DNA of 64,000 nucleotides, taken from NCBI RefSeq assembly GCF_002214545.1, contig NZ_CP015105.1:372001-436000 (forward strand), given 5' to 3'. The stretch comes from Thermococcus thioreducens. GTDB lineage: Archaea; Methanobacteriota_B; Thermococci; Thermococcales; Thermococcaceae. The notes under the pieces are model-generated. The model was not told the origin of the DNA, searched no databases, and saw only the letters and a list, made by a program, of their open reading frames with translations. The translations under genes were made by a program, and so were the position numbers. The first letter of the stretch is position 1. The number at the start of each line of letters is the position of its first letter. Positions 1 to 64,000 of this stretch are shown here, piece after piece.

Positions 1-1175
1 TATATGTACTTGCTACCGTCGTCAAAAGCTTTGTATCCCGTTACTGCTACTGTATGATAATTGCCGAGACCCTGAGAAGGCCATTCAAAATTGCCATCTT
101 CGCTTACTCCATGAGTGGATGTTAGTATAGTTGGTCTGTTCATGTTGATCTCGCTTTTAATGTACGTGTACAGCTGAAGATTATTCGAAGGATACAACGT
201 AAACGAATCGTAGTCATATCTGGGTTTTCTGGAAATTATACCGCTGTTGTACAACTCCACAGCTTTTTCATAGAACCTCTTCATTCCTAGGGCAATGTTT
301 TGATAAGATGTTTCTTTTCCTTGAGTATCCATGGTTATGTGGAGTATGTCTATCACCGCCTCGCGGTACCAGCTGTCTCGATACTGAAGTTCATAATACC
401 CTACTATCATGGCTCCTGAGATCGGGGCACATCCATCATCCTTTTCCCAGGGATCGGGATCGGGTCCAACATAATCGTAACCGAGTTCTGTAACCTCAAT
501 TGGGTGGGGTGTTGGGGGCAAACCATTATCTGCACCACCTTCATCGCTATCCTGCCAAGACCACGCCGGAACTGTGAGGATGACTTTGTATTCTACTGCA
601 CTGGCAAGCAGTGTTGGATACCTCACCTCAACGGAGGTGTGGGCTTTTTCTGTCCAGAGTGATTTCCACTCTTTTTGGTTTCTGATGGCATCAACTTCCA
701 GTGAGAGAGTGTATCTGCTTGGCTTTTTGTATTCTCCTCCTTTCATGTCTACTACTTTGTCTCCTGCCAGCAGGCCGTAGCTTAGCCCTCCAAAGTATGT
801 GAGGCGATAGTTTTTCACTCCTTTTCTCGCGGCGAGTTCTTTCATCAGGTCGCTTGGGGTCTTCTCGCCAAAGCCTGCTTCGAGAATTGCCGGCGGCAAA
901 TTCCTGTTGGCTGATACTATGATGTAGCCTATGGTTTTTCCGTTCTTGACCATTCTGAATTCGTAAGCCGCCAACCTGCCGTCGGGGAAGTAGAGGGGTG
1001 TTGGGTTGGTTGGGATTGCCCCGTTGAATTCCGGGAACTTGTGAAGTTCCCTGAGTGCGAGTGCTTTGACTGTGGCTAATGGTACTGCTTCTGGTTTTTC
1101 AACCGGTGCCGCCGTCACGACCCCCCCTAACAAGAAAAGTCCAATGAGTAACACTACAGGGGCCTTCCAGTTCAT
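1..1175 (-). CDS. Secreted C39-like cysteine peptidase domain protein (partial, 3' end outside the window)
   Basis: The reading frame starts at an ATG ending at 1175, behind an AGGTGCAGGTC ribosome binding site, and stays open to base 1. About 390 residues are visible. Residues 1-25 form a signal peptide (hydrophobic LLIGLFLLGGVVTAA). A propeptide-like region follows, containing GYIIVSANRNLPP. Further on come DDGCAPISGAMIVGYYE, which fits a Cys nucleophile helix, and GNYHTVAVTGY near the window edge, which fits the catalytic His strand of papain-like C39/C39_2 peptidases. It is therefore probably an exported protease or bacteriocin-processing-like enzyme acting at the cell surface. The substrate is unknown. 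The fold assignment rests on the Cys and His motifs only. Confidence 0.7.
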   Translation of the reverse strand, partial: MNWKAPVVLLIGLFLLGGVVTAAPVEKPEAVPLATVKALALRELHKFPEFNGAIPTNPTPLYFPDGRLAAYEFRMVKNGKTIGYIIVSANRNLPPAILEAGFGEKTPSDLMKELAARKGVKNYRLTYFGGLSYGLLAGDKVVDMKGGEYKKPSRYTLSLEVDAIRNQKEWKSLWTEKAHTSVEVRYPTLLASAVEYKVILTVPAWSWQDSDEGGADNGLPPTPHPIEVTELGYDYVGPDPDPWEKDDGCAPISGAMIVGYYELQYRDSWYREAVIDILHITMDTQGKETSYQNIALGMKRFYEKAVELYNSGIISRKPRYDYDSFTLYPSNNLQLYTYIKSEINMNRPTILTSTHGVSEDGNFEWPSQGLGNYHTVAVTGYKAFDDGSKYI

Positions 1176-1220
1176 GACCTGCACCTCCAATAGGGGATTG
1201 CATTACAAAATATTCTGTCG

Positions 1221-1230
1221 GATTATTTAA
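1221..1230 (-). promoter_or_regulatory. TATA box for the C39-like peptidase gene
   Basis: On the minus strand this reads TTAAATAATC, about 45 bases before the ATG at 1175. The AGGTGCAGG ribosome binding site lies between the two. It is placed as expected for an archaeal promoter with a short leader. Confidence 0.5.
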
Positions 1231-1334
1231 CCCTTTCTATCACTAAAAGTGAAAGGCTAAGATACAATCAAGTTATACTCAATTGGACTTCATAGTGTTG
1301 TCAATGTACTTTTGCTTTGAAAAATATGTGCCTT

Positions 1335-2339
1335 TCATCCCAGCACCGAAAAGCTCCTCACCTCTATGCCCACACGTTCGGGCATGGCCTCAACTCCGAA
1401 GGGCAGCTCATCGAGGAAGCGTTCCGCGAGGATAACGCTGCCTTCGATTTCAAGCTTGAGCCTTATCCTGCCGGGCAGGAGTTCGTAGTCGATGATTTCG
1501 GCAGCATCCCCGGGTTTTACGTAGACGCTCTCCGGCCTGAAGAAGACCCTAACTTTCCCGTCCCTTCCGACGTTGAAGCACAGTCCATTGAGGCAGGCCC
1601 TCCCGTTTTCCGCTTTAAGCTCTAGTATGTTGCTCAAACCCAGAAAGCGCGCCACGAACTCGGTCTTTGGGCGGTAGTAGAGCTCCAGCGGTTTTCCCAC
1701 CTGCTCCACTCTTCCAAAGTTCATAACGGCAATCCTGTCGCTTACCGCCATGGCCTCCTCCTGGTCGTGGGTGACGTATATCGTCGTTATGCCAAGCTCG
1801 CGCTGGATTCTCTTTATCTCCCCCCTAAGCCTTTCCCTTATTTTGGCGTCGAGGTTGCTGAGTGGTTCATCCAAGAGAAGGACATCGGGCTCGACGACAA
1901 GGGCCCTCGCGAGAGCTACGCGCTGCTGCTGGCCACCGCTCAGCTGCTCCGGATAGCGGTTTTCGAGGCCTTCCAGACCGACGAGTTCCAGGGCCCATTT
2001 CACCCGCCTCTCGATTTCGGCCTTCGGGAGCTTTTTCATCTCCAGCCCGAAAGCGATGTTCTTGAAGACCGTCATATGGGGGAAAAGGGCATAATCTTGG
2101 AAGACTATGCCGATCCCGCGCTCGTAGGGGGGTAGATCGTTTACGGGTTTTCCATCGAATAGTATCTCTCCCCTATCCGGCTTTTCAAAGCCTGCTATAA
2201 TTCTGAGTGTCGTCGTCTTTCCGCAGCCGCTAGGCCCGAGGAGCGTGAGAAACTCGCCGTCCTTAACTGCCAACTCACTTATCTCAAGCCGGAAATCCTC
2301 CCACTCCTTGAGGACTCCCCTCAGTTCCACCCTCACCAT
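1335..2339 (-). CDS. ABC transporter ATP-binding protein, iron(III)/thiamine/polyamine type
   Basis: This is the ATPase subunit (334 aa) of an importer of the Fe3+/thiamine/spermidine class. Walker A is GPSGCGKTT (about residues 34-42), the signature is LSGGQQQRVALARA, Walker B is VLLLDEP and the switch histidine is in VTHDQEEA. The roughly 100-residue C-terminal extension is a TOBE-like regulatory domain typical of the FbpC/PotA/CysA group. The ATG lies behind GAGGAGGT and overlaps the end of the permease gene by 7 bases, so the two are translationally coupled. No solute-binding protein gene is adjacent, so the substrate cannot be set from context. Confidence 0.88.
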   Translation of the reverse strand: MVRVELRGVLKEWEDFRLEISELAVKDGEFLTLLGPSGCGKTTTLRIIAGFEKPDRGEILFDGKPVNDLPPYERGIGIVFQDYALFPHMTVFKNIAFGLEMKKLPKAEIERRVKWALELVGLEGLENRYPEQLSGGQQQRVALARALVVEPDVLLLDEPLSNLDAKIRERLRGEIKRIQRELGITTIYVTHDQEEAMAVSDRIAVMNFGRVEQVGKPLELYYRPKTEFVARFLGLSNILELKAENGRACLNGLCFNVGRDGKVRVFFRPESVYVKPGDAAEIIDYELLPGRIRLKLEIEGSVILAERFLDELPFGVEAMPERVGIEVRSFSVLG

Positions 2340-3958
2340 ACCTCCTCACCTGCCCTCTCGATTATCAGGAAGCCCAGCGTTGAGACTGCCATGAGGAGAA
2401 CGGCTAAGGCCGAGGCGGAACCGAACTGCCTCGCCCCGAGGAACTTGTATATAGCCACGGTCATGGTGGTGTATTCCGGCTTCGCGAGCATGTAGGTCGC
2501 TCCAAGCTCTGCTATGCTCATGGCGAAGGCGAATATCGCGCCGACGATGACCCCACCCAGGGCCAGCGGAAGCTCCACCCTTAGAAAGGCCTTCCACTCC
2601 CTGGCGCCGAGGCTCAGCGCCGCCTCCCAGAGGTTCGGCCTTATCTTCTTCAGGGACGTTGAAACTGCCCTTAAAACGAAGGGGTAGGCTATAACCGTGT
2701 GGGCGGCGATTATTATCCACGCCGTGAAATAGAGTGGAGTGCCGCTGAAGACCTTTATGTATCCCAGACCGAGGGTTATGGCCGAACTCGCCAGCGGGAG
2801 CATTACCAGGACGTCAAAGAGCCTTTTGGCCTTAAAGTTCCAGCGGTGGAGGGCGTAGGCTATGGGAAGGGCTGTGATGACGGAGAGGAATATGGTCGCC
2901 AGACCGAAGGCCAGAGAGTTCCTGATCGCGTCGAGAGTTGTCGTCCCGAACATCGGGTTGTACTCGGTCGAGAATATCCTTCTGTACCATTCGAGGCTCC
3001 AGGCATCGTTGAAGTGCAGGGAGTCGTAGAGGACCGCCAGGAGGGGTGAGACTATGAAGAGGAAGACGATGAGGGAATAAACCCCAACTAGCAGTCCCTT
3101 AACGCTCAGCCAGTCGCGCCTCGTGAATGGAACTGGCTTCCTGAAAACCCTCTGCTCCTCGCGCTTGGTGTAGGCATCGAGCGCCCTCAGGTAGAGGTAC
3201 ATGAAGGCCATGCTGAGGAGTATCTGGATTATCGCGAGGGCTGAACCCGTCTTGAAGTCTAGGAGAACCATTATCGAGGTGAAGATATCCACCTCTATGG
3301 TGGCATAGCGGTAGCCGCCGATGATGAGCGGAATCGAGAAGCTCAGGAAGCAGAACACGAAGGTGAGCATCGCGGAGGCAAAAATCGCTGGGGAGATCAT
3401 CGGCAGGGTAACCTTTCTGAAGAGCGTCCAGCCTCTCGCTCCGAGTGCCATCGCCGCCTCCTCGTAGTGGGGATTAACACGCTGCCACAGCGACGAGACC
3501 ATGCGTATGACTATCGGAAAGTTGTAGAATGCATGGGCTAGGAGAATACCCTTCCAGGAGTAGATTATGCCGGGATCGCGGCCGATGAGGCCGGTTATAA
3601 AACCGCTCTTTCCGAAGAGGAGAATGTAGCCGAGAGCCACCATCACGCTGGGCATGACGAACGGGACGGTTAGGACGGCTTTTATGATGCTCTTCCCGGG
3701 AAAATCATAGCGGGCGAATATGTACGCCCCGGGAAGGCCGAGTGCCAGGGTAAGGAGCGTCGAGGCAACCGCTTGTCCTATCGTGAATAGGATAACCCTT
3801 CGGTGGTAGTCGTTACCCAGAACGGCGGAGATGTGCCTGAGAGTGAACCCGTTCTCCCCGAGGCCGGTTTTTAGAATACTGGCTAACGGGATGTAGAAAA
3901 AGGTGAGCAGGAATGCCAGAGGGATGAGCAGGAAGAGCTTCGAAGGCTTCACCCTCAT
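2333..3958 (-). CDS. ABC transporter permease, fused double-domain (FbpB/ThiP-like)
   Basis: A 541-residue inner-membrane permease with about 12 transmembrane segments. It is built from two tandem BinluPDS-type permease halves. Each half carries an EAA loop that docks the ATPase (EEAAMALGARGWTLFRKV in the first, EAALSLGAREWKAFLRV in the second). This fused layout is typical of iron(III) and thiamine importers. I place the start at ATG 3958 rather than the upstream TTG. A TATA-like TTATAAA near 3980 lies about 22 bases before it and no ribosome binding site is visible, so the mRNA is probably leaderless. It forms an operon with the overlapping ATPase gene. Confidence 0.88.
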   Translation of the reverse strand: MRVKPSKLFLLIPLAFLLTFFYIPLASILKTGLGENGFTLRHISAVLGNDYHRRVILFTIGQAVASTLLTLALGLPGAYIFARYDFPGKSIIKAVLTVPFVMPSVMVALGYILLFGKSGFITGLIGRDPGIIYSWKGILLAHAFYNFPIVIRMVSSLWQRVNPHYEEAAMALGARGWTLFRKVTLPMISPAIFASAMLTFVFCFLSFSIPLIIGGYRYATIEVDIFTSIMVLLDFKTGSALAIIQILLSMAFMYLYLRALDAYTKREEQRVFRKPVPFTRRDWLSVKGLLVGVYSLIVFLFIVSPLLAVLYDSLHFNDAWSLEWYRRIFSTEYNPMFGTTTLDAIRNSLAFGLATIFLSVITALPIAYALHRWNFKAKRLFDVLVMLPLASSAITLGLGYIKVFSGTPLYFTAWIIIAAHTVIAYPFVLRAVSTSLKKIRPNLWEAALSLGAREWKAFLRVELPLALGGVIVGAIFAFAMSIAELGATYMLAKPEYTTMTVAIYKFLGARQFGSASALAVLLMAVSTLGFLIIERAGEEVW

Positions 3959-4042
3959 GGGCAAAACTCGGTTTTAGGGGTTTATAAGCCTTGATTGGGC
4001 AAAAGTGTTAAGTGCCCACGTCCAAATCACTGTGGTGATACC

Positions 4043-5089
4043 ATGAAGGCACCCGAGCTGGGAATAAAGATAGGCCGTTATGAGCACGGGAAAAATAACT
4101 CCATTGCCGACTTGGGCGTCGGGGTCGGCCATTCGACGATAATCGAGGGGGACGACATTAGAAGGGGAGTTACGATCCTCGTCCCGCCGGTGGGGAACCC
4201 CTTCAGAGAGAGGCTCTTCGCAGGAGTTTACACCTTCAACGGCTTTTCCAAGCCGATTGGGTTTATCCAGACGGGGGAGCTGGGATACATCGAAACTCCA
4301 ATAGCTTTAACCAGCACGCTGAACGGCTACCGTGTTGCGGACGCTCTGATAAGCCTCTGGGCAGGGGAGAACCCCGAAGGGATATCGGTAAACCCGCTCG
4401 TAATGGAGTGCAACGACGGCTACCTCAACGATAATAAAAAGCGTGCCGTTAGGGAGGAACACGTTTTTGAGGCCTTCAAAAGCGCCTCCCTTGACTTTGA
4501 AGAGGGCTCCGTTGGAGCAGGCACCGGAATGAGTGCCTTTGAGTTCAAGGGCGGTATAGGGTCATCCTCCAGGATTGTTGAGATCGGTAGCGAGGAGTAC
4601 ACAGTTGCGTCGCTCGTCCTCAGCAACTTCGGCAAGAGGGAGGATTTGGTCATAGCAGGGGTTCCCGTCGGCTGGGAGCTGAGGGACTACCCGGGCAGGG
4701 GGCTTTCCATGAGGGGCAGTATCTCGATAGTCATAGCCACCGATGCCCCACTCACATCGAGGCAGCTCACGAGGGTGGCGAGGAGGGCCATCCTTGGCCT
4801 GGCCAGGACAGGCTCCTACGGTCACAACGGGAGCGGGGACATAGTTCTGGCGTTCTCGACGGCCCAGACCGTCCCGAGCGGCAAGGAGGCTCATTCCATC
4901 GGGTTCCTCCCGGACGACGCGCTCAACAGGCTCTTCATAGCCGCCGCGGATTCCACTGAAGAGGCGATAATCAACTCCCTCCTGCAGGCCAGGACGATGG
5001 AGGGCAGAAACGGCAGGATCCGCTACGCCCTTCCGGTTGATAGGCTTGTGGAAATCATGGAAAGATACGGGAGGATTGAGAGGGCTTAA
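4043..5089 (+). CDS. P1 family peptidase (DmpA-like L-aminopeptidase/D-esterase, MEROPS S58)
   Basis: A 348-residue member of the DmpA/S58 N-terminal nucleophile family. These proteins cleave themselves before a serine, then act as aminopeptidases. Family landmarks appear in order: GAGTGMSAFEFKGGIGSSSR (about residues 160-178), the LVLSNFG segment holding the oxyanion Asn, and MRGSISIVIATDAP, where Gly-Ser at about 225-226 is the predicted autocleavage site and nucleophile. The start is the ATG at 4043 behind GTGGTGAT; an upstream in-frame ATG lacks a binding site. Its end overlaps the convergent endonuclease IV-like gene by 4 bases. The physiological substrate is unknown. Confidence 0.87.
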   Translation: MKAPELGIKIGRYEHGKNNSIADLGVGVGHSTIIEGDDIRRGVTILVPPVGNPFRERLFAGVYTFNGFSKPIGFIQTGELGYIETPIALTSTLNGYRVADALISLWAGENPEGISVNPLVMECNDGYLNDNKKRAVREEHVFEAFKSASLDFEEGSVGAGTGMSAFEFKGGIGSSSRIVEIGSEEYTVASLVLSNFGKREDLVIAGVPVGWELRDYPGRGLSMRGSISIVIATDAPLTSRQLTRVARRAILGLARTGSYGHNGSGDIVLAFSTAQTVPSGKEAHSIGFLPDDALNRLFIAAADSTEEAIINSLLQARTMEGRNGRIRYALPVDRLVEIMERYGRIERA

Positions 5090-5931
5090 ATCTGTATCTC
5101 CTCGTATTTCTTCTTCATCAGGATTGCATCGCCTTCGATGTTCGGGCTCTCGCTTATGACCACTCCCTTGACTTTGAACTCCTTGAGAACCCTCAGCAGG
5201 TCTTCCCAGTTCATGTCGCTCTCCTGGAGGTTGAGGTGGTTCCTCTCGCCCTTTGAGGTGTAGTTTATGCCGCTTATGTGGATGTGCATGTTGTCCAGGG
5301 CTTCTCTGCCGAGCCTGTCCTCCATAAAGCTCAGCATCTCGCGCCATTCTTCGGCGCTGTTGAACTTCCCGACGTTCCTGGCATGGCAGTGGGCGAAGTC
5401 TATCGTCGGCAGAACCATCTCGATCTCTTCGCTCAGCTTTACCAGCTCCCTCAGGTCTCCGAACTGGGTCGGCTTGCCGGTCAGCTCGGGCCTTACCCAC
5501 ACCTCGATGCCCCTCTCCTGGAGGCTCTTTACGATATCCTTAATCTCCCCCCGTATTTTCTCATAAACCTTTCCAGGATCCTGCTTGAGGTAGTAGCCCG
5601 CATGAAAAACCACGCTCCAGCCGCCGGCCTCGTGTAAGCGCTCGGCGCTCTGGATTATCCTCTTCTTGCTGGCCTCGACCTTGGCTTTCTCCGTTGCATT
5701 GAGGTTGATGTAGTACGGTGCGTGGGCGGTCAGCAGAATATCGTGCTTTCTGGCGACGTATTTTATCTTCTTCGCCAGCTCCGGCCTGAGGTTGACCCCT
5801 CGGACGAACTCCAGCTCCATCGCGTCAAGGCCTAGGTTTCTCACGTGGACTATTCCGTCAAGCGTTGAGCGCTTTGGGGTTGAGATGGGTATTCCGGCCG
5901 TTCCGAAGCGCAGTCTGTCAACTTTAAACAT
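5086..5931 (-). CDS. Endonuclease IV-like AP endonuclease / TIM-barrel protein
   Basis: A 281-residue xylose-isomerase-like TIM barrel of the apurinic endonuclease family 2. The expected metal-ligand strands are present in order: LTAHAPYYINL, VVFHAGYY, RPELTGK, TIDFAHCHARN, MHIHISG and VVISESP. This supports a zinc-dependent enzyme nicking DNA at abasic sites in base-excision repair. Distant members act on sugars, so the DNA role is likely but not proven. The start is ATG 5931 behind GGTGAG. It is the last gene of a minus-strand run with the coiled-coil, DUF373 and MTH1187-type genes. Confidence 0.85.
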   Translation of the reverse strand: MFKVDRLRFGTAGIPISTPKRSTLDGIVHVRNLGLDAMELEFVRGVNLRPELAKKIKYVARKHDILLTAHAPYYINLNATEKAKVEASKKRIIQSAERLHEAGGWSVVFHAGYYLKQDPGKVYEKIRGEIKDIVKSLQERGIEVWVRPELTGKPTQFGDLRELVKLSEEIEMVLPTIDFAHCHARNVGKFNSAEEWREMLSFMEDRLGREALDNMHIHISGINYTSKGERNHLNLQESDMNWEDLLRVLKEFKVKGVVISESPNIEGDAILMKKKYEEIQI

Positions 5932-5972
5932 GCTCACCACCCAAAAGAATTAGGGAAGCCTAATTCATAAAT

Positions 5973-7034
5973 CTATCGCTCGACTTTCTGCCCGAGTATC
6001 TCTTCAAGTTTAGCAAGGCTATCCTTCAGCTCCCTCTCCAGGTGCTCCAGCTGGCGTCTGAGCTTTCGTATCTCTGCCTCTTTTTCTTCGATGAGGCGGT
6101 GGAGCTCCCATATCTCCTTCTTTTTACTCTCTCCACTGGCCAGGATTTCGTCCCTTTTCTTTTCAAGCTCTGATAGCCTTTCTCTTTCCTGCCTGATGAC
6201 CTCGGATTTCTCCCTGAGGTTCTCTATCAGCCACTGGGCAGTTTTCTTGTACTTGCCCTCCAGTCTTGGATATATCCTCTGGAGCAGGGAGACGAACTCG
6301 TCGGGCTTTCTGAGGGCAACGCTGCTGTCTTTTATGAGCTCACCGGCTATCGGCTCGTGGAGACGCATCCTCTTTATGGGCTTCTGAAGCTTTGAGGCCT
6401 TTGAACGGATCTCCATCTCGGCACTCCGGAGCGACGAAGAGAGGCTTTTTATGGCCTCTTCAAGTTCCTGAAGTCCTTGCCTGCTGTAGAGCCCCTTAAG
6501 CTCCTCCTCCTTGGCTTTTACCTCCCTTTCAAGCTCCAGCTTTTCCCGCTCAATCCCTTGAATATGTTCCCTGGTTTTTTCCTCTTCCCAGAGGATCTCC
6601 CTCAACCGGAGATCCGGCAGGCCTTTTTTGCTCAGCTCATTGTAGTAGCTCACGTAGTCCTCGTTCAGCTCCTTCAGCAGGCGGTTTATGGCGTAAACGT
6701 CCTTTTCGAATATTATCAGGAGGTACTTTCCGTGACCCACGTGGAGCTTGGCTAAGTCAGGGAGGCGCTTTCCGAGGTCGTCCATGTCGCTTATACTGCT
6801 CAGTACGTTCCTAAGTGCCGTGACGTAGTTCCTCTTTTCAGCAGTGACTATTTTTTTGATGTTCTCATCGACCTTTTTGGGGACCTCTTTTTTCTCCAGC
6901 GCGTCTATTCTCTTCAGGACTTCCCGTATCCTCTTTTCCAGGCGGGTGTTGTACTTCTTCCTTATCTTCTCGACCTCTTTTTCGGCCTTCCTTTTCCGTC
7001 TCTCATACTCCTCAAGCGCTTGCTCCAGCTTCAA
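5973..7034 (-). CDS. Long coiled-coil protein of unknown function
   Basis: 353 residues, highly charged, with heptad-like Lys/Glu/Leu runs over residues 1-60 and again over about 165-345. A less repetitive central region (about 70-150) contains LAKLHVGHGKYLLIIFEKDVY. No catalytic motif or membrane segment is seen. The start is a TTG at 7034 behind GGGAGAGAG, and the gene overlaps the end of the DUF373 gene by 23 bases, so the two are coupled. Position between a DUF373 membrane protein and an AP endonuclease could mean a scaffold role, but that is a guess. Confidence 0.7.
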   Translation of the reverse strand: MKLEQALEEYERRKRKAEKEVEKIRKKYNTRLEKRIREVLKRIDALEKKEVPKKVDENIKKIVTAEKRNYVTALRNVLSSISDMDDLGKRLPDLAKLHVGHGKYLLIIFEKDVYAINRLLKELNEDYVSYYNELSKKGLPDLRLREILWEEEKTREHIQGIEREKLELEREVKAKEEELKGLYSRQGLQELEEAIKSLSSSLRSAEMEIRSKASKLQKPIKRMRLHEPIAGELIKDSSVALRKPDEFVSLLQRIYPRLEGKYKKTAQWLIENLREKSEVIRQERERLSELEKKRDEILASGESKKKEIWELHRLIEEKEAEIRKLRRQLEHLERELKDSLAKLEEILGQKVER

Positions 7035-8145
7035 CTCTCTCCCATCCCCTAACTTTTCCCCTCATGTAGATCCCAACAAGAATCGCCACGGCCACGTCGG
7101 CAATGGCGAGAAGGAGTTTTGCAAAGACATCTATGTCGGATATCGTGAGTATGGCCATCGCGTACCTCGTCGTCAGGTCTATCGTTATCCAGAGCGCGGG
7201 CATCAGGAGCAGGGCTGAGACGTAGTACCAGATGTGGTAGTCCTTCCGGAGGTAGGCCTGGATGGTCTTACCCATTATCATCACGGATATCCCTATTATC
7301 AGCGGGGCGCCTATGGCGTTTATGTATATGAGCGTCGCCAGCAGAGGTGTCCCGGGCCAGCCGCCGATTATCTCCTTCGCGTACTCCTCAAGCCTGAAGT
7401 AGGCGTTGATGGAACCTCCGATGATTATGAGGACTCCCGCAACCGCGGATATTACGAACACGAACTGCTTTGCGATGGTCTCCCTGAAGTTGAGCCGGAA
7501 TCCCTTTGTGAAGAAGTACCCGCCTATGATGAGGAGTATTGTTCCGGTTATCGTGGCGGAGACTATCTTGACGCTGTCAGGGTACCAGACACCGATGAGC
7601 CTTGCGATACCGTAGAGCAGGAGTATCATCCCCGGGATCCCGAGGACTACCTTTGCCACCTCTGGGTCGCTGAGTATCTCCCTCAGATAGCGGTAGATAA
7701 TGTAGTAGGTCGTCTCTATGCCCTCGCTCTGCTTGACGACTACCCTGTGGGAGCTTATTATGGGGACCTTTGAGGTTATTATCGGGAATATCTGCTCGTC
7801 CTCTGCCCCGTCGGTGACGGTAATAACCCCATCGGCGGGAAACCTCTCAAGGATCAGCTCAAGCTGCCTGGCCAGCTCCATATCGCTTTTTACCCCCACC
7901 TTGGGATGGCCGGTTATCAGTGCAACTTCTACGTCATCGAACTCGCCGCTCCCTTTGAGCTCGTCGTAGAGCTTGACCGCGGCGTAAACTACGTTGGCGT
8001 CACTGTCCTCTGGGTCGGCCAGGCTGAGCTTTAGGGCCGCCTCAACACATGCATCTCTTCCAATGACGGGCCCTTCAACCCCTGCCTTTTCTCCGAAGTC
8101 GTCATCGCGGTCTATAGCTAGAATCAGGGCCTTAATCTCAACCAC
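7012..8145 (-). CDS. DUF373 family archaeal membrane protein
   Basis: 377 residues. A soluble N-terminal domain (about 1-150) begins ALILAIDRDDDFG and includes VALITGHPKVGVKSD and VITVTDGAEDE. This pattern is diagnostic of archaeal DUF373 proteins, whose acidic loop suggests metal or nucleotide binding. The C-terminal part has about six hydrophobic segments, for example GIPGMILLLYGIARLIGVW and ALLLMPALWITIDL. Start GTG 8145 overlaps the preceding MTH1187-type gene. Function is not established for the family. Confidence 0.8.
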   Translation of the reverse strand: MVEIKALILAIDRDDDFGEKAGVEGPVIGRDACVEAALKLSLADPEDSDANVVYAAVKLYDELKGSGEFDDVEVALITGHPKVGVKSDMELARQLELILERFPADGVITVTDGAEDEQIFPIITSKVPIISSHRVVVKQSEGIETTYYIIYRYLREILSDPEVAKVVLGIPGMILLLYGIARLIGVWYPDSVKIVSATITGTILLIIGGYFFTKGFRLNFRETIAKQFVFVISAVAGVLIIIGGSINAYFRLEEYAKEIIGGWPGTPLLATLIYINAIGAPLIIGISVMIMGKTIQAYLRKDYHIWYYVSALLLMPALWITIDLTTRYAMAILTISDIDVFAKLLLAIADVAVAILVGIYMRGKVRGWERVEAGASA

Positions 8146-8440
8146 CCCTGACCTTTTCCATCACGGATTTCACCTTGTCCTCCATTTTTCTTTCCACATC
8201 ACGCCTGTCGTCTATCCTCACGGTTGTAGAGACCCTCTCGGCCCCGAGCTCGAACATGAGTTCATGGGCCTGCTCTATTATTTCAAACGCGTCCCTTACG
8301 GTTGGAACCTCTATTATTGTTGCCATCGGGGTCAGTTGATATTTAACACCCTTTCTCTCTAAAAGCTTTACCACCTCTGCGACGTACCTGCTCAGGCTTT
8401 TCTCTCCAAGGGGAACGATAACGAACTCCACTATGACCAT
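8138..8440 (-). CDS. MTH1187 family thiamine-binding protein (DUF77)
   Basis: A 100-residue ferredoxin-like protein starting MVIVEFVIVPLG and containing SRYVAEVV, YQLTPMATIIEVPTV and DDRRDVERK, all typical of the MTH1187/YkoF-type family that binds thiamine or related pyrimidines. The start is ATG 8440 behind GGTGTCGAAG; longer upstream frames run into the divergent AMMECR1 gene and are not credible. It heads the operon continuing into DUF373. Confidence 0.82.
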   Translation of the reverse strand: MVIVEFVIVPLGEKSLSRYVAEVVKLLERKGVKYQLTPMATIIEVPTVRDAFEIIEQAHELMFELGAERVSTTVRIDDRRDVERKMEDKVKSVMEKVRGG

Positions 8441-8534
8441 CTTCGACACCCGACTTAACTTTTTTCGGCAATCTTTTAAATCTTGCGGGAAAGGTAAATA
8501 ACCCTTCCCACCGTAGGAGCCAAGGGTGAGGGCG

Positions 8535-9149
8535 ATGTACAAGATCAAGGACGAATGGGGAGAGTTCCTCGTCAGGCTCGCGAGGAGGGCTATTGAAGAG
8601 TACGTTAGAAACGGCAGGACTATAAAACCGCCCGAGGACACGCCTCCCCAGCTGTGGGAGAGGATGGGGGTCTTCGTGACCCTCAACAGGCGTCACGCTC
8701 CTCCGCAGATGGCACTTAGGGGATGCATCGGCTTCCCTCTCCCGATATATCCGCTGGTTGAGGCCACGATAAAGGCGGCCATATACGCCGCCGTTGACGA
8801 CCCGCGCTTCCCGCCGGTCAGGGAGAGTGAGCTGAATGACCTGGTTATTGAGGTCAGTGTCCTGACGCCGCCGGAGCTCATAGAAGGATCGCCCGAGGAG
8901 AGGCCGAGGAAGATAAAGGTCGGCAGGGACGGGCTGATAATCGAGAAGGGCATCTACTCCGGCTTACTGCTCCCGCAGGTGCCGGTAGAGTGGGGCTGGG
9001 ACGAGGAGGAGTTTTTGGCCCAGACCTGCTGGAAGGCCGGCCTTCCGCCCGACTGCTGGCTCGACGAAGACACGAAGGTCTACCGCTTCACGGCCGAGAT
9101 TTTTGAGGAGGAAAAACCGGGAGGGCCAGTCAAAAGAAAGCCGCTGTGA
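8535..9149 (+). CDS. AMMECR1 domain protein (TIGR00296 family)
   Basis: 204 residues covering a complete AMMECR1 fold. The family hallmark LRGCIGFP lies at about residues 57-64, followed by DDPRFPPV, IEVSVLTPPELI, GLIIEKG and SGLLLPQVPVEWGWD. The conserved Cys in RGCIG suggests a redox or catalytic role, but the biochemical function is not settled. Archaeal members often sit near MEMO homologues or radical-SAM genes, which is not the case here. I chose ATG 8535 behind GGTGAG over GTG 8526. Confidence 0.88.
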   Translation: MYKIKDEWGEFLVRLARRAIEEYVRNGRTIKPPEDTPPQLWERMGVFVTLNRRHAPPQMALRGCIGFPLPIYPLVEATIKAAIYAAVDDPRFPPVRESELNDLVIEVSVLTPPELIEGSPEERPRKIKVGRDGLIIEKGIYSGLLLPQVPVEWGWDEEEFLAQTCWKAGLPPDCWLDEDTKVYRFTAEIFEEEKPGGPVKRKPL

Positions 9150-9193
9150 CGGTCTTGGAAATTTTTCGGATAATTACCAAAATTTCTTGAAAA

Positions 9194-9203
9194 TATTTAA
9201 ATA
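9194..9203 (+). promoter_or_regulatory. TATA box upstream of the secreted protein at 9240
   Basis: TATTTAAATA is centred about 42 bases before the TTG start. The AAGGTGAGG ribosome binding site at 9227-9235 lies between them, which gives a leader of roughly 15-20 bases. Confidence 0.6.
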
Positions 9204-9239
9204 GTTATGGAACATATATCAAAATAAGGTGAGGTTAGA

Positions 9240-10322
9240 TTGGAGAAAAGACAAGTTCTGGTGGTCCTGGCCCTCCTGCTGGTCTTGGGTAGTGTGGTCT
9301 CTCTGGGATACGTTGGGGCCACCTATGGGACGGTTATTACAAGGGATGCGGCCAATGAGGCCAAGGCCATTCTCAACTCCAACTTTCAGAATTCGCTGGT
9401 GAGCGCCAAGTTCAGGGGTGTTGAGGAGCAGATTCTGGTGACCACGAAGCCGCTGCTCGGTTTCCCGATTGAAGGAGGCTCCTACGTGATCCTAAGCTCC
9501 GGCGATGCGAGGTACGTCACCCAGGGGAGCACGTACGACGTTGAGAATGTGGGAGGACTCTCCATATCAGGAGGCCATCCAGTGACAGGGGAGACCATAT
9601 ACGACGTTGCCAGGCTTGAGATAACCCTCGAAGTGCCCTACGGTGCCAAGGAACTGTCCTTCCGCTGGAGGATTGTCTCGGACGAGTATTCTCCATACAA
9701 CGACTTTTTCTACGCATACGTCGTTTTCCCGGATGGCACCAAAAAGGTCGCCGCCACGGTACTCAACGGAACCATTCCCTACATAACCATAATTGAGCCG
9801 TATCTGACGCCCATCAACGGCCAGGATGGCGTTGTGCTGTGGAGAATGAGCTCCATATACGTGGCCAAGGTCGATGTTTCCCAATACCAGGGCGAAAAGA
9901 TAACGCTGGTCCTGGAGGTTGGGGATGAGGGCGACAGCATCGTTGACACGACGGTTCTGATCGACGACCTCAAGTTCGATGTTCCGCCGGCGTATTTTAT
10001 ATACAACCGTATGATGGTCATCGCCCAAGTGTGGACAATGTACTTCTTCAGGCTTCACGACGACTTTGATGAAGTCTACGCCAACGCAAGCGTCATGGGG
10101 GTCGATAACGAGACCCTTGCTCTAGCAAAGGAGCTCCACGAGAACGCGACCCAGATGATGATGGAGGCATGGCATACGGACAACCTCGATGACATAAAGC
10201 TCCGCGTCTGGGGAGCGATACCGACGTACCCAAGGCTCCACTTGGTGAGGAAGGCATACGTTCTGGAAAGGGACGCTGTTGGCATGCTCATTGATGCCAT
10301 GAAGGAGCTTGAGGGCGGCTAG
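9240..10322 (+). CDS. Secreted beta-sandwich protein, unknown function
   Basis: 360 residues with an N-terminal signal or anchor segment (residues 5-28, VLVVLALLLVLGSVVSLGYV). The middle third (about 100-250) is a beta-rich domain with EITLEVPYGAKELSFRWRIVSDEYSPYNDFF and DSIVDTTVLIDDLKF, resembling choice-of-anchor-L or carbohydrate-binding jelly rolls. The C-terminal 100 residues are helical. The start is a TTG after AAGGTGAGG. The stop overlaps the convergent methyltransferase by 4 bases. Likely surface-exposed; no enzyme motif recognised. Confidence 0.65.
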   Translation: MEKRQVLVVLALLLVLGSVVSLGYVGATYGTVITRDAANEAKAILNSNFQNSLVSAKFRGVEEQILVTTKPLLGFPIEGGSYVILSSGDARYVTQGSTYDVENVGGLSISGGHPVTGETIYDVARLEITLEVPYGAKELSFRWRIVSDEYSPYNDFFYAYVVFPDGTKKVAATVLNGTIPYITIIEPYLTPINGQDGVVLWRMSSIYVAKVDVSQYQGEKITLVLEVGDEGDSIVDTTVLIDDLKFDVPPAYFIYNRMMVIAQVWTMYFFRLHDDFDEVYANASVMGVDNETLALAKELHENATQMMMEAWHTDNLDDIKLRVWGAIPTYPRLHLVRKAYVLERDAVGMLIDAMKELEGG

Positions 10323-11677
10323 TCTGCCCTCCTCATCTTCGCAATGAAGAATCCGTTGCAGTCGTGCCTGTGCGTCCACGCTCTAAAGACTTTATCGCCG
10401 ATTTCAAGGAAGCCCCGGTCGCCCCAGCCAAAGGGGTAGTCCATCAGCTCAAGCCCTACCCTGTTTATCGCGAAGAGGACGTTCTCCTCGTCTTCGTCAG
10501 TCCTAATCGAGCACGTCGAGTAGGTCATCTCACCGCCGTCGCGAAGGTTCTCGTAGGCATTGCGGAGCATGTTCCTCTGGACGTTTATGATGCGCTTGAT
10601 TTTCTTCTCATCGAAGCGCCACTTGACTTCCGGGAACTGCCGATAGGTTCCGGAGCTTGAGCACGGCGCATCGAGGATGATTTTGTCGAACTTCTCCTTA
10701 TTCCTGAAGCTCTGGCCGTCGGCGTGAACCAGCTTGACGTTTTTAATGCCGAGGAGCTTCATCTTCTCCTTCATGCGCATGAGCCTGTCGTAGGAGTAGT
10801 CAACGGCCACTATCTCGCCCCGGTTCTCCATCAGCGCCGCCGCGTGGAAGGTCTTGCTCCCCGGTGCGGCTGCCAGATCGAGAACCCTCTCACCCGGCTC
10901 TGGGGCCAAAACGTGTGCAACATAGGCTGAAGCCAGATCCTGGATAACGAACTTCCCTTCCCTGTACCAGTCGAGCCTCGTTACCGGAGTCTTGTATTCG
11001 AGGATCTTCAAAACGTCCGGGAGAGGGGTTAAGGCCGTTCTCACGCCGTTCTCCTCAAGGTAATCGCGGAGGGAATCAACGTCCGTCTTGAGGGTGTTTG
11101 CCCTGACGTAATAGCGCTGAGCTTTGTTGTTGCTGAGGAGCAAACGGACAGCCTCGTCGTAACCAAGGAGGTCTATAGCGTACTCGACGTACCACCTCGG
11201 GTGCGAGAAGCGCACGCTCAGCCATTCTATCCTGTCCCTCTCCTTGAGCCTTTTCAGGGCTTTCTCCACGTCGAACTTCTCTATCGAGTGCATCAGCGCG
11301 TTCACGAACTTGGCGCGGGAGAAATCAAAGCGCTCCTTAACTACCCTGATTATTGAGTCGGTCGCTATAGCAGGCGGAACTTTCCTGAAGTGGATTTCAA
11401 AGGTGCCTATCCTCAGGAGGCTGGCCAGGTAGGGGTCGAGGTCTTCGACCGTTGAGCCTTTGAGGACGGAGTTGATTATGAAGTCTACCTTTTTTCTCCA
11501 CTTCTCTATCTCGAAGACGTAGGCGTGGGCCAGTCCGCGTGCCTTCTCGCGGTCTTTCCCGGCTACCCGCTTAAAGACTCTCTCAAGGGCGTGCTTCGAC
11601 GAGAGCTCGCGCTCCTCAACTAAGCTTAGGGCATCAGCGACCACTTCCTGAAAGCTCACGCGGTAAAACAGCTCCAT
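10319..11677 (-). CDS. RsmB/NOP family RNA (cytosine-C5) methyltransferase with N-terminal NusB-like domain
   Basis: 452 residues. Residues 1-140 form a NusB-like RNA-binding domain. The catalytic domain has the SAM motif VLDLAAAPGSKT, motif IV ILDAPCSSSGT with the conserved PC cysteine, and motif VI TYSTCSIRTDEDE with the catalytic TC cysteine. It transfers a methyl group from SAM to C5 of cytosine in rRNA or tRNA; the exact site cannot be read from sequence. The start at ATG 11677 removes a 30-residue upstream extension that has no binding site. Confidence 0.88.
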   Translation of the reverse strand: MELFYRVSFQEVVADALSLVEERELSSKHALERVFKRVAGKDREKARGLAHAYVFEIEKWRKKVDFIINSVLKGSTVEDLDPYLASLLRIGTFEIHFRKVPPAIATDSIIRVVKERFDFSRAKFVNALMHSIEKFDVEKALKRLKERDRIEWLSVRFSHPRWYVEYAIDLLGYDEAVRLLLSNNKAQRYYVRANTLKTDVDSLRDYLEENGVRTALTPLPDVLKILEYKTPVTRLDWYREGKFVIQDLASAYVAHVLAPEPGERVLDLAAAPGSKTFHAAALMENRGEIVAVDYSYDRLMRMKEKMKLLGIKNVKLVHADGQSFRNKEKFDKIILDAPCSSSGTYRQFPEVKWRFDEKKIKRIINVQRNMLRNAYENLRDGGEMTYSTCSIRTDEDEENVLFAINRVGLELMDYPFGWGDRGFLEIGDKVFRAWTHRHDCNGFFIAKMRRAD

Positions 11678-11895
11678 GGACGGGGCTTTGAGATGGAGTT
11701 TAAAAAGGTGGTGGTGTGTGCATGAGTATGCAACTCTTTTACTCCGGCTTATTCTCGTCCATTCCAATGGGAAAATTCAACTCTGAAAAAATTATACTTG
11801 AAAAAAATGAAGAAAATTTACTTATAGTAAAAGGAAAAATTTATAAAGACAAGTTGGATTATATGTATTGCAAAAACACTAGGAGGTGAAACTCC

Positions 11896-12756
11896 GTGAA
11901 GTGGCGAGGCTTGATGGCAGTCTTAGTAGGACTGCTGGTGCTGGGAGCATCAGGAACTACATTGGCAACTTCATATCCTGAAGTGTCCGTACCTCAGGGA
12001 TCGGTTGCTTCGGAGAGGTCTCCGGAGGTATCTAGACCTGCGCCAATATCTCCAATGGTGTTTGGGGATAAGAACCAGCTTACAGTTAGATTTAGAAAGG
12101 ACTTGTCATTCGTTCTTAACGGGAAGTTGTACCTCGCATTTGAGTGGAAATGGAGCGGGTTGCCGGAACTATTTGGTGGAGGCAAAGATGCCATTGTAAT
12201 CTCATTTCCTTGGGAAATCCATGGTTATCCTGACCCCTACATATTCTATGAGTATCTGCCAGAAGTTCGTATTGAAACAGTACATGGCATGGAGTACAAA
12301 GTTGGCCCTGTAAGCTTCTCTATGGAACCCACTAAGGAACTACTGTTTTACAATGGTGGCTACCACAGAATCTACCAGATGTTCATCAAAATTCCAGTAG
12401 ATGATGATGTCCCATGGGGCATTGTGTGGGTGGGGATAACCCCAAAGAAAAAGATAACACTGGGGACTCATTTTGGTTACTTTCACAATTGGGACTATAT
12501 CAGGCCAACCATGACTGCCTTCAATACACTCGTAAGCATTAAATATACAAATCCGATTGTCTCAACTACCGTGACGTGGGGTGTCGAGAAAATACTCGGT
12601 GATGTACTGGGAAGGGGCAAAGGTCTTTGGGAGAAAAAAGACGAGAGGGAAATAGTTTATTCCACCAGTGAATATCCATGGAGATCAACTCCACCGTGGC
12701 CACCATGTTCTCCAGGCGGAATCTGCCCTACATCCATTGGGGGGAGTATAAGTTGA
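11896..12756 (+). CDS. Secreted protein of unknown function
   Basis: 286 residues starting at a GTG behind a strong AGGAGGTG. A signal peptide spans residues 1-25 (GLMAVLVGLLVLGASGTTLATS). The mature region is beta- and aromatic-rich (FEWKWSGLPELFGGG, HGYPDPYIFYEYLPEV) and ends in a Pro/Cys-rich tail (PWRSTPPWPPCSPGGICP). No family recognised. Codons are more A/T-ending than in neighbouring core genes, which suggests transfer. It is translationally coupled to the membrane gene that follows. Confidence 0.6.
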   Translation: MKWRGLMAVLVGLLVLGASGTTLATSYPEVSVPQGSVASERSPEVSRPAPISPMVFGDKNQLTVRFRKDLSFVLNGKLYLAFEWKWSGLPELFGGGKDAIVISFPWEIHGYPDPYIFYEYLPEVRIETVHGMEYKVGPVSFSMEPTKELLFYNGGYHRIYQMFIKIPVDDDVPWGIVWVGITPKKKITLGTHFGYFHNWDYIRPTMTAFNTLVSIKYTNPIVSTTVTWGVEKILGDVLGRGKGLWEKKDEREIVYSTSEYPWRSTPPWPPCSPGGICPTSIGGSIS

Positions 12757-13187
12757 GGGATGAATATTACAGAGTACGGTTTAGAACCAACCTCTTGAGG
12801 GAGGGCATAGTCTCCTTTGGCCTGTCTTTTCTTTTTGGGACGCTGGACAGTCCAGGCGTAGTGTTTATGGCCATAGTTTCATGGGTAATGTCCAGTTTGG
12901 TCTGGATTGTGTATAACGGGTACCGGTGTAGTGGGTTATCCAAACGACTTGAATGCAGGCCGTTATGTGATATCCTTCTAAAGAAGTCTCTTATTGATTC
13001 TGCGGGCATTGGGATAATAATTCCCGCAAGTTTGGTTAGCAGGTATTTAAATCAGAATTATGTTATTTTAGCGATACTCGCGATTATATGGGCACTGACA
13101 TCGGCGAAGATGTTGAGCAATATTGATTATCCATACGAGTGGGCTTCCTCCGAGAGAATCAGACGGGCGAAGGAGAAGTGTGTTTAA
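12753..13187 (+). CDS. Small membrane protein of unknown function
   Basis: About 144 residues with three to four hydrophobic segments, including GIVSFGLSFLFGTL, VFMAIVSWVMSSLVWIVY, IGIIIPASLV and YVILAILAIIWALTSA. I favour the TTG at 12753, which overlaps the previous stop (TTGA) and follows GGGGGGAG. ATG codons at 12678 and 12708 would extend it into the previous gene without a good binding site. It is probably expressed with the secreted protein upstream, perhaps as export or immunity partner, but nothing in the sequence proves this. Confidence 0.5.
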   Translation: MRDEYYRVRFRTNLLREGIVSFGLSFLFGTLDSPGVVFMAIVSWVMSSLVWIVYNGYRCSGLSKRLECRPLCDILLKKSLIDSAGIGIIIPASLVSRYLNQNYVILAILAIIWALTSAKMLSNIDYPYEWASSERIRRAKEKCV

Positions 13188-13234
13188 AGTTGGGGCATTC
13201 ATAAATCTTAAAATCACGTCGGAGGTCTGCGCAT

Positions 13235-13801
13235 ATGAAACCCAAGGCAAATAAAATCTCATCATCACAATCCTTGCGTTAATTGTTATTGGGGGAGCTT
13301 TGTATTATTTAATAGTAACGAGTATAGTTCCCAAAGGTTCATAGAGGGGCAGAGGGACTACGAGAGACTCTGCATTCGTCAGATGGCCTCGCTAACTCTC
13401 AGCGACATTCAATTTCATTCACAGGAAGCACTCGATTCGCTAGAGCGGAACTCCACGGAGGTTTTTAACCTTTCGATGATAGAGCCAGCCCTCGATCTTT
13501 CGAGATTAGAATCAAATCTTGCACGTTCAGCAATGTATATTTTCCCGAAGGACTTTCCTGACAATGAAACGTTGGTTAAGATGACAAAAAGCAACCGGTG
13601 CATCACATTCATAGAACTTTCCCGAAATGCATTAAAGGGAACCGCCAACATCTCTGCCGTCCGTGAAGGGTTAGAGATTATCAACGAGTTCACAACGGAG
13701 TGCGAGAGAACGACAACTATCCCAGTGAAGAGCTTTTGAAGGCCAACGTTGAGCTTCAGGAGAAGTGCAGTGCCCTTATACAGAAGGTTGAAAATCCATG
13801 A
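13235..13801 (+). pseudogene. Frameshifted small membrane-anchored protein gene
   Basis: A strong ribosome binding site (CGGAGGT, 13220-13226) precedes an ATG encoding MKPKANK. The reading then needs three net -1 shifts: near 13255 in an A run, into a transmembrane helix LIITILALIVIGGALYYLIV; near 13335, into YERLCIRQMASLTLSDIQF and onward; and near 13707, into DNYPSEELLKANVELQEKC and stop TGA 13799-13801. The repaired product would be about 185 residues with one N-terminal membrane anchor and a helical, Cys-containing outer domain. The family is unknown. It lies just upstream of polB. Confidence 0.6.
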
Positions 13802-13884
13802 TTGCCCGCTTTCTTCTTGTCTTCTGCTCTTAAATATGGCGAAGTTTATTAGTTCTGGATTCGATAATCCCACAGGTGTTGGTT

Positions 13885-16800
13885 ATGATCCTCGATGCCG
13901 ACTACATCACCGAGGACGGAAAACCCGTCGTAAGGATATTCAAGAAGGAGAACGGCGAGTTCAAGATCGAATATGACCGCGAGTTCGAGCCCTACATCTA
14001 TGCGCTCCTCAGGGACGATTCCGCGATTGAGGAGATCAAAAAGATAACCGCCGACCGCCACGGCAAGGTCGTTAAGGTCAAGCGCGCCGAGAAGGTGCAA
14101 AAGAAGTTCCTCGGCAGACCGATAGAGGTCTGGAAGCTTTACTTCACACACCCGCAGGACGTCCCCGCTATTCGAGACGAGATAAGGAAGCACCCCGCTG
14201 TGGTGGACATCTATGAGTACGACATACCCTTCGCAAAGAGATACCTCATCGACAAAGGCCTTATTCCGATGGAGGGCGACGAAGAACTGAAGATGCTCGC
14301 CTTCGACATCGAGACGCTCTACCACGAGGGCGAGGAGTTCGGAACCGGGCCGATTCTCATGATAAGCTACGCCGACGAGGACGGGGCGAGGGTCATAACG
14401 TGGAAGAAGATCGACCTGCCCTACGTTGACGTCGTCTCAACCGAGAAGGAGATGATAAAGCGCTTCCTCAAGGTCGTGAAGGAGAAGGATCCCGATGTTC
14501 TCATAACCTACAACGGCGACAACTTCGACTTCGCCTATCTCAAGAAGCGGTGCGAGAAGCTCGGGATAAAGTTCACCCTCGGGAGAGATGGTTCTGAACC
14601 AAAAATCCAGCGCATGGGGGACAGGTTTGCGGTCGAGGTGAAGGGCAGAATACACTTCGACCTCTACCCGCTGATAAGGCGCACGATAAACCTCCCAACC
14701 TACACCCTTGAGGCGGTTTACGAGGCAGTCTTTGGAAAGCCGAAGGAAAAAGTTTATGCAGAGGAGATAGCTTTAGCCTGGGAGAGCGGAGAGGGGCTTG
14801 AAAGGGTGGCAAGATACTCAATGGAAGATGCTAAGGTTACTTTTGAACTCGGCAGGGAGTTCTTCCCGATGGAGGCCCAGCTCTCAAGGCTGATAGGTCA
14901 GAGCCTCTGGGACGTTTCGAGGTCAAGCACTGGCAACCTCGTGGAATGGTTTCTCCTGCGGAAGGCCTACGAGAGAAACGAGCTCGCCCCAAACAAGCCC
15001 AACGAGAGAGAACTGGCGAGGCGGCGCGGGGGCTACGCTGGGGGATACGTCAAAGAACCAGAACGGGGATTATGGGACAACATTGTGTACTTGGACTTCC
15101 GCTCTCTCTACCCCTCGATAATCATCACCCACAACGTTTCCCCGGACACGCTCAACCGCGAGGGCTGTAAGGAGTACGACAGGGCCCCCCAGGTCGGCCA
15201 CAAGTTCTGTAAAGACGTCCCGGGGTTCATCCCGAGCCTTTTGGGTTCCCTCCTCGATGAGAGGCAGAAGATAAAGAGGAAGATGAAGGCCACGATAGAC
15301 CCGATCGAGAAGAAGCTCCTCGATTACAGGCAACGCGCCATCAAGATTCTGGCAAACAGTCTACTGCCCGAGGAGTGGGTTCCGGTAATCGTAGGAGACG
15401 AAGTTAAACCGGTTCGCATAGGGGAGTTCGTTGATGCACTGATGAAGACTGATTCGGAGTTGGTGAGGAGGGACGGCGACACAGAAGTTCTCGAAGTTAA
15501 AGAAATCCGTGCCCTGTCATTTAACAGGAAGTCAAAGAAAGCACGCACGATGCCCGTGAAGGCCGTAATCAGGCATCGTTATGCTGGGGACGTTTACGAG
15601 ATAGTCCTCAGCTCAGGGAGGAGGATAAGGGTAACCACTGGCCACAGCCTCTTCGCGTATAGGAACGGTGAACTCGTAGAGATAACCGGCGGTGAAGTCA
15701 AACCCGGGGATCTTCTGGCGGTGCCGAAGAGAGTAAGCCTCCCCGAAAGGAAAGAAAGGCTCGACATCGTTGAACTGCTCCTTAAACTCCCGGAGAGTGA
15801 AACCGAGGACATAGTCATGACCATCCCCGTTAAGGGAAGAAAGAACTTCTTCAGTGGAATGCTTAGAACCCTCCGCTGGATTTTTGGGGAAGAAAAAAGG
15901 TTAAGGACCGCCAGACGCTACCTGGAGCACCTTGAAAGGCTCGGCTACGTGAAGCTCAGGAAAATCGGCTACGAGGTCATTGATGGGGGGGGACTTGAAA
16001 GTTACAGGAAGCTGTACGAAAAGCTCGCCCAGACGGTTCGCTACAACGGCAACAGGAGGGAATACCTAGTTGATTTCAACGCCATCCGCGACGTTATCCC
16101 TCTAATGCCCGTGGAGGAACTTAAGGAGTGGCTGATCGGGACCAGAAACGGGTTCAGGATGAGACCGTTCATAGATGTTAACGAGGACTTTGCGAAGCTC
16201 CTTGGATACTACGTGAGCGAAGGGAACGCGAGAAAGTGGAAAAACCATACTGGGGGTTGGAGCTACTCGGTTAAGCTTTACAACGAAGACGAGAGTGTTC
16301 TCGACGATATGGAAAGGCTGGCATCGAAATTCTTTGGAAGAACGAGGCGTGGAAAGAACTATGTTGAGATTCCGAGGAAGATGGCTTACATAATATTTGA
16401 GGGACTCTGTGGTGTTTTAGCCGAGAACAAAAGGGTTCCGGAAGTTGTTTTTACCTCCCCCGAAAACGTACGCTGGGCCTTCCTTGGGGGCTACTTTATC
16501 GGCGACGGCGACGTTCACCCGGGCAAGAGGGTTCGGCTCTCCACTAAGAGCGAGCTTTTGGTAAATGGCCTCGTCCTGCTCCTCAACTCGCTTGGCATCT
16601 CCGCCATAAAGATCCGCCATGACAGCGGGGTCCACAGGGTCTACGTGAACGAGGAACTGCCGTTCACTGAGTACAGGAAAAAGAAAAACGTCTATTATTC
16701 CCACGTTATACCCAAGGAAGTTCTCGAAGAAACTTTCCGAAAGGTCTTCCAGAAAAACATGAGCCGTGAAAAGTTCAGGGAGCTGGTTGAGAGCGGGAAG

Positions 16801-17820
16801 CTTGACGAAGAGAGGGCCAAGAGAATAGAGTGGCTTCTTGATGGGGACATAGCTCTCGACAAGGTTGTTGAGGTTAAGAGGGAGCACTATGATGGTTATG
16901 TCTACGACCTGAGCGTTGAAGAGGATGAAAACTTCCTGGCCGGCTTTGGGCTTCTCTACGCCCACAACAGTTACTACGGCTACTACGGCTACGCCAGGGC
17001 GAGGTGGTACTGCAGGGAGTGCGCGGAGAGCGTTACGGCGTGGGGCAGGGAGTACATCGAGATGGCCATCAGGGAACTTGAGGAAAAATTCGGCTTTAAA
17101 GTCCTCTATGCTGACACCGATGGTCTCCATGCCACTATTCCCGGAGCAGACGCCGAGACGGTCAAGAAAAAGGCAATGGAGTTCTTGAAGTACATCAATC
17201 CCAAACTGCCCGGCCTCCTTGAACTCGAATACGAGGGCTTCTACGCCAGGGGCTTCTTCGTCACGAAGAAGAAATACGCCGTCATAGACGAGGAAGGCAA
17301 GATAACCACGCGCGGGCTTGAAATAGTCAGGCGCGACTGGAGCGAGATAGCCAAGGAGACGCAGGCGAGGGTTCTGGAGGCTATTCTCAGGCACGGTGAC
17401 GTGGAAGAAGCGGTGAGGATAGTCAAGGAAGTAACGGAAAAGCTGAGCAAGTACGAGGTTCCGCCGGAGAAGCTGGTAATCCACGAGCAGATCACCAGGG
17501 AGCTGAAGGATTACAGGGCAACGGGCCCGCACGTGGCCATAGCGAAGCGCCTGGCAAAGCGGGGAATAAAGATACGCCCCGGCACGGTGATAAGCTACAT
17601 CGTCCTTAAGGGCTCTGGAAGGATAGGCGACAGGGCGATTCCGTTTGACGAGTTCGATCCGACGAAGCACAAATACGACGCGGAATACTACATAGAGAAC
17701 CAGGTTTTGCCGGCTGTGGAGAGGGTTCTAAAGGCCTTCGGCTACCGCAAGGACGACCTGCGCTACCAGAAGACACGGCAGGTTGGGCTTGGCGCGTGGC
17801 TGAAGGTGAAAAAGAGGTGA
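13885..17820 (+). CDS. polB: Family B replicative/repair DNA polymerase with intein
   Basis: 1311-residue precursor; 774 residues after splicing, matching the usual thermococcal length. The 3'-5' exonuclease has [13 protein letters not shown] (Asp and Glu of Exo I), TYNGDNFDF and YSMEDAKVT. Polymerase motif A is [15 protein letters not shown], motif B is interrupted by the intein at [12 protein letters not shown], and motif C is [22 protein letters not shown] ends the thumb and C-terminus. The start is ATG 13885 behind AGGTGTTGG. The Leu-His after YADTDG follows the 9N-type rather than the KOD-type (Phe-Phe). This enzyme copies DNA with proofreading and reads ahead for uracil. Flanking genes are accessory, so it stands alone. 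Confidence 0.97.
15358..16968 (+). other. Intein in DNA polymerase motif B (pol-b site), with LAGLIDADG homing endonuclease
   Basis: 537 residues from Ser1 (SLLPEEW) to the terminal AHN, followed by extein Ser. Block B is VTTGHSLF with Thr and His intact, and block F/G is [16 protein letters not shown] to LLYAHN. The homing endonuclease shows two LAGLIDADG helices, [12 protein letters not shown] and [12 protein letters not shown], each with its acidic residue, so both splicing and DNA cutting look active. The insertion splits a catalytic motif, so splicing is needed for polymerase activity. Confidence 0.95.
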
Positions 17821-17821
17821 G

Positions 17822-19414
17822 TTACTGGAGGTAAATTCTCAGTGTTCCTCTGAGCTTTTCGTGGGTTTTTCTCACTTTATCGAGCGTGACCACGTACCTG
17901 TCGCTCACTCCGAGGGGGCGGGGGTTCGGGGCTAAGTACTCGGGGGTCCCTGTGAGCTCCCCGATGGACTCAAGTGCCTTGGATATAACAAAGAGCTCGG
18001 CGTGGAGCCTTAGAAGTGCCTCCTCTACGCTCATCTTTCCTTCCTTCACTGCCTTCCTGATGTTCTCCAGATCCTCAAACATCCCGCTCGCATGCTCCCT
18101 CACCAGCGGCAGCATCTTCCTGTCCACGTGCCTTTCCCCAATCTTCACGTGGTTGTTCCTCGCCCAGTGTTCCTCCATGACCTTCGCTGCCACCTCCGCC
18201 ACGTGCTTCTTCGCCAGTATCATGTTCCTCAGGTTCTTGATCTCGTCCAGCGGGACCCCACCGAGTTTCTTGTACGTGTAGGACTTTACAGCGTTCTCGA
18301 ACCACTTATCTAACCACACCGCCGTCGCCAGCCGAGGAGCAACGACCTTCACCTTCTCCTCAGGTATTCCTGCCTTTCTCAGTTCCTCCTCTACTTCCTT
18401 CTTAGTTGCGGGGTACTTCGGCGTCGGGGTTGTACTCTTTTCTTCAGGTTCGGCTAATGGTTTTGCGAGTATTTCCTCGGGTCTCACTATTCTTCTCTTC
18501 TTCTGGACCTGGGGGAACTTCGGGGCAGAGATTGTATCTTCTTCCTCAAATTCCGCTAATGGTTTTTCTAGTACCTCTTCGGGCCTTACTATTTTTCTCT
18601 TTCTTTGCTTTTCTACTCGTCGTGTTGGCACCTCTCTCGGGCGCGCGCCGAATTCTCTTTCCATTATCGTCTCTATGAACTTGTCGAATTTCTTAAACTC
18701 ATAGAACTTTTTGGGGTCGATTCTGTGTTTTCCTTCCTTGCCAATGTATTCCGCAAGCTCTTCTGCGGAATCTATTGCAAGTTGCAGATATTCCTTTAAT
18801 CTTGATCTGTATGGTGTTGGCAGCTCGTGGGCTTGTATGAATGCATTAACGAACTTTTCTTGGAGTGCTGGATCCTTCTTTAGCTGTTCAAACCCCGGCA
18901 TTATGTACCCTTCCCTCGGCGTCTTGTCCACTGGCAGGGAGATGATGTCCCCGTACTTTTTTGCTTCCTTTCCAAGCAGGTAGAAAAATACGGGTTCTCC
19001 GTACTCTTTTCTTATCTCTTCTAGGAGTGCGTACGTCCTGCGTCCGAACTCTTCGGTATCCCTTATCCCTTCATTTAGTGCGGGGATGATGCTCACGAGC
19101 TGAAGAAACAGGTTCCATTTTTGGGCATCTTCAAACGTTCTGTGGATGTGGTCGTATCTCCCCGTTAGGCCCGGGTACCAGTGTGTGTGTTAGGGCTTTA
19201 CTCAGCGCGTAGGATGCATCTCCTAGGCCAACCTTCCTACCGTGCGGCAGCATCCAGTACTTGTCATGTATGTATTCTTCTACCTCTCCAGAATTGCGAG
19301 ATAGTGTGTGTGGTCCAGGGTATCTACGACGACTATTTCTGCATGCTTTGCCTTCATGAATCCCAACTTCTTCTTGTGCATCTTTCCGGTCCGCCTAACC
19401 ACGTACCCGATCAT
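17822..19414 (-). pseudogene. Frameshifted large protein gene of a probable integrated element
   Basis: The intact 3' part (17822-19096) encodes 424 residues from a GTG, but coding continues upstream in shifted frames. From ATG 19414 it reads MIGYVVRRTGKMHKKKLG; a shift near 19293 leads into EVEEYIHDKYWMLPHGRK; a second shift lies in an AC-dinucleotide run near 19185; then comes HWYPGLTGRYDHIHRTFED leading into the 424-residue frame. The repaired protein would be about 525 residues, soluble, Lys/Glu-rich, with a duplicated 34-residue linker. No known domain is recognised. The GTG at 19096 may still express the C-terminal part. Association with a small decayed gene upstream suggests a plasmid or virus remnant. 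Confidence 0.6.
18389..18600 (-). repeat. Two tandem copies of a 34-residue linker repeat
   Basis: Within the 424-residue frame, RKIVRPEEVLEKPLAEFEEE and RRIVRPEEILAKPLAEPEE are 102 bases apart (34 codons). Each is followed by a Pro/Lys-rich stretch. The nucleotide copies diverge, so the duplication is not recent. Boundaries are approximate. Confidence 0.6.
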
Positions 19415-19439
19415 TGTAATCACTACTCCGCGGTGGTTT

Positions 19440-19751
19440 TTATTGCTTTACCGTTACCTCCCCCCTGCGAGGCGATCCGGTTGCTGATATCTGTGCCGCG
19501 GGGATCGCCAGCTTTGAATCTCCAACGGGCAGTTCCACTTGTACCCTCCAACGGTAAACCCGTCGCAGGAATCCCCCGCTCCGAGCGCCCCCCAACTTGG
19601 TAACGCCATTGCCAAGCTCATTGCCCCCAGGGATTCGTATCCCTTTTTCCTACTCCTCCAATCCTAAAAAAGCTTTCCAGGTGTTGATGACCAGGGATTT
19701 CCGATGGGAAGTCGTTAAGCTTGAGAACTTCCATTTTGTCAAAAAAATCAT
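19440..19751 (-). pseudogene. Decayed small gene upstream of the element gene
   Basis: From ATG 19751 the frame reads MIFLTKWKF, then SLVINTWKAFLGLEE, then an in-frame TAG at 19650-19652. A neighbouring frame continues as SLGAMSLAMALPSWGALG to DGFTVGGYK. A shift near 19537, where one G seems lost, returns to the first frame and ends DSKLAIPAAQISATGSPRR to a TAA at 19440-19442. The repaired product would be about 100 residues with a hydrophobic segment, perhaps a secreted or structural small protein. The real 5' end is uncertain. It lies 25 bases before the larger frameshifted gene, so they were probably one operon. Confidence 0.4.
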
Positions 19752-19788
19752 TTAAATCCCGCCATTTTTATATCATGTAGGGAAAATA

Positions 19789-20073
19789 ATGGTGTTTCGG
19801 GTTGAAGTTCATCCCAAGGTGATAAAATCCGCTCCCATGGTTCTAAAACCGGTACATTTGAGAAGGTTTAGGGACTTTCTTAGGGAGCTTCCGGAAAACC
19901 CAATTCCTGAGGGGTATGATATTAAACCGCTGACTGATGTTAAAATCTATGGATGTGACAGTTATCGCCTTCGTCTTGGTGATTATAGGCTCCTCTATGC
20001 CGTGGACTGGGGTAGGAAGATCGTTTATGTAGTTCGATTAGATCCGAGGGAGAAGGCATATAAAAAACGCTAA
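19789..20073 (+). CDS. RelE/ParE family toxin (aRelE-like)
   Basis: 94 residues matching archaeal RelE: VEVHPKVIKSAP at the N-terminus, a basic central helix, YRLRLGDYRLLYAVDW and a C-terminal RLDPREKAYKKR. The conserved Arg in LGDYRLLY and the C-terminal basic tail fit a ribosome-dependent mRNA-cleaving toxin. A TATA-like TTTTATAT at 19766-19773 lies about 20 bases before the ATG, so the mRNA is nearly leaderless. Unlike usual pairs, no co-directional antitoxin precedes it. The nearest antitoxin-like gene faces it tail to tail. Confidence 0.85.
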   Translation: MVFRVEVHPKVIKSAPMVLKPVHLRRFRDFLRELPENPIPEGYDIKPLTDVKIYGCDSYRLRLGDYRLLYAVDWGRKIVYVVRLDPREKAYKKR

Positions 20074-20316
20074 TCACTCGTCTAAAAGTTCGGAAAGCAT
20101 CTTAATGGCTTCATCGCCGCTAATAGTTCCTACCCTTCCCTCTATCATGTCCTTTAGGTCCTTCTCAAAAGCTTTCAGGGTTTCTTCGTCAACCTCTTCC
20201 ACCGGAAGGCTTTCGGCCTTCATCTTCAGGACTTCAATCTTCAACCTCTCCAGCTCTTTCTCCATCTCATTAATCTTCTGGAGAATTGAGGTAGTGTTGT
20301 GAATCGCCTCGCTCAT
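20074..20316 (-). CDS. RelB-like antitoxin candidate
   Basis: About 80 residues, starting MSEAIHNTTS at 20316 (an ATG at 20322 is also possible). A long amphipathic helix, INEMEKELERLKIEVLKMKAE, is followed by an acidic C-terminal half, LPVEEVDEETLKAFEKDLKDM and ISGDEAIKMLSELLDE. This shape is that of a RelB-type antitoxin that wraps around its toxin. Its stop codon lies immediately next to that of the facing RelE gene, with no spacer. Pairing with that toxin is inferred from position only. Confidence 0.6.
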   Translation of the reverse strand: MSEAIHNTTSILQKINEMEKELERLKIEVLKMKAESLPVEEVDEETLKAFEKDLKDMIEGRVGTISGDEAIKMLSELLDE

Positions 20317-20441
20317 ACCCATCGTTTAAAGGGTGAGCCTGTAGGTTAATTAGGTTTTCGGTGGTGCTTCATCGCAATGAAGATGCTCCTTTTGCGTGGA
20401 ATAGTAGAAATCCAGAGCATGTAGTCCGAATCCAGTTGGAG

Positions 20442-20695
20442 CTAACGGTAGGCCCGCTCCCTTCTCTCAATCTTGAAGATTATGACCCTGAAGTTCTCAT
20501 CGTCGACCTCGTAAAGAATTCTGAACTGACCCACTCGGATTCTGTAAGTATGTTCTTCCCCTCGAATTTTCTTATAGGGGTATGAGAAAGGGTTCTCAGA
20601 CAACTGGAGAATTATCTCCTTTAACTTTCTTTTATGGGAGGCTACAATGCCCTTACCTGCTTGGCGGCTTTCTTGGTAAAGAATACTTCGTACAT
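20442..20695 (-). pseudogene. RelE family toxin gene with a frameshift after codon 17
   Basis: The ATG at 20695, three bases after the antitoxin stop, encodes MYEVFFTKKAAKQVRAL, a classic RelE start, and then hits TAG. In the next frame the protein resumes as SHKRKLKEIILQLSENP, IRGEEHTYRIRVGQFRILYEV and RRERAYR, a complete RelE body with the conserved Arg residues. One base has changed near 20645. An upstream GTG at 20702 allows an 86-residue product with a foreign N-terminus, which probably misfolds. The toxin is likely inactivated. Confidence 0.75.
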
Positions 20696-20698
20696 ACT

Positions 20699-20881
20699 TC
20701 ACTCCTCAAAAAGCCCCTCAAAGCGAACGAACTCTCCTCTCCTGACTTCCTCACGCATTTTTTTGAGCTCCTCTCGTTCTTTTTCCGTCAGATCTTCATA
20801 GCCAAGAAAGTTGTCTATCTTAGCGTTTAGCGTTACAAGTAGTCGCTCAATTCGCTCCAACCTTTCAACCACCTCGCTCAT
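20699..20881 (-). CDS. RelB-like antitoxin
   Basis: 60 residues from ATG 20881 behind GGTGAG: MSEVVERLERIERLLV, then a charged stretch YEDLTEKEREELKKMREEV ending FVRFEGLFEE. Such helical, acidic proteins are encoded directly upstream of RelE toxins in Thermococcales. The stop is 3 bases before the toxin ATG, as in a functional operon. With its toxin frameshifted, it may persist as a free antitoxin. Confidence 0.72.
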   Translation of the reverse strand: MSEVVERLERIERLLVTLNAKIDNFLGYEDLTEKEREELKKMREEVRRGEFVRFEGLFEE

Positions 20882-20912
20882 GCTCTCACCAATCATACTT
20901 TTCCTTCCAACC

Positions 20913-21617
20913 TTAAATACTTCCCGCTTCTATCATCCCCAGCACCTCTAAAATCCCCTCAACGTTTGGCACCTCAAAGCCCCTCTCGTGGATCTTCCTT
21001 ATTTCCTCGGCTTCGGGATTTATCCAGACCGCCCAGAGACCGGCCTTTAAGGCTCCTTCGAAGTCCTCCGTATAGGTATCGCCTATGTGGATTGCCTCGT
21101 CCGGAGAAACATTGAAAACCCTGAGCGGCTTCTCGAACATCTCTTTCATCGGCTTGTAGGCGAGAACTTCATCCGCAAAGAAGGTTTTGTCAATGTAGTC
21201 CATAAGCCCGAACCTTTCGAGCAAAAGCCTTGTATAGGAGCCGGGCCAGAACATCACGTTGCCGGTTACGGTAACCTTCAGGCCCTTTCTCTTAACGCCT
21301 TCGAGGGCTTCTCTTGCCCCCGGAAGGACTATATCGTCGCCGACCTTCAGGACGGCCCTCGCAGCGGCCCTCTTCACGAGCTCGACGTCTATCTCGAAGA
21401 GTTCCGCCAAAAGCTCCTGGCTCTCTTCCAAAGCCCTGGCAGGGTCTCCTGCTGTTTCGGCCCTCATCCGCTTTATTCTCCCGCGGGTGAGAATCATTCC
21501 CTCGACGACGTCTACCAGGCACGTTCCCATCAGCTTGGAGAGCTCAATGGCCATGGCGTCGAGCATGACGTTGATGTCGAGGAGGGTGTTCCAGACGTCG
21601 AATGAGACCAGCTTCAT
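20913..21617 (-). CDS. HAD family hydrolase
   Basis: 234 residues. Motif I is FDVWNTLLD (nucleophile Asp, with Trp instead of the common Asp-Gly-Thr pattern), motif II is VTVTGN, and motifs III and IV are YKPMKEMFEKP and AIHIGDTYTEDFEGALKAG. The cap is helical (subfamily I). It is a phosphatase or dehalogenase-like enzyme with unknown small-molecule substrate. Start ATG 21617 lies behind GGTGAG. It is downstream of the TOPRIM gene with a 40-base gap. Confidence 0.83.
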   Translation of the reverse strand: MKLVSFDVWNTLLDINVMLDAMAIELSKLMGTCLVDVVEGMILTRGRIKRMRAETAGDPARALEESQELLAELFEIDVELVKRAAARAVLKVGDDIVLPGAREALEGVKRKGLKVTVTGNVMFWPGSYTRLLLERFGLMDYIDKTFFADEVLAYKPMKEMFEKPLRVFNVSPDEAIHIGDTYTEDFEGALKAGLWAVWINPEAEEIRKIHERGFEVPNVEGILEVLGMIEAGSI

Positions 21618-21657
21618 ACTCACCACCGGGTTCTGTTTGAGGGGGAGGAATAAAAAT

Positions 21658-22692
21658 TCAACGCCTCCCATTCTCCCTTCCCGCGAGATAAATGAGCCCC
21701 TTCATGAGGCCCGCCTCCCCGAGAACCGCTTTTAGATTCCTGAACCTGGAACGCATGACGAAGAGCTCGTAGAAGCCCTCAAGGTTGCCCCAGTGCCCGT
21801 AGGCCGACAGGGCCAGGTACATGACCTCTTTGGGCTTGAGCTTCCTCCCGAGGCTCTCGTTCAGGGCTTTGAGGCCAGGCTTTATTCTCTCAAGAAGTCC
21901 CTCCCTCGCTATGAGGTGGAGCATCAAATCCTCGACGGTGGGCTTTTTCCACTCGATGACCTCGTCCTCGAAGGGCAGGCCGATTATCAGCGGAACCACT
22001 TCGGTTTTTCCTACGAGGTAGCCGATGGATGTTTTCCTGTGCTCGAAACCCGAGAGCTTCCCGGCTATAGAGGCCAGAGCCGCGTCCCTGTCCTCGTCGA
22101 TGTCGATAGCCACTCCGATTCTCTCAACCCGGAAGTCGAATATATACATCGCCCGCAGGAAGTTCCCGAGGTTCCTTATGACGCCGGAGTTTCCTTCGCT
22201 CGGTATGACCGCGAGATAGTAGCTATCCTCCTCCCGTTTCAGCAGGTCGAAGTTGTCGCGCTCAAAGACCCTCTCTATGAACCTCAAGCTGTAAGGTGCC
22301 TCCCTGCTCTCCTTGAACTCGAAGAGCTTCTTGAAGACTGCCTTGAAGAACTTGGCGTCAGTCTTGCCCTCGACGAAGAGGACGCTTGTCCTTGCTTCTT
22401 CCCCGGAGAAGCCGCCCCTTACATCGAAGTCGAGGTACTTCCTCAGCTCATAGGTCTCCTTGAGGGTGAGGATCTTCCCTGTATCAGAATATATCAGGAC
22501 GTTCTCCTCGCCCCGCCTGAACTTCCAGGCGATTAAATCGATGAGCTCCAGGCTCGCCGTAACGACGGTCTCCTCCCCAGTTAGGGAGTCCACAAAATCG
22601 ATGAGTTCGTCGCGGTTCCTCCTGTACTCCGGGAAGAGTATGGATTTTTCATCCGCGAACGCTTCCCACTTTTTTCCCGTTACGAGCCTCAT
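21658..22692 (-). CDS. TOPRIM-like domain protein, thermococcal
   Basis: 344 residues. Around residue 107 lies VLFVEGKTDAKFFKAV, the Glu strand of a TOPRIM fold, and around 195-203 lies VAIDIDEDRDAA, the Asp-x-Asp strand. Together they resemble OLD/DUF3226-type TOPRIM proteins, which bind divalent metal and act on DNA or phosphodiesters. The N-terminal 100 and C-terminal 120 residues are not recognised. The ATG follows directly on the stop of the DUF2391-like gene with no gap, so the two are coupled. Possible DNA repair or defence role; not proven. Confidence 0.65.
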   Translation of the reverse strand: MRLVTGKKWEAFADEKSILFPEYRRNRDELIDFVDSLTGEETVVTASLELIDLIAWKFRRGEENVLIYSDTGKILTLKETYELRKYLDFDVRGGFSGEEARTSVLFVEGKTDAKFFKAVFKKLFEFKESREAPYSLRFIERVFERDNFDLLKREEDSYYLAVIPSEGNSGVIRNLGNFLRAMYIFDFRVERIGVAIDIDEDRDAALASIAGKLSGFEHRKTSIGYLVGKTEVVPLIIGLPFEDEVIEWKKPTVEDLMLHLIAREGLLERIKPGLKALNESLGRKLKPKEVMYLALSAYGHWGNLEGFYELFVMRSRFRNLKAVLGEAGLMKGLIYLAGRENGRR

Positions 22693-23232
22693 TCACTTCA
22701 CCATGTCAACGGTTATTGCGCCTATCACGGCGAAGGTGCTTATGAGTATGGTGGCGTTGAGATACTGTCTGGCCGTAAAGTCGGCCAGGCTGTTTATTCC
22801 GTAGAGATATATCAGCCCGGCGGAGATCATGTAGGCTATTCCCGTGACCGTAAGGAGCCTCTTGGGAACGTGGAACAGCTCCTCCCTTTTTAGATTCCCT
22901 ATTCTGGATTTGGCAATGAAGAGGTACGCAACGCCAAGGGTCATTAGGAATACCAGAAGGGAGCGTTCAACCGAGATGTCCTTGGCTATCTCCCACAGCT
23001 CCGCCGTGAAGAGGAACGGGAGGGCAAAGGTGACTGCCCCGATGATCTCCTGGGCGATATCGTCCCATCCGAGCTGATCTGGAGCTTTTCTCTTCTCGTT
23101 CTCTCTTTTCAGCTCCTGAATGCTGGAGTAAAGCTCTTCAAGCTGTTTCTCCATTCCGGTTCGCCTTTCGTTTTCAATCCGGTGCTCAGGTTCGGGGTTC
23201 ATCATCCGGTCAGCATTGGATTCACTCATCAT
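22693..23232 (-). CDS. Membrane protein, DUF2391-like
   Basis: About 179 residues with a coiled-coil N-terminus (MEKQLEELYSSIQELKREN) and four to five membrane segments, including ITFALPF-like AVTFALPFLFTAEL, LLVFLMTLGVAYLFIA, VTGIAYMISAGLIYLYG and ATILISTFAVIGAITVDMV. The start is uncertain: I chose the first ATG pair (23229-23232), with no clear binding site but TATA-like sequence at about 23258. Function unknown. It is divergent from the S-layer-like gene. Confidence 0.6.
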   Translation of the reverse strand: MMSESNADRMMNPEPEHRIENERRTGMEKQLEELYSSIQELKRENEKRKAPDQLGWDDIAQEIIGAVTFALPFLFTAELWEIAKDISVERSLLVFLMTLGVAYLFIAKSRIGNLKREELFHVPKRLLTVTGIAYMISAGLIYLYGINSLADFTARQYLNATILISTFAVIGAITVDMVK

Positions 23233-23296
23233 CGCAGAAATAAGTTCCGGGGAAAGGTTATAAAGGTTGAGATGCACTTTAAATCGGTGATAAACG

Positions 23297-24763
23297 ATGA
23301 AAAGGGCTTTGACTCTGTTTATGGGCCTGGTAGTTCTGGGCCTGCTCCTTACGCCGATTAACGCAGCGGTTACGGGAATCAATTCCTCCAACACGGTAAT
23401 AGTTCTGCCCACTACCAAGATAGTCAATGGAGTGCCGCTTCACATAGGTGAGGACGCCATAACGGGTTCGAGACTCGGTGCTTTTCTTGTCCTCCAGGGC
23501 GTTTCTCAGGGAACGTATACGAAAACCGTCTCCATACCGGTTGAGTACCACAGCGTGCTCATTCCCGATGAGAACCAGACCTACAAGCTCAACTCCCGCG
23601 ACATGCCCGATGTCGGGGTTAACGTTAGCGACGAGCCGGTTGGACACGGGGTAGTCATCCAGGTAAACTTCTCGCGCGTCGATTTCAACTCCACTAAAAA
23701 GGCTGTCGAGTTCACCGACAGGAGCGTGGAGATAGTATTCAACGAGAACACGACCCCTCTCGACATCGGCGGTGACTATAAGGTTGTTGCCACAACCGTT
23801 GACGGAAAGGACACAATGTATTTCTACGCCTATACAGAGGTTGACTCCACCTCAAGCTCCCTTGGCGAGAGCTTGTCTGTTGGAAGCTGGAGCATGAAGT
23901 TCGTGGACATAAACATAAACCAGGAGGAAATGCTCATTGACCTAATCTATCCGAGCGGTATGATAAAACAGAAGACCATGGAGAAGGGAAGCTACTACAT
24001 CATGTACGTTGATGCAAACGGGAACGAGGATTTTGAGACCTTCAGCACATACCCATCTGCAAGGATCACCGAACTCCTTGAGAGGGGCGTTAAGGAGCTG
24101 TTCCTCTTTGCTCCAACCGACTTCTTCGTTGGTGTCGGCGGAACCCTCATGGTCACCTACAACTACTGGTACTACGAGAAGGTCAAGCAGTACCAGGACG
24201 GCGATGTTTACAGCGGGCAGTGGGTCTGGGACATAGACCCGAATAACAATCTCTACATCCTCTACCTTCACGTCAACGAAAGTGCCGGTTTCAAGAGGGT
24301 CTTCATCGGCGAAGGGGCAACGCTTAAGCTGCCCACTAACTGGGGCCTTGAGGTAGTCCCGGTGTTCACAAAGAACAACGAGGGCGAGATAATCGGAGTC
24401 GAGGGCTATCGCTTCGTCCGTGTTGCCTCAGTGACCAAGACGGTCGCCATAACCGCGCCCAAGGTTGAGGCGACTGATGACGTCTACAAGTTCATAATCG
24501 AGGACACCCAGCTCAAGGACTTCCCCTCCGACAAGAACGTCATAATAGTCGGTGGATGGGTGAGCAACAAGGCCTGGGCGCTTTTGGAGCAGGCCTACGG
24601 AAAGGACACCGTCGATGCCATCAAGTCCGAGATAGAGCAGAAGGGCTACGTGATAAAGGAGCTCAAGAACCCGAACAACCAGAACTACAGGGTCATAATC
24701 CTCGCAGGAAAAACGTACGCCGAGACGAGGCTGGCTGTCGAGAAGTTCATGGAAGAAATGTGA
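23297..24763 (+). CDS. S-layer-like surface glycoprotein
   Basis: 488 residues with a signal peptide (1-23, ALTLFMGLVVLGLLLTPINA) and a beta-rich, N-glycosylation-rich ectodomain with many Asn-x-Ser/Thr sites. The C-terminal 100 residues, KNVIIVGGWVSNKAWALLEQ through VIILAGKTYAETRLAVEKF, match the conserved C-terminal domain of archaeal S-layer proteins, related to putative nucleotide- or wall-binding modules. It is shorter than the main thermococcal S-layer protein (about 600 residues), so it may be a minor surface protein. The start lies behind CGGTGATAAACG. Confidence 0.75.
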   Translation: MKRALTLFMGLVVLGLLLTPINAAVTGINSSNTVIVLPTTKIVNGVPLHIGEDAITGSRLGAFLVLQGVSQGTYTKTVSIPVEYHSVLIPDENQTYKLNSRDMPDVGVNVSDEPVGHGVVIQVNFSRVDFNSTKKAVEFTDRSVEIVFNENTTPLDIGGDYKVVATTVDGKDTMYFYAYTEVDSTSSSLGESLSVGSWSMKFVDININQEEMLIDLIYPSGMIKQKTMEKGSYYIMYVDANGNEDFETFSTYPSARITELLERGVKELFLFAPTDFFVGVGGTLMVTYNYWYYEKVKQYQDGDVYSGQWVWDIDPNNNLYILYLHVNESAGFKRVFIGEGATLKLPTNWGLEVVPVFTKNNEGEIIGVEGYRFVRVASVTKTVAITAPKVEATDDVYKFIIEDTQLKDFPSDKNVIIVGGWVSNKAWALLEQAYGKDTVDAIKSEIEQKGYVIKELKNPNNQNYRVIILAGKTYAETRLAVEKFMEEM

Positions 24764-24924
24764 AATCTTATTTTACCATGTTTTTCTAATTTTACGCCCC
24801 TCAATTTGAGCAAGGAATAAGCCGTATTTTTGATTTAAACGCTGAGTAATCGTCTGTTTTTCTAAATAAACTTTTCGGTTTTGGAGGAGGTAAGTTTATA
24901 TACTCGACAGCGGTCTGAACGTTC
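24764..24924. other. Intergenic region with T-rich terminator and MFS promoter
   Basis: Holds T runs after the S-layer-like gene (TTTTTCTAATTTTAC, about 24780-24794), consistent with archaeal intrinsic termination, and the promoter of the next gene. No open frame or structured RNA was seen. Confidence 0.5.
24895..24902 (+). promoter_or_regulatory. TATA box of the MFS transporter gene; leaderless mRNA predicted
   Basis: TTTATATA is centred 27 bases before the ATG at 24925, so transcription should begin at or next to the start codon. No ribosome binding site precedes the ATG. Confidence 0.65.
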
Positions 24925-26103
24925 ATGTCGCTGCAGAACTACAGGGGGTTCAGTAAGGACGCATGGCTGCTCGTGGGTTACTCATTCATCTCCTGGCTCG
25001 GGGGCAACATAGCGTGGTTCATCTTCCCGTTTTACCTGAGGTCGCTCGGCTTCAGCTACACCGACATCGGGATAGTTTTCTCCATGTCCACAATAGCTCA
25101 AGCCAGCGTTCTCCTGTTTTCCGGCCCCCTCGGTACGAAGATGGGCTACAAAAAGGCGGTTCTCATGGGCGTTTCCCTGATGTTCCTCGGCAGGCTGATC
25201 CAGGTAACCTACCCCACGATAGCCCTTCTTACCCTCGGCGGCGTTCTTGTGGGCATCGGCATGGCCTTTGAAAACCCATCATACATGGCACTGCTGAGCG
25301 GCGAGGTGAGCGACGAGAAGAGGCACTACCTCTTCAGCCTCTCCTCCGCTATGGGAACCATAGGCTCAGCCGTCGGCCTGATCCTGGCCGGCTTCCTGCC
25401 CAGATACATTTCATACCGGGACGTCTTTGCATTGGTTCTCTTAATAATCCCCGTGAGGTTCCTTCTGGTGCTGTTTGTAAGGTCTGTTCTGGCCGAGAGT
25501 GAGAAGAAGCTGAGGCTTGACAGGGGCCTTCTCGTGAGGATAGGGCGCTTCGCACTCCCGAGTGCGCTCATAGGCCTGGGGGCCGGGATCACAATTCCTT
25601 ATGTTGGTCTGTGGTTCAACGGGCGCTTCGGGACGAGTCTGGAGAGTATAGGATGGCTGTTCGCCTTCCAGCAGTTTATCATGGGGCTGGGAACCTTTCT
25701 GCTTCCGATGATAGCCGACAGGTTCGGCAGCGTCAAAACCATAGTGTCTTTCAACGGGAGCGCAAGCATCCTCATAGCGGCGATGCCCTTCTCCCCGACC
25801 TTTTTCTTGGCCGCGGCCGTCTACACCGTAAGGACGATCCTGATGAACATAGTCAACCCGATCTGGAACTCCTTTATGGTGGGCTTCTTCAAAAAGGAGG
25901 AGCGTTCAACGGTCATGGCCCTCAACAACCTCTCATGGACTGCTACCTTTGGAATCGGCCAGTACATCGGCGGCAGGCTCTTTGATCTCTCCCTCACCTG
26001 GCCGTTCATGATAACCGCACTGCTCTACGGCCTCTCAATGGTCGTGTTCTGGGGCTTCTTCGGTAAGGCGGAGACAAAAGGTTATAAGCCGGAGCCGGCC
26101 TAG
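24925..26103 (+). CDS. MFS transporter
   Basis: 392 residues with about 12 membrane helices. The A-loop region GPLGTKMGYKKAVLMG between helices 2 and 3 is the MFS signature, and FGSVKTIVSFNG is its second-half counterpart. It is a single-polypeptide secondary transporter. The substrate cannot be told; related thermococcal proteins are annotated as multidrug or sugar exporters. Expressed from its own leaderless promoter. Confidence 0.85.
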   Translation: MSLQNYRGFSKDAWLLVGYSFISWLGGNIAWFIFPFYLRSLGFSYTDIGIVFSMSTIAQASVLLFSGPLGTKMGYKKAVLMGVSLMFLGRLIQVTYPTIALLTLGGVLVGIGMAFENPSYMALLSGEVSDEKRHYLFSLSSAMGTIGSAVGLILAGFLPRYISYRDVFALVLLIIPVRFLLVLFVRSVLAESEKKLRLDRGLLVRIGRFALPSALIGLGAGITIPYVGLWFNGRFGTSLESIGWLFAFQQFIMGLGTFLLPMIADRFGSVKTIVSFNGSASILIAAMPFSPTFFLAAAVYTVRTILMNIVNPIWNSFMVGFFKKEERSTVMALNNLSWTATFGIGQYIGGRLFDLSLTWPFMITALLYGLSMVVFWGFFGKAETKGYKPEPA

Positions 26104-26137
26104 GTCTCTCAGATGAGAGGCTTCTAGGGTGATGCTC

Positions 26138-28363
26138 ATGGTGGTTAAGGACTGTCCCGAGTGCCACGGAACCGGGAAAATCAAGGCTGGCGAGAAAGAA
26201 TGTCCCGTCTGCGAGGGCTGGGGCTACGTTCCCGCTGATTTCAAAGTGGGAGACAAGCTGAAGGGCTACAGAAACCTCGACTACCTCGGCGTTGAGGACG
26301 ATGTGGATGAGATACCATGCCCCGAGTGCCACGGAAAGGGTGTGGTTCCTGTTTACGACACCTGTCCTACGTGTGGCGGGACGGGTAGAGTTCTTGCCTG
26401 CGACATCTGCGGTAAGGTCAAAGAGCCCTGGGAGCCCGGCATGGAAACAACGTGGGTCTGCTCGGAATGCATGAGGAAGTACAAGGTCGTCTACATCCTG
26501 GACAAGACCTGTGACCTGGAAGACATAGAGGTTGGAAACGTCTACAAGGGGACGATTGACAGGGTGGAGCGCTTTGGAGTCTTTGTCAGATTAAATCCGC
26601 ACGTAAGGGGTCTAATAAGGCGCAAAGACCTTCTCGGCGGCAGGGAATACAGGCCCGGTGAGGAGATACTGGTTCAGGTTCTCGACGTCAGGCCCGACAA
26701 GGGCGAGGTGGACTTCATCGAGTCGGCACTCAAACACTACAAGACCGTAACCGTCCGGAAGGAGCTCCCGGTGACGCTCATCGGCGAGCTGAGCAAGGAC
26801 ATGGCCGGTCAGACGGTCAGGCTTCGCGGTAAGGTGACCCAGATACAGGTGACCGGCGGTCCAACGGTCTTCACGATAACGGATGGAACCGGAATAACGT
26901 GGGCCGCCGCCTTTGAGGCCCCCGGCGTCAGGGCATATCCCAACATCAACGTGGGTGACGTCGTCGAGGTAATAGGCAAGGTTGCCTTCCACTCGGGCGA
27001 GATACAGATTGAGGTCAGCGACATGGCCAGGCTGTGGGGGCCCGAGGCGGCGGAAGTGAAGAGGCGTATAGAGGAGGAGCTTGACAGGCGCGCCCAGCCA
27101 CGGGACGTCGGTTTCCTTGTGGAGAGCGAGGTTTTGGAGAAGCTCAAGCCCAAGATAATGAAGGCGGCATTCATGATACGCAGGGCGATATACGAGGGCA
27201 GGCCCATCCTCCTGAGGCACCACGCAGATGCCGACGGCTACACCTCCGGCTTAGCTTTAGAGTATGCGATAGTCCCGCTCATCGAGGAAGTCTCTCCGGA
27301 TTCGGGGGCCAGATGGAAGCTCTTCAAGCGCAGACCGAGCAGGGCGCCCTTCTACGAGCTGGAGGATGTGCTCAAAGACATTATCTTCATGGTCGAGGAT
27401 CACGAGAAGTTCGGCGACCCGCTCCCGCTCCTCGTCATAGTTGACAACGGCGGAACCAGCGAGGATATCCCGGCGTACAGGCGTATAAGGGCCTACGGCG
27501 TGCCCATAGTCGTGATAGACCACCATGACCCGCGTGAATGGGTGAGCGAGGACAGGGCAAAGGTGGACGACTACGTTGACGTCCACGTCAATCCCCACCA
27601 CATAAAGCGCGGCTACTACGAGTTAACGGCGGGAATGTTGGCAACGGAGGTGGCGCGCTTTATCAACCCTGACGTTGAGGACAGGATAAAGCACCTGCCA
27701 GCTATCGCTGGAACCGGCGACAGGAGCAAAGCCCCGGAGTTCTACGGGTACCTTGAGATAGCCAAGAAAGCGAAGGGCCTCAACGAGGAGGACCTCAAGA
27801 AGATAGCTGAGGTGATAGACCACGAGGCCTTCTACTGGAAGTTCATGGACGGGCACGGCGTAATAGACGAGATACTCCTCCTCACCGGCAACCTCCAGAG
27901 GCACCGCGAGCTCATCAATGCGATATACCCAGAGGTAAAGGAGAAGCAGGAGAAGGCTCTAAAGGCCTCACTGCCCCACGTCAAGAGCGTAGTCCTGCCC
28001 AACGGCATAAGGTTCAACACGATAGACATCGAGCTCTTCGCCCCGAAGTTTTCTTATCCCTCTCCGGGCAAGCTATCCGGCCTGATACACGACCACTTCA
28101 AGGAGAAGTACGGCGAGGATGCGCCGATACTGACTTTAGCTTACGGCCCGGACTTCGCAGTTGTGAGAGCCGCCGACGGCATGGCAGCTTACGGCTTCGA
28201 CCTGAACGAGATAATCCCGAAGCTCCAGGAGGCCCTGCCGAGCGCCGGCATAGAGGGCGGCGGCCACAGCTACGCGGGCTCGATAAAGTTCTTCGAGGGC
28301 ATGAGGAAGGAAGTCCTTGAGGAGTTTGCAAAGCAGGTTCTCAAGCTGAAGAAAAAGGGCTGA
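26138..28363 (+). CDS. DHH-family single-strand nuclease with zinc finger, S1 and OB domains (RecJ-like / HAN-type)
   Basis: 741 residues. A DnaJ-like zinc-finger region (about 5-90) has repeated CPECHGTGK/CPVCEGWG/CPTCGGTG motifs. An S1 domain (about 125-195, GTIDRVERFGVFVRLNPHVRGLI) and an OB fold (about 225-300) follow. The phosphoesterase has HHADADGYTSG, IVDNGG, IDHHDPREW (the DHH motif) and GGHSYAGSI (DHHA1). This architecture matches the archaeal RecJ-like exonucleases, including the Hef-associated nuclease HAN. A 3'-5' exonuclease role in replication-fork repair is likely. The start is ATG 26138 behind AGGGTGAT. Confidence 0.88.
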   Translation: MVVKDCPECHGTGKIKAGEKECPVCEGWGYVPADFKVGDKLKGYRNLDYLGVEDDVDEIPCPECHGKGVVPVYDTCPTCGGTGRVLACDICGKVKEPWEPGMETTWVCSECMRKYKVVYILDKTCDLEDIEVGNVYKGTIDRVERFGVFVRLNPHVRGLIRRKDLLGGREYRPGEEILVQVLDVRPDKGEVDFIESALKHYKTVTVRKELPVTLIGELSKDMAGQTVRLRGKVTQIQVTGGPTVFTITDGTGITWAAAFEAPGVRAYPNINVGDVVEVIGKVAFHSGEIQIEVSDMARLWGPEAAEVKRRIEEELDRRAQPRDVGFLVESEVLEKLKPKIMKAAFMIRRAIYEGRPILLRHHADADGYTSGLALEYAIVPLIEEVSPDSGARWKLFKRRPSRAPFYELEDVLKDIIFMVEDHEKFGDPLPLLVIVDNGGTSEDIPAYRRIRAYGVPIVVIDHHDPREWVSEDRAKVDDYVDVHVNPHHIKRGYYELTAGMLATEVARFINPDVEDRIKHLPAIAGTGDRSKAPEFYGYLEIAKKAKGLNEEDLKKIAEVIDHEAFYWKFMDGHGVIDEILLLTGNLQRHRELINAIYPEVKEKQEKALKASLPHVKSVVLPNGIRFNTIDIELFAPKFSYPSPGKLSGLIHDHFKEKYGEDAPILTLAYGPDFAVVRAADGMAAYGFDLNEIIPKLQEALPSAGIEGGGHSYAGSIKFFEGMRKEVLEEFAKQVLKLKKKG

Positions 28364-28367
28364 GGGA

Positions 28368-28380
28368 GTTTTCTTTTTCT
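28368..28380 (+). terminator. T-rich terminator after the DHH nuclease gene
   Basis: GTTTTCTTTTTCT begins 5 bases after the stop codon, and a second T run follows at about 28388. Such runs terminate archaeal transcription. Confidence 0.5.
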
Positions 28381-28440
28381 AGGCAATCTTTTTAACCCCC
28401 ACGACTACCCATTGATATAAAGACACCTGGAGGAATGTTG

Positions 28441-28695
28441 ATGAGAATAGTTCTTGAGGTTACATTTAGAATGGGGGGCGTTTCTTACCGTGGCCATCGC
28501 TGGGAGGACGATGCGCTGGTTTTCGAGTTCGAGCGCCTTGGAGATGCCTTCATCCAGGTTCTCAGCACGAGGAAGGTTGAGGAAGAGGTTGAGAAGGCTC
28601 CGAGGAAGGTTCTCGTTGAGCTGAGGACGAAGGAGGGCGGGAAGGTCTTTGAGGCTGGAGAGGTTGACGGGATTTATCGGGCGGTCGAGCCTTAG
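28441..28695 (+). CDS. Small conserved hypothetical protein
   Basis: 84 residues (ATG 28441, 7 bases after GGAGG; ATG 28435 is an alternative). An alpha/beta protein with EVTFRMGGVSYRGHRWEDDALVFEFERLG and a charged helical middle. No family recognised. Good codon use and a proper binding site make it a real gene. Confidence 0.6.
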   Translation: MRIVLEVTFRMGGVSYRGHRWEDDALVFEFERLGDAFIQVLSTRKVEEEVEKAPRKVLVELRTKEGGKVFEAGEVDGIYRAVEP

Positions 28696-28740
28696 GTTTT
28701 TATAGTTCTCCTCCAACTTTCTGCGGTGATGGCCGTGTAC

Positions 28741-28950
28741 ATGGCGGAGTTCAAGCTTCGCTTCGGCGATATGAAGTGGTACGTCAGGAGGATCATAGAG
28801 GCGTCTTCACTCGGGGAGGCCGAGAAAATAGCCGAGCGCTATGCAGAGGCAATGAACAAAGGCGAAGTCAGGTGGGAGCTCAGCTACGTTATTGAAGCAG
28901 AGAGACCCCTTCTCGTTGGAAAGGAGGAGCTGGAAAAGCTAGAAGCCTGA
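28741..28950 (+). CDS. Small conserved hypothetical protein
   Basis: 69 residues (ATG 28741; GTG 28735 is equally possible after CGGTGAT). AEFKLRFGDMKWYVRRIIEA followed by SLGEAEKIAERYAEAMNKGE and a beta strand WELSYVIEAE suggest a small ferredoxin-like fold. Unknown function. It is probably cotranscribed with the preceding small gene. Confidence 0.6.
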   Translation: MAEFKLRFGDMKWYVRRIIEASSLGEAEKIAERYAEAMNKGEVRWELSYVIEAERPLLVGKEELEKLEA

Positions 28951-28991
28951 ACTGTGCCCTTCTTATCTTTTCTATAATGAAATTGGGGGAG

Positions 28992-30170
28992 CTATTCCTC
29001 CACAAAGGTCATTAGAACCATGGCAGTAACGTTCATCAAAGCCGCAAAGGTGAAAGAATATGCCAGGGAGTAGCTCCCCCAGAGCCAGCCCGCTATCACC
29101 GACGCCGGAAGGACGAAGATTCCAAAGACGGTGTGGTACGCACCTATTATGGTGCCCTTCTCGTATTCCCTTGCCAGGTCAGCCATGTAGGCCCTTGGGA
29201 TGGTGTCCTCGATGGCGATGTAGATTCCGTAGAGAACGAAGGCCGCTATGAGCGTGTAGAAGTCCTCCGCGTAGGCAAAAGCCAAGGCCGCCAGCGCGGC
29301 GACACCAAAGCCGATGGTTATCATCCTCTTCTTGCCGAAACTGTCCGAGTAAACCCCCAGGGGATAAGCTGAGAGGGCGTAGATGAGGTTGAAGAGGGCG
29401 TAGAAGGCTATGCTCTGGACAACGGAGTAGCCGAGCTCCTGTGCCTTCCACATCGTGAAGGCGTAGCTGTACCTCCCCAGTGCCCCGATGGCAATGACCG
29501 CCAGAAAGAGCTGCAGGTTTCTGTCCCTCAGCGTTGAGATTCCCCTGATCTTCTTCTTGACCTCACCGCCCCTGTCCCTCACGAAGAGGATTATTACGAA
29601 GAGAGATATAGCCCCAGGAAGGGCCGAGAGCAGGAAGATGTAGCGGTACATGGTCTCGGAGGGAATGCTCTTGAGGAGCTCTATGAGGCCTATTGCAACG
29701 AGCGGACCGGCTACGGCCCCGAGGGTGTCCATCATACGGTGGAAGCCGAAGGATTTGCCTGTTTTTCCTTTCTCGCTTGATTCCGCTATAAGCGCATCCC
29801 TGGGGGCGGTTCTTATCCCCTTGCCTATCCTGTCCACCGCGCGCAGGAGCAGAAAGTCCCACCAGTAGCGGGTCAGCGCTAAAGCCCCTTTGGCCAGGGT
29901 CGAGAGGGCGTAACCGGCGAAGACAAAGGCCTTCCTCTTTCTAAAGCGGTCGCTCACGTAACCGAAGGCAACCTTGAAGAGGGAGCTCATGCTCTCTATC
30001 GCACCCATGACGGAGCCGCTGAGGAGCTTTCCAGCATTCAGGACCTCCATCAGGTAGCTCGGCATTATGGGCATTATCATCTCGCTGCTCATGTCGTTGA
30101 GGAAGCTGACGATTCCGAGAAGGAAGACGTTCCAGCTCACGCCGAAGATTTTCTTTTCTTTTTCTTCCAT
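28992..30170 (-). CDS. MFS transporter (PadR-regulated, probable drug exporter)
   Basis: 392 residues with about 11-12 membrane helices. The MFS loop is YVSDRFRKRKAFVFAG, the conserved DRIGKGIRTAPRDALIA motif follows helix 4, and VYSDSFGKKRMITIG lies in the second half. This set fits the bacterial/archaeal multidrug MFS group. The ATG is 3 bases after the stop of the PadR gene, so both are in one operon. Export of a toxic compound sensed by PadR is the likely role. Confidence 0.85.
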   Translation of the reverse strand: MEEKEKKIFGVSWNVFLLGIVSFLNDMSSEMIMPIMPSYLMEVLNAGKLLSGSVMGAIESMSSLFKVAFGYVSDRFRKRKAFVFAGYALSTLAKGALALTRYWWDFLLLRAVDRIGKGIRTAPRDALIAESSEKGKTGKSFGFHRMMDTLGAVAGPLVAIGLIELLKSIPSETMYRYIFLLSALPGAISLFVIILFVRDRGGEVKKKIRGISTLRDRNLQLFLAVIAIGALGRYSYAFTMWKAQELGYSVVQSIAFYALFNLIYALSAYPLGVYSDSFGKKRMITIGFGVAALAALAFAYAEDFYTLIAAFVLYGIYIAIEDTIPRAYMADLAREYEKGTIIGAYHTVFGIFVLPASVIAGWLWGSYSLAYSFTFAALMNVTAMVLMTFVEE

Positions 30171-30173
30171 CGT

Positions 30174-30464
30174 TCACTCCCCCAGCAGTTCGAGACAGAG
30201 CTCCTTCAGCTTCTTCTTGCCCTCTTCCAGTATCTCTCTCCCATTCTCAGTTATCTCGTAGACCCTAACCCGCCTGCCGTCCCTTACCTCCCAGTGGCTC
30301 TTCAGGAGGCCTTCCCCTTCGAGGGAGTGGAGGAGAGGATAAATGGTTCCTGGACTGATGCTGTAGCCGTGTTTCTCAAGTTCTCTCATCAGGAACGAAC
30401 CTGTGACGGGTTCTTCGCTCGCATGGTGGAGTATGTGCAGGGTGAGAAAGTCACGGTACTTCAT
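30174..30464 (-). CDS. PadR family transcriptional regulator
   Basis: 96 residues. The winged helix carries the PadR signature: TGSFLMRELEKHGYSISPGTIYPLLHSLEGEGLL, with the wing WEVRDGRRVRVYEITENGREIL and a short dimerising C-terminal helix (PadR-s1-like, short form). It should repress itself and the downstream MFS exporter. The start is ATG 30464 (with GGTG 7 bases before), which overlaps the inverted-repeat operator. Confidence 0.88.
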   Translation of the reverse strand: MKYRDFLTLHILHHASEEPVTGSFLMRELEKHGYSISPGTIYPLLHSLEGEGLLKSHWEVRDGRRVRVYEITENGREILEEGKKKLKELCLELLGE

Positions 30465-30492
30465 ATCGAACACCGATATCGGAGTGCGATAT
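30463..30492. promoter_or_regulatory. Overlapping inverted-repeat operator of the PadR-MFS operon
   Basis: Two overlapping perfect palindromes, ATATCG-N5-CGATAT, lie at 30463-30479 and 30476-30492 and share four bases. The first reaches the PadR start codon. A TATA-like TTTTTTAAG on the minus strand lies at about 30503-30511, so the repeats cover the predicted transcription start and leader. The layout fits autorepression by the encoded PadR dimer. Confidence 0.75.
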
Positions 30493-30513
30493 TCAGGCTT
30501 AAAAAATTTTGGC

Positions 30514-30930
30514 TCATTCGAGCACGTGCTTCTCTAGGACGTAGCAGTGGAAGGTTCCCTCAAAGACCTTCTCGTTCCTCTCGTTGAAGACCTCTGCATT
30601 TACGATTTTCTTCCTCCGGGGGGACGTTCCGTCCCTCACACCCCCTCCAGACTCTTCTATAACCTCTGCTTTGGCTATCAGCTTTTCACCGACCTTAACT
30701 GGCTTCAGGAACTTTACCTCAGCCTTCCCGAGGACGACGGTGGGCTCGTTCACAGCGAGCATCGCCGCGTAGTCGGCTAAACCGAATGTGAAGCCGCCGT
30801 GCACGAGGCCGTATTCATCGACGGCCATCTCCTCTGTGGTCTTCAGAAGGACTTCCGCATAGTTCTTCTCGATTTTCACGGGCTTTCCAACCAATTTTTG
30901 GGAGGTCAGTCTGTGAGTCCTCTGCTCCAT
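30514..30930 (-). CDS. Hotdog-fold thioesterase (PaaI-like)
   Basis: 138 residues. The hotdog helix has the motif VHGGFTFGLADYAAMLAVNEP, where HGG precedes the active-site helix, and strands VVLGKAEVKFLKPVKVGEKLIAKAEV follow. It should hydrolyse acyl-CoA thioesters in the cytosol; the acyl group is not evident. Start ATG 30930 follows CGGTGATG. It ends 50 bases before the PadR operator region and is read in the same direction. Confidence 0.8.
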   Translation of the reverse strand: MEQRTHRLTSQKLVGKPVKIEKNYAEVLLKTTEEMAVDEYGLVHGGFTFGLADYAAMLAVNEPTVVLGKAEVKFLKPVKVGEKLIAKAEVIEESGGGVRDGTSPRRKKIVNAEVFNERNEKVFEGTFHCYVLEKHVLE

Positions 30931-31028
30931 CGGCATCACCGTTTAGAGTTCTCGCGCGTGCTTAAACATCTAACGGAGTTATGCAAAGGTTTATTTATTC
31001 CAGCGCCCTAAAAAAGTTAGGTGGTTGC

Positions 31029-31427
31029 GTGCACCCGATAAAACGGGCGGTTGAGTATAAGGGCTCTATTGAGTTCACCCGGAGCGAGCTCGTTGGGATA
31101 CTTGCCTTCAGCCTCCGCCTAATGGATGTGAAGAGCGCGAAGGAACTCATAGCAAAGTCCCTGGAGGAGGGACTCCTGGAGGAAAAGGGCGGCCTTCTTG
31201 TTGTCAACAAAGCCCTGCTCTCGGAGGAAGAGGCAGGTGAGGACTTTTTCAATGAAATGGTCTCTTACATAGCTGAGGCCCTCGGCTGGGAGAGGGAGGA
31301 GGTCATCGAGGGGATAAAATCCCTTCGCGAGCGCTACGGCGACCTGGACGAAAGGGTTCTGGTCTATCTCCTCGGGATGGACAAGGGCGTTGATATGTCC
31401 CGGTTCAGGGACAGGCTTGAGCTTTAG
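31029..31427 (+). CDS. DUF2240-like protein
   Basis: 132 residues starting at a GTG after AGGTGG. HPIKRAVEYKGSIEFTRSELVGILAFSLRL is a helix-turn-helix-like N-terminus, followed by AKELIAKSLEEGLLEEKGGLLVV and a helical C-terminal half. It matches the archaeal DUF2240 pattern as I remember it; function unknown. A small DNA-binding or adaptor role is possible. Confidence 0.6.
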   Translation: MHPIKRAVEYKGSIEFTRSELVGILAFSLRLMDVKSAKELIAKSLEEGLLEEKGGLLVVNKALLSEEEAGEDFFNEMVSYIAEALGWEREEVIEGIKSLRERYGDLDERVLVYLLGMDKGVDMSRFRDRLEL

Positions 31428-31481
31428 CCTTAATTTTTTCGGTAGGTTGTTAAACAAAATTGCTTAAAATGGACAAAAATG

Positions 31482-31489
31482 TTTATAAA
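31482..31489 (+). promoter_or_regulatory. TATA box of the tungstate transporter operon
   Basis: TTTATAAA is centred about 35 bases before the ATG at 31521. The GGTGGG binding site at 31511-31516 leaves a short leader. Confidence 0.6.
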
Positions 31490-31520
31490 TTCTGTCTTCG
31501 TCCAGCTAACGGTGGGCACT

Positions 31521-32555
31521 ATGAATAAGAGGGTAAACACACTTGTTTTGCTGGTTCTGCTCCTAACTGGGCTTTCCTACGGATGTATAGGGAGCACCAA
31601 CGGGACTCAAACGGCGACGGAGAAGCCCAAGGTTCTTACGATTTCAACCACCACCAGCCTCTACGATACCGGAATCCTTGAGAACGTGGTTGCACCAATT
31701 TTCAAGGAGAAGTACAACATAGAGCTCCGCTTCATCCCCAAGGGGACAGGGGGAGCGATTCTCGATGCTAAAAGCGGTGCCAGCGATGCCATACTCGTGC
31801 ATGCACTCCCGAAGGAACAGGCCTTCATGGAGGAGGGCTACGGGGTGAACAGAAAGGTCTTTGCTTACAACTTCTTCGTGATAGTTGGTCCCAAGGACGA
31901 CCCGGCTGGAATTAGAGGTTTAAGCGTTTCCGAGGCGCTCAAGAAGATCGTCGAGTACGGCAGGGCCCATCCCGACAAAATCGTCTGGGTCTCAAGGGAC
32001 GACGGCTCCGGAACAAACACGAAGGAAATAGCCCTGTGGAAGAACGCTGGCTTCGATTTCAACGAGCTGAAGAACGAGAGCTGGTTCGGAACCACCGGTG
32101 CCGGAATGGGCAACACGCTCCTATACACGAGCGAGAGGAAGGCCTACACCCTCTCGGACATAGGAACCTACCTCAAATACCAGAAGGAGGGCAAGATAAA
32201 CCTGGACGTCCTCGTTGACAAGGGGGAGGAGCTCATAAACGTCTACGCCATAATCATAATCAACCCAAAGAAGATACCCGACAAGGACTTTGAGGGTGCA
32301 ATGCTCCTCGCCGAGTGGCTCACCAGCGAGGAGGGACAGAAGGCCATAGCGGAGTACGGAAAGGACGAGTTTGGAAGGCCCCTGTTCTATCCGGCAGTTC
32401 CGGTCCTCAAGAGCGAGCAGGGGGATGTCTTCAGGTGGATCCTCAAGTACGGCTTCATGAAGGACGGGGATAAATACACCGAATGCCCGGAGAAGTTCAG
32501 GTATCAGCCCAAATACGACTTCTTCGAGTTCCCAGCGTCTGTGGTTGAAGGCTAA
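31521..32555 (+). CDS. tupA: Tungstate ABC transporter substrate-binding lipoprotein
   Basis: 344 residues with a lipoprotein signal (residues 1-20, lipobox LSYGC). The mature protein has the TupA pattern: ISTTTSLYDTGILENVVAPIF, FIPKGTGGAILDAKSGASDAILVHA and WVSRDDGSGTNTKEIALW. These loops bind the oxyanion. Tungstate rather than molybdate is inferred from family resemblance and from the tungsten enzymes of Thermococcales. The start at ATG 31521 drops a 14-residue extension. It is first of a three-gene operon. Confidence 0.9.
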   Translation: MNKRVNTLVLLVLLLTGLSYGCIGSTNGTQTATEKPKVLTISTTTSLYDTGILENVVAPIFKEKYNIELRFIPKGTGGAILDAKSGASDAILVHALPKEQAFMEEGYGVNRKVFAYNFFVIVGPKDDPAGIRGLSVSEALKKIVEYGRAHPDKIVWVSRDDGSGTNTKEIALWKNAGFDFNELKNESWFGTTGAGMGNTLLYTSERKAYTLSDIGTYLKYQKEGKINLDVLVDKGEELINVYAIIIINPKKIPDKDFEGAMLLAEWLTSEEGQKAIAEYGKDEFGRPLFYPAVPVLKSEQGDVFRWILKYGFMKDGDKYTECPEKFRYQPKYDFFEFPASVVEG

Positions 32556-32594
32556 GCCTTTTATTTCTTTCCTCCATCTCAGGGTGGATGAAAG

Positions 32595-33302
32595 ATGGCG
32601 TGGGACTACATAATCCAGGGATTTTCAGAGGCTGTGAAGCTGATAGACGACCCCTACGTGATAGAGATAGCCATCCGTTCCATCAAGGTTTCTGGCATGG
32701 CCACACTGATGGCGGTGGCATGGTCTCTGCCGATTTCAGTGCTCCTCGGCCTGAAAGATTTCCCCTGCAAGTGGCTGGTTAAGACTCTGATAAACGGTCT
32801 CATGGGAGTTCCGACCGTTATCTGGGGCCTGGTGCTCTACCTGATGTTCGTCCCCCTCGGCCCGCTCGGTTCTCTCGGCCTTCTCTACACGGAGATGGGG
32901 ATAAGCGTCGGTCAAGCATTGTTGATAACCCCGATAATCATGAGTATAGTCGTGAACTCGCTGGAGTCGATAGAGGGCGAGATTAGGGAGCTGGCTTTGA
33001 CGTTGGGGGCCGATGAATTACGTGCATCCTTCCAGGTGGTCCGGGAGAGCGTCGGAGGGATAGTCTTGGCGATTATCGCGGCCTTCAACAGGGCCATAGC
33101 CGAGCTTGGCATAGCCTTAATGATAGGCGGTAACATCTACGTCAGGGGCGGCGTTTACAACACCAGGGTTCTCACCACTGCCATACAGATGTACACCGTC
33201 AGGGCGGAGATAAGCATAGCGATTGCCCTCGGCATAATCCTCATGGGCATAGTCCTCGCCGTAAACCTGCTCTCAAACCTCGTGAGGAAGTGGTTGGAAT
33301 GA
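32595..33302 (+). CDS. tupB: Tungstate ABC transporter permease
   Basis: 235 residues with about five to six membrane helices and the EAA loop ELALTLGADELRASFQVV that contacts the ATPase. KDFPCKWLVKTLINGLMGVPTVIWGLVLY is typical of TupB/MolB-like permeases. The start follows GGGTGGATG and lies 40 bases after tupA. The stop overlaps the tupC start by four bases. Confidence 0.9.
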   Translation: MAWDYIIQGFSEAVKLIDDPYVIEIAIRSIKVSGMATLMAVAWSLPISVLLGLKDFPCKWLVKTLINGLMGVPTVIWGLVLYLMFVPLGPLGSLGLLYTEMGISVGQALLITPIIMSIVVNSLESIEGEIRELALTLGADELRASFQVVRESVGGIVLAIIAAFNRAIAELGIALMIGGNIYVRGGVYNTRVLTTAIQMYTVRAEISIAIALGIILMGIVLAVNLLSNLVRKWLE

Positions 33303-34018
33303 TAGTGAGGGCCGAGAACTTAGTCAAGAGCTACGAAGACCACAGAGCGCTGGACGGTGTGAGCCTTGAGGTCAAAAAGGGCGAGATATTCTGCGTCATG
33401 GGGCACAGCGGGGCCGGGAAGACCACCCTGCTGAGGATTTTAGCTTTACTTGAGAGGCCCGACTCGGGGGAGTACTTTTTCGATGGGAAGCCTGTCAACT
33501 GGAGCCGGCCGGGGGAGCTGAGAAAAAACATCACCATGGTGTTTCAGACCCCGGTAATGTTCAACACGACCGTTTTCAAGAACATCGCCTATGGGTTAAA
33601 GCTGAGGGGCTACTCCAGGGCAGAGATAGAGAAAAAAGTTCACGAGGTGCTCTCCCTTGTGAGGCTTGAGGGCTACGAAAAGAGAAAGGCCAAAACGCTG
33701 TCCGGCGGAGAAAAACAGAGGGTCGCCATAGCGAGGGCGATAGTCCTTGAGCCGAAGCTCCTCCTGATGGACGAGCCTACAGCCAACCTTGACCCAACGA
33801 ACTCGGCCATAATAGAGGACATCGTAAAGGAAATCACCAAGAAAAACGGCACGACGATAGTCTTCTCGACCCACAACATGTTCCAGGCGAAGAGGCTCGC
33901 CGACAGGGTCGCCCACATGTACGCTGGAAGGATAGTCGAGGTGGGGAAAACGAGGGATATCTTTGAAAACCCGGAGAACGAACTGACCCGGAAGTTCATA
34001 AACGGTGAGCTGTTCTGA
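33299..34018 (+). CDS. tupC: Tungstate ABC transporter ATP-binding protein
   Basis: 239 residues. Walker A GHSGAGKTT, signature LSGGEKQRVAIARA, Walker B LLLMDEPTANLD and switch His in FSTHNMFQAKRLADR. It is single-domain, without the C-terminal regulatory extension of the molybdate ModC type, as expected for TupC. ATG 33299 overlaps the tupB stop (ATGA), so the two are translated in a coupled way. Confidence 0.9.
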   Translation: MIVRAENLVKSYEDHRALDGVSLEVKKGEIFCVMGHSGAGKTTLLRILALLERPDSGEYFFDGKPVNWSRPGELRKNITMVFQTPVMFNTTVFKNIAYGLKLRGYSRAEIEKKVHEVLSLVRLEGYEKRKAKTLSGGEKQRVAIARAIVLEPKLLLMDEPTANLDPTNSAIIEDIVKEITKKNGTTIVFSTHNMFQAKRLADRVAHMYAGRIVEVGKTRDIFENPENELTRKFINGELF

Positions 34019-34062
34019 TAAGGGTTTTAACCTTTTCCGCGAATCCATTTTCGGTGGTGGTC

Positions 34063-34599
34063 ATGCCCGAGGAGGCCCTTATAGTTGTTGACATGCAGAG
34101 GGATTTCATGCCCGGCGGTGCTCTGCCCGTTCCGGATGGCGACAGGATAATCACCAGGTGCAACCGCTACATCAAAGCCTTTATGGAGCGGGGGGCGCTG
34201 ATAGTTGCCACCCGCGACTGGCACCCAGAGAACCACATCAGCTTTAGAGAGCGTGGCGGCCCTTGGCCGAAGCACTGCGTCCAGAACACTCCAGGGGCAG
34301 AGTTCGTGGTGGAACTTCCGGCCGATGCGGTGATAATATCCAAGGCGACGGAGCCGGATAAGGAGGCATACTCCGGCTTTGAGGGCACCGAGCTGGCTGA
34401 GATACTTAAAAAGCGCGGGGTCAAGAGGGTCTACATCTGCGGAGTGGCCACGGAGTACTGCGTTAAAGCGACGGCCCTCGATGCCGTCAAACACGGCTTT
34501 GAGACCTACCTCCTCCGCGACGCAGTTAAGGGCATTAAGCCTGAGGACGAGGAGCTTGCTTTAAGGGAGCTTGAGAGTGCTGGTGTGAAGGTTCTTTAG
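34063..34599 (+). CDS. pncA: Nicotinamidase
   Basis: 178 residues of the isochorismatase-like fold. The catalytic triad is visible: Asp in VVDMQRDFMPGG, Lys in SKATEPDKE and Cys in GVATEYCVKATALDA. The metal site is in TRDWHPENHISF. It converts nicotinamide to nicotinate for NAD salvage. Start ATG 34063 follows GGTGGTGG. Its 3' end overlaps the convergent AI-2E permease gene by 65 bases. Confidence 0.92.
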   Translation: MPEEALIVVDMQRDFMPGGALPVPDGDRIITRCNRYIKAFMERGALIVATRDWHPENHISFRERGGPWPKHCVQNTPGAEFVVELPADAVIISKATEPDKEAYSGFEGTELAEILKKRGVKRVYICGVATEYCVKATALDAVKHGFETYLLRDAVKGIKPEDEELALRELESAGVKVL

Positions 34600-35578
34600 A
34601 TATGGCCCTCTTCCATTCTTTCAGGAGAACCAGGAGAAGGTTGAGGACTATCGGGCCGATTATCAGGCCCTTCACTCCCATGGCCCAGGTTCCGCCTATC
34701 ATTCCGATGAAGACCAGGGTCTCGTCTAGGTTTGTGTCTTTCGCCACCATCATGGGCCTTATAGTGTAGTCTGGCATGGGGGAGACCAGCAGGAAGCCGT
34801 AGAGCGCTATTCCTGCCGCGTGGAAGTATGCCCCGTTTTTGATAAAGTATGCAGCCGCGATAAGCCATATCATCCAGCCCTCGAAGAGGGGCACGAATGA
34901 GAAGATGAACGTCAGGAAGCCCGCAACTATCGCCGTATATACGTCGGAGACCCCAAAAGCTATGAAGCCCAGTGTCATGAGCACGCCCTTAACGACATTG
35001 AGGACGAGCCACGCCCTCACGAGCGCTCCGAGGGTCTTGTTAAGGCTCTCCAGTATCTCCTCTCCCAGGTGGCGGTTTCTCTCGGGTATCGCCAGGCGTA
35101 TCTCCTCCGCTATCTCCCTGGAAAAGGCGAGCGCGTAATAGAACGTGAACAGAAAGACAACGAGCTGGAGAAGGTACATGGGGAGCGAGAACGCCTGCCT
35201 CGATATATAGTCCGAAAGCCTGGGAACCAGCTGATTGAAGAAGTTCTGGAGAAAGTCGAGAACTTCGGGGGGCAGTGGCTGTGTCATCAGCCACCTGAAG
35301 AAATCGACAACGCTGTGGTAGAAGGACGATGCAACCTGAACCGATATCATGAGGATCTCGAAGGTAACGATACTTCCAAGACCGAGCATCCCCATCGTAA
35401 GAAGGAGGGCTGATTTCATTCCTCCAATCCTGGGGCTCAGCCGCCGGTGGATTGGATGGGCCGCGTAAGCTAAAATCAGGCCGAAGAACATCGGTGTTAT
35501 CAGCGGGCTGATAGCCTCCCATGAGATGTAGATTATTATGAGCACCGTGGCCGCCCAGACCAGTTTCTCTGCCCTCAT
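34535..35578 (-). CDS. AI-2E family transporter (PerM-like)
   Basis: 347 residues with about eight hydrophobic segments. Family features include PLITPMFFGLILAYAAHPIHRRL near the N-terminus, ALVRAWLVLNVVKGVLMTLGF, and the C-terminal GGTWAMGVKGLIIGPIVLNLLLVLLKEW. The real substrate in archaea is unknown; the name comes from the bacterial homologue. The C-terminal 20 residues (SHQHSQAPLKQAPRPQA) are encoded antisense to the end of pncA and look like a later read-through extension. Start ATG 35578 follows GAGGGG. Confidence 0.85.
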   Translation of the reverse strand: MRAEKLVWAATVLIIIYISWEAISPLITPMFFGLILAYAAHPIHRRLSPRIGGMKSALLLTMGMLGLGSIVTFEILMISVQVASSFYHSVVDFFRWLMTQPLPPEVLDFLQNFFNQLVPRLSDYISRQAFSLPMYLLQLVVFLFTFYYALAFSREIAEEIRLAIPERNRHLGEEILESLNKTLGALVRAWLVLNVVKGVLMTLGFIAFGVSDVYTAIVAGFLTFIFSFVPLFEGWMIWLIAAAYFIKNGAYFHAAGIALYGFLLVSPMPDYTIRPMMVAKDTNLDETLVFIGMIGGTWAMGVKGLIIGPIVLNLLLVLLKEWKRAISKEPSHQHSQAPLKQAPRPQA

Positions 35579-35633
35579 AGCCCCTCGACAGGTTTATTAG
35601 GTCTCCCCTTATAAACCATGCGTGGTGGGAGGA

Positions 35634-35957
35634 ATGGAAGCGGAGCTTGTGGAGAAGGTTCTGGCATACATACGTCGTGGGGATTACTATCTGGAGGAAA
35701 GGCGGTTTGATATGGCCTACAATGCCTACATGGACGCCCTCTATACCATCGGTGCGTACCTCGTTTATCTTGATACTGGCCTTCTCATGTCTGCCCGGGA
35801 GATGGTGGGGATTCTGAAAAGCCGGCATCCCGAAGTTTACGGTGTTGTATCACGGTACGCGGGAATTGCAAGCTTCGATGAAGAAAGCGTGGGTTCTCTG
35901 GGAGAGGAGATAAAGAGGCTCAGGGATTCCCTGCTCAGTCGGAAAGGTGAAAGATGA
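35634..35957 (+). CDS. Small helical protein, unknown function
   Basis: 107 residues from ATG 35634 behind GGTGGGAGG. All-helical, with a TPR/HEPN-like stretch: VLAYIRRGDYYLEERRFDMAYNAYMDALYTIGAYL. The C-terminal part is GEEIKRLRDSLLSRKGER. Similar to DUF357-type archaeal proteins in style, but I cannot assign it firmly. Its stop faces the next gene's stop with 1 base between. Confidence 0.55.
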   Translation: MEAELVEKVLAYIRRGDYYLEERRFDMAYNAYMDALYTIGAYLVYLDTGLLMSAREMVGILKSRHPEVYGVVSRYAGIASFDEESVGSLGEEIKRLRDSLLSRKGER

Positions 35958-35958
35958 C

Positions 35959-36399
35959 TCAGCGGGGAGATACCGAGGACAGTATCTTTTCCTCTTTGCC
36001 CCTGCCTCTTCCGCAGTCCATAACCGCGCCTTTGAGAGTCCTTGCCAGCCCTTCGTTTCCGTACAGAATGACCAGAACTATACCCCCATCGCGTGGACGG
36101 AAGGTTATATAGATGATGCCCTTCTCCCTGACCTCTATCCCTGAGGGAACCATCTTCAGGAGAAAAGCTCCGCTCTTGCCATCTCTGTTCCATATCCCAG
36201 TTATCTCCAGCATGCCCCTGGAATAGAACACATTGAGAAACGGAAGTTTTTTCGTAGGCGTCAGGGGATACGTGCCCATTTTGTACAGGACGACTTTTCC
36301 CCGGGCGGTTCCGAGAAAGTTTGAACTGCAGAGACCGTCTATGTATGAACCCAAAGCTTCATAAACCACACCGCCTGACCCATCCAATGCTATCACCAT
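35959..36399 (-). CDS. Hypothetical beta-rich protein
   Basis: 146 residues starting MVIALDGSGGVVYEALGSY. Alternating strands such as KVVLYKMGTYPLTP, MLEITGIWNRDGKSGAFLLKMV and DGGIVLVILYGNEGL suggest a roadblock-like or pleckstrin-like small domain. There is no ribosome binding site before ATG 36399, so it is probably leaderless. Divergent from the DUF4152-like gene with a 52-base shared control region. No family recognised. Confidence 0.5.
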   Translation of the reverse strand: MVIALDGSGGVVYEALGSYIDGLCSSNFLGTARGKVVLYKMGTYPLTPTKKLPFLNVFYSRGMLEITGIWNRDGKSGAFLLKMVPSGIEVREKGIIYITFRPRDGGIVLVILYGNEGLARTLKGAVMDCGRGRGKEEKILSSVSPR

Positions 36400-36451
36400 T
36401 ATACATTTGGCCCCGTGGTATATTGGTAATTGCCCGTTAACGGTGGTTGCG

Positions 36452-37135
36452 ATGAGGATAGTTTCGGCCGACACAGGCGGTGCGTTGCTGACCGAGGACT
36501 ACGAGCCGGTCGGGCTTATAGCGACCGCGGCTGTACTTGTTGACAAGCCCTACAGGACGGCAACGCTGAGCATCGTTAAGTACGGAAACCCCTTTGACTA
36601 CGACATGAGCGGAAGACAGGCCGTCCGAGAGGAGGCTTTTCTGGCTGTTGAACTTGCCAGAAAGGTAAGGCCAGATGTGATACATCTCGACTCGACCCTC
36701 GGCGGGATCGAGGTCAGAAAGCTCGACGGACCGACGATTGACGCTTTAACTATAACCGACCGGGGCAAGGAAGTTTGGAAGGATCTCGCTAAAGACCTTC
36801 AGCCCCTGGCAAAGAAGTTCTGGGAGGAGACTGGCATTGAAATAATCGCCATCGGCAAGTCCAGCGTCCCGGTGAGGATAGCGGAGATCTACTCAGGCAT
36901 CTACACCGCAAAGTGGGCGGTTGAGTATGCAAGGGAAAACGGGAAGGCCATCGTCGGTCTGCCGAGGTACATGACGGTGGAGATTCGTCCCGGGAAAATC
37001 TATGGGGAAAGCTTAGACCCCCGAGAGGGCGGCCTCTTCGGGGAAATCGAGGCAAACACGGAGGGAATCGGCTGGGAGATCTACCCGAACCCCCTCGTGA
37101 GGCGCTTTATGGTGCTGGAAGTGTGGAGGGAGTGA
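36452..37135 (+). CDS. DUF4152-like archaeal protein
   Basis: 227 residues from ATG 36452 after CGGTGG. It starts MRIVSADTGGALL and continues FAAVLVDKPYRTATL-like strands (IATAAVLVDKPYRTATLSIV), DVIHLDSTLGGIEVRKLDGP and IEIIAIGKSSVPVRIAEIYSG. Conserved acidic residues (SADTGG, HLDST) on an RNase H-like strand order suggest a nuclease or actin-like fold. Homologues are thermococcal proteins of unknown function; I believe this is the DUF4152 family. Confidence 0.6.
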   Translation: MRIVSADTGGALLTEDYEPVGLIATAAVLVDKPYRTATLSIVKYGNPFDYDMSGRQAVREEAFLAVELARKVRPDVIHLDSTLGGIEVRKLDGPTIDALTITDRGKEVWKDLAKDLQPLAKKFWEETGIEIIAIGKSSVPVRIAEIYSGIYTAKWAVEYARENGKAIVGLPRYMTVEIRPGKIYGESLDPREGGLFGEIEANTEGIGWEIYPNPLVRRFMVLEVWRE

Positions 37136-37182
37136 GGGCAAAACTTAAAAGCGTTACATTCATACTTTTATTGAGGGTAACA

Positions 37183-37536
37183 ATGGAGCCTTGGCCTGCC
37201 ATTATTTACACCTTCCTGATGCTGGTTCCCGTTGGGATATCATCGATAATGGCCAGCGGGCTTTACTGGTTCTTCCATGACCCCTTTTCCCGCCCGGGGA
37301 GCCCAGATTACCTCGGCCCTGACAACTGGGCGAGGATAAGGAACGGGGCGGTGCGGCTTTTCCTGCCGTTCTCCACACTCATCTGGCTGCTGTCATTGGT
37401 GAACTTTGAGCTTGGCTTGGCGATTGGATTCTTCTTAGTTGTCGTTTACATGGCTGTATTCTACGCAATAATCTCGGACGAGGTTGAAGATGCAAGGAGG
37501 GAAAGAAAAGGTGGCTGGCGCTATGGGTGGTATTAG
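37183..37536 (+). CDS. Small membrane protein
   Basis: 117 residues with three to four hydrophobic segments: IIYTFLMLVPVGISSIMASGLYWFF, FLPFSTLIWLLSLVNF and LGLAIGFFLVVVYMAVFYAI. A central hydrophilic loop has RPGSPDYLGPDNWARIRNG. The start is ATG 37183; the earlier in-frame ATG at 37123 lies inside the previous gene. Function unknown. Its stop overlaps the end of iorA by four bases, convergent. Confidence 0.55.
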   Translation: MEPWPAIIYTFLMLVPVGISSIMASGLYWFFHDPFSRPGSPDYLGPDNWARIRNGAVRLFLPFSTLIWLLSLVNFELGLAIGFFLVVVYMAVFYAIISDEVEDARRERKGGWRYGWY

Positions 37537-39437
37537 CTCTTCTCCAGCTCCCCCGGAAACTTTATCGCATCGAATGGGCAGAGCTGGTTGCAGACGCCGC
37601 AGCCGGTGCAGAGCAGGGAATCTATGCGCACCTTGTTCGTCTCCGGGTCATAAACGAGCGCCGGACAGCCGGTTAAGAGTATGCACGCCTTGCAGCCGGT
37701 GCACTTCTCCTCGACGACGAGCGGTATCTCGCCTATCTCACCGCGCCTTATGACCGGGATGACGCACTCCTGCTTGGCTATTATCACAGCCGGCCCTTCA
37801 ATCTTCATGGCCTCCTTGATGGCCTCCCTCGTGGCCTTGAGGTCGTAGGGGTCAACGGTCTTGACGTACCTGACGCCCAGAGCCTTGACGAGCGCTTCTA
37901 TGTCAATCTCGTTGAATCTCCTGCCGGTTTCGCTACCTCCGGTTCCGGGGTGGGGCTGGTGGCCGGTCATCGCCGTCGTCCTGTTGTCGAGTATCATGAC
38001 CAGAACGTTCAGGTTCTTGTAAACGGCATCTATGAGGGGCTGAATTCCGTTGTGGAAGAAGGTCGAGTCGCCGATGGTGGCTATCACCTTCTTGTTCAGC
38101 GCCACGCTCTGGCCGTTGGCAAGGCTTATGCTCGCTCCCATGACATATTCTGTCCATATCGCCTCAAGCGGCGGAAGGAGTGACAGTGCATAGCAGCCTA
38201 TGTCGCCGTGAATCGGGACGCTGTACCTTCCGAGCTTTAAATCCCTCAAAGCGTCGAGGGCCGCTCTGTAGCTCCCCCTGTGCGGACAGCCGGGACACAT
38301 CACCGGAGGCCTCTTCGGGGCGAGGCTTTCTGCCAGTTTCACTTCCTCCGGCTTCTCGTAGGTCTCCCCTTCCTCTCCGATGAGCCTCAACAGCGCGTTT
38401 CTCACAAGGCTCGGCGTCAGTTCGCCCTCAAGCGGGAAGTGGCCGGTTCTCTTGCCGTAGACTGGAACGCTTAATCCCGCCTCGTAGGCCGCTATCTTGA
38501 CCTCCTCCTCAAGGAACGGGGCACCGTCCTCTATAACCACCGCGAACTCCACGCTCTTGAGGAACTCAACCACGAGCTTCCGCGGAAGAGGATGTGGCGT
38601 GGAGAGCTTGAGAACCTTGAAGTCACCGTCGAGCTTTGGCAGAACCTCCCTCACGTAGTTGTAGGGCGCGCCCTCGACGATTATTCCAATCCTTCCCTCG
38701 CCCTCGACCCAGTTGAAGGGCATCGAGCTGAACTCCTCCTCTATCTTCGCCAGCGTCTCGTTGAGCCACTTGTGCCTCTTCCTGTTGCCCTCCATGCTGG
38801 CTCTGACATAGCGCTCTATGTCCTTCTTGAACTTCGGCTCGCGCTCAAGCTCGACGAACTCGCCGACTTCCACGTCGGCCGTGGTGTGGTTGACCCTTGT
38901 CGTCGTCCTGAATATCACGGGAACCTTGTAGCGCTCGCTCAGTTCGTAGGCGTAGATGATTAAATCGTGGGCCTCCTGCGGGTCGGCTGGCTCAAGAACC
39001 GGGAGGAGTGAGATTTTTCCATAATACCTGTCGTCCTGCTCGGTCTGGCTGGTGTGCGGACCGGGGTCGTCGGCGACGAGGATGACCAAGCCACCCTCAA
39101 CACCGGAATATGCCAAACTCATGAGCGGGTCGGCGGCAACGTTCAGGCCGACGCACTTCATCGTGACTAGCGCCCGGAGGCCGGTGTATGCAACGCCGGC
39201 CGCTTCCTCTAAAGCCACTTTCTCGTTGGGGGCCCATTCGGCGAATACCTCCGGCTTGAGATGCGCTATGGTCTCGATTACCTCCGTTGAAGGGGTTCCG
39301 GGGTATCCTGTCGCAAAGACAACACCGCTCTCAAGGGCGCCGTATGCTATTGCCTCGTTGCCCATGAGGAGCTTTTTCTCACGCTTCTTGGCCTTGAGTT
39401 CTGCTGAGTCAGAAGGATAAGCTTTAACCGCCTCCAT
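37533..39437 (-). CDS. iorA: Indolepyruvate ferredoxin oxidoreductase, alpha subunit
   Basis: 634 residues. The N-terminal pyruvate:ferredoxin oxidoreductase domain has GNEAIAYGALESGVVFATGYPGTPSTEV. The thiamine-diphosphate site is GDIGCYALS and GDSTFFHNGIQPLIDAV. The C-terminus carries two [4Fe-4S] motifs, CTGCKACILLTGCP and CTGCGVCNQLCPFDAI. It oxidises aryl pyruvates from transaminated aromatic amino acids to aryl-acetyl-CoA, reducing ferredoxin, in peptide fermentation. The partner beta subunit gene is not next to it in this window. Start ATG 39437 lies behind GGTGGTAAC. Confidence 0.95.
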   Translation of the reverse strand: MEAVKAYPSDSAELKAKKREKKLLMGNEAIAYGALESGVVFATGYPGTPSTEVIETIAHLKPEVFAEWAPNEKVALEEAAGVAYTGLRALVTMKCVGLNVAADPLMSLAYSGVEGGLVILVADDPGPHTSQTEQDDRYYGKISLLPVLEPADPQEAHDLIIYAYELSERYKVPVIFRTTTRVNHTTADVEVGEFVELEREPKFKKDIERYVRASMEGNRKRHKWLNETLAKIEEEFSSMPFNWVEGEGRIGIIVEGAPYNYVREVLPKLDGDFKVLKLSTPHPLPRKLVVEFLKSVEFAVVIEDGAPFLEEEVKIAAYEAGLSVPVYGKRTGHFPLEGELTPSLVRNALLRLIGEEGETYEKPEEVKLAESLAPKRPPVMCPGCPHRGSYRAALDALRDLKLGRYSVPIHGDIGCYALSLLPPLEAIWTEYVMGASISLANGQSVALNKKVIATIGDSTFFHNGIQPLIDAVYKNLNVLVMILDNRTTAMTGHQPHPGTGGSETGRRFNEIDIEALVKALGVRYVKTVDPYDLKATREAIKEAMKIEGPAVIIAKQECVIPVIRRGEIGEIPLVVEEKCTGCKACILLTGCPALVYDPETNKVRIDSLLCTGCGVCNQLCPFDAIKFPGELEKS

Positions 39438-39739
39438 GTTACCACCGATAAAACTACCGTCGAAGGGTTAAAACCCTACCTTCAGAAAAACCCCGAGGAA
39501 AACTGAAAAATTTTCGGAAAATCACGGGCGTTTTTTCTCGTTCCTGCCACAGTTTGGGATTTGGATTCTGGGGGGCTTTTAGCTGTTCTTAGATTGTCAT
39601 GTTTTGGCGGTTGTAATCTGGACTCCCTGTGGAGTAGTGATCTAATTTTAATTGCCATTGCCTTGTTAATATTAACAATAGTAAATTTTTTAAGGTTTGG
39701 ATTTATTATCCATGTAGACAGCTCTAAGGAGGTGTTCGC
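39438..39739. other. A+T-rich intergenic region
   Basis: About 300 bases between iorA and the toxin-like gene. The left part is the divergent iorA leader. The right part holds the toxin gene promoter. A 68-codon frame at 39561-39767 crosses the next start and has no binding site, so I do not call it. No RNA structure seen. Confidence 0.5.
39685..39693 (+). promoter_or_regulatory. TATA box of the toxin-like gene
   Basis: ATTTTTTAA-type box about 50 bases before the TTG start at 39740. The AAGGAGGTG binding site at 39726-39734 is close to consensus. Confidence 0.5.
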
Positions 39740-40708
39740 TTGGATTGGAAGAGGTTCCTTGCTCTAACCCTCGTGTTGCTCTTCCTTGGAATGGCCCTCA
39801 GTAGTGCCAGCGCCACTGCGAGCTTTGTTAATGCAACGGTGAACAGTACGGCAACGCTACCCGGAGATCTCAGTCTGGGGAAGCCTGGAGATGAGGTCCA
39901 GCCCCAGGTCGCTCCGGTTTTGATTTTTGTTGGAATGATTCTGCTGGATTTGCTACTAAGCTGGGCGCTGGAGAGGTACGTTTCCCCTGAGGCGGCAATG
40001 GTGTATGATGCCGTCTCGCTTCTAATTCCAGACCCTGGGGACGGCCTCAAGCTCGGCATTAAAGTCCTGGCAAAGCACGGGGATGAAATCACAAAGTACT
40101 CCATCGTAATCGTCAAAAAGGACTGGTGGCGCACCAAAGTCGTCAAAACCATCACTGACGTCAGTGCCAGCAGTGCCAGGTGGGTGAAAAGTGCTCTTGG
40201 CGAAAAGTACATCAAGGAAATCGCGGAAAAATACGTCGTAAAGAAAGGCAAGAACTTCGATGATGTTGTAAGAATTCTTCAGAGACTTAGGAACCAGGGA
40301 ATAAGCGAACGTGCCCTCAAAGAACTCGTCGAGGAAGGAGCAGACCTTAACAAGATACTCAGGGACATTTCAAGAGTCAGGGATAAGACTATAAATGTGG
40401 GAAGGTATAAAGTCGTAATACAGAAAGGCAATGAAAACAAGGGCATAATTCACGCTTATCTCAGACATGTTATTGGCTGGAGGAGCAGAAAAACATACAC
40501 GTCAATGTTTCCATCAACCTTCACTGCGGGGGACATTGCAAGGATCGCCGAGGACGCGGCAAAGGCTCATCCAGAGGAATTTTCAAAAGTTGGATATGAT
40601 GGTAAAGTAAGGATAAAGTATTACGTTAAAGGCATAGGAGAAGTTTTAGTAGTATACTACAAATCGGGAGACGGGTTTTATTTCCTGACAATGTTTCCAG
40701 TCAGGTAA
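39740..40708 (+). CDS. Secreted or membrane-anchored protein with a C-terminal RNase-like toxin domain (candidate polymorphic toxin)
   Basis: 322 residues from a TTG. Residues 1-27 are a signal peptide (FLALTLVLLFLGMALSSASA); VAPVLIFVGMILLDLLLSW (about 58-76) is a second hydrophobic segment. A helical middle follows. The last 90 residues carry an IIHAYLRHVIGW motif (His238, Arg242, His243), TSMFPSTFTAGDIARIAEDAA (Ser255 to Pro258) and a terminal strand FYFLTMFPVR (Thr317). This order (HxxxRH, then S-x-F-P with a helix, then a final T-x-x-P strand) resembles RNase A-like/EndoU/BECR toxin tips of contact-dependent inhibition proteins. Nuclease activity is inferred by analogy only. Confidence 0.55.
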   Translation: MDWKRFLALTLVLLFLGMALSSASATASFVNATVNSTATLPGDLSLGKPGDEVQPQVAPVLIFVGMILLDLLLSWALERYVSPEAAMVYDAVSLLIPDPGDGLKLGIKVLAKHGDEITKYSIVIVKKDWWRTKVVKTITDVSASSARWVKSALGEKYIKEIAEKYVVKKGKNFDDVVRILQRLRNQGISERALKELVEEGADLNKILRDISRVRDKTINVGRYKVVIQKGNENKGIIHAYLRHVIGWRSRKTYTSMFPSTFTAGDIARIAEDAAKAHPEEFSKVGYDGKVRIKYYVKGIGEVLVVYYKSGDGFYFLTMFPVR

Positions 40709-40720
40709 ACCCCCACTACC

Positions 40721-40734
40721 TTTTAATTTTTTTG
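40721..40734 (+). terminator. T-rich terminator after the toxin-like gene
   Basis: TTTTAATTTTTTTG starts 12 bases after the stop. It separates the toxin-like gene from the next gene, which has its own promoter. Confidence 0.5.
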
Positions 40735-40738
40735 GGAT

Positions 40739-40748
40739 AAAAATATAC
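40739..40748 (+). promoter_or_regulatory. TATA box of the candidate immunity gene
   Basis: AAAAATATAC lies about 35 bases before ATG 40778, with GGAGGGG at 40764-40770 in between. The gene can therefore be expressed apart from the toxin-like gene. Confidence 0.5.
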
Positions 40749-40777
40749 ACAGAAATCCTGATTGGAGGGGGCAAATA

Positions 40778-41524
40778 ATGGCGTTTCGTGTGGTTCGTGA
40801 TGATGTGCCATTTAAGATTAATTTGAATGTTAATGATTATGTTCCGACAACATTAATAATTAACAATGAAGCCATTGGCGGATGTTATAAAATGGGTGAA
40901 TTCATAAAGGATACATGTGATCTTTCAGAGCTTGTAAGTGATCTAGTGAGGATTTCCGTATATTTTCTCAGGAAAATCTACGGAACCTCACAGAATAACG
41001 AGGAGCACTTAGAGCGTTTATATCAAATAGCTAATCCCGAGCCTACAAAGAGCTGGCTAGAGTCATGGCATGAGACAATTAGGGAGTTCAACATTAAGCT
41101 TACAGAAGATGTAATTGCCTACTATATTGCCTACCTTGGGTTCTATTACTCAAGCACGATTTTTATTCTTAGGGGGTCTGGTGAAAAGGTTGTTGATGTT
41201 TTCTTTAAGAGTTGGGGTACTGAAAACTGCCCGGAATGGGTCAGAAAGCGCAAGGAAGGTGAAATTGTCAGGGTTACTGTGAAGCTCAGGGATTTTGTTA
41301 CTGATGTGATTCAGCTTGCTGAGGAGTACTTAGAAATGCTGGAGGAGAGGAAGAAGTACCTGAACAGAAAAATACTCGCCAACACGAAACTCTCAGAAGA
41401 ACTATCTCCAGAGGAGGAGATAAAACACATCGAAGAACTTAAGAGAGGTACGAAGCTCGCATTATTCCTCTTAAAAGAACTTTTTGATAAAGTTTTCAAT
41501 CAAAGTCAATGTGATTCGTTATAG
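40778..41524 (+). CDS. Hypothetical protein, candidate immunity partner
   Basis: 248 residues, soluble, helical and acidic, with no signal peptide. The N-terminus is beta-rich (VVRDDVPFKINLNVNDYVPTTLII); the rest is helical with EDVIAYYIAYLGFYYSS and a Lys/Glu-rich coiled C-terminal region. No family recognised. Its place right after a secreted toxin-like protein, cytosolic location and own promoter are what an immunity protein would show. Codons are strongly A/T-ending, unlike core genes, which suggests recent transfer. Confidence 0.45.
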   Translation: MAFRVVRDDVPFKINLNVNDYVPTTLIINNEAIGGCYKMGEFIKDTCDLSELVSDLVRISVYFLRKIYGTSQNNEEHLERLYQIANPEPTKSWLESWHETIREFNIKLTEDVIAYYIAYLGFYYSSTIFILRGSGEKVVDVFFKSWGTENCPEWVRKRKEGEIVRVTVKLRDFVTDVIQLAEEYLEMLEERKKYLNRKILANTKLSEELSPEEEIKHIEELKRGTKLALFLLKELFDKVFNQSQCDSL

Positions 41525-41548
41525 TATTCCAGTAGGGGAGGAAAAACT

Positions 41549-41911
41549 CTGGGCCCACTCTATGAGGCTGAGGTTGTGAGTCACCTCAAGAGGAGTGGGT
41601 GGGGGATAAAGGAAGTCGAGAAGGAGGTTAGGGACGCATCGGGGAGAACCCTAACGGAGATTGACATAATCGCCGAAAAGAACGGGAGGACAGTTTACGT
41701 TGAGTGCAAGAGGAGCTTTGATGAAATAGACATCGGGCAGATAGCAAAGCAGGCCGGATATGCCAAGAACCACGGAATAAGGACAATAAAAATTTACTAC
41801 GCAAAGGGTCCATCATATCCATCCACTTACACCCTCCAGAAGCTCAGGGAGATCAGTTCAAAATACAACGTTGATATAAGCTTGGTTTATCTCGGGTCAA
41901 ACTTTAACTAA
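41549..41911 (+). CDS. PD-(D/E)XK nuclease-like protein, apparent CTG start
   Basis: About 120 residues. A restriction-endonuclease-like core is visible: YEAEVVSHLKRSGWGI, then TEIDIIAEKNGRTVYVECKRSF with the Asp-(x)n-Glu-x-Lys catalytic set, then DIGQIAKQAGYAKNHGI. Coding sequence continues upstream of the first GTG (41576) to a CTG at 41549 that stands 7 bases after GGGGAGG, so CTG appears to be the start. Otherwise the conserved first helix is lost. It could be a Holliday-junction-resolvase-like or restriction-type nuclease; a defence or element-encoded role is plausible. Confidence 0.6.
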   Translation: MGPLYEAEVVSHLKRSGWGIKEVEKEVRDASGRTLTEIDIIAEKNGRTVYVECKRSFDEIDIGQIAKQAGYAKNHGIRTIKIYYAKGPSYPSTYTLQKLREISSKYNVDISLVYLGSNFN

Positions 41912-41913
41912 GC

Positions 41914-41927
41914 TTTTTTATTTTTCT
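41914..41927 (+). terminator. T-rich terminator after the nuclease-like gene
   Basis: TTTTTTATTTTTCT begins 2 bases after the stop codon, a strong archaeal termination signal. Confidence 0.55.
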
Positions 41928-41954
41928 CCAAACTACAGCAATGAGGTGATGCTT

Positions 41955-42500
41955 GTGGGTGTTGATAATTACATTTACTTTGTGTTTGATGGAAAGCCAG
42001 AAGATGTTGAGGACTTCATTATGAGGGAGTTTGAAGTTGAGGTTCAGGATGAGGAGTTTGGTAATCCTTGGATGGATTACCTCAGGGAAAAAGGTCTTTT
42101 GGGGGAGGATTTTCAGTTAATTATCCCCGGCGAACTGCTCTTTGATCCACCGCTGAGGACTGATGAGGGGAAGACGATACTCAATGCAGACTTCAGGATT
42201 TACACTGCCAAGGGCTTTACGATCCTTGAACTCCACCCCAATCCAAGAAGCAGATGGTGGTCCGTCCTCAGTTCGGAAGTCATTAGGCTCCTAAAACAGT
42301 TTATGAAAGGGGGACCCTTGTTGATATGCGGCTACCGGGATGATACAGACCTGACAAAACTCGGCTTCAAGCACAACAATCGGCTCATGTTCATAAACTG
42401 GCTTCCCGAGGCAATTAAAACAGGAAAACTCGAAGTCCTCCCCTCAGCTCTCACAGCAGTAAAAAAAGAACTCTTAGATCTAAAGGACGGTCCTTTATGA
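41955..42500 (+). CDS. Hypothetical protein of the accessory island
   Basis: 181 residues from a GTG 5 bases after GAGGTGAT. An alpha/beta soluble protein: NYIYFVFDGKPEDVEDFIM, then ILNADFRIYTAKGFTILELHPNPRSRWW and KGGPLLICGYRDDTDLTKLGF. No signal peptide, no known motif. It looks like the small cytosolic immunity-type proteins that follow toxins, but this is context only. Confidence 0.45.
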   Translation: MGVDNYIYFVFDGKPEDVEDFIMREFEVEVQDEEFGNPWMDYLREKGLLGEDFQLIIPGELLFDPPLRTDEGKTILNADFRIYTAKGFTILELHPNPRSRWWSVLSSEVIRLLKQFMKGGPLLICGYRDDTDLTKLGFKHNNRLMFINWLPEAIKTGKLEVLPSALTAVKKELLDLKDGPL

Positions 42501-42530
42501 ACTGATTGAAAGGCCTGGGAGAGGGAGTAC

Positions 42531-42749
42531 GTGCTTGTCAAAACCATTGATAACTATAAACTGCTCGTTTCAATAGGGGAAATCGATTTGACTGATGAGG
42601 AGTGCTACCGTGACATTTTGGAAGACAAAGCCGAGTTCAGTTTGAAAATCGTTGGACTCACCTTCAAGCGCATCGGCCGGAAGGTGGAAGACAAAGTCCT
42701 CGTTAAGAGGACCGAAGAGTACTTTAAGGCCCAGGTGGTAAAACTGTGA
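42531..42749 (+). CDS. Small hypothetical protein
   Basis: 72 residues from a GTG behind GGGAGAGGGAG: TIDNYKLLVSIGEIDLTDEECYRDILEDK and RTEEYFKAQVVKL. It starts 30 bases after the previous stop, so it may be cotranscribed. It resembles the N-terminal strand of its neighbour (VDNYIYFV versus IDNYKLLV), but the similarity is short. Unknown function. Confidence 0.4.
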   Translation: MLVKTIDNYKLLVSIGEIDLTDEECYRDILEDKAEFSLKIVGLTFKRIGRKVEDKVLVKRTEEYFKAQVVKL

Positions 42750-42802
42750 GTGTTGGTTATCACTTTTTCTTTTGAAATCTTGCCCTTTAGGCAGATGGGG
42801 GG

Positions 42803-42874
42803 TCAGTCCATCACGATGGAAGCGAAGAGGAAGAGCTTGTATCCGTACCTCTCCATAAACAGACCCAAATCCAT
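42803..42874 (-). pseudogene. Truncated tandem copy of the adjacent small membrane protein gene
   Basis: From ATG 42874 behind AGGTGAAG it reads MDLGLFMERYGYKLFLF and stops after 23 codons. This matches the start of the next gene upstream on the same strand (MDFDLFMERYGYKILFG). Its binding site overlaps that gene's stop codon. It appears to be a duplicated and truncated paralogue. Confidence 0.65.
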
Positions 42875-42879
42875 CTTCT

Positions 42880-43131
42880 TCACCTCTTGGGTCGGTCATC
42901 GTAGAAGTACTTCGCATGGGCCTGGGCCTGGGCGTCCATGACGCGTCTCTTTACTGTGAAGGCGTAGAGGATTCCAAACAGCAGGAGCAACCCCCCGGCG
43001 AATAGGCCAAAGAGCTTGAGAACCGCATAGACAGAAAACGCCAGAACTCCAAGTATCATTAAAAGGACGAGCCCAAATATGCCGAAGAGGATCTTGTATC
43101 CGTACCTCTCCATGAAGAGGTCGAAGTCCAT
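42880..43131 (-). CDS. Small two-helix membrane protein
   Basis: 83 residues from ATG 43131 behind GGTGG. The cytosolic start MDFDLFMERYGYKI is followed by two membrane helices (ILFGIFGLVLLMILGVLAFSVYAV and LFGLFAGGLLLLFGILYAF) and a basic tail VKRRVMDAQAQAHAKYFYDDRPKR. Function unknown. Confidence 0.6.
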   Translation of the reverse strand: MDFDLFMERYGYKILFGIFGLVLLMILGVLAFSVYAVLKLFGLFAGGLLLLFGILYAFTVKRRVMDAQAQAHAKYFYDDRPKR

Positions 43132-43223
43132 CTCTGCCACCGTGTAAAATTTTGTCCCTTCGGTGTAAAAAGCTTTTGGGGGAAGCTTAAATACCCCGGT
43201 GCGTAGGTTATGACGTGGTGGAT

Positions 43224-43511
43224 ATGAAGGTGGGGGAGCTTATTGAGCTGGTCGATGAGACAATAGCCAACCTGAAGATAGCGATAATCGCGAACCAGAA
43301 CAGGGCCTTTGAGAGCCCGCACACGAGCTACGAGTTCACCCAGCGTGCCCTTGAGCTCCAGGAGGATTTGGATGATCTAATGAAGGCGAGAGAGATGCTC
43401 GCCAAGCTCGACCCCGAGAGCGAAGTCGAGGAGCACTTCTCAGGGGAGGAGCTTGAGGAGTTTTTGAGGCTTTTAGAGCTCCTCAGGAACGCCGATGCCC
43501 ACGCCTACTGA
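43224..43511 (+). CDS. Small helical protein, unknown function
   Basis: 95 residues from ATG 43224 after GTGGTGG. Two long helices, VGELIELVDETIANLKIAII and YEFTQRALELQEDLDDLMKAREMLAKL, plus an acidic C-terminal helix. It precedes mazG by 10 bases and is probably cotranscribed with it. No known family. Confidence 0.55.
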   Translation: MKVGELIELVDETIANLKIAIIANQNRAFESPHTSYEFTQRALELQEDLDDLMKAREMLAKLDPESEVEEHFSGEELEEFLRLLELLRNADAHAY

Positions 43512-43520
43512 GGTGGTTGC

Positions 43521-43838
43521 ATGGATTTCCGGGAGCTTGAGGAGAAGCTTGTGGCATTCCGCGATGCACGTGGCTGGGGGAAATATCACACACCGAAGAA
43601 CCTGGCGGTATCTGCCGCGGTGGAGCTGGGCGAGCTTTTGGAGCACTTCCAGTGGGAAAGCGATGGGGAGATACTCGAATCCGTGAAGGACCCGGCCAAA
43701 AAGGAGGCCATATCTGACGAAATAGCCGACGTCGTGATTTACCTAACCCTCCTCGCCCACGAGCTGGGCATAGACATCGGCGAAGCTGTTGAGAGGAAGC
43801 TGGGGAAGAACGGGGAGAAGTACCCGCTCAGGACCTGA
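43521..43838 (+). CDS. MazG-like nucleotide pyrophosphohydrolase
   Basis: 105 residues of the all-alpha NTP-pyrophosphatase family. The metal-binding pattern is seen in NLAVSAAVELGELLEHFQW and ISDEIADVVIYLTLLAHELGID. It hydrolyses nucleoside triphosphates to monophosphates and pyrophosphate, cleaning damaged nucleotides. ATG follows GAGGTGG. It ends convergent with the HIT gene (11-base overlap). Confidence 0.87.
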   Translation: MDFRELEEKLVAFRDARGWGKYHTPKNLAVSAAVELGELLEHFQWESDGEILESVKDPAKKEAISDEIADVVIYLTLLAHELGIDIGEAVERKLGKNGEKYPLRT

Positions 43839-44277
43839 ACGCCTCCCTCAGCCGCTCGACCTCTTCCTCCCTCAGCCTGTTCTTTACCCAGCGCTCCCTC
43901 ATGCTCAGGTTCTCATCTTCCAAATCGAGCACGGCTTTTCTAACCCCTCCCCGGGGATGAGCGCAGTCACCCATCCAGCGGGGAATCACGTGGAGGTGAA
44001 TGTGCGGAACGGTCTGGCCGGCCGCTCTTCCGAGGTTCATCCCGACGTTGAACCCGTCCGGCTTTAACACTTCTCTCAGCTTCTCCATCGCCAGCTCCAT
44101 GCCCCTTATCAGGGCGGCCTTTTCTTCCCCGCTCAGCTCTTCCCAGCTCTCGACGTGTCTCCCAGGAACCACCAGCAGGTGGCCCCGGTTCGCCGGATAT
44201 GAGTCAATGAGTATCCTGATGATCCCGTCATCGTAAAGAATCGCCTCACGCTTTGCATTGCAGAACGGACACTCCAT
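43828..44277 (-). CDS. HIT family protein
   Basis: 149 residues. MECPFC and a second Cys pattern open the protein. The histidine triad is TVPHIHLHVIPRW. RGHLLVVPGRHVESWEEL and NVGMNLGRAAGQ surround it. It is a nucleotide hydrolase or transferase, most like the Ap4A/AMP-lysine type. Start ATG 44277 follows GGTGTTG; the upstream 26 codons lack a binding site. Confidence 0.88.
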   Translation of the reverse strand: MECPFCNAKREAILYDDGIIRILIDSYPANRGHLLVVPGRHVESWEELSGEEKAALIRGMELAMEKLREVLKPDGFNVGMNLGRAAGQTVPHIHLHVIPRWMGDCAHPRGGVRKAVLDLEDENLSMRERWVKNRLREEEVERLREAFRS

Positions 44278-44333
44278 CGGCAACACCAAAGGCTTAAAAC
44301 CGGTTCGGAATAAAAAGCCCTCGGTGGGGTAGG

Positions 44334-44555
44334 ATGGAGGAAAACCTTGAGGCAATGAACAAAACCTATCGGAGGTCCCTCGCGCTTGGCATGGGGTTTC
44401 TCATAGTAGCCTTCGGTATGATGATAGTTCAACCTCTCGGCAGGGAGCCGTCGCTGATTCTGGCCGCGGTGCTGTTCGTGATAGCGTTCATTCCCTTGGA
44501 GTTCGCCAGAAGAATAGCCAGAAAGATGGCGATTATTGCCTTGCGGGGTGAATAG
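44334..44555 (+). CDS. Small membrane protein
   Basis: 73 residues with two membrane helices (ALGMGFLIVAFGMMIVQPL and SLILAAVLFVIAFIPLEFA), a Tyr-Arg-Arg N-terminal stop and an Arg/Lys-rich tail. ATG follows GTGGGGTAGG. It lies just before psmA, but with its own reading unit. Unknown function. Confidence 0.55.
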   Translation: MEENLEAMNKTYRRSLALGMGFLIVAFGMMIVQPLGREPSLILAAVLFVIAFIPLEFARRIARKMAIIALRGE

Positions 44556-44633
44556 AAAAGCTTAATTATGCCGCCCGAGAATTATGGCCAGGGAGTAGGA
44601 GATATGACGATAATACGTTAGAGGTGATGTAAA

Positions 44634-45416
44634 ATGGCGTTTGTACCACCGCAGGCAGGTTACGACAGGGCCATTACTGTTTTCAGCCCTGACGGAAGGC
44701 TCTTCCAGGTAAACTATGCAAGAGAGGCCGTTAAGAGGGGAGCAACCGCCGTCGGTGTTAAGTGGAAGGAAGGTGTTGTTCTCGCCGTCGAGAAGAGGAT
44801 AACCAGCAAGCTCATCGAGCCGAGCAGCTACGAGAAGATTTTCCAGATCGACGACCACATTGCGGCCGCTCCGAGCGGCATAATAGCTGATGCGAGGGTT
44901 CTCGTTGACAGGGCCAGGCTTGAGGCCCAGGTTTACCGCCTGACCTACGGCGAACCCGTTCCGCTCACCGTTCTGGTGAAGAAAATTTGCGACCTCAAGC
45001 AGGCCCACACCCAGTACGGCGGTGTGAGGCCCTTCGGCGCGGCCCTTCTTATGGCCGGTGTGAACGACAAACCTGAACTCTACGAGACCGACCCGAGCGG
45101 GGCCTACTTCGAGTGGAAGGCCGTCGCGATAGGCAGCGGAAGGAACACCGTCATGGCAATCTTCGAGGAGCACTACACCGACGACATAGACATGGAAGGT
45201 GCGATAAAGCTGGCCATAATGGCGCTCGCGAAGACCCTTGAGGAGCCGAGTGCAGATTCCATAGAGGTCGCTTACATAACCATGAAAGACAAGCGCTGGA
45301 AGAAGCTCGGCAAGGAAGAGCTGGCCAAGTACCTCGATGAAATCCTCGAAGAGGTCAAGGAAGAGGAAGTCGAGGAGAGGGAAGAGGATTACTCTGAGCT
45401 GGATAGCAACTACTGA
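44634..45416 (+). CDS. psmA: Proteasome subunit alpha
   Basis: 260 residues of the 20S core alpha ring. The N-terminal gate helix [29 protein letters not shown] is diagnostic, followed by [22 protein letters not shown] and the conserved [11 protein letters not shown]. The acidic tail [14 protein letters not shown] is common in archaea. No catalytic Thr, as expected. It leads the operon into SBDS and the exosome. ATG follows AGGTGATG. Confidence 0.96.
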
Positions 45417-45427
45417 GGTGACGGGCG

Positions 45428-46138
45428 ATGCCCATAAGCGTTGATAAGGCCGTCATCGCCCGTCTGAAGACGCACGGCGAGACGTTTGAGATACTGGTGG
45501 ATCCCTATCTGGCCAGGGACTTCAAGGAGGGCAAGGAGGTTCCAATAGAGGAGATCCTCGCCACTCCCTACGTTTTTAAAGACGCCCACAAGGGAGACAA
45601 GGCCAGCGAGCACGAGATGGAGAAGATATTCGGCACCAGCGACCCCTACGAGGTGGCGAAGATAATCCTCAGGAAGGGTGACGTTCAGCTGACGGCGGAG
45701 CAGAGGAGGCAGATGCTTGAGGACAAGAGGCGCTACATAGCGACGATAATCCACCGCCACGCCGTTGACCCGAGAACCGGCTACCCACATCCGGTTGATA
45801 GAATCCTCCGGGCGATGGAAGAGGCCGGAGTCCACGTTGACCTGTTCAAGGATGCTGAAGCGCAGGTTCCAGGAGTGATCAAGGCCATAAGACCCCTCCT
45901 GCCGATAAAGCTTGAGATGAAGGTTATAGCAGTCAAGATACCCGGGGACTACGTGGGAAGGGCATACGGTGAGGTAAGGAAGTTCGGAACGATAAAGCGC
46001 GAAGAGTGGGCCAGCGACGGCTCGTGGATGTTTCTCATCGAGATCCCCGGAGGGGTCGAGGAGGAGTTTTATGAGAAGCTTAACGCCCTCACGAAGGGCA
46101 ATGCGATAACTAAACTGATAGAGAGGAAGGGACTATGA
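45428..46138 (+). CDS. Ribosome maturation protein SBDS homologue
   Basis: 236 residues. The N-terminal FYSH domain has [25 protein letters not shown]; helical domain II has [18 protein letters not shown]; domain III is a ferredoxin-like RNA-binding fold ([18 protein letters not shown]). It helps release aIF6 from the large ribosomal subunit. It is 11 bases after psmA and overlaps rrp4 by four bases, the standard archaeal superoperon. Confidence 0.94.
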
Positions 46139-46905
46139 GACGGATTTTTGTAAAGAGTAGGGAACTTGTCGTCCCTGGGACTCTGCTTGCCCAGGGGCCG
46201 TTTAAGAGCGGAAGAGGGACGTTCAGGGAAGGCAACAGGATATACTCAACAGTAGTAGGACTGGTGGAGATCAGGGGAGACGCCATCAGGGTGATACCCC
46301 TTGAGGGCCCGTACATACCCGAGGTTGGTGACAACGTTCTCGGCAAGATAACCGACGTCAGGTTCTCCAACTGGAGCGTGGACATAGGGGCACCCTACGA
46401 GGCCAATCTGCGTGTCCAGGACGCGGTAGAGGAGCGCATAGACATACTGAAAACCGACCTGAGGAAGATATTCGACATCGGCGACATAATCTACGCTAGG
46501 ATAAAGGCGTACAACGAGATAAACCAGATAGACCTGACCACGAAGGGGATGCCCTTCAAGGGCGGCCCGCTCAGGGGAGGGCAGATAGTCAAGATAACGC
46601 CCTCCAAGGTGCCCAGGCTCATCGGCAAGGGCGGTTCGATGATTAACCTCATCAAGAAGCTGACAAACACGAGGATAATAGTCGGCCAGAACGGCTGGGT
46701 CTGGGTCAGCGGCAGGAAGGAGGAGCTTGAGAAGCTCGCTATCGAGGCCATACTCAAGGTCGACAGAGAAAGCCACACCCAGGGGCTCACGGACAGGGTC
46801 AAGGAACTTCTCGTGGCCCGGCTTCAGGAGCTCAAGGAACGGGGAATCGTTGAAGAGATACCCCAGATTGAGGAGCAAACCGCTGGAGAGGGTGAAGGAG
46901 AATGA
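46135..46905 (+). CDS. rrp4: Exosome complex RNA-binding protein Rrp4
   Basis: 256 residues. N-terminal domain ([20 protein letters not shown]), S1 domain ([30 protein letters not shown]) and KH domain ([23 protein letters not shown]). It forms the RNA-entry cap of the archaeal exosome and carries an acidic tail. ATG overlaps the SBDS stop (ATGA), and its own stop overlaps the rrp41 start. Confidence 0.95.
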
Positions 46906-47651
46906 TGGGCAAGCCAGAGGGTTTAAAGCTCATAGATGAGAATGGAAAGAGGATAGATGGGAGAAAGAAGTACGAACTCAGGCCTATTAAGATGGAGGTC
47001 GGCGTGCTGAAGAACGCCGACGGTTCTGCCTACGTTGAGTGGGGCAAGAACAAGGTTCTTGCCGCTGTTTACGGACCGAGGGAGATTCACCCCAAACACC
47101 TCCAGAGGCCAGACAGGGCGATACTCCGCGTGAGGTACAACATGGCCCCCTTCAGCGTTGAGGAGAGGAAAAAGCCCGGTCCTGACAGGAGGAGTGTGGA
47201 GATAAGCAAGGTCATAAGGGGCGCCCTTGAGCCTGCGCTCCTACTTGAGATGTTCCCCAGGACTGCCATAGACGTCTTCATCGAGGTTCTGCAGGCCGAT
47301 GCCGGAACGCGCGTTGCCGGAATAACTGCCGCTTCCCTCGCCCTGGCGGACGCTGGAGTGCCCATGAGAGACCTGGTCGCGGCCTGCGCCGCCGGTAAGA
47401 TAGAGGGGGAGATAGTCCTCGACCTCAACAAGGACGAGGACAACTACGGCGAGGCCGATGTTCCGGTCGCCATAATGCCCCTCAAGAACGACATAACGCT
47501 CCTCCAGATGGACGGCTATCTGACCAAGGAGGAGTTCATCGAGGCGGTGAGGCTCGCCATCAAGGGCGCCAAGGCAGTCTACCAGAAGCAGCGCGAAGCT
47601 TTGAAAGTCAAGTACCTCAAAATAGCCGAGGAGGTCGGTGGAGGTGAGTGA
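46902..47651 (+). CDS. rrp41: Exosome complex exonuclease Rrp41
   Basis: 249 residues of the RNase PH fold. [43 protein letters not shown] begins the fold; the phosphate/catalytic region is [15 protein letters not shown] and [20 protein letters not shown], with the Asp residues used for phosphorolysis. It is the active subunit of the 3'-5' exonuclease ring. ATG 46902 overlaps the rrp4 stop. Confidence 0.96.
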
Positions 47652-47652
47652 G

Positions 47653-48462
47653 ATGGAAGTGATGGCCAGCATAATGCGCGACCACATCCTGAGCCTCCTC
47701 AAGGAGGGCAGGCGCATAGACGGCCGCGGCCTTGAAGACTACCGTGACCTTGAGGTCAGGGTCAACGTCATTGAGAAGGCGGAAGGTTCGGCGTGGGTCA
47801 GGCTCGGCAACACCCAGGTTCTCGTTGGCATAAAGGTCGATATGGGTGAACCGTTCCCCGACCTCCCCGAAAAGGGCGTTATAACCACCAACGTCGAGCT
47901 CGTGCCGCTCGCTTCCCCGAGCTTTGAACCCGGTCCGCCGGACGAGAACGCCATAGAGCTGGCCAGAGTTGTGGACAGGGGCATAAGGGAAAGCCAGGCA
48001 GTGGAGCTGGAGAAGCTCGTCATCGTCCCCGGCAAGCTCGTCCGTGTCGTCTTCATCGACGTCCACGTCCTTGACTACGACGGGAACCTCCTCGATGCCA
48101 GCGGAATAGGTGCCATAGCGGCACTGCTGAGCACGAAGATGCCGAAGGTCATCTACGACGAGGAGAAGGATGAGGTCCAGGTTCTCGACGAGTACGAGCC
48201 CCTGCCGGTGAGCAAGATACCGATCCCGGTGACCATAGCCAAGATCGGCGGCAGCCTGCTCGCCGACCCGAACCTCGACGAGGAGCGCGTCATGGACGGC
48301 AGGATAACCATCACCATCGACGAGAACGGCATGATTTCCTCTGTCCAGAAGAGCGAGGGCGGGAGCTTCAAACTGGAGGAGGTCATGTACGCAGTTGACC
48401 TCGCCCTGAAGAAGGCCGCCGAGATAAGGGAGAAGGTTCTTGAGGCCGTTAAGGCCGAGTGA
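47653..48462 (+). CDS. rrp42: Exosome complex subunit Rrp42
   Basis: 269 residues of the RNase PH fold. It starts MEVMASIMRDHILSLLKEGRRIDGRGLEDY, contains LGNTQVLVGIKVDMGEPF and SGIGAIAALLS, and lacks the catalytic Asp set, as expected for the structural partner of Rrp41. ATG follows GGAGGTGAGTGAG, 2 bases after the rrp41 stop. In other Thermococcales the operon usually continues with L37Ae, which is not found here. Confidence 0.95.
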   Translation: MEVMASIMRDHILSLLKEGRRIDGRGLEDYRDLEVRVNVIEKAEGSAWVRLGNTQVLVGIKVDMGEPFPDLPEKGVITTNVELVPLASPSFEPGPPDENAIELARVVDRGIRESQAVELEKLVIVPGKLVRVVFIDVHVLDYDGNLLDASGIGAIAALLSTKMPKVIYDEEKDEVQVLDEYEPLPVSKIPIPVTIAKIGGSLLADPNLDEERVMDGRITITIDENGMISSVQKSEGGSFKLEEVMYAVDLALKKAAEIREKVLEAVKAE

Positions 48463-48480
48463 ACCTTTCTTTCTGTTTGT

Positions 48481-48885
48481 TTAAAGCGTTCTAAGCCTTA
48501 CCTTTGTGACAGTATACGCCAGGGTTGTCCCAAATACCCACGCGACCAAAAGCGTTAGTTTTTCTTCCTCTGGAGTCGCCAGTAGAAATGCAAAGTATGC
48601 AGAAGTGAAGAGCCTGAGCATCCATCTTTCTTTAGGAGTTGCCTTTGAGAACTCGTCTCTATTGGATGAAAAAGCGTCGTGAAGAATTTCGTAGCTGAAA
48701 ACAAGTGCCAGTGTTAGCAGGAAGTACGCTGCCACTGTTCCATAGAACTCGAAAGATGGTGAGGTTTTGAGCTCTGGATGGGGGAAGAAAAATCTGCCAA
48801 CGCAGAGAATGGTATAAACCCCTATTTGTTTGATAAACTCCATGCTCTTTAGGATTTTTAGCTTGGTTGGGTCTTTGTAGATCAT
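48481..48885 (-). CDS. Hypothetical membrane protein
   Basis: 134 residues with about four membrane segments: IGVYTILCVGRFFF, FYGTVAAYFLLTLALVFSYEIL, LFTSAYFAFLLATP and LTLLVAWVFGTTLAYTVT. The ATG follows GGAGG. Codons are A/T-richer than in the flanking exosome and sepF genes. It faces rrp42 end to end. An acquired gene of unknown function. Confidence 0.5.
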   Translation of the reverse strand: MIYKDPTKLKILKSMEFIKQIGVYTILCVGRFFFPHPELKTSPSFEFYGTVAAYFLLTLALVFSYEILHDAFSSNRDEFSKATPKERWMLRLFTSAYFAFLLATPEEEKLTLLVAWVFGTTLAYTVTKVRLRTL

Positions 48886-48909
48886 TCTGAAACCTCCAAT
48901 TTTTCGTCA

Positions 48910-49033
48910 AGCAAAGAGGGTAATAATAGATTATAAGGCCTATGTACCATCCTTGGCAGAAGCTGGGTTTAGCTATGGGTATTTGACAACGTTTGAATGG
49001 TACGCCAGGAGAACATTTCAGAAAGAGATATAA
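48910..49033 (+). pseudogene. Probable gene fragment
   Basis: An open stretch reading KRVIIDYKAYVPSLAEAGFS and then GYLTTFEWYARRTFQKEI, ending TAA at 49031-49033. It has protein-like composition but no start codon and no binding site. It looks like the last 40 codons of a gene whose 5' part was lost when the neighbouring gene inserted. No family recognised. Confidence 0.3.
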
Positions 49034-49084
49034 ACACCAATGCCCAAATTAATCCAGCCTTACGATTAACTGGGGGGAACAGTT

Positions 49085-49480
49085 ATGGGATTGTTTGACA
49101 GCCTCAAAAAGAAGGACGAAAAGGCCAAGAAGAAGCCGCCCGCGGCGATTAAAAAGGAGGTAGCTCCCAGGCGTGACATCGATGTCATTCCTCTTGAGGA
49201 GGATGTTCTTGCTAAGGAGATAGTCAAGCCCCAAGTCAGGTACCTCAAGAAGATCGTCGTTACCAGCTACGCCGACCTTGAGAGAATCTCGGAGGAGCTC
49301 CAGAACGGCAACATAATTCTGGTCGACCTCACCCCGCTTGAGGTCAAGCCGGAGGTTCTTGAAAAGGTTGCCGAGCAGATAAAGGGAATGGTCAGTGCCC
49401 TCGGAGGACAGGCCGCTAAAATCTGCAAGCACGAGATAAAGCTGATTCTCGTCCCTGCGGACATAAGGATTGCCAAGTGA
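49085..49480 (+). CDS. sepF: Archaeal SepF cell division protein
   Basis: 131 residues. The N-terminus MGLFDSLKKK is an amphipathic membrane-targeting helix with a Lys-rich linker. The C-terminal SepF domain has KKIVVTSYADLERISEELQNGNIILVDLTPL and IKGMVSALGGQAAKI. It anchors FtsZ to the membrane at mid-cell. The binding site GGGGGG is strong, and a TATA-like GATATAAA lies at 49026-49033. Confidence 0.92.
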   Translation: MGLFDSLKKKDEKAKKKPPAAIKKEVAPRRDIDVIPLEEDVLAKEIVKPQVRYLKKIVVTSYADLERISEELQNGNIILVDLTPLEVKPEVLEKVAEQIKGMVSALGGQAAKICKHEIKLILVPADIRIAK

Positions 49481-49543
49481 GGCCTTTCTTTTCTACCCAC
49501 GATTTTATAAATGGTTGGTGACTCTATTCTTCGGTGGTGAGAG

Positions 49544-50170
49544 ATGACCGAGAGGCAAGGTGAGATTCAGGAAATCCGGCTGGGGGACTGTCCAATCTGC
49601 GGCGGCAAGGGTACTCTCAAAGCCCTTCAGTACGTTCACGACATTCCTTACTTCGGGAAGGTCATGGAGAGCACGATAATCTGTGAGCGCTGTGGATATA
49701 GAAACGCTGACGTCATGATACTGGAGGACAGGCCGCCGAAGCTCTACAGCGTAAAGGTTGAGGAGGAAAAGGATCTCTTTACAAGAGTCGTCAGGAGCAA
49801 GAGCGGAACCATCGAGCTGGAGGAGATAGGGGTCAAGATAGAACCCGGGCCTGCCGCTGAAGGCTTCGTCAGCAACGTTGAAGGCGTTTTAGAGCGCGTC
49901 AGGGAGACCCTCATAATGGCCAAGCACTTCAGAGAACAGGAGGGGGATAAGGAGGCCGTCAGAAAAGCCGAGGAGATACTCGATTATATAGAAGAGGTTA
50001 AGGAGGGCAAAAAACCGCTCACCGTGAGGATCATGGATCCCCTCGGCAACAGCGCCCTCATCGGCGAGAAGGTAAAGAGCAGGCTTTTGACGCAGGAGGA
50101 AATCAGGAGCCTCAGTCTCGGCCCATACGTCCTCGTTGAGCCGGAAGGGGACAAAGAGAACGGGGGTTAA
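49544..50170 (+). CDS. ZPR1-type zinc finger protein
   Basis: 208 residues. One zinc finger is CPICGGKGTLKALQYVHDIPYFGKVMESTIICERCGYRNADV, the ZPR1 signature. The C-terminal ZPR1 beta-domain runs through VEGVLERVRETLIM and TVRIMDPLGNSALIG. In eukaryotes ZPR1 binds elongation factor 1A, so this single-domain archaeal form may chaperone aEF1A. ATG follows GGTGGTGAGAG. Confidence 0.88.
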   Translation: MTERQGEIQEIRLGDCPICGGKGTLKALQYVHDIPYFGKVMESTIICERCGYRNADVMILEDRPPKLYSVKVEEEKDLFTRVVRSKSGTIELEEIGVKIEPGPAAEGFVSNVEGVLERVRETLIMAKHFREQEGDKEAVRKAEEILDYIEEVKEGKKPLTVRIMDPLGNSALIGEKVKSRLLTQEEIRSLSLGPYVLVEPEGDKENGG

Positions 50171-50691
50171 AGATATATTGCATCCCTGGTGAGGAGGTCC
50201 TCTATCAGGTTCTTAACCCACCCCTTTCTCGTCTTTCTTGATAGGTGGATTATGCCCTCAACGTGGACTCCGTAGCGCTCCTTCATCTCCTCCCTGCTCA
50301 TCGGCTCTTTGAAGAGGAAAGGCCTCTCTATTGTGAATGCGTAGCCGTACTCCCTGATGTACTCTCCCAGCCAGCGCTTCCCGTTCTCTCCGTGGACAAG
50401 GGCCAGCCCGCTGGTTTCCTTCGTCATCTCCCAGAGCGTGTCGAGGTCTGCCTTTATTACCTCGCCCACCTCGAAGCCTCCTGCAATGGTTCCCCTTCTC
50501 GTTAACGTCTGCTCCTCGTGGAGGCCGAGCCTTCTAAGCGTGTCTCTCAGCTCGTAGGGGTTCCCTCTTGCAACGTAGAGGAAAACTGTGTCCCCCTCGC
50601 TGAATGCCCTGGCCTTCCTCAGCTCTACCGTCTTCAGTCCGCGGAATATCAGCTCCGCGTAGACCTGGTGGAGCGCTATCACGTGCTCCAT
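50167..50691 (-). CDS. ASCH-like / DUF365 protein
   Basis: 174 residues: HVIALHQVYAELIFRGLKTVELRKARAFSEGDTVFLYVA, typical of ASCH-related beta-barrels, which bind modified nucleotides or RNA. GFEVGEVIKADLDTLWEMT and a Trp-rich C-terminal half follow. Start ATG 50691 follows GCGGTGAAA. It overlaps the ZPR1 gene by four bases, convergent. RNA-related role inferred from fold only. Confidence 0.75.
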   Translation of the reverse strand: MEHVIALHQVYAELIFRGLKTVELRKARAFSEGDTVFLYVARGNPYELRDTLRRLGLHEEQTLTRRGTIAGGFEVGEVIKADLDTLWEMTKETSGLALVHGENGKRWLGEYIREYGYAFTIERPFLFKEPMSREEMKERYGVHVEGIIHLSRKTRKGWVKNLIEDLLTRDAIYL

Positions 50692-50761
50692 AGTTTCACC
50701 GCACACACTTTTGAAAAAAGGTTAAAAATCTTGGCTTTCAATTAGGACTGGTGATGGTAAT

Positions 50762-51136
50762 ATGTCCTCGGTGAGAAGGGTGACGGCATGGAGGACGGGT
50801 TATCTCTCCATCGGAGTAATCTTTGTGCTGATTGGGGTTCTCGTGGGCCATTACGTGGAAGAACTCTTCGGCATGTTCTTCGGAATATTCGGCCTCTCCC
50901 TCCTGTTCGAGGCCTGCAGAAAGAGTGCCCTCATGGTCTCCTCTGGTAAAGACGAGTTTAAAGTTATCGTCAGGGGAAGAAAGCCACCCTTCAATGTCAT
51001 TATCCAGAAAAACGGCAGACCCCTCTGGAAGGGCGAGGTTGCCGACTACGTTGAAGTTGGGGACTTCTACTTTGACCTCGTTGATGGAAAGCTCCTCGTG
51101 AGGTTTGAAGGTGAACCGTTGGGGAGGCTGCCTTGA
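50762..51136 (+). CDS. Membrane protein with C-terminal beta domain
   Basis: 124 residues. Two membrane segments (YLSIGVIFVLIGVLVGHYV and LFGMFFGIFGLSLLFEAC), then a soluble beta-rich tail FKVIVRGRKPPFNVIIQKNG. It is followed by a gene of the same style whose ATG overlaps its stop. Unknown function; possibly both make one complex. Confidence 0.55.
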   Translation: MSSVRRVTAWRTGYLSIGVIFVLIGVLVGHYVEELFGMFFGIFGLSLLFEACRKSALMVSSGKDEFKVIVRGRKPPFNVIIQKNGRPLWKGEVADYVEVGDFYFDLVDGKLLVRFEGEPLGRLP

Positions 51137-51546
51137 TGAGGCTCGAAAAAGTCCACGTGAAGAGCGAACGGCTATGGAGGTTGGGGCTATTCTACCTCGC
51201 GCTGTCAATTCCGTTCCTTGCCATAGGTCTAACCACAAACCGGGTGGTTTTCCCACTTGTGAACGTTTCCGTAGCTCTCCTTTTTCTGGTTCTGGCGAAC
51301 CGGCTTCGAGCGATTAGAGTGTCGTGCGAAGGAAAGACCTTCCTTCTCGTCCCTGACTACTTGACTTCAAGCCTGGTTATCAGAGATTCCTCCGGCGAAA
51401 TCTTCAGGAGGGAGTTGTTCCCACCGGTTGGGAAGAGGGAAATAGAAACTCCCTGTGGGAAAATCATCGTTGAGGTGACCCCCCACCGCTTCGGGAAGGT
51501 GGACTTGGTAGTAAAAGCAGGAGAGGGGAGAATCAGGATTCCCTAA
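51136..51546 (+). CDS. Membrane protein with C-terminal beta domain
   Basis: 136 residues, same layout as the previous gene: two membrane helices (LGLFYLALSIPFLAIGLTT and FPLVNVSVALLFLVLANRL) and a beta tail LVIRDSSGEIFRRELF. ATG 51136 overlaps the preceding TGA. The two genes look like diverged tandem duplicates. The last 14 bases overlap homoserine dehydrogenase, convergent. Confidence 0.55.
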   Translation: MRLEKVHVKSERLWRLGLFYLALSIPFLAIGLTTNRVVFPLVNVSVALLFLVLANRLRAIRVSCEGKTFLLVPDYLTSSLVIRDSSGEIFRRELFPPVGKREIETPCGKIIVEVTPHRFGKVDLVVKAGEGRIRIP

Positions 51547-52543
51547 GCTTCATCGAGGCCTTTATGATGTCGCCCACCACTCCGCTTGCCGTCTCCTTCA
51601 GCCCGGCTCCAGCACCCGTGATGACCAGCTCTCCGAGCAGGTCAGTCCTTATCACCGCGGTGTTCTCGTGGCTTTCAACAGCCAGAGGGTTCGTTCTCGG
51701 AACTTCCCTCGGCTCCACGGTGACCGCTCCGTCTTCAATCTCGGCAACGAGCCTTATGGTGTTCCCCCTTCCTTGGGCACGTCTGACATCTTCAGGGGTT
51801 ATCTCTTCTATTCCCCGTCTTTTCACCCTATCGAACGTCAGAGGATGAAACGCAAGACAGTGGAGTATCGTTGCTTTGTACCCCGCGTCTATCCCAAGGA
51901 TGTCCCCGCTCGGGTCCCTCTCGGCTATCCCGAGGGCCTGGGCTTCCCTTAGTGCTTCCTCAAAATCAAGCCCTGCCTCCATCCGGCTTAGAATGAAGGT
52001 AGTTGTCGCGTTTAGAACCGCCTCTATCCGCTCAACGGTGTCTCCCTTCAGTCCATCCTGGAGGACGGTTATTATCGGCGTCCCCGCCATAACTGTTGCT
52101 TCAAAGAAATAGGGCAGGTTCCTCCCTTCAGCCTCCTTCATCAGCTCGGCGTAGTGAAAGGCCAGGGGCGGTTTGTTGCTCGTAACGACGGCTTTGCCGT
52201 CCTTCAGAGCAGCTAGATGCCAGGTGTGGGCGTTTTTATCGTTGGTGACGTCCACGACGATATCAGAATCTATCTCCCTGACCGCTTCGCTGGGTGTGAA
52301 GTTATAGACCTCGTAGTCGTTCGTCCATGACGATAGCTTTCCGAAGTTCTCCTTTATGATGAGCGCCTCCCTGGGGTCTATGCCCTCGGGGAGCCAGACA
52401 ACTCCGCTGGTATCCGCCACGCTCACAACCTTGAATTCTACCCCGTATCTCTCGCGGAAGAGCGCCCCCTTCTCCAGCAAAACCCGTACAACGGCCCTCC
52501 CAACGTTTCCAAAGCCGAAAATGGAGAGCTTTATCTCCCTCAC
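51533..52543 (-). CDS. hom: Homoserine dehydrogenase
   Basis: 336 residues. The Rossmann start is LSIFGFGNVGRAVV, followed by DVTNDKNAHTWHLAALKDGKAVVTSNKPPLAFHYAEL and the catalytic region FEATVMAGTPIITVLQDGLKGDTVERIEAVLNATTTFIL and GDILGIDAGYKATI. It reduces aspartate semialdehyde to homoserine for threonine, isoleucine and methionine synthesis. I chose GTG 52543 behind GGTGGTG. No ACT domain, so probably not allosterically regulated by threonine in the usual way. Confidence 0.92.
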   Translation of the reverse strand: MREIKLSIFGFGNVGRAVVRVLLEKGALFRERYGVEFKVVSVADTSGVVWLPEGIDPREALIIKENFGKLSSWTNDYEVYNFTPSEAVREIDSDIVVDVTNDKNAHTWHLAALKDGKAVVTSNKPPLAFHYAELMKEAEGRNLPYFFEATVMAGTPIITVLQDGLKGDTVERIEAVLNATTTFILSRMEAGLDFEEALREAQALGIAERDPSGDILGIDAGYKATILHCLAFHPLTFDRVKRRGIEEITPEDVRRAQGRGNTIRLVAEIEDGAVTVEPREVPRTNPLAVESHENTAVIRTDLLGELVITGAGAGLKETASGVVGDIIKASMKLRES

Positions 52544-52583
52544 AGACACCACCCTTAAGAAAAGAGAGATTAATGCAGGGAAC

Positions 52584-53429
52584 TCACTTGTTGAGGATGA
52601 CTTTTATAATGTCCATATCCCTGATGATGCCCACCAGCTCGCCCTCGCCCCTGATGACTGGGAGCTGCTCGATGTGGTACTGCACCATCTTTTGAGCCAC
52701 GTCGTAGACGCTCATGTGGGGCGTCGCAACTACGAGCTCGCGGTTCATTATCTCGGACACGGGCTTCTTGGGGAGCTGGAGCTCTGCCTTCTCAAAGAGC
52801 AGTGTCGGATTGCTCTCCAGTATCCAGTCCTCCTCACTTGATGCCGCCAGTGCCGTCTGCTTCATGACCCTTACAACTTCACTGTCCTTGAGGAGGTCGG
52901 TTTCGTCGACCATCCCCACGAGGTTACCATCGTCGTCTATAACCGGAATTGCCATGGCGTTGCAGAGCAGGAGCGCCTTGAGTGCTGCTTTGAGGGGAGT
53001 GCCCTGCCAGACGAGACCGACGTTCTTCTGGTAGTACTTCTCAATCGTCACATTCTTCAGCTTCTCGTTCTTTGCCAGATAGCGCCTTACAATATCCCCA
53101 ACTGTAAGTATTCCAAGAACCCTCTTTTCCTCGTCAACAATCACGACGCGCCTGTAGTCCATCTCAAGCATTGCCCGAACAGCTTTTTTGAGGTCATCGT
53201 TGGGTTTGACGGTGGGCACTTCCCTCCTTATGAGCATGGCGAGCTGCTCCTCGTCGGGGTGTAGGAGGACACGTTTTATACTTATAATCCCTGCGAGGGC
53301 TTTGGTGTTTTTGTTGATAACGGGAAATGACCTTACCTTATGCTTTTTGAAGAGGTTGAGGGCGTACTCCCTCGTCGCCGGAAGCTCTATCACGACCGGA
53401 TCAGGGGTCATCAAAGTCTTCACGCGCAT
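52584..53429 (-). CDS. Four-CBS-domain protein
   Basis: 281 residues made of two Bateman modules. CBS pattern LMTPDPVVIELPATREYALNLFKKHKVRSFPVI is followed by RREVPTVKPNDDLKKAVRAMLEMDYRRVVIVDEEKRVLGILT, then GTPLKAALKALLLCNAMAIPVIDDDGNLVGMVD and IMNRELVVATPHMSVYDVAQKMVQYHIEQLPVI. It likely senses adenine nucleotides or SAM. Start ATG 53429 follows GGTGGTG. It lies between homoserine dehydrogenase and the decarboxylase operon; a link to either is not shown. Confidence 0.9.
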   Translation of the reverse strand: MRVKTLMTPDPVVIELPATREYALNLFKKHKVRSFPVINKNTKALAGIISIKRVLLHPDEEQLAMLIRREVPTVKPNDDLKKAVRAMLEMDYRRVVIVDEEKRVLGILTVGDIVRRYLAKNEKLKNVTIEKYYQKNVGLVWQGTPLKAALKALLLCNAMAIPVIDDDGNLVGMVDETDLLKDSEVVRVMKQTALAASSEEDWILESNPTLLFEKAELQLPKKPVSEIMNRELVVATPHMSVYDVAQKMVQYHIEQLPVIRGEGELVGIIRDMDIIKVILNK

Positions 53430-53513
53430 TTCTTTCACCACCGCTTTAAGTTAAAGGGCCCTTCTCCTATTTTAAGCTTTTCATTCAAAAATTGACAAAA
53501 AGATGGGAAGGCC

Positions 53514-54719
<1,206 letters not shown>

Positions 54720-54725
54720 CACCCA

Positions 54726-55190
54726 TCACCCGAGCTCTATTAGTGTTTGTCCTGTGTCTACGGTGTCGCCTTCTTTGATGAGGATTTTCTTTACTACTCC
54801 GTCTTTTGGTGCGGGTATTTCGTTTTCCATTTTCATTGCTTCGAGGATTAGGAGTCCTTGGCCGGTTTTGACTTGGTCGCCTTCTTTGACGAGGATTTTG
54901 AGGATTTTGCCGGGCATTGGGGCTGTGACGGCGCCCTCTCCTGCTGGGGCGGGAGTTGGGGTTGCCGGCGCGGCCGGGGCAGGAGCTGGGGCGGGGGCCG
55001 GGACAGGCACAGAGGCACTCGGGGCGCCAGCGGCAGGAACCGCGCTCAGGGTGCTCACGTCTATCCCGAGCCCCTTGGCCTCGACGGTGTACTCCTTCTC
55101 CTCGAAGACAACCCTGAATCTACCCATTCCGAGTTCCTCAACCTCAACCTCGTATTCAACACCATCAACGATGACCTTAACCTTCGCCAT
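54726..55190 (-). CDS. Biotin carboxyl carrier protein of the decarboxylase
   Basis: 154 residues. The N-terminal beta domain is followed by a Pro/Ala-rich linker (a long PAPAPAPA run) and a biotinyl domain with LILEAMKMENE, where Lys carries biotin. It moves the carboxyl group from the alpha to the beta subunit. The 3' half uses AAA, GAA, CAA and A-ending codons, unlike the 5' half and the rest of the operon (mostly AAG/GAG). The start ATG 55190 was chosen over GTG 55199. The stop of OadG lies three bases upstream. Confidence 0.93.
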   Translation of the reverse strand: MAKVKVIVDGVEYEVEVEELGMGRFRVVFEEKEYTVEAKGLGIDVSTLSAVPAAGAPSASVPVPAPAPAPAPAAPATPTPAPAGEGAVTAPMPGKILKILVKEGDQVKTGQGLLILEAMKMENEIPAPKDGVVKKILIKEGDTVDTGQTLIELG

Positions 55191-55192
55191 CT

Positions 55193-55573
55193 TCACCACT
55201 TCCCAAGTTCATAGTTGAAGTCCTCAACTTCCTCCATGCTCGACTGGACGCCGTAGAGGCGCCAGGCGTCTGAAACTTTCCTCTTGAACGGGAGGGGCCT
55301 GAGCTGTGAGGCCTTCTCGGCGGTGTACGCGAGGATTGCAGCGGTTATGACCGCGAGGTCTTTCGGCGGTATGGCCGGCTTCTCCTCCTTGATCTCTCTG
55401 ACTTCGGGAGCTGCTGAAACCGGCGCGGCGGTTTCTTCCCTCTCAATAAGCCGCCTCTCCAGCCAGCCGACGAAGTAGAGCACCAGTGCCAAAATGGTGA
55501 GGACGGCGAAGACCACCGTCACTCCGAGGGCCGTGATGTTCAGGCCCTCCATGAACTCTGCCATTGATACCAT
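55193..55573 (-). CDS. Sodium-pumping decarboxylase gamma/delta (OadG-type) subunit
   Basis: 126 residues. One N-terminal membrane helix (ITALGVTVVFAVLTILALVLYFVGWL) and a charged, Pro-rich tail with the conserved IPPKDLAVITAAILAYTAEKA. Such subunits stabilise the complex and bind zinc or the beta subunit. Start ATG 55573 behind GAGGTGTTAGGG; longer frames run into mmdA. Confidence 0.85.
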   Translation of the reverse strand: MVSMAEFMEGLNITALGVTVVFAVLTILALVLYFVGWLERRLIEREETAAPVSAAPEVREIKEEKPAIPPKDLAVITAAILAYTAEKASQLRPLPFKRKVSDAWRLYGVQSSMEEVEDFNYELGKW

Positions 55574-55583
55574 CCCTAACACC

Positions 55584-57152
55584 TCACAGCGGTATGTTGC
55601 CGTGCTTCTTCGGCGGGAGCTTGACGCGCTTGCTCTCCATCGCCTCAAGGGCGAGGATTATCTTTGCCCTGGTCTCGGCGGGATCAATAACGTCGTCTAT
55701 ATAGCCCCTTGCCGCGGCAACGTACGGGTTGGCGAAGCGCTCGCGGTATTCGGCTATCTTCTGCTGGCGAACCTCCTCAGGGTTCTCGGCTTGAGCTATC
55801 TCCTTCCTGAAGATGATGTTGGCCGCTCCCTCCGGCCCCATGACCGCTATCTCCGCGGTGGGCCAGGCGAAGACGAAGTCAGCTCCGAGGTGCTTGCTTC
55901 CCATCGCGAGATATGCTCCACCGTAGGCCTTCCTGAGGATAACTGTCACCATCGGGACTGTAGCTTCCGCGTAGGCGTAGAGAACCTTTGCGCCGTGCCT
56001 TATGATTCCGCCGTACTCCTGCTGGGTTCCCGGCAGGTAGCCCGGAACGTCAACTAGGGTGACTATCGGGATGTTGAATGCGTCGCAGGTTCTAACAAAC
56101 CTGGCAATCTTATCGGAGCTGTCTATGTCGAGAACGCCGGCGAAGTGTATCGGGTTGTTGGCTACTATACCGACGGTCTGGCCGTTCATCCTTCCGAATC
56201 CAACAACCGCGTTCGGGGCGAAGTAGGGAAGGATCTCCAAGAAGTCCGGGTTGCCGTTTTCATCGCGGTCAACTATCTCGTAAATTACCTGCCTCACGTC
56301 GTAGCCCTTGTTCGGGTCGTCCGGGACGATGGAGTAGAGGTTCTCGGTCTTCCTGAAGGGCAGGTCGTTCGTCTTGACGCGCGGCGGCTTCTCCATGTTG
56401 TTGGACGGGAGGTAGCTCATGAGCCTCCTTATGAGTGCCAGAACCTCTTCATCGCTCTTGCCCACGAGATGGGCCTGTCCGGAGCGCTGGGCGTGAACCA
56501 TGGCACCGCCGAGCTGTATCGGCGTGACCTCGACACCCGTCACAGCTTTAACGACCTGCGGGCCGGTGATGAACATGAAGCTCGCCGGGTTGTCCACCAT
56601 GAGGATGAAGTCCCCTATGGCGGGGCTGTAAACGGCTCCACCGGCGCAGGGGCCCATTATCGCGGTTATCTGCGGAACGACACCGCTGAGGATGGTGTTC
56701 ATCTTGAAGATCTCGCCGTAGCCCTTGAGCGAGTCGACGCCCTCCTGGATTCTCGCCCCGCCGGAGTCGTTGAGGCCTATCACCGGTGCTCCGGCTTCAA
56801 GGGCAAGCTCCATGATGCGCTTTATCTTTGCCGCGTGCATCTCACCGAGGGAACCGCCCATGACCGTGAAGTCCTGGGCAAACACAAAGACCAAGCGACC
56901 ATCGATGGTACCGTAACCGGTGATGACGCCGTCCGCGGGCAGCTCCTTCTTGTCCATGCCGAACTCCGTTCCGCGGTGCCTGACGAACGCACCTATTTCA
57001 ACGAAGCTTCCCGGGTCGAGGAGCTTCTCGATTCTCTCGCGTGCGGTCAGCTTTCCTTTAGCGTGCTGTTTTTCGACGGCCTTTTCGCCGCCCATCTCAA
57101 GAATCTTCCTTTTTCTCTCATACAGGTCGTTAACTTTCTCTTCCATGCTCAT
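55584..57152 (-). CDS. Methylmalonyl-CoA decarboxylase alpha (carboxyltransferase) subunit
   Basis: 522 residues of the carboxyltransferase superfamily. The N-terminal half has GKLTARERIEKLLDPGSFVEIGAFVRHRG, the oxyanion segment GGARIQEGVDSLKG and the acyl-CoA loops GPCAGGAVYSPAIGDF. The C-terminal half has VDVPGYLPGTQQEYGGIIRHGAKVLYAYAEA and AYGGAYLAMGSKHLGADFVFAWPTAEIAVMGPEGA. It transfers the carboxyl from (S)-methylmalonyl-CoA to biotin on the carrier protein. It leads the decarboxylase operon. ATG 57152 behind GGGGAG. Confidence 0.93.
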   Translation of the reverse strand: MSMEEKVNDLYERKRKILEMGGEKAVEKQHAKGKLTARERIEKLLDPGSFVEIGAFVRHRGTEFGMDKKELPADGVITGYGTIDGRLVFVFAQDFTVMGGSLGEMHAAKIKRIMELALEAGAPVIGLNDSGGARIQEGVDSLKGYGEIFKMNTILSGVVPQITAIMGPCAGGAVYSPAIGDFILMVDNPASFMFITGPQVVKAVTGVEVTPIQLGGAMVHAQRSGQAHLVGKSDEEVLALIRRLMSYLPSNNMEKPPRVKTNDLPFRKTENLYSIVPDDPNKGYDVRQVIYEIVDRDENGNPDFLEILPYFAPNAVVGFGRMNGQTVGIVANNPIHFAGVLDIDSSDKIARFVRTCDAFNIPIVTLVDVPGYLPGTQQEYGGIIRHGAKVLYAYAEATVPMVTVILRKAYGGAYLAMGSKHLGADFVFAWPTAEIAVMGPEGAANIIFRKEIAQAENPEEVRQQKIAEYRERFANPYVAAARGYIDDVIDPAETRAKIILALEAMESKRVKLPPKKHGNIPL

Positions 57153-57200
57153 GAGAACTCCCCCTGGGTGCTGAGGTGTCGCCTACTTGTAGTTTGTAAA

Positions 57201-57210
57201 GTTTAAAAGA
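57201..57210 (-). promoter_or_regulatory. TATA box of the decarboxylase operon
   Basis: On the minus strand this reads TCTTTTAAAC, about 55 bases before ATG 57152, with the GGGGAG binding site close to the ATG. The leader is about 25-30 bases. Confidence 0.5.
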
Positions 57211-57249
57211 GTTTTTATCGGCCGGCAGATTTGGAAAAGAAAAATAGTC

Positions 57250-57681
57250 TCAGAGGTGCTGGATTGGAGTTTCTGCACCGCAGGCCTCGCACTTGAGGAA
57301 GTGGAAGCGTCCGCGCTTGATAATCTTCGTATCCGGACTTCCACAGACCGGACAGATGACGTAGTCCTTGAGGTACTTCTTCATCTTGTTGCCTATGAGG
57401 TAGGGGGTAAAGCGTCCCTGAAGGACGACGCGCCTTCCTTCTAGTGTTCCTGCCGTTGCTACCTCGCGCAGGATGAACTTGAGCAGGTGGTTCGGGTCGC
57501 GGTTCATGGCCTCGGCTATGTCCACAAAGTTCTCGATTATAGTTCTGTTTCCGGCTATCGTGACTATCGCCGCTGGAACCTCGAAACGGGAAGTGTGATG
57601 CTTGACGTTCTCCGGCAGTTCATCGTAAGCCTTATCGAGTAAGCCTTCGAAATCGTAAAAGTCAACCTTCTTCTCGCTCAT
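57250..57681 (-). CDS. Translation initiation factor aIF2 subunit beta
   Basis: 143 residues. N-terminal helix for aIF2-gamma binding ([20 protein letters not shown]), the central core, and a C-terminal zinc finger [27 protein letters not shown]. It helps the ternary complex deliver Met-tRNAi. It is 64 bases after mcm on the same strand, a gene order kept in Pyrococcus and Thermococcus. ATG follows GGAGGTGAGAG. Confidence 0.95.
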
Positions 57682-57745
57682 GCTCTCACCTCCATCTTAA
57701 CTACCTGGAGACGTTTATAACCTTTTGGAGGGGGAGGGGTGGGAA

Positions 57746-60700
57746 TCAGAGCACGCGGTAGAAGCCCGCGCGCGGCTCGTATATCCTCGCGTCCCGCTTG
57801 AGGTCGTTGATGAGCTTCTTTATCTCGTTCTCCGAGCCGAGACCGGCCTGCTTCGCCGCCTCGATTATGCTGTCTTCCGGTGCCCCGAACTCGCCCTCGC
57901 TCTCAAGGCTCTTTATGATGTCGACCATCCTGTCTATCTTGTTGATCTTCCTGGAGCTCTTGCCGACCTCAAGTATCGAGACGTCGAGCGTTCCCTCCTC
58001 GTCAACGGCTATCTTCCTTATCATCTCCTCGATTATCGCTATCGCCGCCCTGGCGTCTTCCCTCGTTACGGTCTCGCTCAATCTCATTCTCGCGTGTGCC
58101 TCACTGAGCCTTATCAAAGCTTCAAGCTGTCTCGCCGTTATCGGAATCGGCTGTACGCCGTCGTCCTCGCCGGGCCTCTTAAAGCCCTTCCTCATCCTGA
58201 CGTAGTAGCGCTTTATCTCCTCCATTGCCTCTCTGCTCAGCACAGGGTGGACGTTCTTTCTCGCGTAGGCTATGTACTTCTTGAGCAGGTCGTAGGGTAT
58301 CTTTGGAGTAACTGCCTCTGCCTCTCCCCTGCGCACCTTGAGGATGTGCTCGGCTATGCTGGCATCTACCTTTTCGTCGGGCTCATCGAGGAGCAGGAAG
58401 ATGAGGTCGAAACGGCTGAGCAGGGTCGGCGGCAGGTCGAGCTGCTCCGGAAGGGACTTGTGGCGGTTGAAGCGTCCGTATTTCGGGTTTGCGGCCGCTA
58501 TGACAGTCGTCCTCGCGTTCAGCGTCGCGGTAATGCCTGCCTTGGAGATGCTTATCGTGTTGTGGAGAACCAGCCCGTGAGAGACGAAGAGGTGATATGG
58601 CTCAACGGTTACGTCGTAGACCCACTTCCAGCGGTCGTTGGGGATTACCTCCACGTTTTTCACCTTAAGCAAAACTAAGTTTTGAGAGATCCTCTCCTTG
58701 ACCTCTTGGAGGATTTTTTCGGCCTCCTCGACCTTAAGCCTGGCCTCCGTCCTGAGGGCCTCAATGTACTTTTCCGGCTCTTTCCTCTCTGACAGCTGTG
58801 TTAGACCGTATTTCGTGTAAACGTTCCACACCCGTGCGACTTTTCTGAGGGTCGCCACGTCTCCGGCGTCTATCGCTTTTCCCACCTCTTCTATCCTATC
58901 TTCGAGTCTTTCAATGACCCTTCTGACTATCTTTAGGGAGACGGTTTCCCTCCTGAGTGCCAGCTTTTCGGAAGGTTTGAGCTTTGCCCGTAATAACTTG
59001 GAAGCTTTGAGGAGATCCCTCACGAACTCGCCGGGAACGTGGGGATAGATGTTGGACTCTCCCCGGGTTTTTTGACTCTCCATAAAGTACGCCATTTCAG
59101 CCGGCAGGACGAGTTTCCATCCGATGGGTGATTTTTCTATGGACGATGGGATTCCCAGCATCAGCAGGAGGTCTTGAATGTCCTCGACGAGCCCCCTGCT
59201 TGGGATCTCGATGCTCAGCGTGGCACCTTTGCTCCTTCCGGCTTTCTTCCAAAGCTCCCGGAGAAAGGCTTCAACGCACTCTTTTTTCATTAAAAAGGCT
59301 TCCTTCGGAAGTCTGCTGTCCCTTATAAACTTTTTTCTCCGGTTCTGGGGTTTCATAACCTTTTCCAAAAGCTCTCCGGCGGGGATGCACTCCTCCCCGA
59401 TTTTGGGATATTCCCTCACCGCTATCACGTAGTCGCTTGTCCTAACCTTCTCGGCCGGTTTTTCCTTGGGACCGTTCTCCCATACCATTATCGGGTGCTC
59501 CGGCGTAACGACTATCTCCCTTCCGTTGGAGAATCTAATCTTTATGAACTTCTCAGGGGCCTTGTGCCTGCTCACGCGGTCGGCTTTGACCTTCACAACT
59601 TCCTTCCTCTCAAGGTCGTAGGCGAGGAGCTCAATGTCATCAACGGGCAGAATCTCGGTGTCCTTGCCGATTATTACTCTATCGCGGTTGCCCTCGATGA
59701 GCGAATCCACTAACTCGCCTATCTTGACCTTCCTGCCGTCGGCCAGGAGAAGCTCGAAGTCGTGGTGGTAGCTCTGCTGTTCAAGTGCTTCGTGTATCGC
59801 ACTCCTATCGCGGTCACTCATCTTGTCGAACTCGTCAATGCAGTTGTGGACTATGATTCCCTCAGCGAGAAAGTTGTGCTCGCCCGGAACATAGAGGTCG
59901 TAGACGTAGCCGTCGTAGGGAACGCTCTCGATGGAGACGATTTCATCGAGGAAGTAATCCCTCGTAGCGAGGACTTCAAGCTTAATCCTGATTTCTGGAC
60001 TCAGAACATCGCCGAGCTTCTCAATGAGCTTTCTCAGCTGAATCCTGCTGGGCTGGTACCTGCCCTTGGCGTATGAATAAACGGTGCTCCACAGCCCCCT
60101 CTCCTGTAGTAACTTAGCCGGGACACTTTCGATGATATCCCTTGCGATTCTCTCAACGGGCTTGGTGGGAACTTTATCACTCCTCGACGAGACGAGGTGC
60201 TTTTTAACGGGTATCTCCTTAATCTTGACACTGTACGCCCTAACCGCGTTAAGTAGGTTTGCTACATCTTCTCTTCCTGTTATCTGAATCCTATTCACAC
60301 CCTTTCCAGGAATTACGCGCGCGTACACGTCAAACCTGCGGAGCAGGAGTGCAAAGGCCCTGTCCATCTCCAGGTCGTTCGAAAGCAGAAAATCAACGTG
60401 AACAACACTTCCCCTCTTGCCGCTCTTGATTGATACACAGCCGTCCGAGTCCAAGGCCCCGGCAACAAAGGCCTTCAGGGCCTCGTCGTCCAGGGAGAAT
60501 GCATTCCTGAAGTTGTCTTTGGTGACGTATTCGTAAATATACGCGAGCAATGGTGAGCTGACGTGGAACGTAATCGTGTTACTCTCTATCTCGTTGCCCG
60601 CGAGTTTACTCCTCGTGGTCCTTTCGTACTCCCTCAGCCGTCCATCGTAGAAGCTCTTGAAGGCTCGCTTTAGGTTCTCAATCTGCAGGTTATGCACCTT

Positions 60701-63034
60701 TGACTGGACTATGCGAACGTGAACCTTCGAGCCGTTCCGTTTTATCCACCCGTCTCCGTAAAGGAAGCCTAGGAAATAAGCGAGTTCGGGGGTTATGTAC
60801 GCGACTTTGAGGCGCTCCCTGCGATAGTTTGGACCGTACGTTAACGGCCTCTCGCGCCATTTCTCATAGATTCCCAGCTCACGGAGTATCTCCCTGAACT
60901 TTCCGACACTTATAGAGCCCTTACCAGAGAGAAAGTCCTTTGAAACGCCATACTTCCTGTTAAACTCAGCGAGGCTCTTAAATCTCTTAAGAACTTCGGC
61001 CTTCAGCTCTCTCTTCTCCTCGGGAGTCAGTTTGACCTTCCAAGTGGACGGCAAGATGTCAAGTATGTAAACCCTGTTTCTCACCGGGGGAAGCTTTAGC
61101 GGGGCAACTACCTTGTCTCCAGCCCTGAACTTCTCCGCCTCCTTCCACTCAAGGGTCTGGCCGTCTATGAGGAGATGGTCTGGGGTTAGGGTTACCTCGT
61201 TGCCGGAGCGGAACTTCAGCCTGAGTAGCTCTCCCTTCCAGGGCTTCCTGCGGATTATAGTGGCCTTGGAAGTCTTCGTCCTCATGCTTCCCAAGTCTAG
61301 CGCGGTAACTCCCATCTCCTTCTCCTGAATGTCCACAACCTGACCGTCGGAGAGCGCCTTGTAGGATTTCTCAAGCTCGAAAAGCTCCTCTATGCGAACG
61401 TACTTCCCATCTACCAATACCCTTGAGTTCGGGTGCAAACAGGCGAACCCACCGTCTGCTAGGACAAGAACACCCGCCTCTAAAACCCACGAGCCGGTGA
61501 ACTCGTCCCTGACTGCGGCGGCCGTGTTGTGGACGACGAAGCCGCTGGCGATGAAGCTGTGGGAGCCTTCAACCGTGAGGTCGTAGACGTGATCGTAGGG
61601 GGAGTCTATTATCTCGGTTGAGACTTCGACTACCCCCCTATCGGTTAAGACCCGACCGTTAATGTCCTTAGCCTGCTTCCAGCCCTCGGGTGTTAGGAGT
61701 CTCGTTTCTGGAGTTACAATAATTTCCCTCCCATCTTCAGCGCGTATGCGAACCAGCTCTCTCGGGGACCTTAACTTCCAAAGACGTAGAACTCTACGCT
61801 CGCCGTCTTTCGTTTTCACGGTGAGTCCAAGGGCTTCGGCATCGACGCTCTTGTGTTCCCCTACATTTTGGGGAATGACCTTATCCACGAGGGAGCCTAT
61901 TTCAAACCTCCCCATGTTGGTCTCAATAACTGAGTCAGGGGCAATGCAGAGACCGGCAGCAGAACTGCTCTTTCCGCTCGTATAAATCGCTCTCGGCGCT
62001 AAATTTGCCACGTAGCGGAGAATTTGGCTCTTCGCTACTCCCGGATCCCCAACAAGCAGAACGTGGCTCTCTCCCCTTAGCTTCGTCCCGTCCGGAAGAA
62101 CCCTCTGCACACCGCCGAAGAGGGCCAGAGCTATGCCCTTCTTAACAGTCTTGTGGCCCCATATTGCAGGGGCTATTGAGTCCACTATCGCATCGACGAT
62201 GTCCTTCCTCTTCGCCAGCTCGCGTATCTTCTGCTCGTCCTCCGGCGAGATTTCAAGCTCCTCTATCTCCTTGCTGAGCTGTTCGATGTGGTTTACCTCC
62301 AGAACCTTCTTGAAAATGGGCCTCTTGTCCCTCTGCTCAAGGATGACGCGGAGGATTCCGGTGGCGAGAACCCTATCTCCGGGAAGGGCAGTATCCACCA
62401 GGTCGTCGAGGAGTATCGCGTCAACGAAGCGGGGCATCTGGCCTCCCTTGAGGCTCTCCGGCCTGTCCTGCAACCTAAAGCTCTGGAAGTTTATGAAGCG
62501 GCTCTTCTCGACGTCGAGGTCAACGTTCCTTGAGCCGCAGGCGTCGCATTTAGCCGGCTTGACTATGTTCTCGTAGGGCCTCTGTAGCCTTACCATCTCG
62601 TTGCCGCAGTCCTTGCAGACGAATACAGCTTTCTCGACGAAGGGCTTCACCTCGCTCACGCGCGTGATTATGCCCTCCACCTGAATGAGCCGGTTTATGT
62701 GCTCGCTCCCGAGTTCCTTGACGAGGAGAGTCCTCGGAAGGTTGTAGAACCTCGCGTGAACCTTGAACTCCTCCTCTTTGAGAAGGGGCGGCTCGCGGAG
62801 GACTATTTGAATGGCATCCTCCGCGGCGAGTATGCTCTCCTCGGGGTTTTCGAGGAGCTCGCCAGCAAGCTCCGGGTCGAAGGAGTTGAGGTGCGTCCAG
62901 TCTATCGCCAGCGAGCGCTTGGGGGTAACCGTAAGCAGGTCCTTGAGCTTGTTGAGATACACCTCGTTCCCGCTGTCGTCCACGTACTCCCTCAGAAAGC
63001 GAGCAAAGCGCTCTATCATGTCCTCCCTGTCCAT
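57746..63034 (-). CDS. mcm: MCM replicative helicase with three inteins
   Basis: 1762-residue precursor; 683 residues after splicing. The N-terminal domain has a zinc finger CKDCGNEMVRLQRPYENIVKPAKCDACGS. Walker A is GDPGVAKSQIL, followed by GKSSSAAGL/TAAAVRDE, Walker B FA/CIDEFDKMSDRDR, EALEQQ/TISISKAGI and the arginine-finger motif LLSRFDLIFLLLDEPDE, where / marks intein sites. A C-terminal winged helix ends the protein. It forms the ring helicase that unwinds the replication fork. The ATG overlaps the gins23 stop (TGATG). All three inteins sit in the ATPase core, so splicing is essential. Confidence 0.96.
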   Translation of the reverse strand: MDREDMIERFARFLREYVDDSGNEVYLNKLKDLLTVTPKRSLAIDWTHLNSFDPELAGELLENPEESILAAEDAIQIVLREPPLLKEEEFKVHARFYNLPRTLLVKELGSEHINRLIQVEGIITRVSEVKPFVEKAVFVCKDCGNEMVRLQRPYENIVKPAKCDACGSRNVDLDVEKSRFINFQSFRLQDRPESLKGGQMPRFVDAILLDDLVDTALPGDRVLATGILRVILEQRDKRPIFKKVLEVNHIEQLSKEIEELEISPEDEQKIRELAKRKDIVDAIVDSIAPAIWGHKTVKKGIALALFGGVQRVLPDGTKLRGESHVLLVGDPGVAKSQILRYVANLAPRAIYTSGKSSSAAGLCIAPDSVIETNMGRFEIGSLVDKVIPQNVGEHKSVDAEALGLTVKTKDGERRVLRLWKLRSPRELVRIRAEDGREIIVTPETRLLTPEGWKQAKDINGRVLTDRGVVEVSTEIIDSPYDHVYDLTVEGSHSFIASGFVVHNTAAAVRDEFTGSWVLEAGVLVLADGGFACLHPNSRVLVDGKYVRIEELFELEKSYKALSDGQVVDIQEKEMGVTALDLGSMRTKTSKATIIRRKPWKGELLRLKFRSGNEVTLTPDHLLIDGQTLEWKEAEKFRAGDKVVAPLKLPPVRNRVYILDILPSTWKVKLTPEEKRELKAEVLKRFKSLAEFNRKYGVSKDFLSGKGSISVGKFREILRELGIYEKWRERPLTYGPNYRRERLKVAYITPELAYFLGFLYGDGWIKRNGSKVHVRIVQSKVHNLQIENLKRAFKSFYDGRLREYERTTRSKLAGNEIESNTITFHVSSPLLAYIYEYVTKDNFRNAFSLDDEALKAFVAGALDSDGCVSIKSGKRGSVVHVDFLLSNDLEMDRAFALLLRRFDVYARVIPGKGVNRIQITGREDVANLLNAVRAYSVKIKEIPVKKHLVSSRSDKVPTKPVERIARDIIESVPAKLLQERGLWSTVYSYAKGRYQPSRIQLRKLIEKLGDVLSPEIRIKLEVLATRDYFLDEIVSIESVPYDGYVYDLYVPGEHNFLAEGIIVHNCIDEFDKMSDRDRSAIHEALEQQSYHHDFELLLADGRKVKIGELVDSLIEGNRDRVIIGKDTEILPVDDIELLAYDLERKEVVKVKADRVSRHKAPEKFIKIRFSNGREIVVTPEHPIMVWENGPKEKPAEKVRTSDYVIAVREYPKIGEECIPAGELLEKVMKPQNRRKKFIRDSRLPKEAFLMKKECVEAFLRELWKKAGRSKGATLSIEIPSRGLVEDIQDLLLMLGIPSSIEKSPIGWKLVLPAEMAYFMESQKTRGESNIYPHVPGEFVRDLLKASKLLRAKLKPSEKLALRRETVSLKIVRRVIERLEDRIEEVGKAIDAGDVATLRKVARVWNVYTKYGLTQLSERKEPEKYIEALRTEARLKVEEAEKILQEVKERISQNLVLLKVKNVEVIPNDRWKWVYDVTVEPYHLFVSHGLVLHNTISISKAGITATLNARTTVIAAANPKYGRFNRHKSLPEQLDLPPTLLSRFDLIFLLLDEPDEKVDASIAEHILKVRRGEAEAVTPKIPYDLLKKYIAYARKNVHPVLSREAMEEIKRYYVRMRKGFKRPGEDDGVQPIPITARQLEALIRLSEAHARMRLSETVTREDARAAIAIIEEMIRKIAVDEEGTLDVSILEVGKSSRKINKIDRMVDIIKSLESEGEFGAPEDSIIEAAKQAGLGSENEIKKLINDLKRDARIYEPRAGFYRVL
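58559..59773 (-). other. MCM intein 3: intein with a decayed endonuclease
   Basis: 405 residues from Ser1 (SYHHDFELLLADG) to terminal VLHN, followed by extein Thr. Splicing blocks are intact (VTPEHPIMVW; WVYDVTVEPYHLFVSHG). The endonuclease region keeps a recognisable second-half pattern, FLRELWKKAGRSKGATLSIE then LVEDIQDLLLMLGIPSSI, but the acidic residue of LAGLIDADG is gone, and the first LAGLIDADG helix is not seen. It should splice but not home. Confidence 0.85.
59843..61441 (-). other. MCM intein 2: large intein with LAGLIDADG homing endonuclease
   Basis: 533 residues from Cys1 (CLHPNSRVLVDG) to terminal VHN, followed by extein Cys of Walker B. Block B is LTPDHLLIDG, complete. The endonuclease has FLGFLYGDGWIKR and FVAGALDSDGCVS, both with acidic residues, so it should be an active homing nuclease. 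Confidence 0.92.
61526..61948 (-). other. MCM intein 1: mini-intein without homing endonuclease
   Basis: 141 residues from Cys1 (CIAPDSV) to the terminal VVHN, with extein Thr after it. It has no LAGLIDADG domain. The block B position reads VTPETRLLTPEG, so the conserved TxxH histidine is missing and replaced by Thr. Block F/G is YDHVYDLTVEGSHSF to VVHN. This site matches the known Pyrococcus CDC21-1 mini-inteins, which also lack endonuclease. Confidence 0.9.
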
Positions 63035-63528
63035 CAGTCCTCACCCAACCATTCGTTTCTGATCTTGGACAGCTGGAGATATATCCTCCTCTCTTCCGGT
63101 GAGAGCCTCGACAGCAGCTCCAGGCTGTTCGGCCTCAGCATAACCGCCTTCAGGATTTTGTTGAAGCGTATCGTCTTCAGGTGCTCCAGCTTCTTCTTCA
63201 GGTTGGCGAGCTTGGTCAGCTTGACGTTTATCGTCTCTATACTCTCTCCCGCGTTCATCCTAACGTAGTTTTCTAGATAATACATGTAGAACTCGGCCCT
63301 CTCGTACAGCCCCGCGGGGAGGGGCATCAGGGGCTCGTTCTCCCGCTCCTCGGCTATGGCCCGGTCTATCTCACCTATGACCTTGTCGGTCTCATCGATG
63401 ACATCAACCATCTTGGCCTCCCAGAGCTCCTTCGCCTTCCAGTCCTCGAGGAGAACGACATCGCCGGCGCTCCAGTCCCCAAGAGGACGGAGGATTTTAA
63501 CCGCTATGACGGCTCTACCCGTGAACAT
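63034..63528 (-). CDS. GINS complex subunit, archaeal Gins23
   Basis: 164 residues. The beta-strand start MFTGRAVIAVKILRPLGDWSAGDVVLLEDWKAKELWEAKMVDVID is followed by the helical bundle AEFYMYYLENYVRMNAGE and LANLKKKLEHLKTIRFNKILKAVMLR. Neighbouring mcm supports Gins23 rather than Gins51, which in Thermococcales pairs with primase genes. With Cdc45/GAN and MCM it forms the CMG-like helicase. Start ATG 63528 follows GGTGGTG. Confidence 0.87.
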   Translation of the reverse strand: MFTGRAVIAVKILRPLGDWSAGDVVLLEDWKAKELWEAKMVDVIDETDKVIGEIDRAIAEERENEPLMPLPAGLYERAEFYMYYLENYVRMNAGESIETINVKLTKLANLKKKLEHLKTIRFNKILKAVMLRPNSLELLSRLSPEERRIYLQLSKIRNEWLGED

Positions 63529-63648
63529 GACACCACCCTCTCGAATATACCCATACCCCATGATGCTTTTAACTTTACCCTAAGACGATGGGCCGTAAAT
63601 AACGGTTAACCCTATAAGCCCAGCACCGTAGATACCTGTGGTGAGAGC

Positions 63649-64000
63649 ATGCTGATAGGTATAATGAGCGATACCCATGACAACCTGCCGGCCATCTCCA
63701 AGGCGGTTGAGCTGTTCAACGGGAGGGACGTTGAGCTTGTAATCCACGCGGGTGACTACGTTGCCCCGTTCGTGGCCAGGGAACTCAAGAAGCTCAAGGC
63801 ACCGCTCAAGGGTGTCTTCGGCAACAACGACGGCGAAAGGAAGGGTCTCTACGAGGCGCTGGGGATCTACGATGAGATACTGGAAATCGAGGCTGACGGC
63901 ATGAAGATAGCGGTAACTCATGGCACCGATGAGCGCATCGTCCGTGCACTGGCCAGAAGCAGGCTCTACGACGTTGTCATAGTCGGCCACACCCACCGCT
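63649..64000 (+). CDS. MJ0936-type metallophosphodiesterase (partial, continues past the window)
   Basis: From ATG 63649 behind GGTGAGAG, 117 residues are visible: MLIGIMSDTHDN (Asp-x-His), VIHAGDYVAPF (Gly-Asp), GVFGNNDGERKG (Gly-Asn), VTHGTDER and VIVGHTH. This is the YfcE/MJ0936 calcineurin-like fold with all metal ligands but the last still to come. It hydrolyses phosphodiesters, possibly 2'3'-cyclic nucleotides. It diverges from the GINS-MCM operon. Confidence 0.9.
   Translation, partial: MLIGIMSDTHDNLPAISKAVELFNGRDVELVIHAGDYVAPFVARELKKLKAPLKGVFGNNDGERKGLYEALGIYDEILEIEADGMKIAVTHGTDERIVRALARSRLYDVVIVGHTHR

What the first reader, a model, noticed from the sequence alone, without database searches (positions are those of the whole stretch)
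39740..42749. Candidate archaeal toxin-immunity island
A secreted protein with a second hydrophobic segment carries a C-terminal module (IIHAYLRH, TSMFPSTF, then a terminal TMFPVR strand) that resembles RNase A-like/EndoU/BECR tips of contact-dependent inhibition toxins. It is followed by a cytosolic helical protein with its own promoter, a PD-(D/E)XK nuclease-like gene and two more small cytosolic genes. Low-G+C codons, TTG/GTG/possible CTG starts and terminators between genes point to transferred modules. Seen: motifs, signal peptide, gene order. Known: polymorphic toxin systems occur in archaea. Inferred: function and pairing.
Basis: partly seen in the sequence, partly recalled or inferred. 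Interest (0 to 1): 0.7.

Follow-up and report, generated by a model that had tools for sequence, protein, structure and literature searches.

The report
Archaeal toxin island with swapped tip
A heat-loving Thermococcus-type archaeon carries a secreted toxin gene whose killing end was exchanged for a new RNA-cutting one together with its protective partner gene, leaving the old killing end and a broken copy of its protector stranded downstream: the same tip-swapping that bacteria use in their warfare, caught in an archaeon.

Summary
Window 39740-42749 is a polymorphic toxin/immunity locus of a Thermococcaceae-specific family. Gene 1 (322 aa) joins a conserved secreted carrier (signal peptide, PGDEVQPQ motif, second hydrophobic segment) to a variable tip. 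The tip belongs to an archaeal EndoU-like family; its predicted fold best matches bacterial contact-dependent-inhibition RNase toxins (BECR and RNase A types). Gene 2 (248 aa) belongs to the family that directly follows such tips in 20 of 20 other loci: its immunity protein. The 'PD-(D/E)XK gene' is the former tip of this same toxin: relatives carry it (82-86% identical) fused to a 71-73% identical carrier. Genes '4' and '5' are one broken immunity gene. DNA comparison places both joints of the exchange (40269/40270 and 41543-41549), and the exchanged segment is poorer in G+C than both flanks. Twenty-eight related genomes have an empty site here. Toxicity, RNase activity, immunity binding and delivery were not tested. 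The kind (polymorphic toxins, displaced orphan tips) is known; this carrier family is not in Pfam or NCBIfam. A wider oddity: in related EndoU arrays most stored orphan tips start just after the presumed catalytic RH motif, so they look silent until recombined.

The parts
39544..42811 (.). Whole insertion relative to empty iorA-upstream sites in related genomes
   Evidence: In L108 (G037) homology to the window stops at 39543 and resumes at 42812 with about 190 bp between; flanks lie close together in all 28 toxin-free loci fetched
39557..39739 (+). Upstream (promoter/leader) DNA shared with other toxin loci
   Evidence: 79-84% DNA identity from 39557 into the gene with L005 and L077
39740..40708 (+). 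Gene 1: secreted polymorphic toxin, 322 aa, TTG start
39740..40269 (+). Conserved carrier part (residues 1-177): signal peptide, PGDEVQPQ motif (39884-39907), second hydrophobic segment (39908-39964), pre-toxin region
   Evidence: 71-73% identical to carriers of G071 and G048; DNA homology to L065, L066, L067, L068 and L073 ends at 40269; hydropathy
40270..40390 (+). Helical linker brought in with the new tip
   Evidence: Protein similarity to the linker of the long EndoU-type carriers (L007 38%, residues 171-258); G+C drops from 52% to 42% at the junction
40391..40705 (+). Toxin tip: EndoU/RNase A-like (BECR-type) predicted RNase; H238, R242, H243 and T317-x-F319-P320 match the family's conserved positions
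   Evidence: Leave-one-out HMM E=8e-13; alignment A1; Foldseek 7m5f_C E=1.3e-3, 5e3e E=0.03
40778..41524 (+). Gene 2: cognate immunity protein, 248 aa
   Evidence: Leave-one-out HMM of EndoU-tip immunity proteins E=5.7e-11; 51% identical orphan relative in L101
41543..41551 (+). Right-hand junction: homology to fused PD-(D/E)XK toxins resumes here; 41549 is the CTG codon
   Evidence: blastn to L065 and L073 starts at 41549, to L067 and L072 at 41543
41549..41911 (+). Orphan PD-(D/E)XK toxin tip, 120 codons opening at CTG, the former tip of this toxin
   Evidence: 86% / 82% identical to the fused tips of G071 (L065) / G048 (L066); all 14 family members match UPF0102 and Mrr_cat nuclease families
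41946..42500 (+). N-terminal part (184 aa) of the immunity gene for the PD-(D/E)XK tip, frame broken
   Evidence: 74% identical to residues 1-179 of the intact 268-aa protein in L065
42531..42749 (+). C-terminal part (72 aa) of the same immunity gene in another frame
   Evidence: 72% identical to residues 195-263 of the same L065 protein

Best explanation
This is a polymorphic toxin/immunity locus caught after a tip exchange. A secreted carrier (Sec signal peptide, PGDEVQPQ motif, second hydrophobic segment, helical pre-toxin region) presents or releases a C-terminal RNase that kills related cells lacking the matching immunity protein; the 248-aa product neutralises it inside the producer. The locus formerly encoded the same carrier fused to a PD-(D/E)XK nuclease tip, followed by that tip's immunity gene. 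A cassette of about 1.27 kb (linker, EndoU/RNase A-like tip, immunity gene) entered at the carrier/tip boundary and pushed the old tip and its immunity gene downstream, where the tip remains as an orphan without a standard start codon and the immunity gene has broken. Shown by sequence: homology, gene order, junctions, composition shift, consistent tip-immunity pairing, empty site. Inferred: toxicity, RNase chemistry, immunity binding, and delivery to neighbours (route unknown).
For: Same N-terminus with other C-termini in the same genome and family. Three tip classes on one carrier; PD-(D/E)XK tips are followed by the IM2 family in 14 of 14 loci, EndoU-type tips by the EndoU-immunity family in 20 of 20. 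Fused ancestor-like loci L065 and L066. Left joint at 40269 in five comparisons, right joint 41543-41549 in four. GC3 61% (carrier), 37% and 42% (new linker plus tip, immunity), 59% (old tip). Leave-one-out HMM matches for tip and immunity. Structure match to CDI RNase toxins. Empty iorA site in 28 genomes; a sibling toxin with the PD-(D/E)XK tip at the same site in G071.
Against: No experiment. No secretion or injection apparatus is identified for the family. The Pfam EndoU match is below its cut-off (18.9 against 25.3 bits) and no PDB chain matches by sequence. Only the best of five structure models was confident (84 against 59-63 pLDDT) and the Foldseek matches have TM-scores near 0.5. The immunity model matches nothing in the PDB. 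The window is the only short carrier examined with this tip, so its pairing rests on family-level homology. The broken frame of the orphan immunity gene could be a sequencing error.
Confidence: 0.85

Rival explanations
1. A secreted extracellular nuclease with accessory genes, used for feeding or DNA/RNA turnover rather than for attacking other cells.
For: A stand-alone secreted 181-aa protein with the same HIWDRHVLGY...TTFYPLGQ...TAYP motifs lies beside hisS (L162) and matches in about 14 genomes, so this fold can exist as a plain secreted enzyme.
Against: A feeding enzyme needs no matched cytosolic protein downstream, no tip exchange and no orphan tip/immunity arrays; all three are present here and in relatives.
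Confidence: 0.06
2. An island of unrelated genes accreted in a recombination hot spot, with no functional pairing.
For: Low G+C, empty sites in relatives, patchy distribution.
Against: The order carrier, tip, immunity is conserved with tip-specific partners; genes 3-5 align end to end with one fused toxin/immunity locus of relatives (1203 bp at 80.6%).
Confidence: 0.03
3. The locus is a decaying relic: the recombined toxin is no longer delivered or active, and only the immunity functions are kept.
For: The orphan immunity gene is broken here and several carriers elsewhere contain stop codons.
Against: Gene 1 and gene 2 are intact, have good ribosome-binding sequences, and the tip keeps the family's conserved residues.
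Confidence: 0.06

Closest known systems
CDI toxins CdiA-CT/CdiI with displaced orphan modules (E. coli islands, PMC4927057; review PMC9086364)
   Same: Swappable C-terminal nuclease tip, adjacent immunity gene, displaced former tip/immunity pair downstream, orphan tip opening at the tip boundary without a standard start codon
   Different: No filamentous haemagglutinin repeats, no CdiB, 322 aa instead of thousands, archaeal; junction at an LGPLYEAE motif rather than VENN; delivery unknown
CdiA-CT of Yersinia kristensenii (RNase A-like, 5e3e) and Serratia marcescens BWH57 (BECR, 7m5f)
   Same: Predicted fold of the tip; a conserved His and a Thr-x-aromatic in the last strand (Ykris: His175, Thr276, Tyr278)
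   Different: No detectable sequence match; only about 13-16% identity over the structural alignment
Archaeal polymorphic toxin systems (Makarova et al. 2019 mBio; Zhang et al. 2012, PMC3482391)
   Same: Secreted multi-domain toxins with nuclease tips and immunity genes in archaea
   Different: The 2019 paper was not held, so whether this carrier family is listed there is unknown; the held text of the 2012 paper has no mention of Thermococc-
VARTIG modules of Thermococcales (PMC8416519)
   Same: Hypervariable secreted protein in a Thermococcales island, C-terminal shuffling
   Different: VARTIG has Ig domains and no recognisable nuclease tips; gene 1 has no recognised Ig domain and has a nuclease-like tip

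Membership tests
Polymorphic toxin system | Conserved N-terminal carrier with variable C-terminal tips | tested here: met
   Carrier with PD-(D/E)XK, BECR-like and EndoU-like tips across Thermococcaceae
Polymorphic toxin system | Tip-specific immunity gene directly downstream | tested here: met
   14/14 PD-(D/E)XK and 20/20 EndoU-type tips; window gene 2 by leave-one-out HMM
Polymorphic toxin system | Export signal | tested here: met
   Signal-peptide-like N-terminus conserved in 19 carriers; export itself not tested
Polymorphic toxin system | Orphan tip/immunity modules near the toxin | tested here: met
   Window 41549-42749; L006, L086, L089, L092, L097 and others
Polymorphic toxin system | Toxicity and neutralisation by the immunity protein | not testable with these tools
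   needs experiment
EndoU_bacteria (PF14436) | Score above the Pfam gathering threshold | tested here: not met
   18.9 bits against 25.3; only 1 of 19 family members matches at all
BECR / RNase A-like fold nucleases | Fold match | tested here: inconclusive
   Best PDB matches are CDI toxins 7m5f (E=1.3e-3, prob 1.00) and 5e3e (prob 0.97), TM about 0.5
BECR / RNase A-like fold nucleases | Active-site His plus S/T in the late strand | tested here: met
   R242-H243 invariant, T317 (T or S, with aromatic at +2) conserved in alignment A1; catalysis untested
CDI (CdiA/CdiB two-partner system) | Filamentous haemagglutinin-type CdiA with CdiB transporter | tested here: not met
   322-aa protein, no such Pfam domain in gene 1; no CdiB candidate among the adjacent ORFs
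PD-(D/E)XK nuclease (orphan tip) | Superfamily match and E-x-K type motif | tested here: met
   UPF0102 and Mrr_cat above cut-off for the window tip; DII and ECKR invariant in all 14
VARTIG | Ig domains in the large protein | tested here: not met
   No Ig-fold family in the Pfam or NCBIfam scans

The most novel reading that the evidence does not exclude
Thermococcaceae run a cassette system for toxin diversity. In the EndoU-type arrays most stored orphan tips open right after the presumed catalytic LRH motif, at TTFWPMGQK, so they lack the catalytic half and are silent; recombination inside the nuclease domain fuses them to the carrier's constant catalytic half, changing toxin specificity while the matching immunity gene travels along. 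The same tip can be stored in one genome and deployed in another.
Probability: 0.35. Interest if true: 0.75.

Novelty: new member of a known kind. Interest (0 to 1): 0.58.

Why it matters
Archaeal polymorphic toxins are predicted but, per PMC8416519 (2021), not experimentally characterised. This family sits in a lineage with genetic tools, has intact toxin/immunity pairs, empty sites and a readable record of a tip exchange, so toxicity, immunity and the exchange can all be tested. It also gives a physical record of how archaea diversify such toxins.

Tried and rejected
Independent-nuclease reading of 41549-41911: rejected, it aligns from its first codon with fused toxin tips. Two separate small genes at 41946-42749: rejected, both align to one intact 268-aa protein. 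CRISPR Cas8a2/Csa4 resemblance of gene 2 (E=0.04-0.06): judged chance. HetE-N and Ppl matches of gene 1: below cut-offs, helical region only. Anti-phage defence: no PADLOC model matches except a weak PD-(D/E)XK one. Plasmid, phage and viral-contig origin: no match. The carrier search of genome contigs used one weak pattern and found only 4 Thermococcaceae loci. PDB sequence searches with the tip, alone or as a profile: only chance matches. Joining the old tip to the carrier was not done; pieces were compared separately.
Full report
Place and anatomy. The window is G000:C1:372001-436000 of a 2.07 Mb single-contig genome; relatives retrieved with names are Thermococcus or Thermococcaceae. The ORFs named in the finding exist. 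Gene 1 has a signal-peptide-like N-terminus and a second hydrophobic segment at about residues 55-77. G+C falls from about 54% to 42-48% over the island.

The carrier is a family with exchangeable tips. Gene 1 matches three other places in its own genome: one over residues 1-214, one over 1-166, and one only over 171-259. In 94 Thermococcaceae genomes 33 match, and the best alignments typically stop near residue 214-227. A profile of the carrier finds 34 of 115 genomes of the phylum, all within the family; the weakest of these are only signal-peptide matches. The first 61 alignment columns are 63% identical on average between 19 carriers, the rest 35%. Near-invariant features are the signal peptide and P-G-D-E-V-Q-P-Q just before the second hydrophobic segment; the long EndoU-type carriers have a similar KGEIRPQF in the same position. 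Three tip classes sit on this short carrier: PD-(D/E)XK (14 loci, some fragmentary), a BECR-like class with H-I-x-R-H and a terminal strand with a conserved T (about 11 loci, some fragmentary; weak PBECR1/PBECR2 and EndoU matches), and in the window alone an EndoU-type tip.

The tip. It belongs with 18 tips of mostly long (about 450-630 aa) secreted proteins: an HMM built without the window sequence finds it at E=8e-13 among 2096 ORFs. Invariant positions include R242-H243, T254 and P320, and the last strand carries [TS]-x-aromatic-P. Pfam EndoU_bacteria matches below threshold (E=0.002). The AlphaFold model (pLDDT 84, pTM 0.80, but only the best of five models) matches the CDI toxin of Serratia marcescens BWH57 (7m5f_C, E=1.3e-3, probability 1.00), HigB2 (a toxin-antitoxin toxin) and CdiA-CT of Yersinia kristensenii (5e3e, probability 0.97) best. 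The Serratia toxin has the BECR fold (PMC8616854); the Yersinia toxin is RNase A-like with His175, Arg186, Thr276 and Tyr278 in its active site (PMC9086364). BECR RNases share a conserved S/T in the fourth strand (PMC3482391). A metal-independent RNase is therefore the best reading, at about 0.75.

The immunity protein. An HMM built from proteins downstream of EndoU-type tips, without gene 2 and its closest relative, finds gene 2 at E=5.7e-11. A member of that family follows directly in all 20 other EndoU-tipped loci, and the PD-(D/E)XK tips are followed by a different family (IM2) in all 14. Its closest relative (51% identical; 80% over 223 bp of DNA) is an orphan in another genus with no toxin beside it (L101). 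No PDB fold matches its model.

The displaced tip. The ORF at 41549-41911 is 86% and 82% identical to the tips of G071 (L065) and G048 (L066), whose carriers are 73% and 71% identical to gene 1. At the DNA level window 39777-40269 aligns with L065 4368-4863 (80%), then nothing until 41549, whence 1203 alignment columns run without a break to L065 5045-6232 (80.6%). The left end is 40269 in L065, L066, L067, L068 and L073; the right end is 41549 in L065 and L073 and 41543 in L067 and L072. The segment between the joints has G+C 42% (linker and tip) and 39% (immunity), against 52% for the carrier and 48% for the old tip (GC3 37% and 42% against 61% and 59%). The ORFs at 41946 and 42531 match residues 1-179 and 195-263 of one 268-aa protein in L065, so they are one immunity gene with a broken frame. 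In bacteria displaced orphan tips open at the tip boundary without an initiation codon, and orphan immunity genes are thought to be kept for protection (PMC9086364, PMC4927057).

The site. The island lies upstream of iorA. Among the 30 best iorA loci, 28 have both flanks close together and no toxin; G071 has a sibling toxin with the PD-(D/E)XK tip there; the window is the other. In G037 homology stops at window 39543 and resumes at 42812 with about 190 bp between. Several other family loci sit next to the gene starting MLCNQCSMSL (by sequence motif an Hcp homologue, from own knowledge) or next to a methyltransferase-like gene, so insertion sites recur.

How it most likely works. Shown by sequence: modular exchange, pairing, displacement, insertion. 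Inferred: Sec export; anchoring or membrane entry by the second hydrophobic segment; possible processing near PGDEVQPQ; RNase action in a neighbour lacking immunity. Nothing here distinguishes contact-dependent from diffusible or vesicle delivery.

A wider oddity. The EndoU-type carriers are followed by arrays of orphan tips and immunity genes (L097 has four truncated orphan tips). Of 15 short tip ORFs, most have homology starting at or after TTFWPMGQK, several with in-frame stops just upstream; only three (L086, L089, L092) keep the LRH motif in frame. For the six orphans with a clean motif, DNA identity to carriers upstream of the joint is at chance level (0.26), 0.67 over the first 105 bp after it and 0.55 beyond. 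Orphan tips in one genome resemble deployed tips in another (L089 orphan and the L093/L070 carriers; L092 orphan and L100; L097 orphan and L092). This suggests silent cassettes, activated by recombination inside the nuclease domain.

Known versus new. Polymorphic toxins, archaeal examples and displaced tips are known kinds. The carrier family has no Pfam or NCBIfam model above threshold, and no held paper found here describes it; Makarova et al. 2019 (mBio e00715-19) was not held and may list it.

Noticed in passing
L097:5328-10084, L007:9029-9370, L087:4969-5316, L095:10339-10674, L103:2907-3239: Orphan EndoU-type tips start at TTFWPMGQK, just after the presumed catalytic RH motif, with in-frame stops just upstream: possible silent cassettes.
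   Followed up: partly
L162:1884-2429 (G022:C1:375392-375739) and about 13 other genomes: Stand-alone secreted 181-aa protein beside hisS with the same RH...TTFYPLGQ...TAYP motifs and no Pfam match: a possible plain secreted relative of the toxin tip.
   Followed up: partly
L006:8052-8495: Orphan BECR-like tip in the same genome as the window that repeats the carrier's pre-toxin anchor (KSVITITRDEVKAVEDLFSPKEYGKLLAQAYLNGWDAN), giving homology for recombination with the upstream toxin.
   Followed up: no
L101:5702-6463: Orphan immunity gene 51% identical to window gene 2 in another genus, with no toxin beside it.
   Followed up: no
L067, L071, L072, L073: Tandem IM2 immunity genes (2-3 copies) behind PD-(D/E)XK-tipped toxins: polyimmunity arrays.
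   Followed up: no
L005, L068, L073, L074, L080, L085, L104 (next to the MLCNQCSMSL gene): Toxin loci recur at the same genomic neighbour in several species, an insertion hot spot.
   Followed up: no
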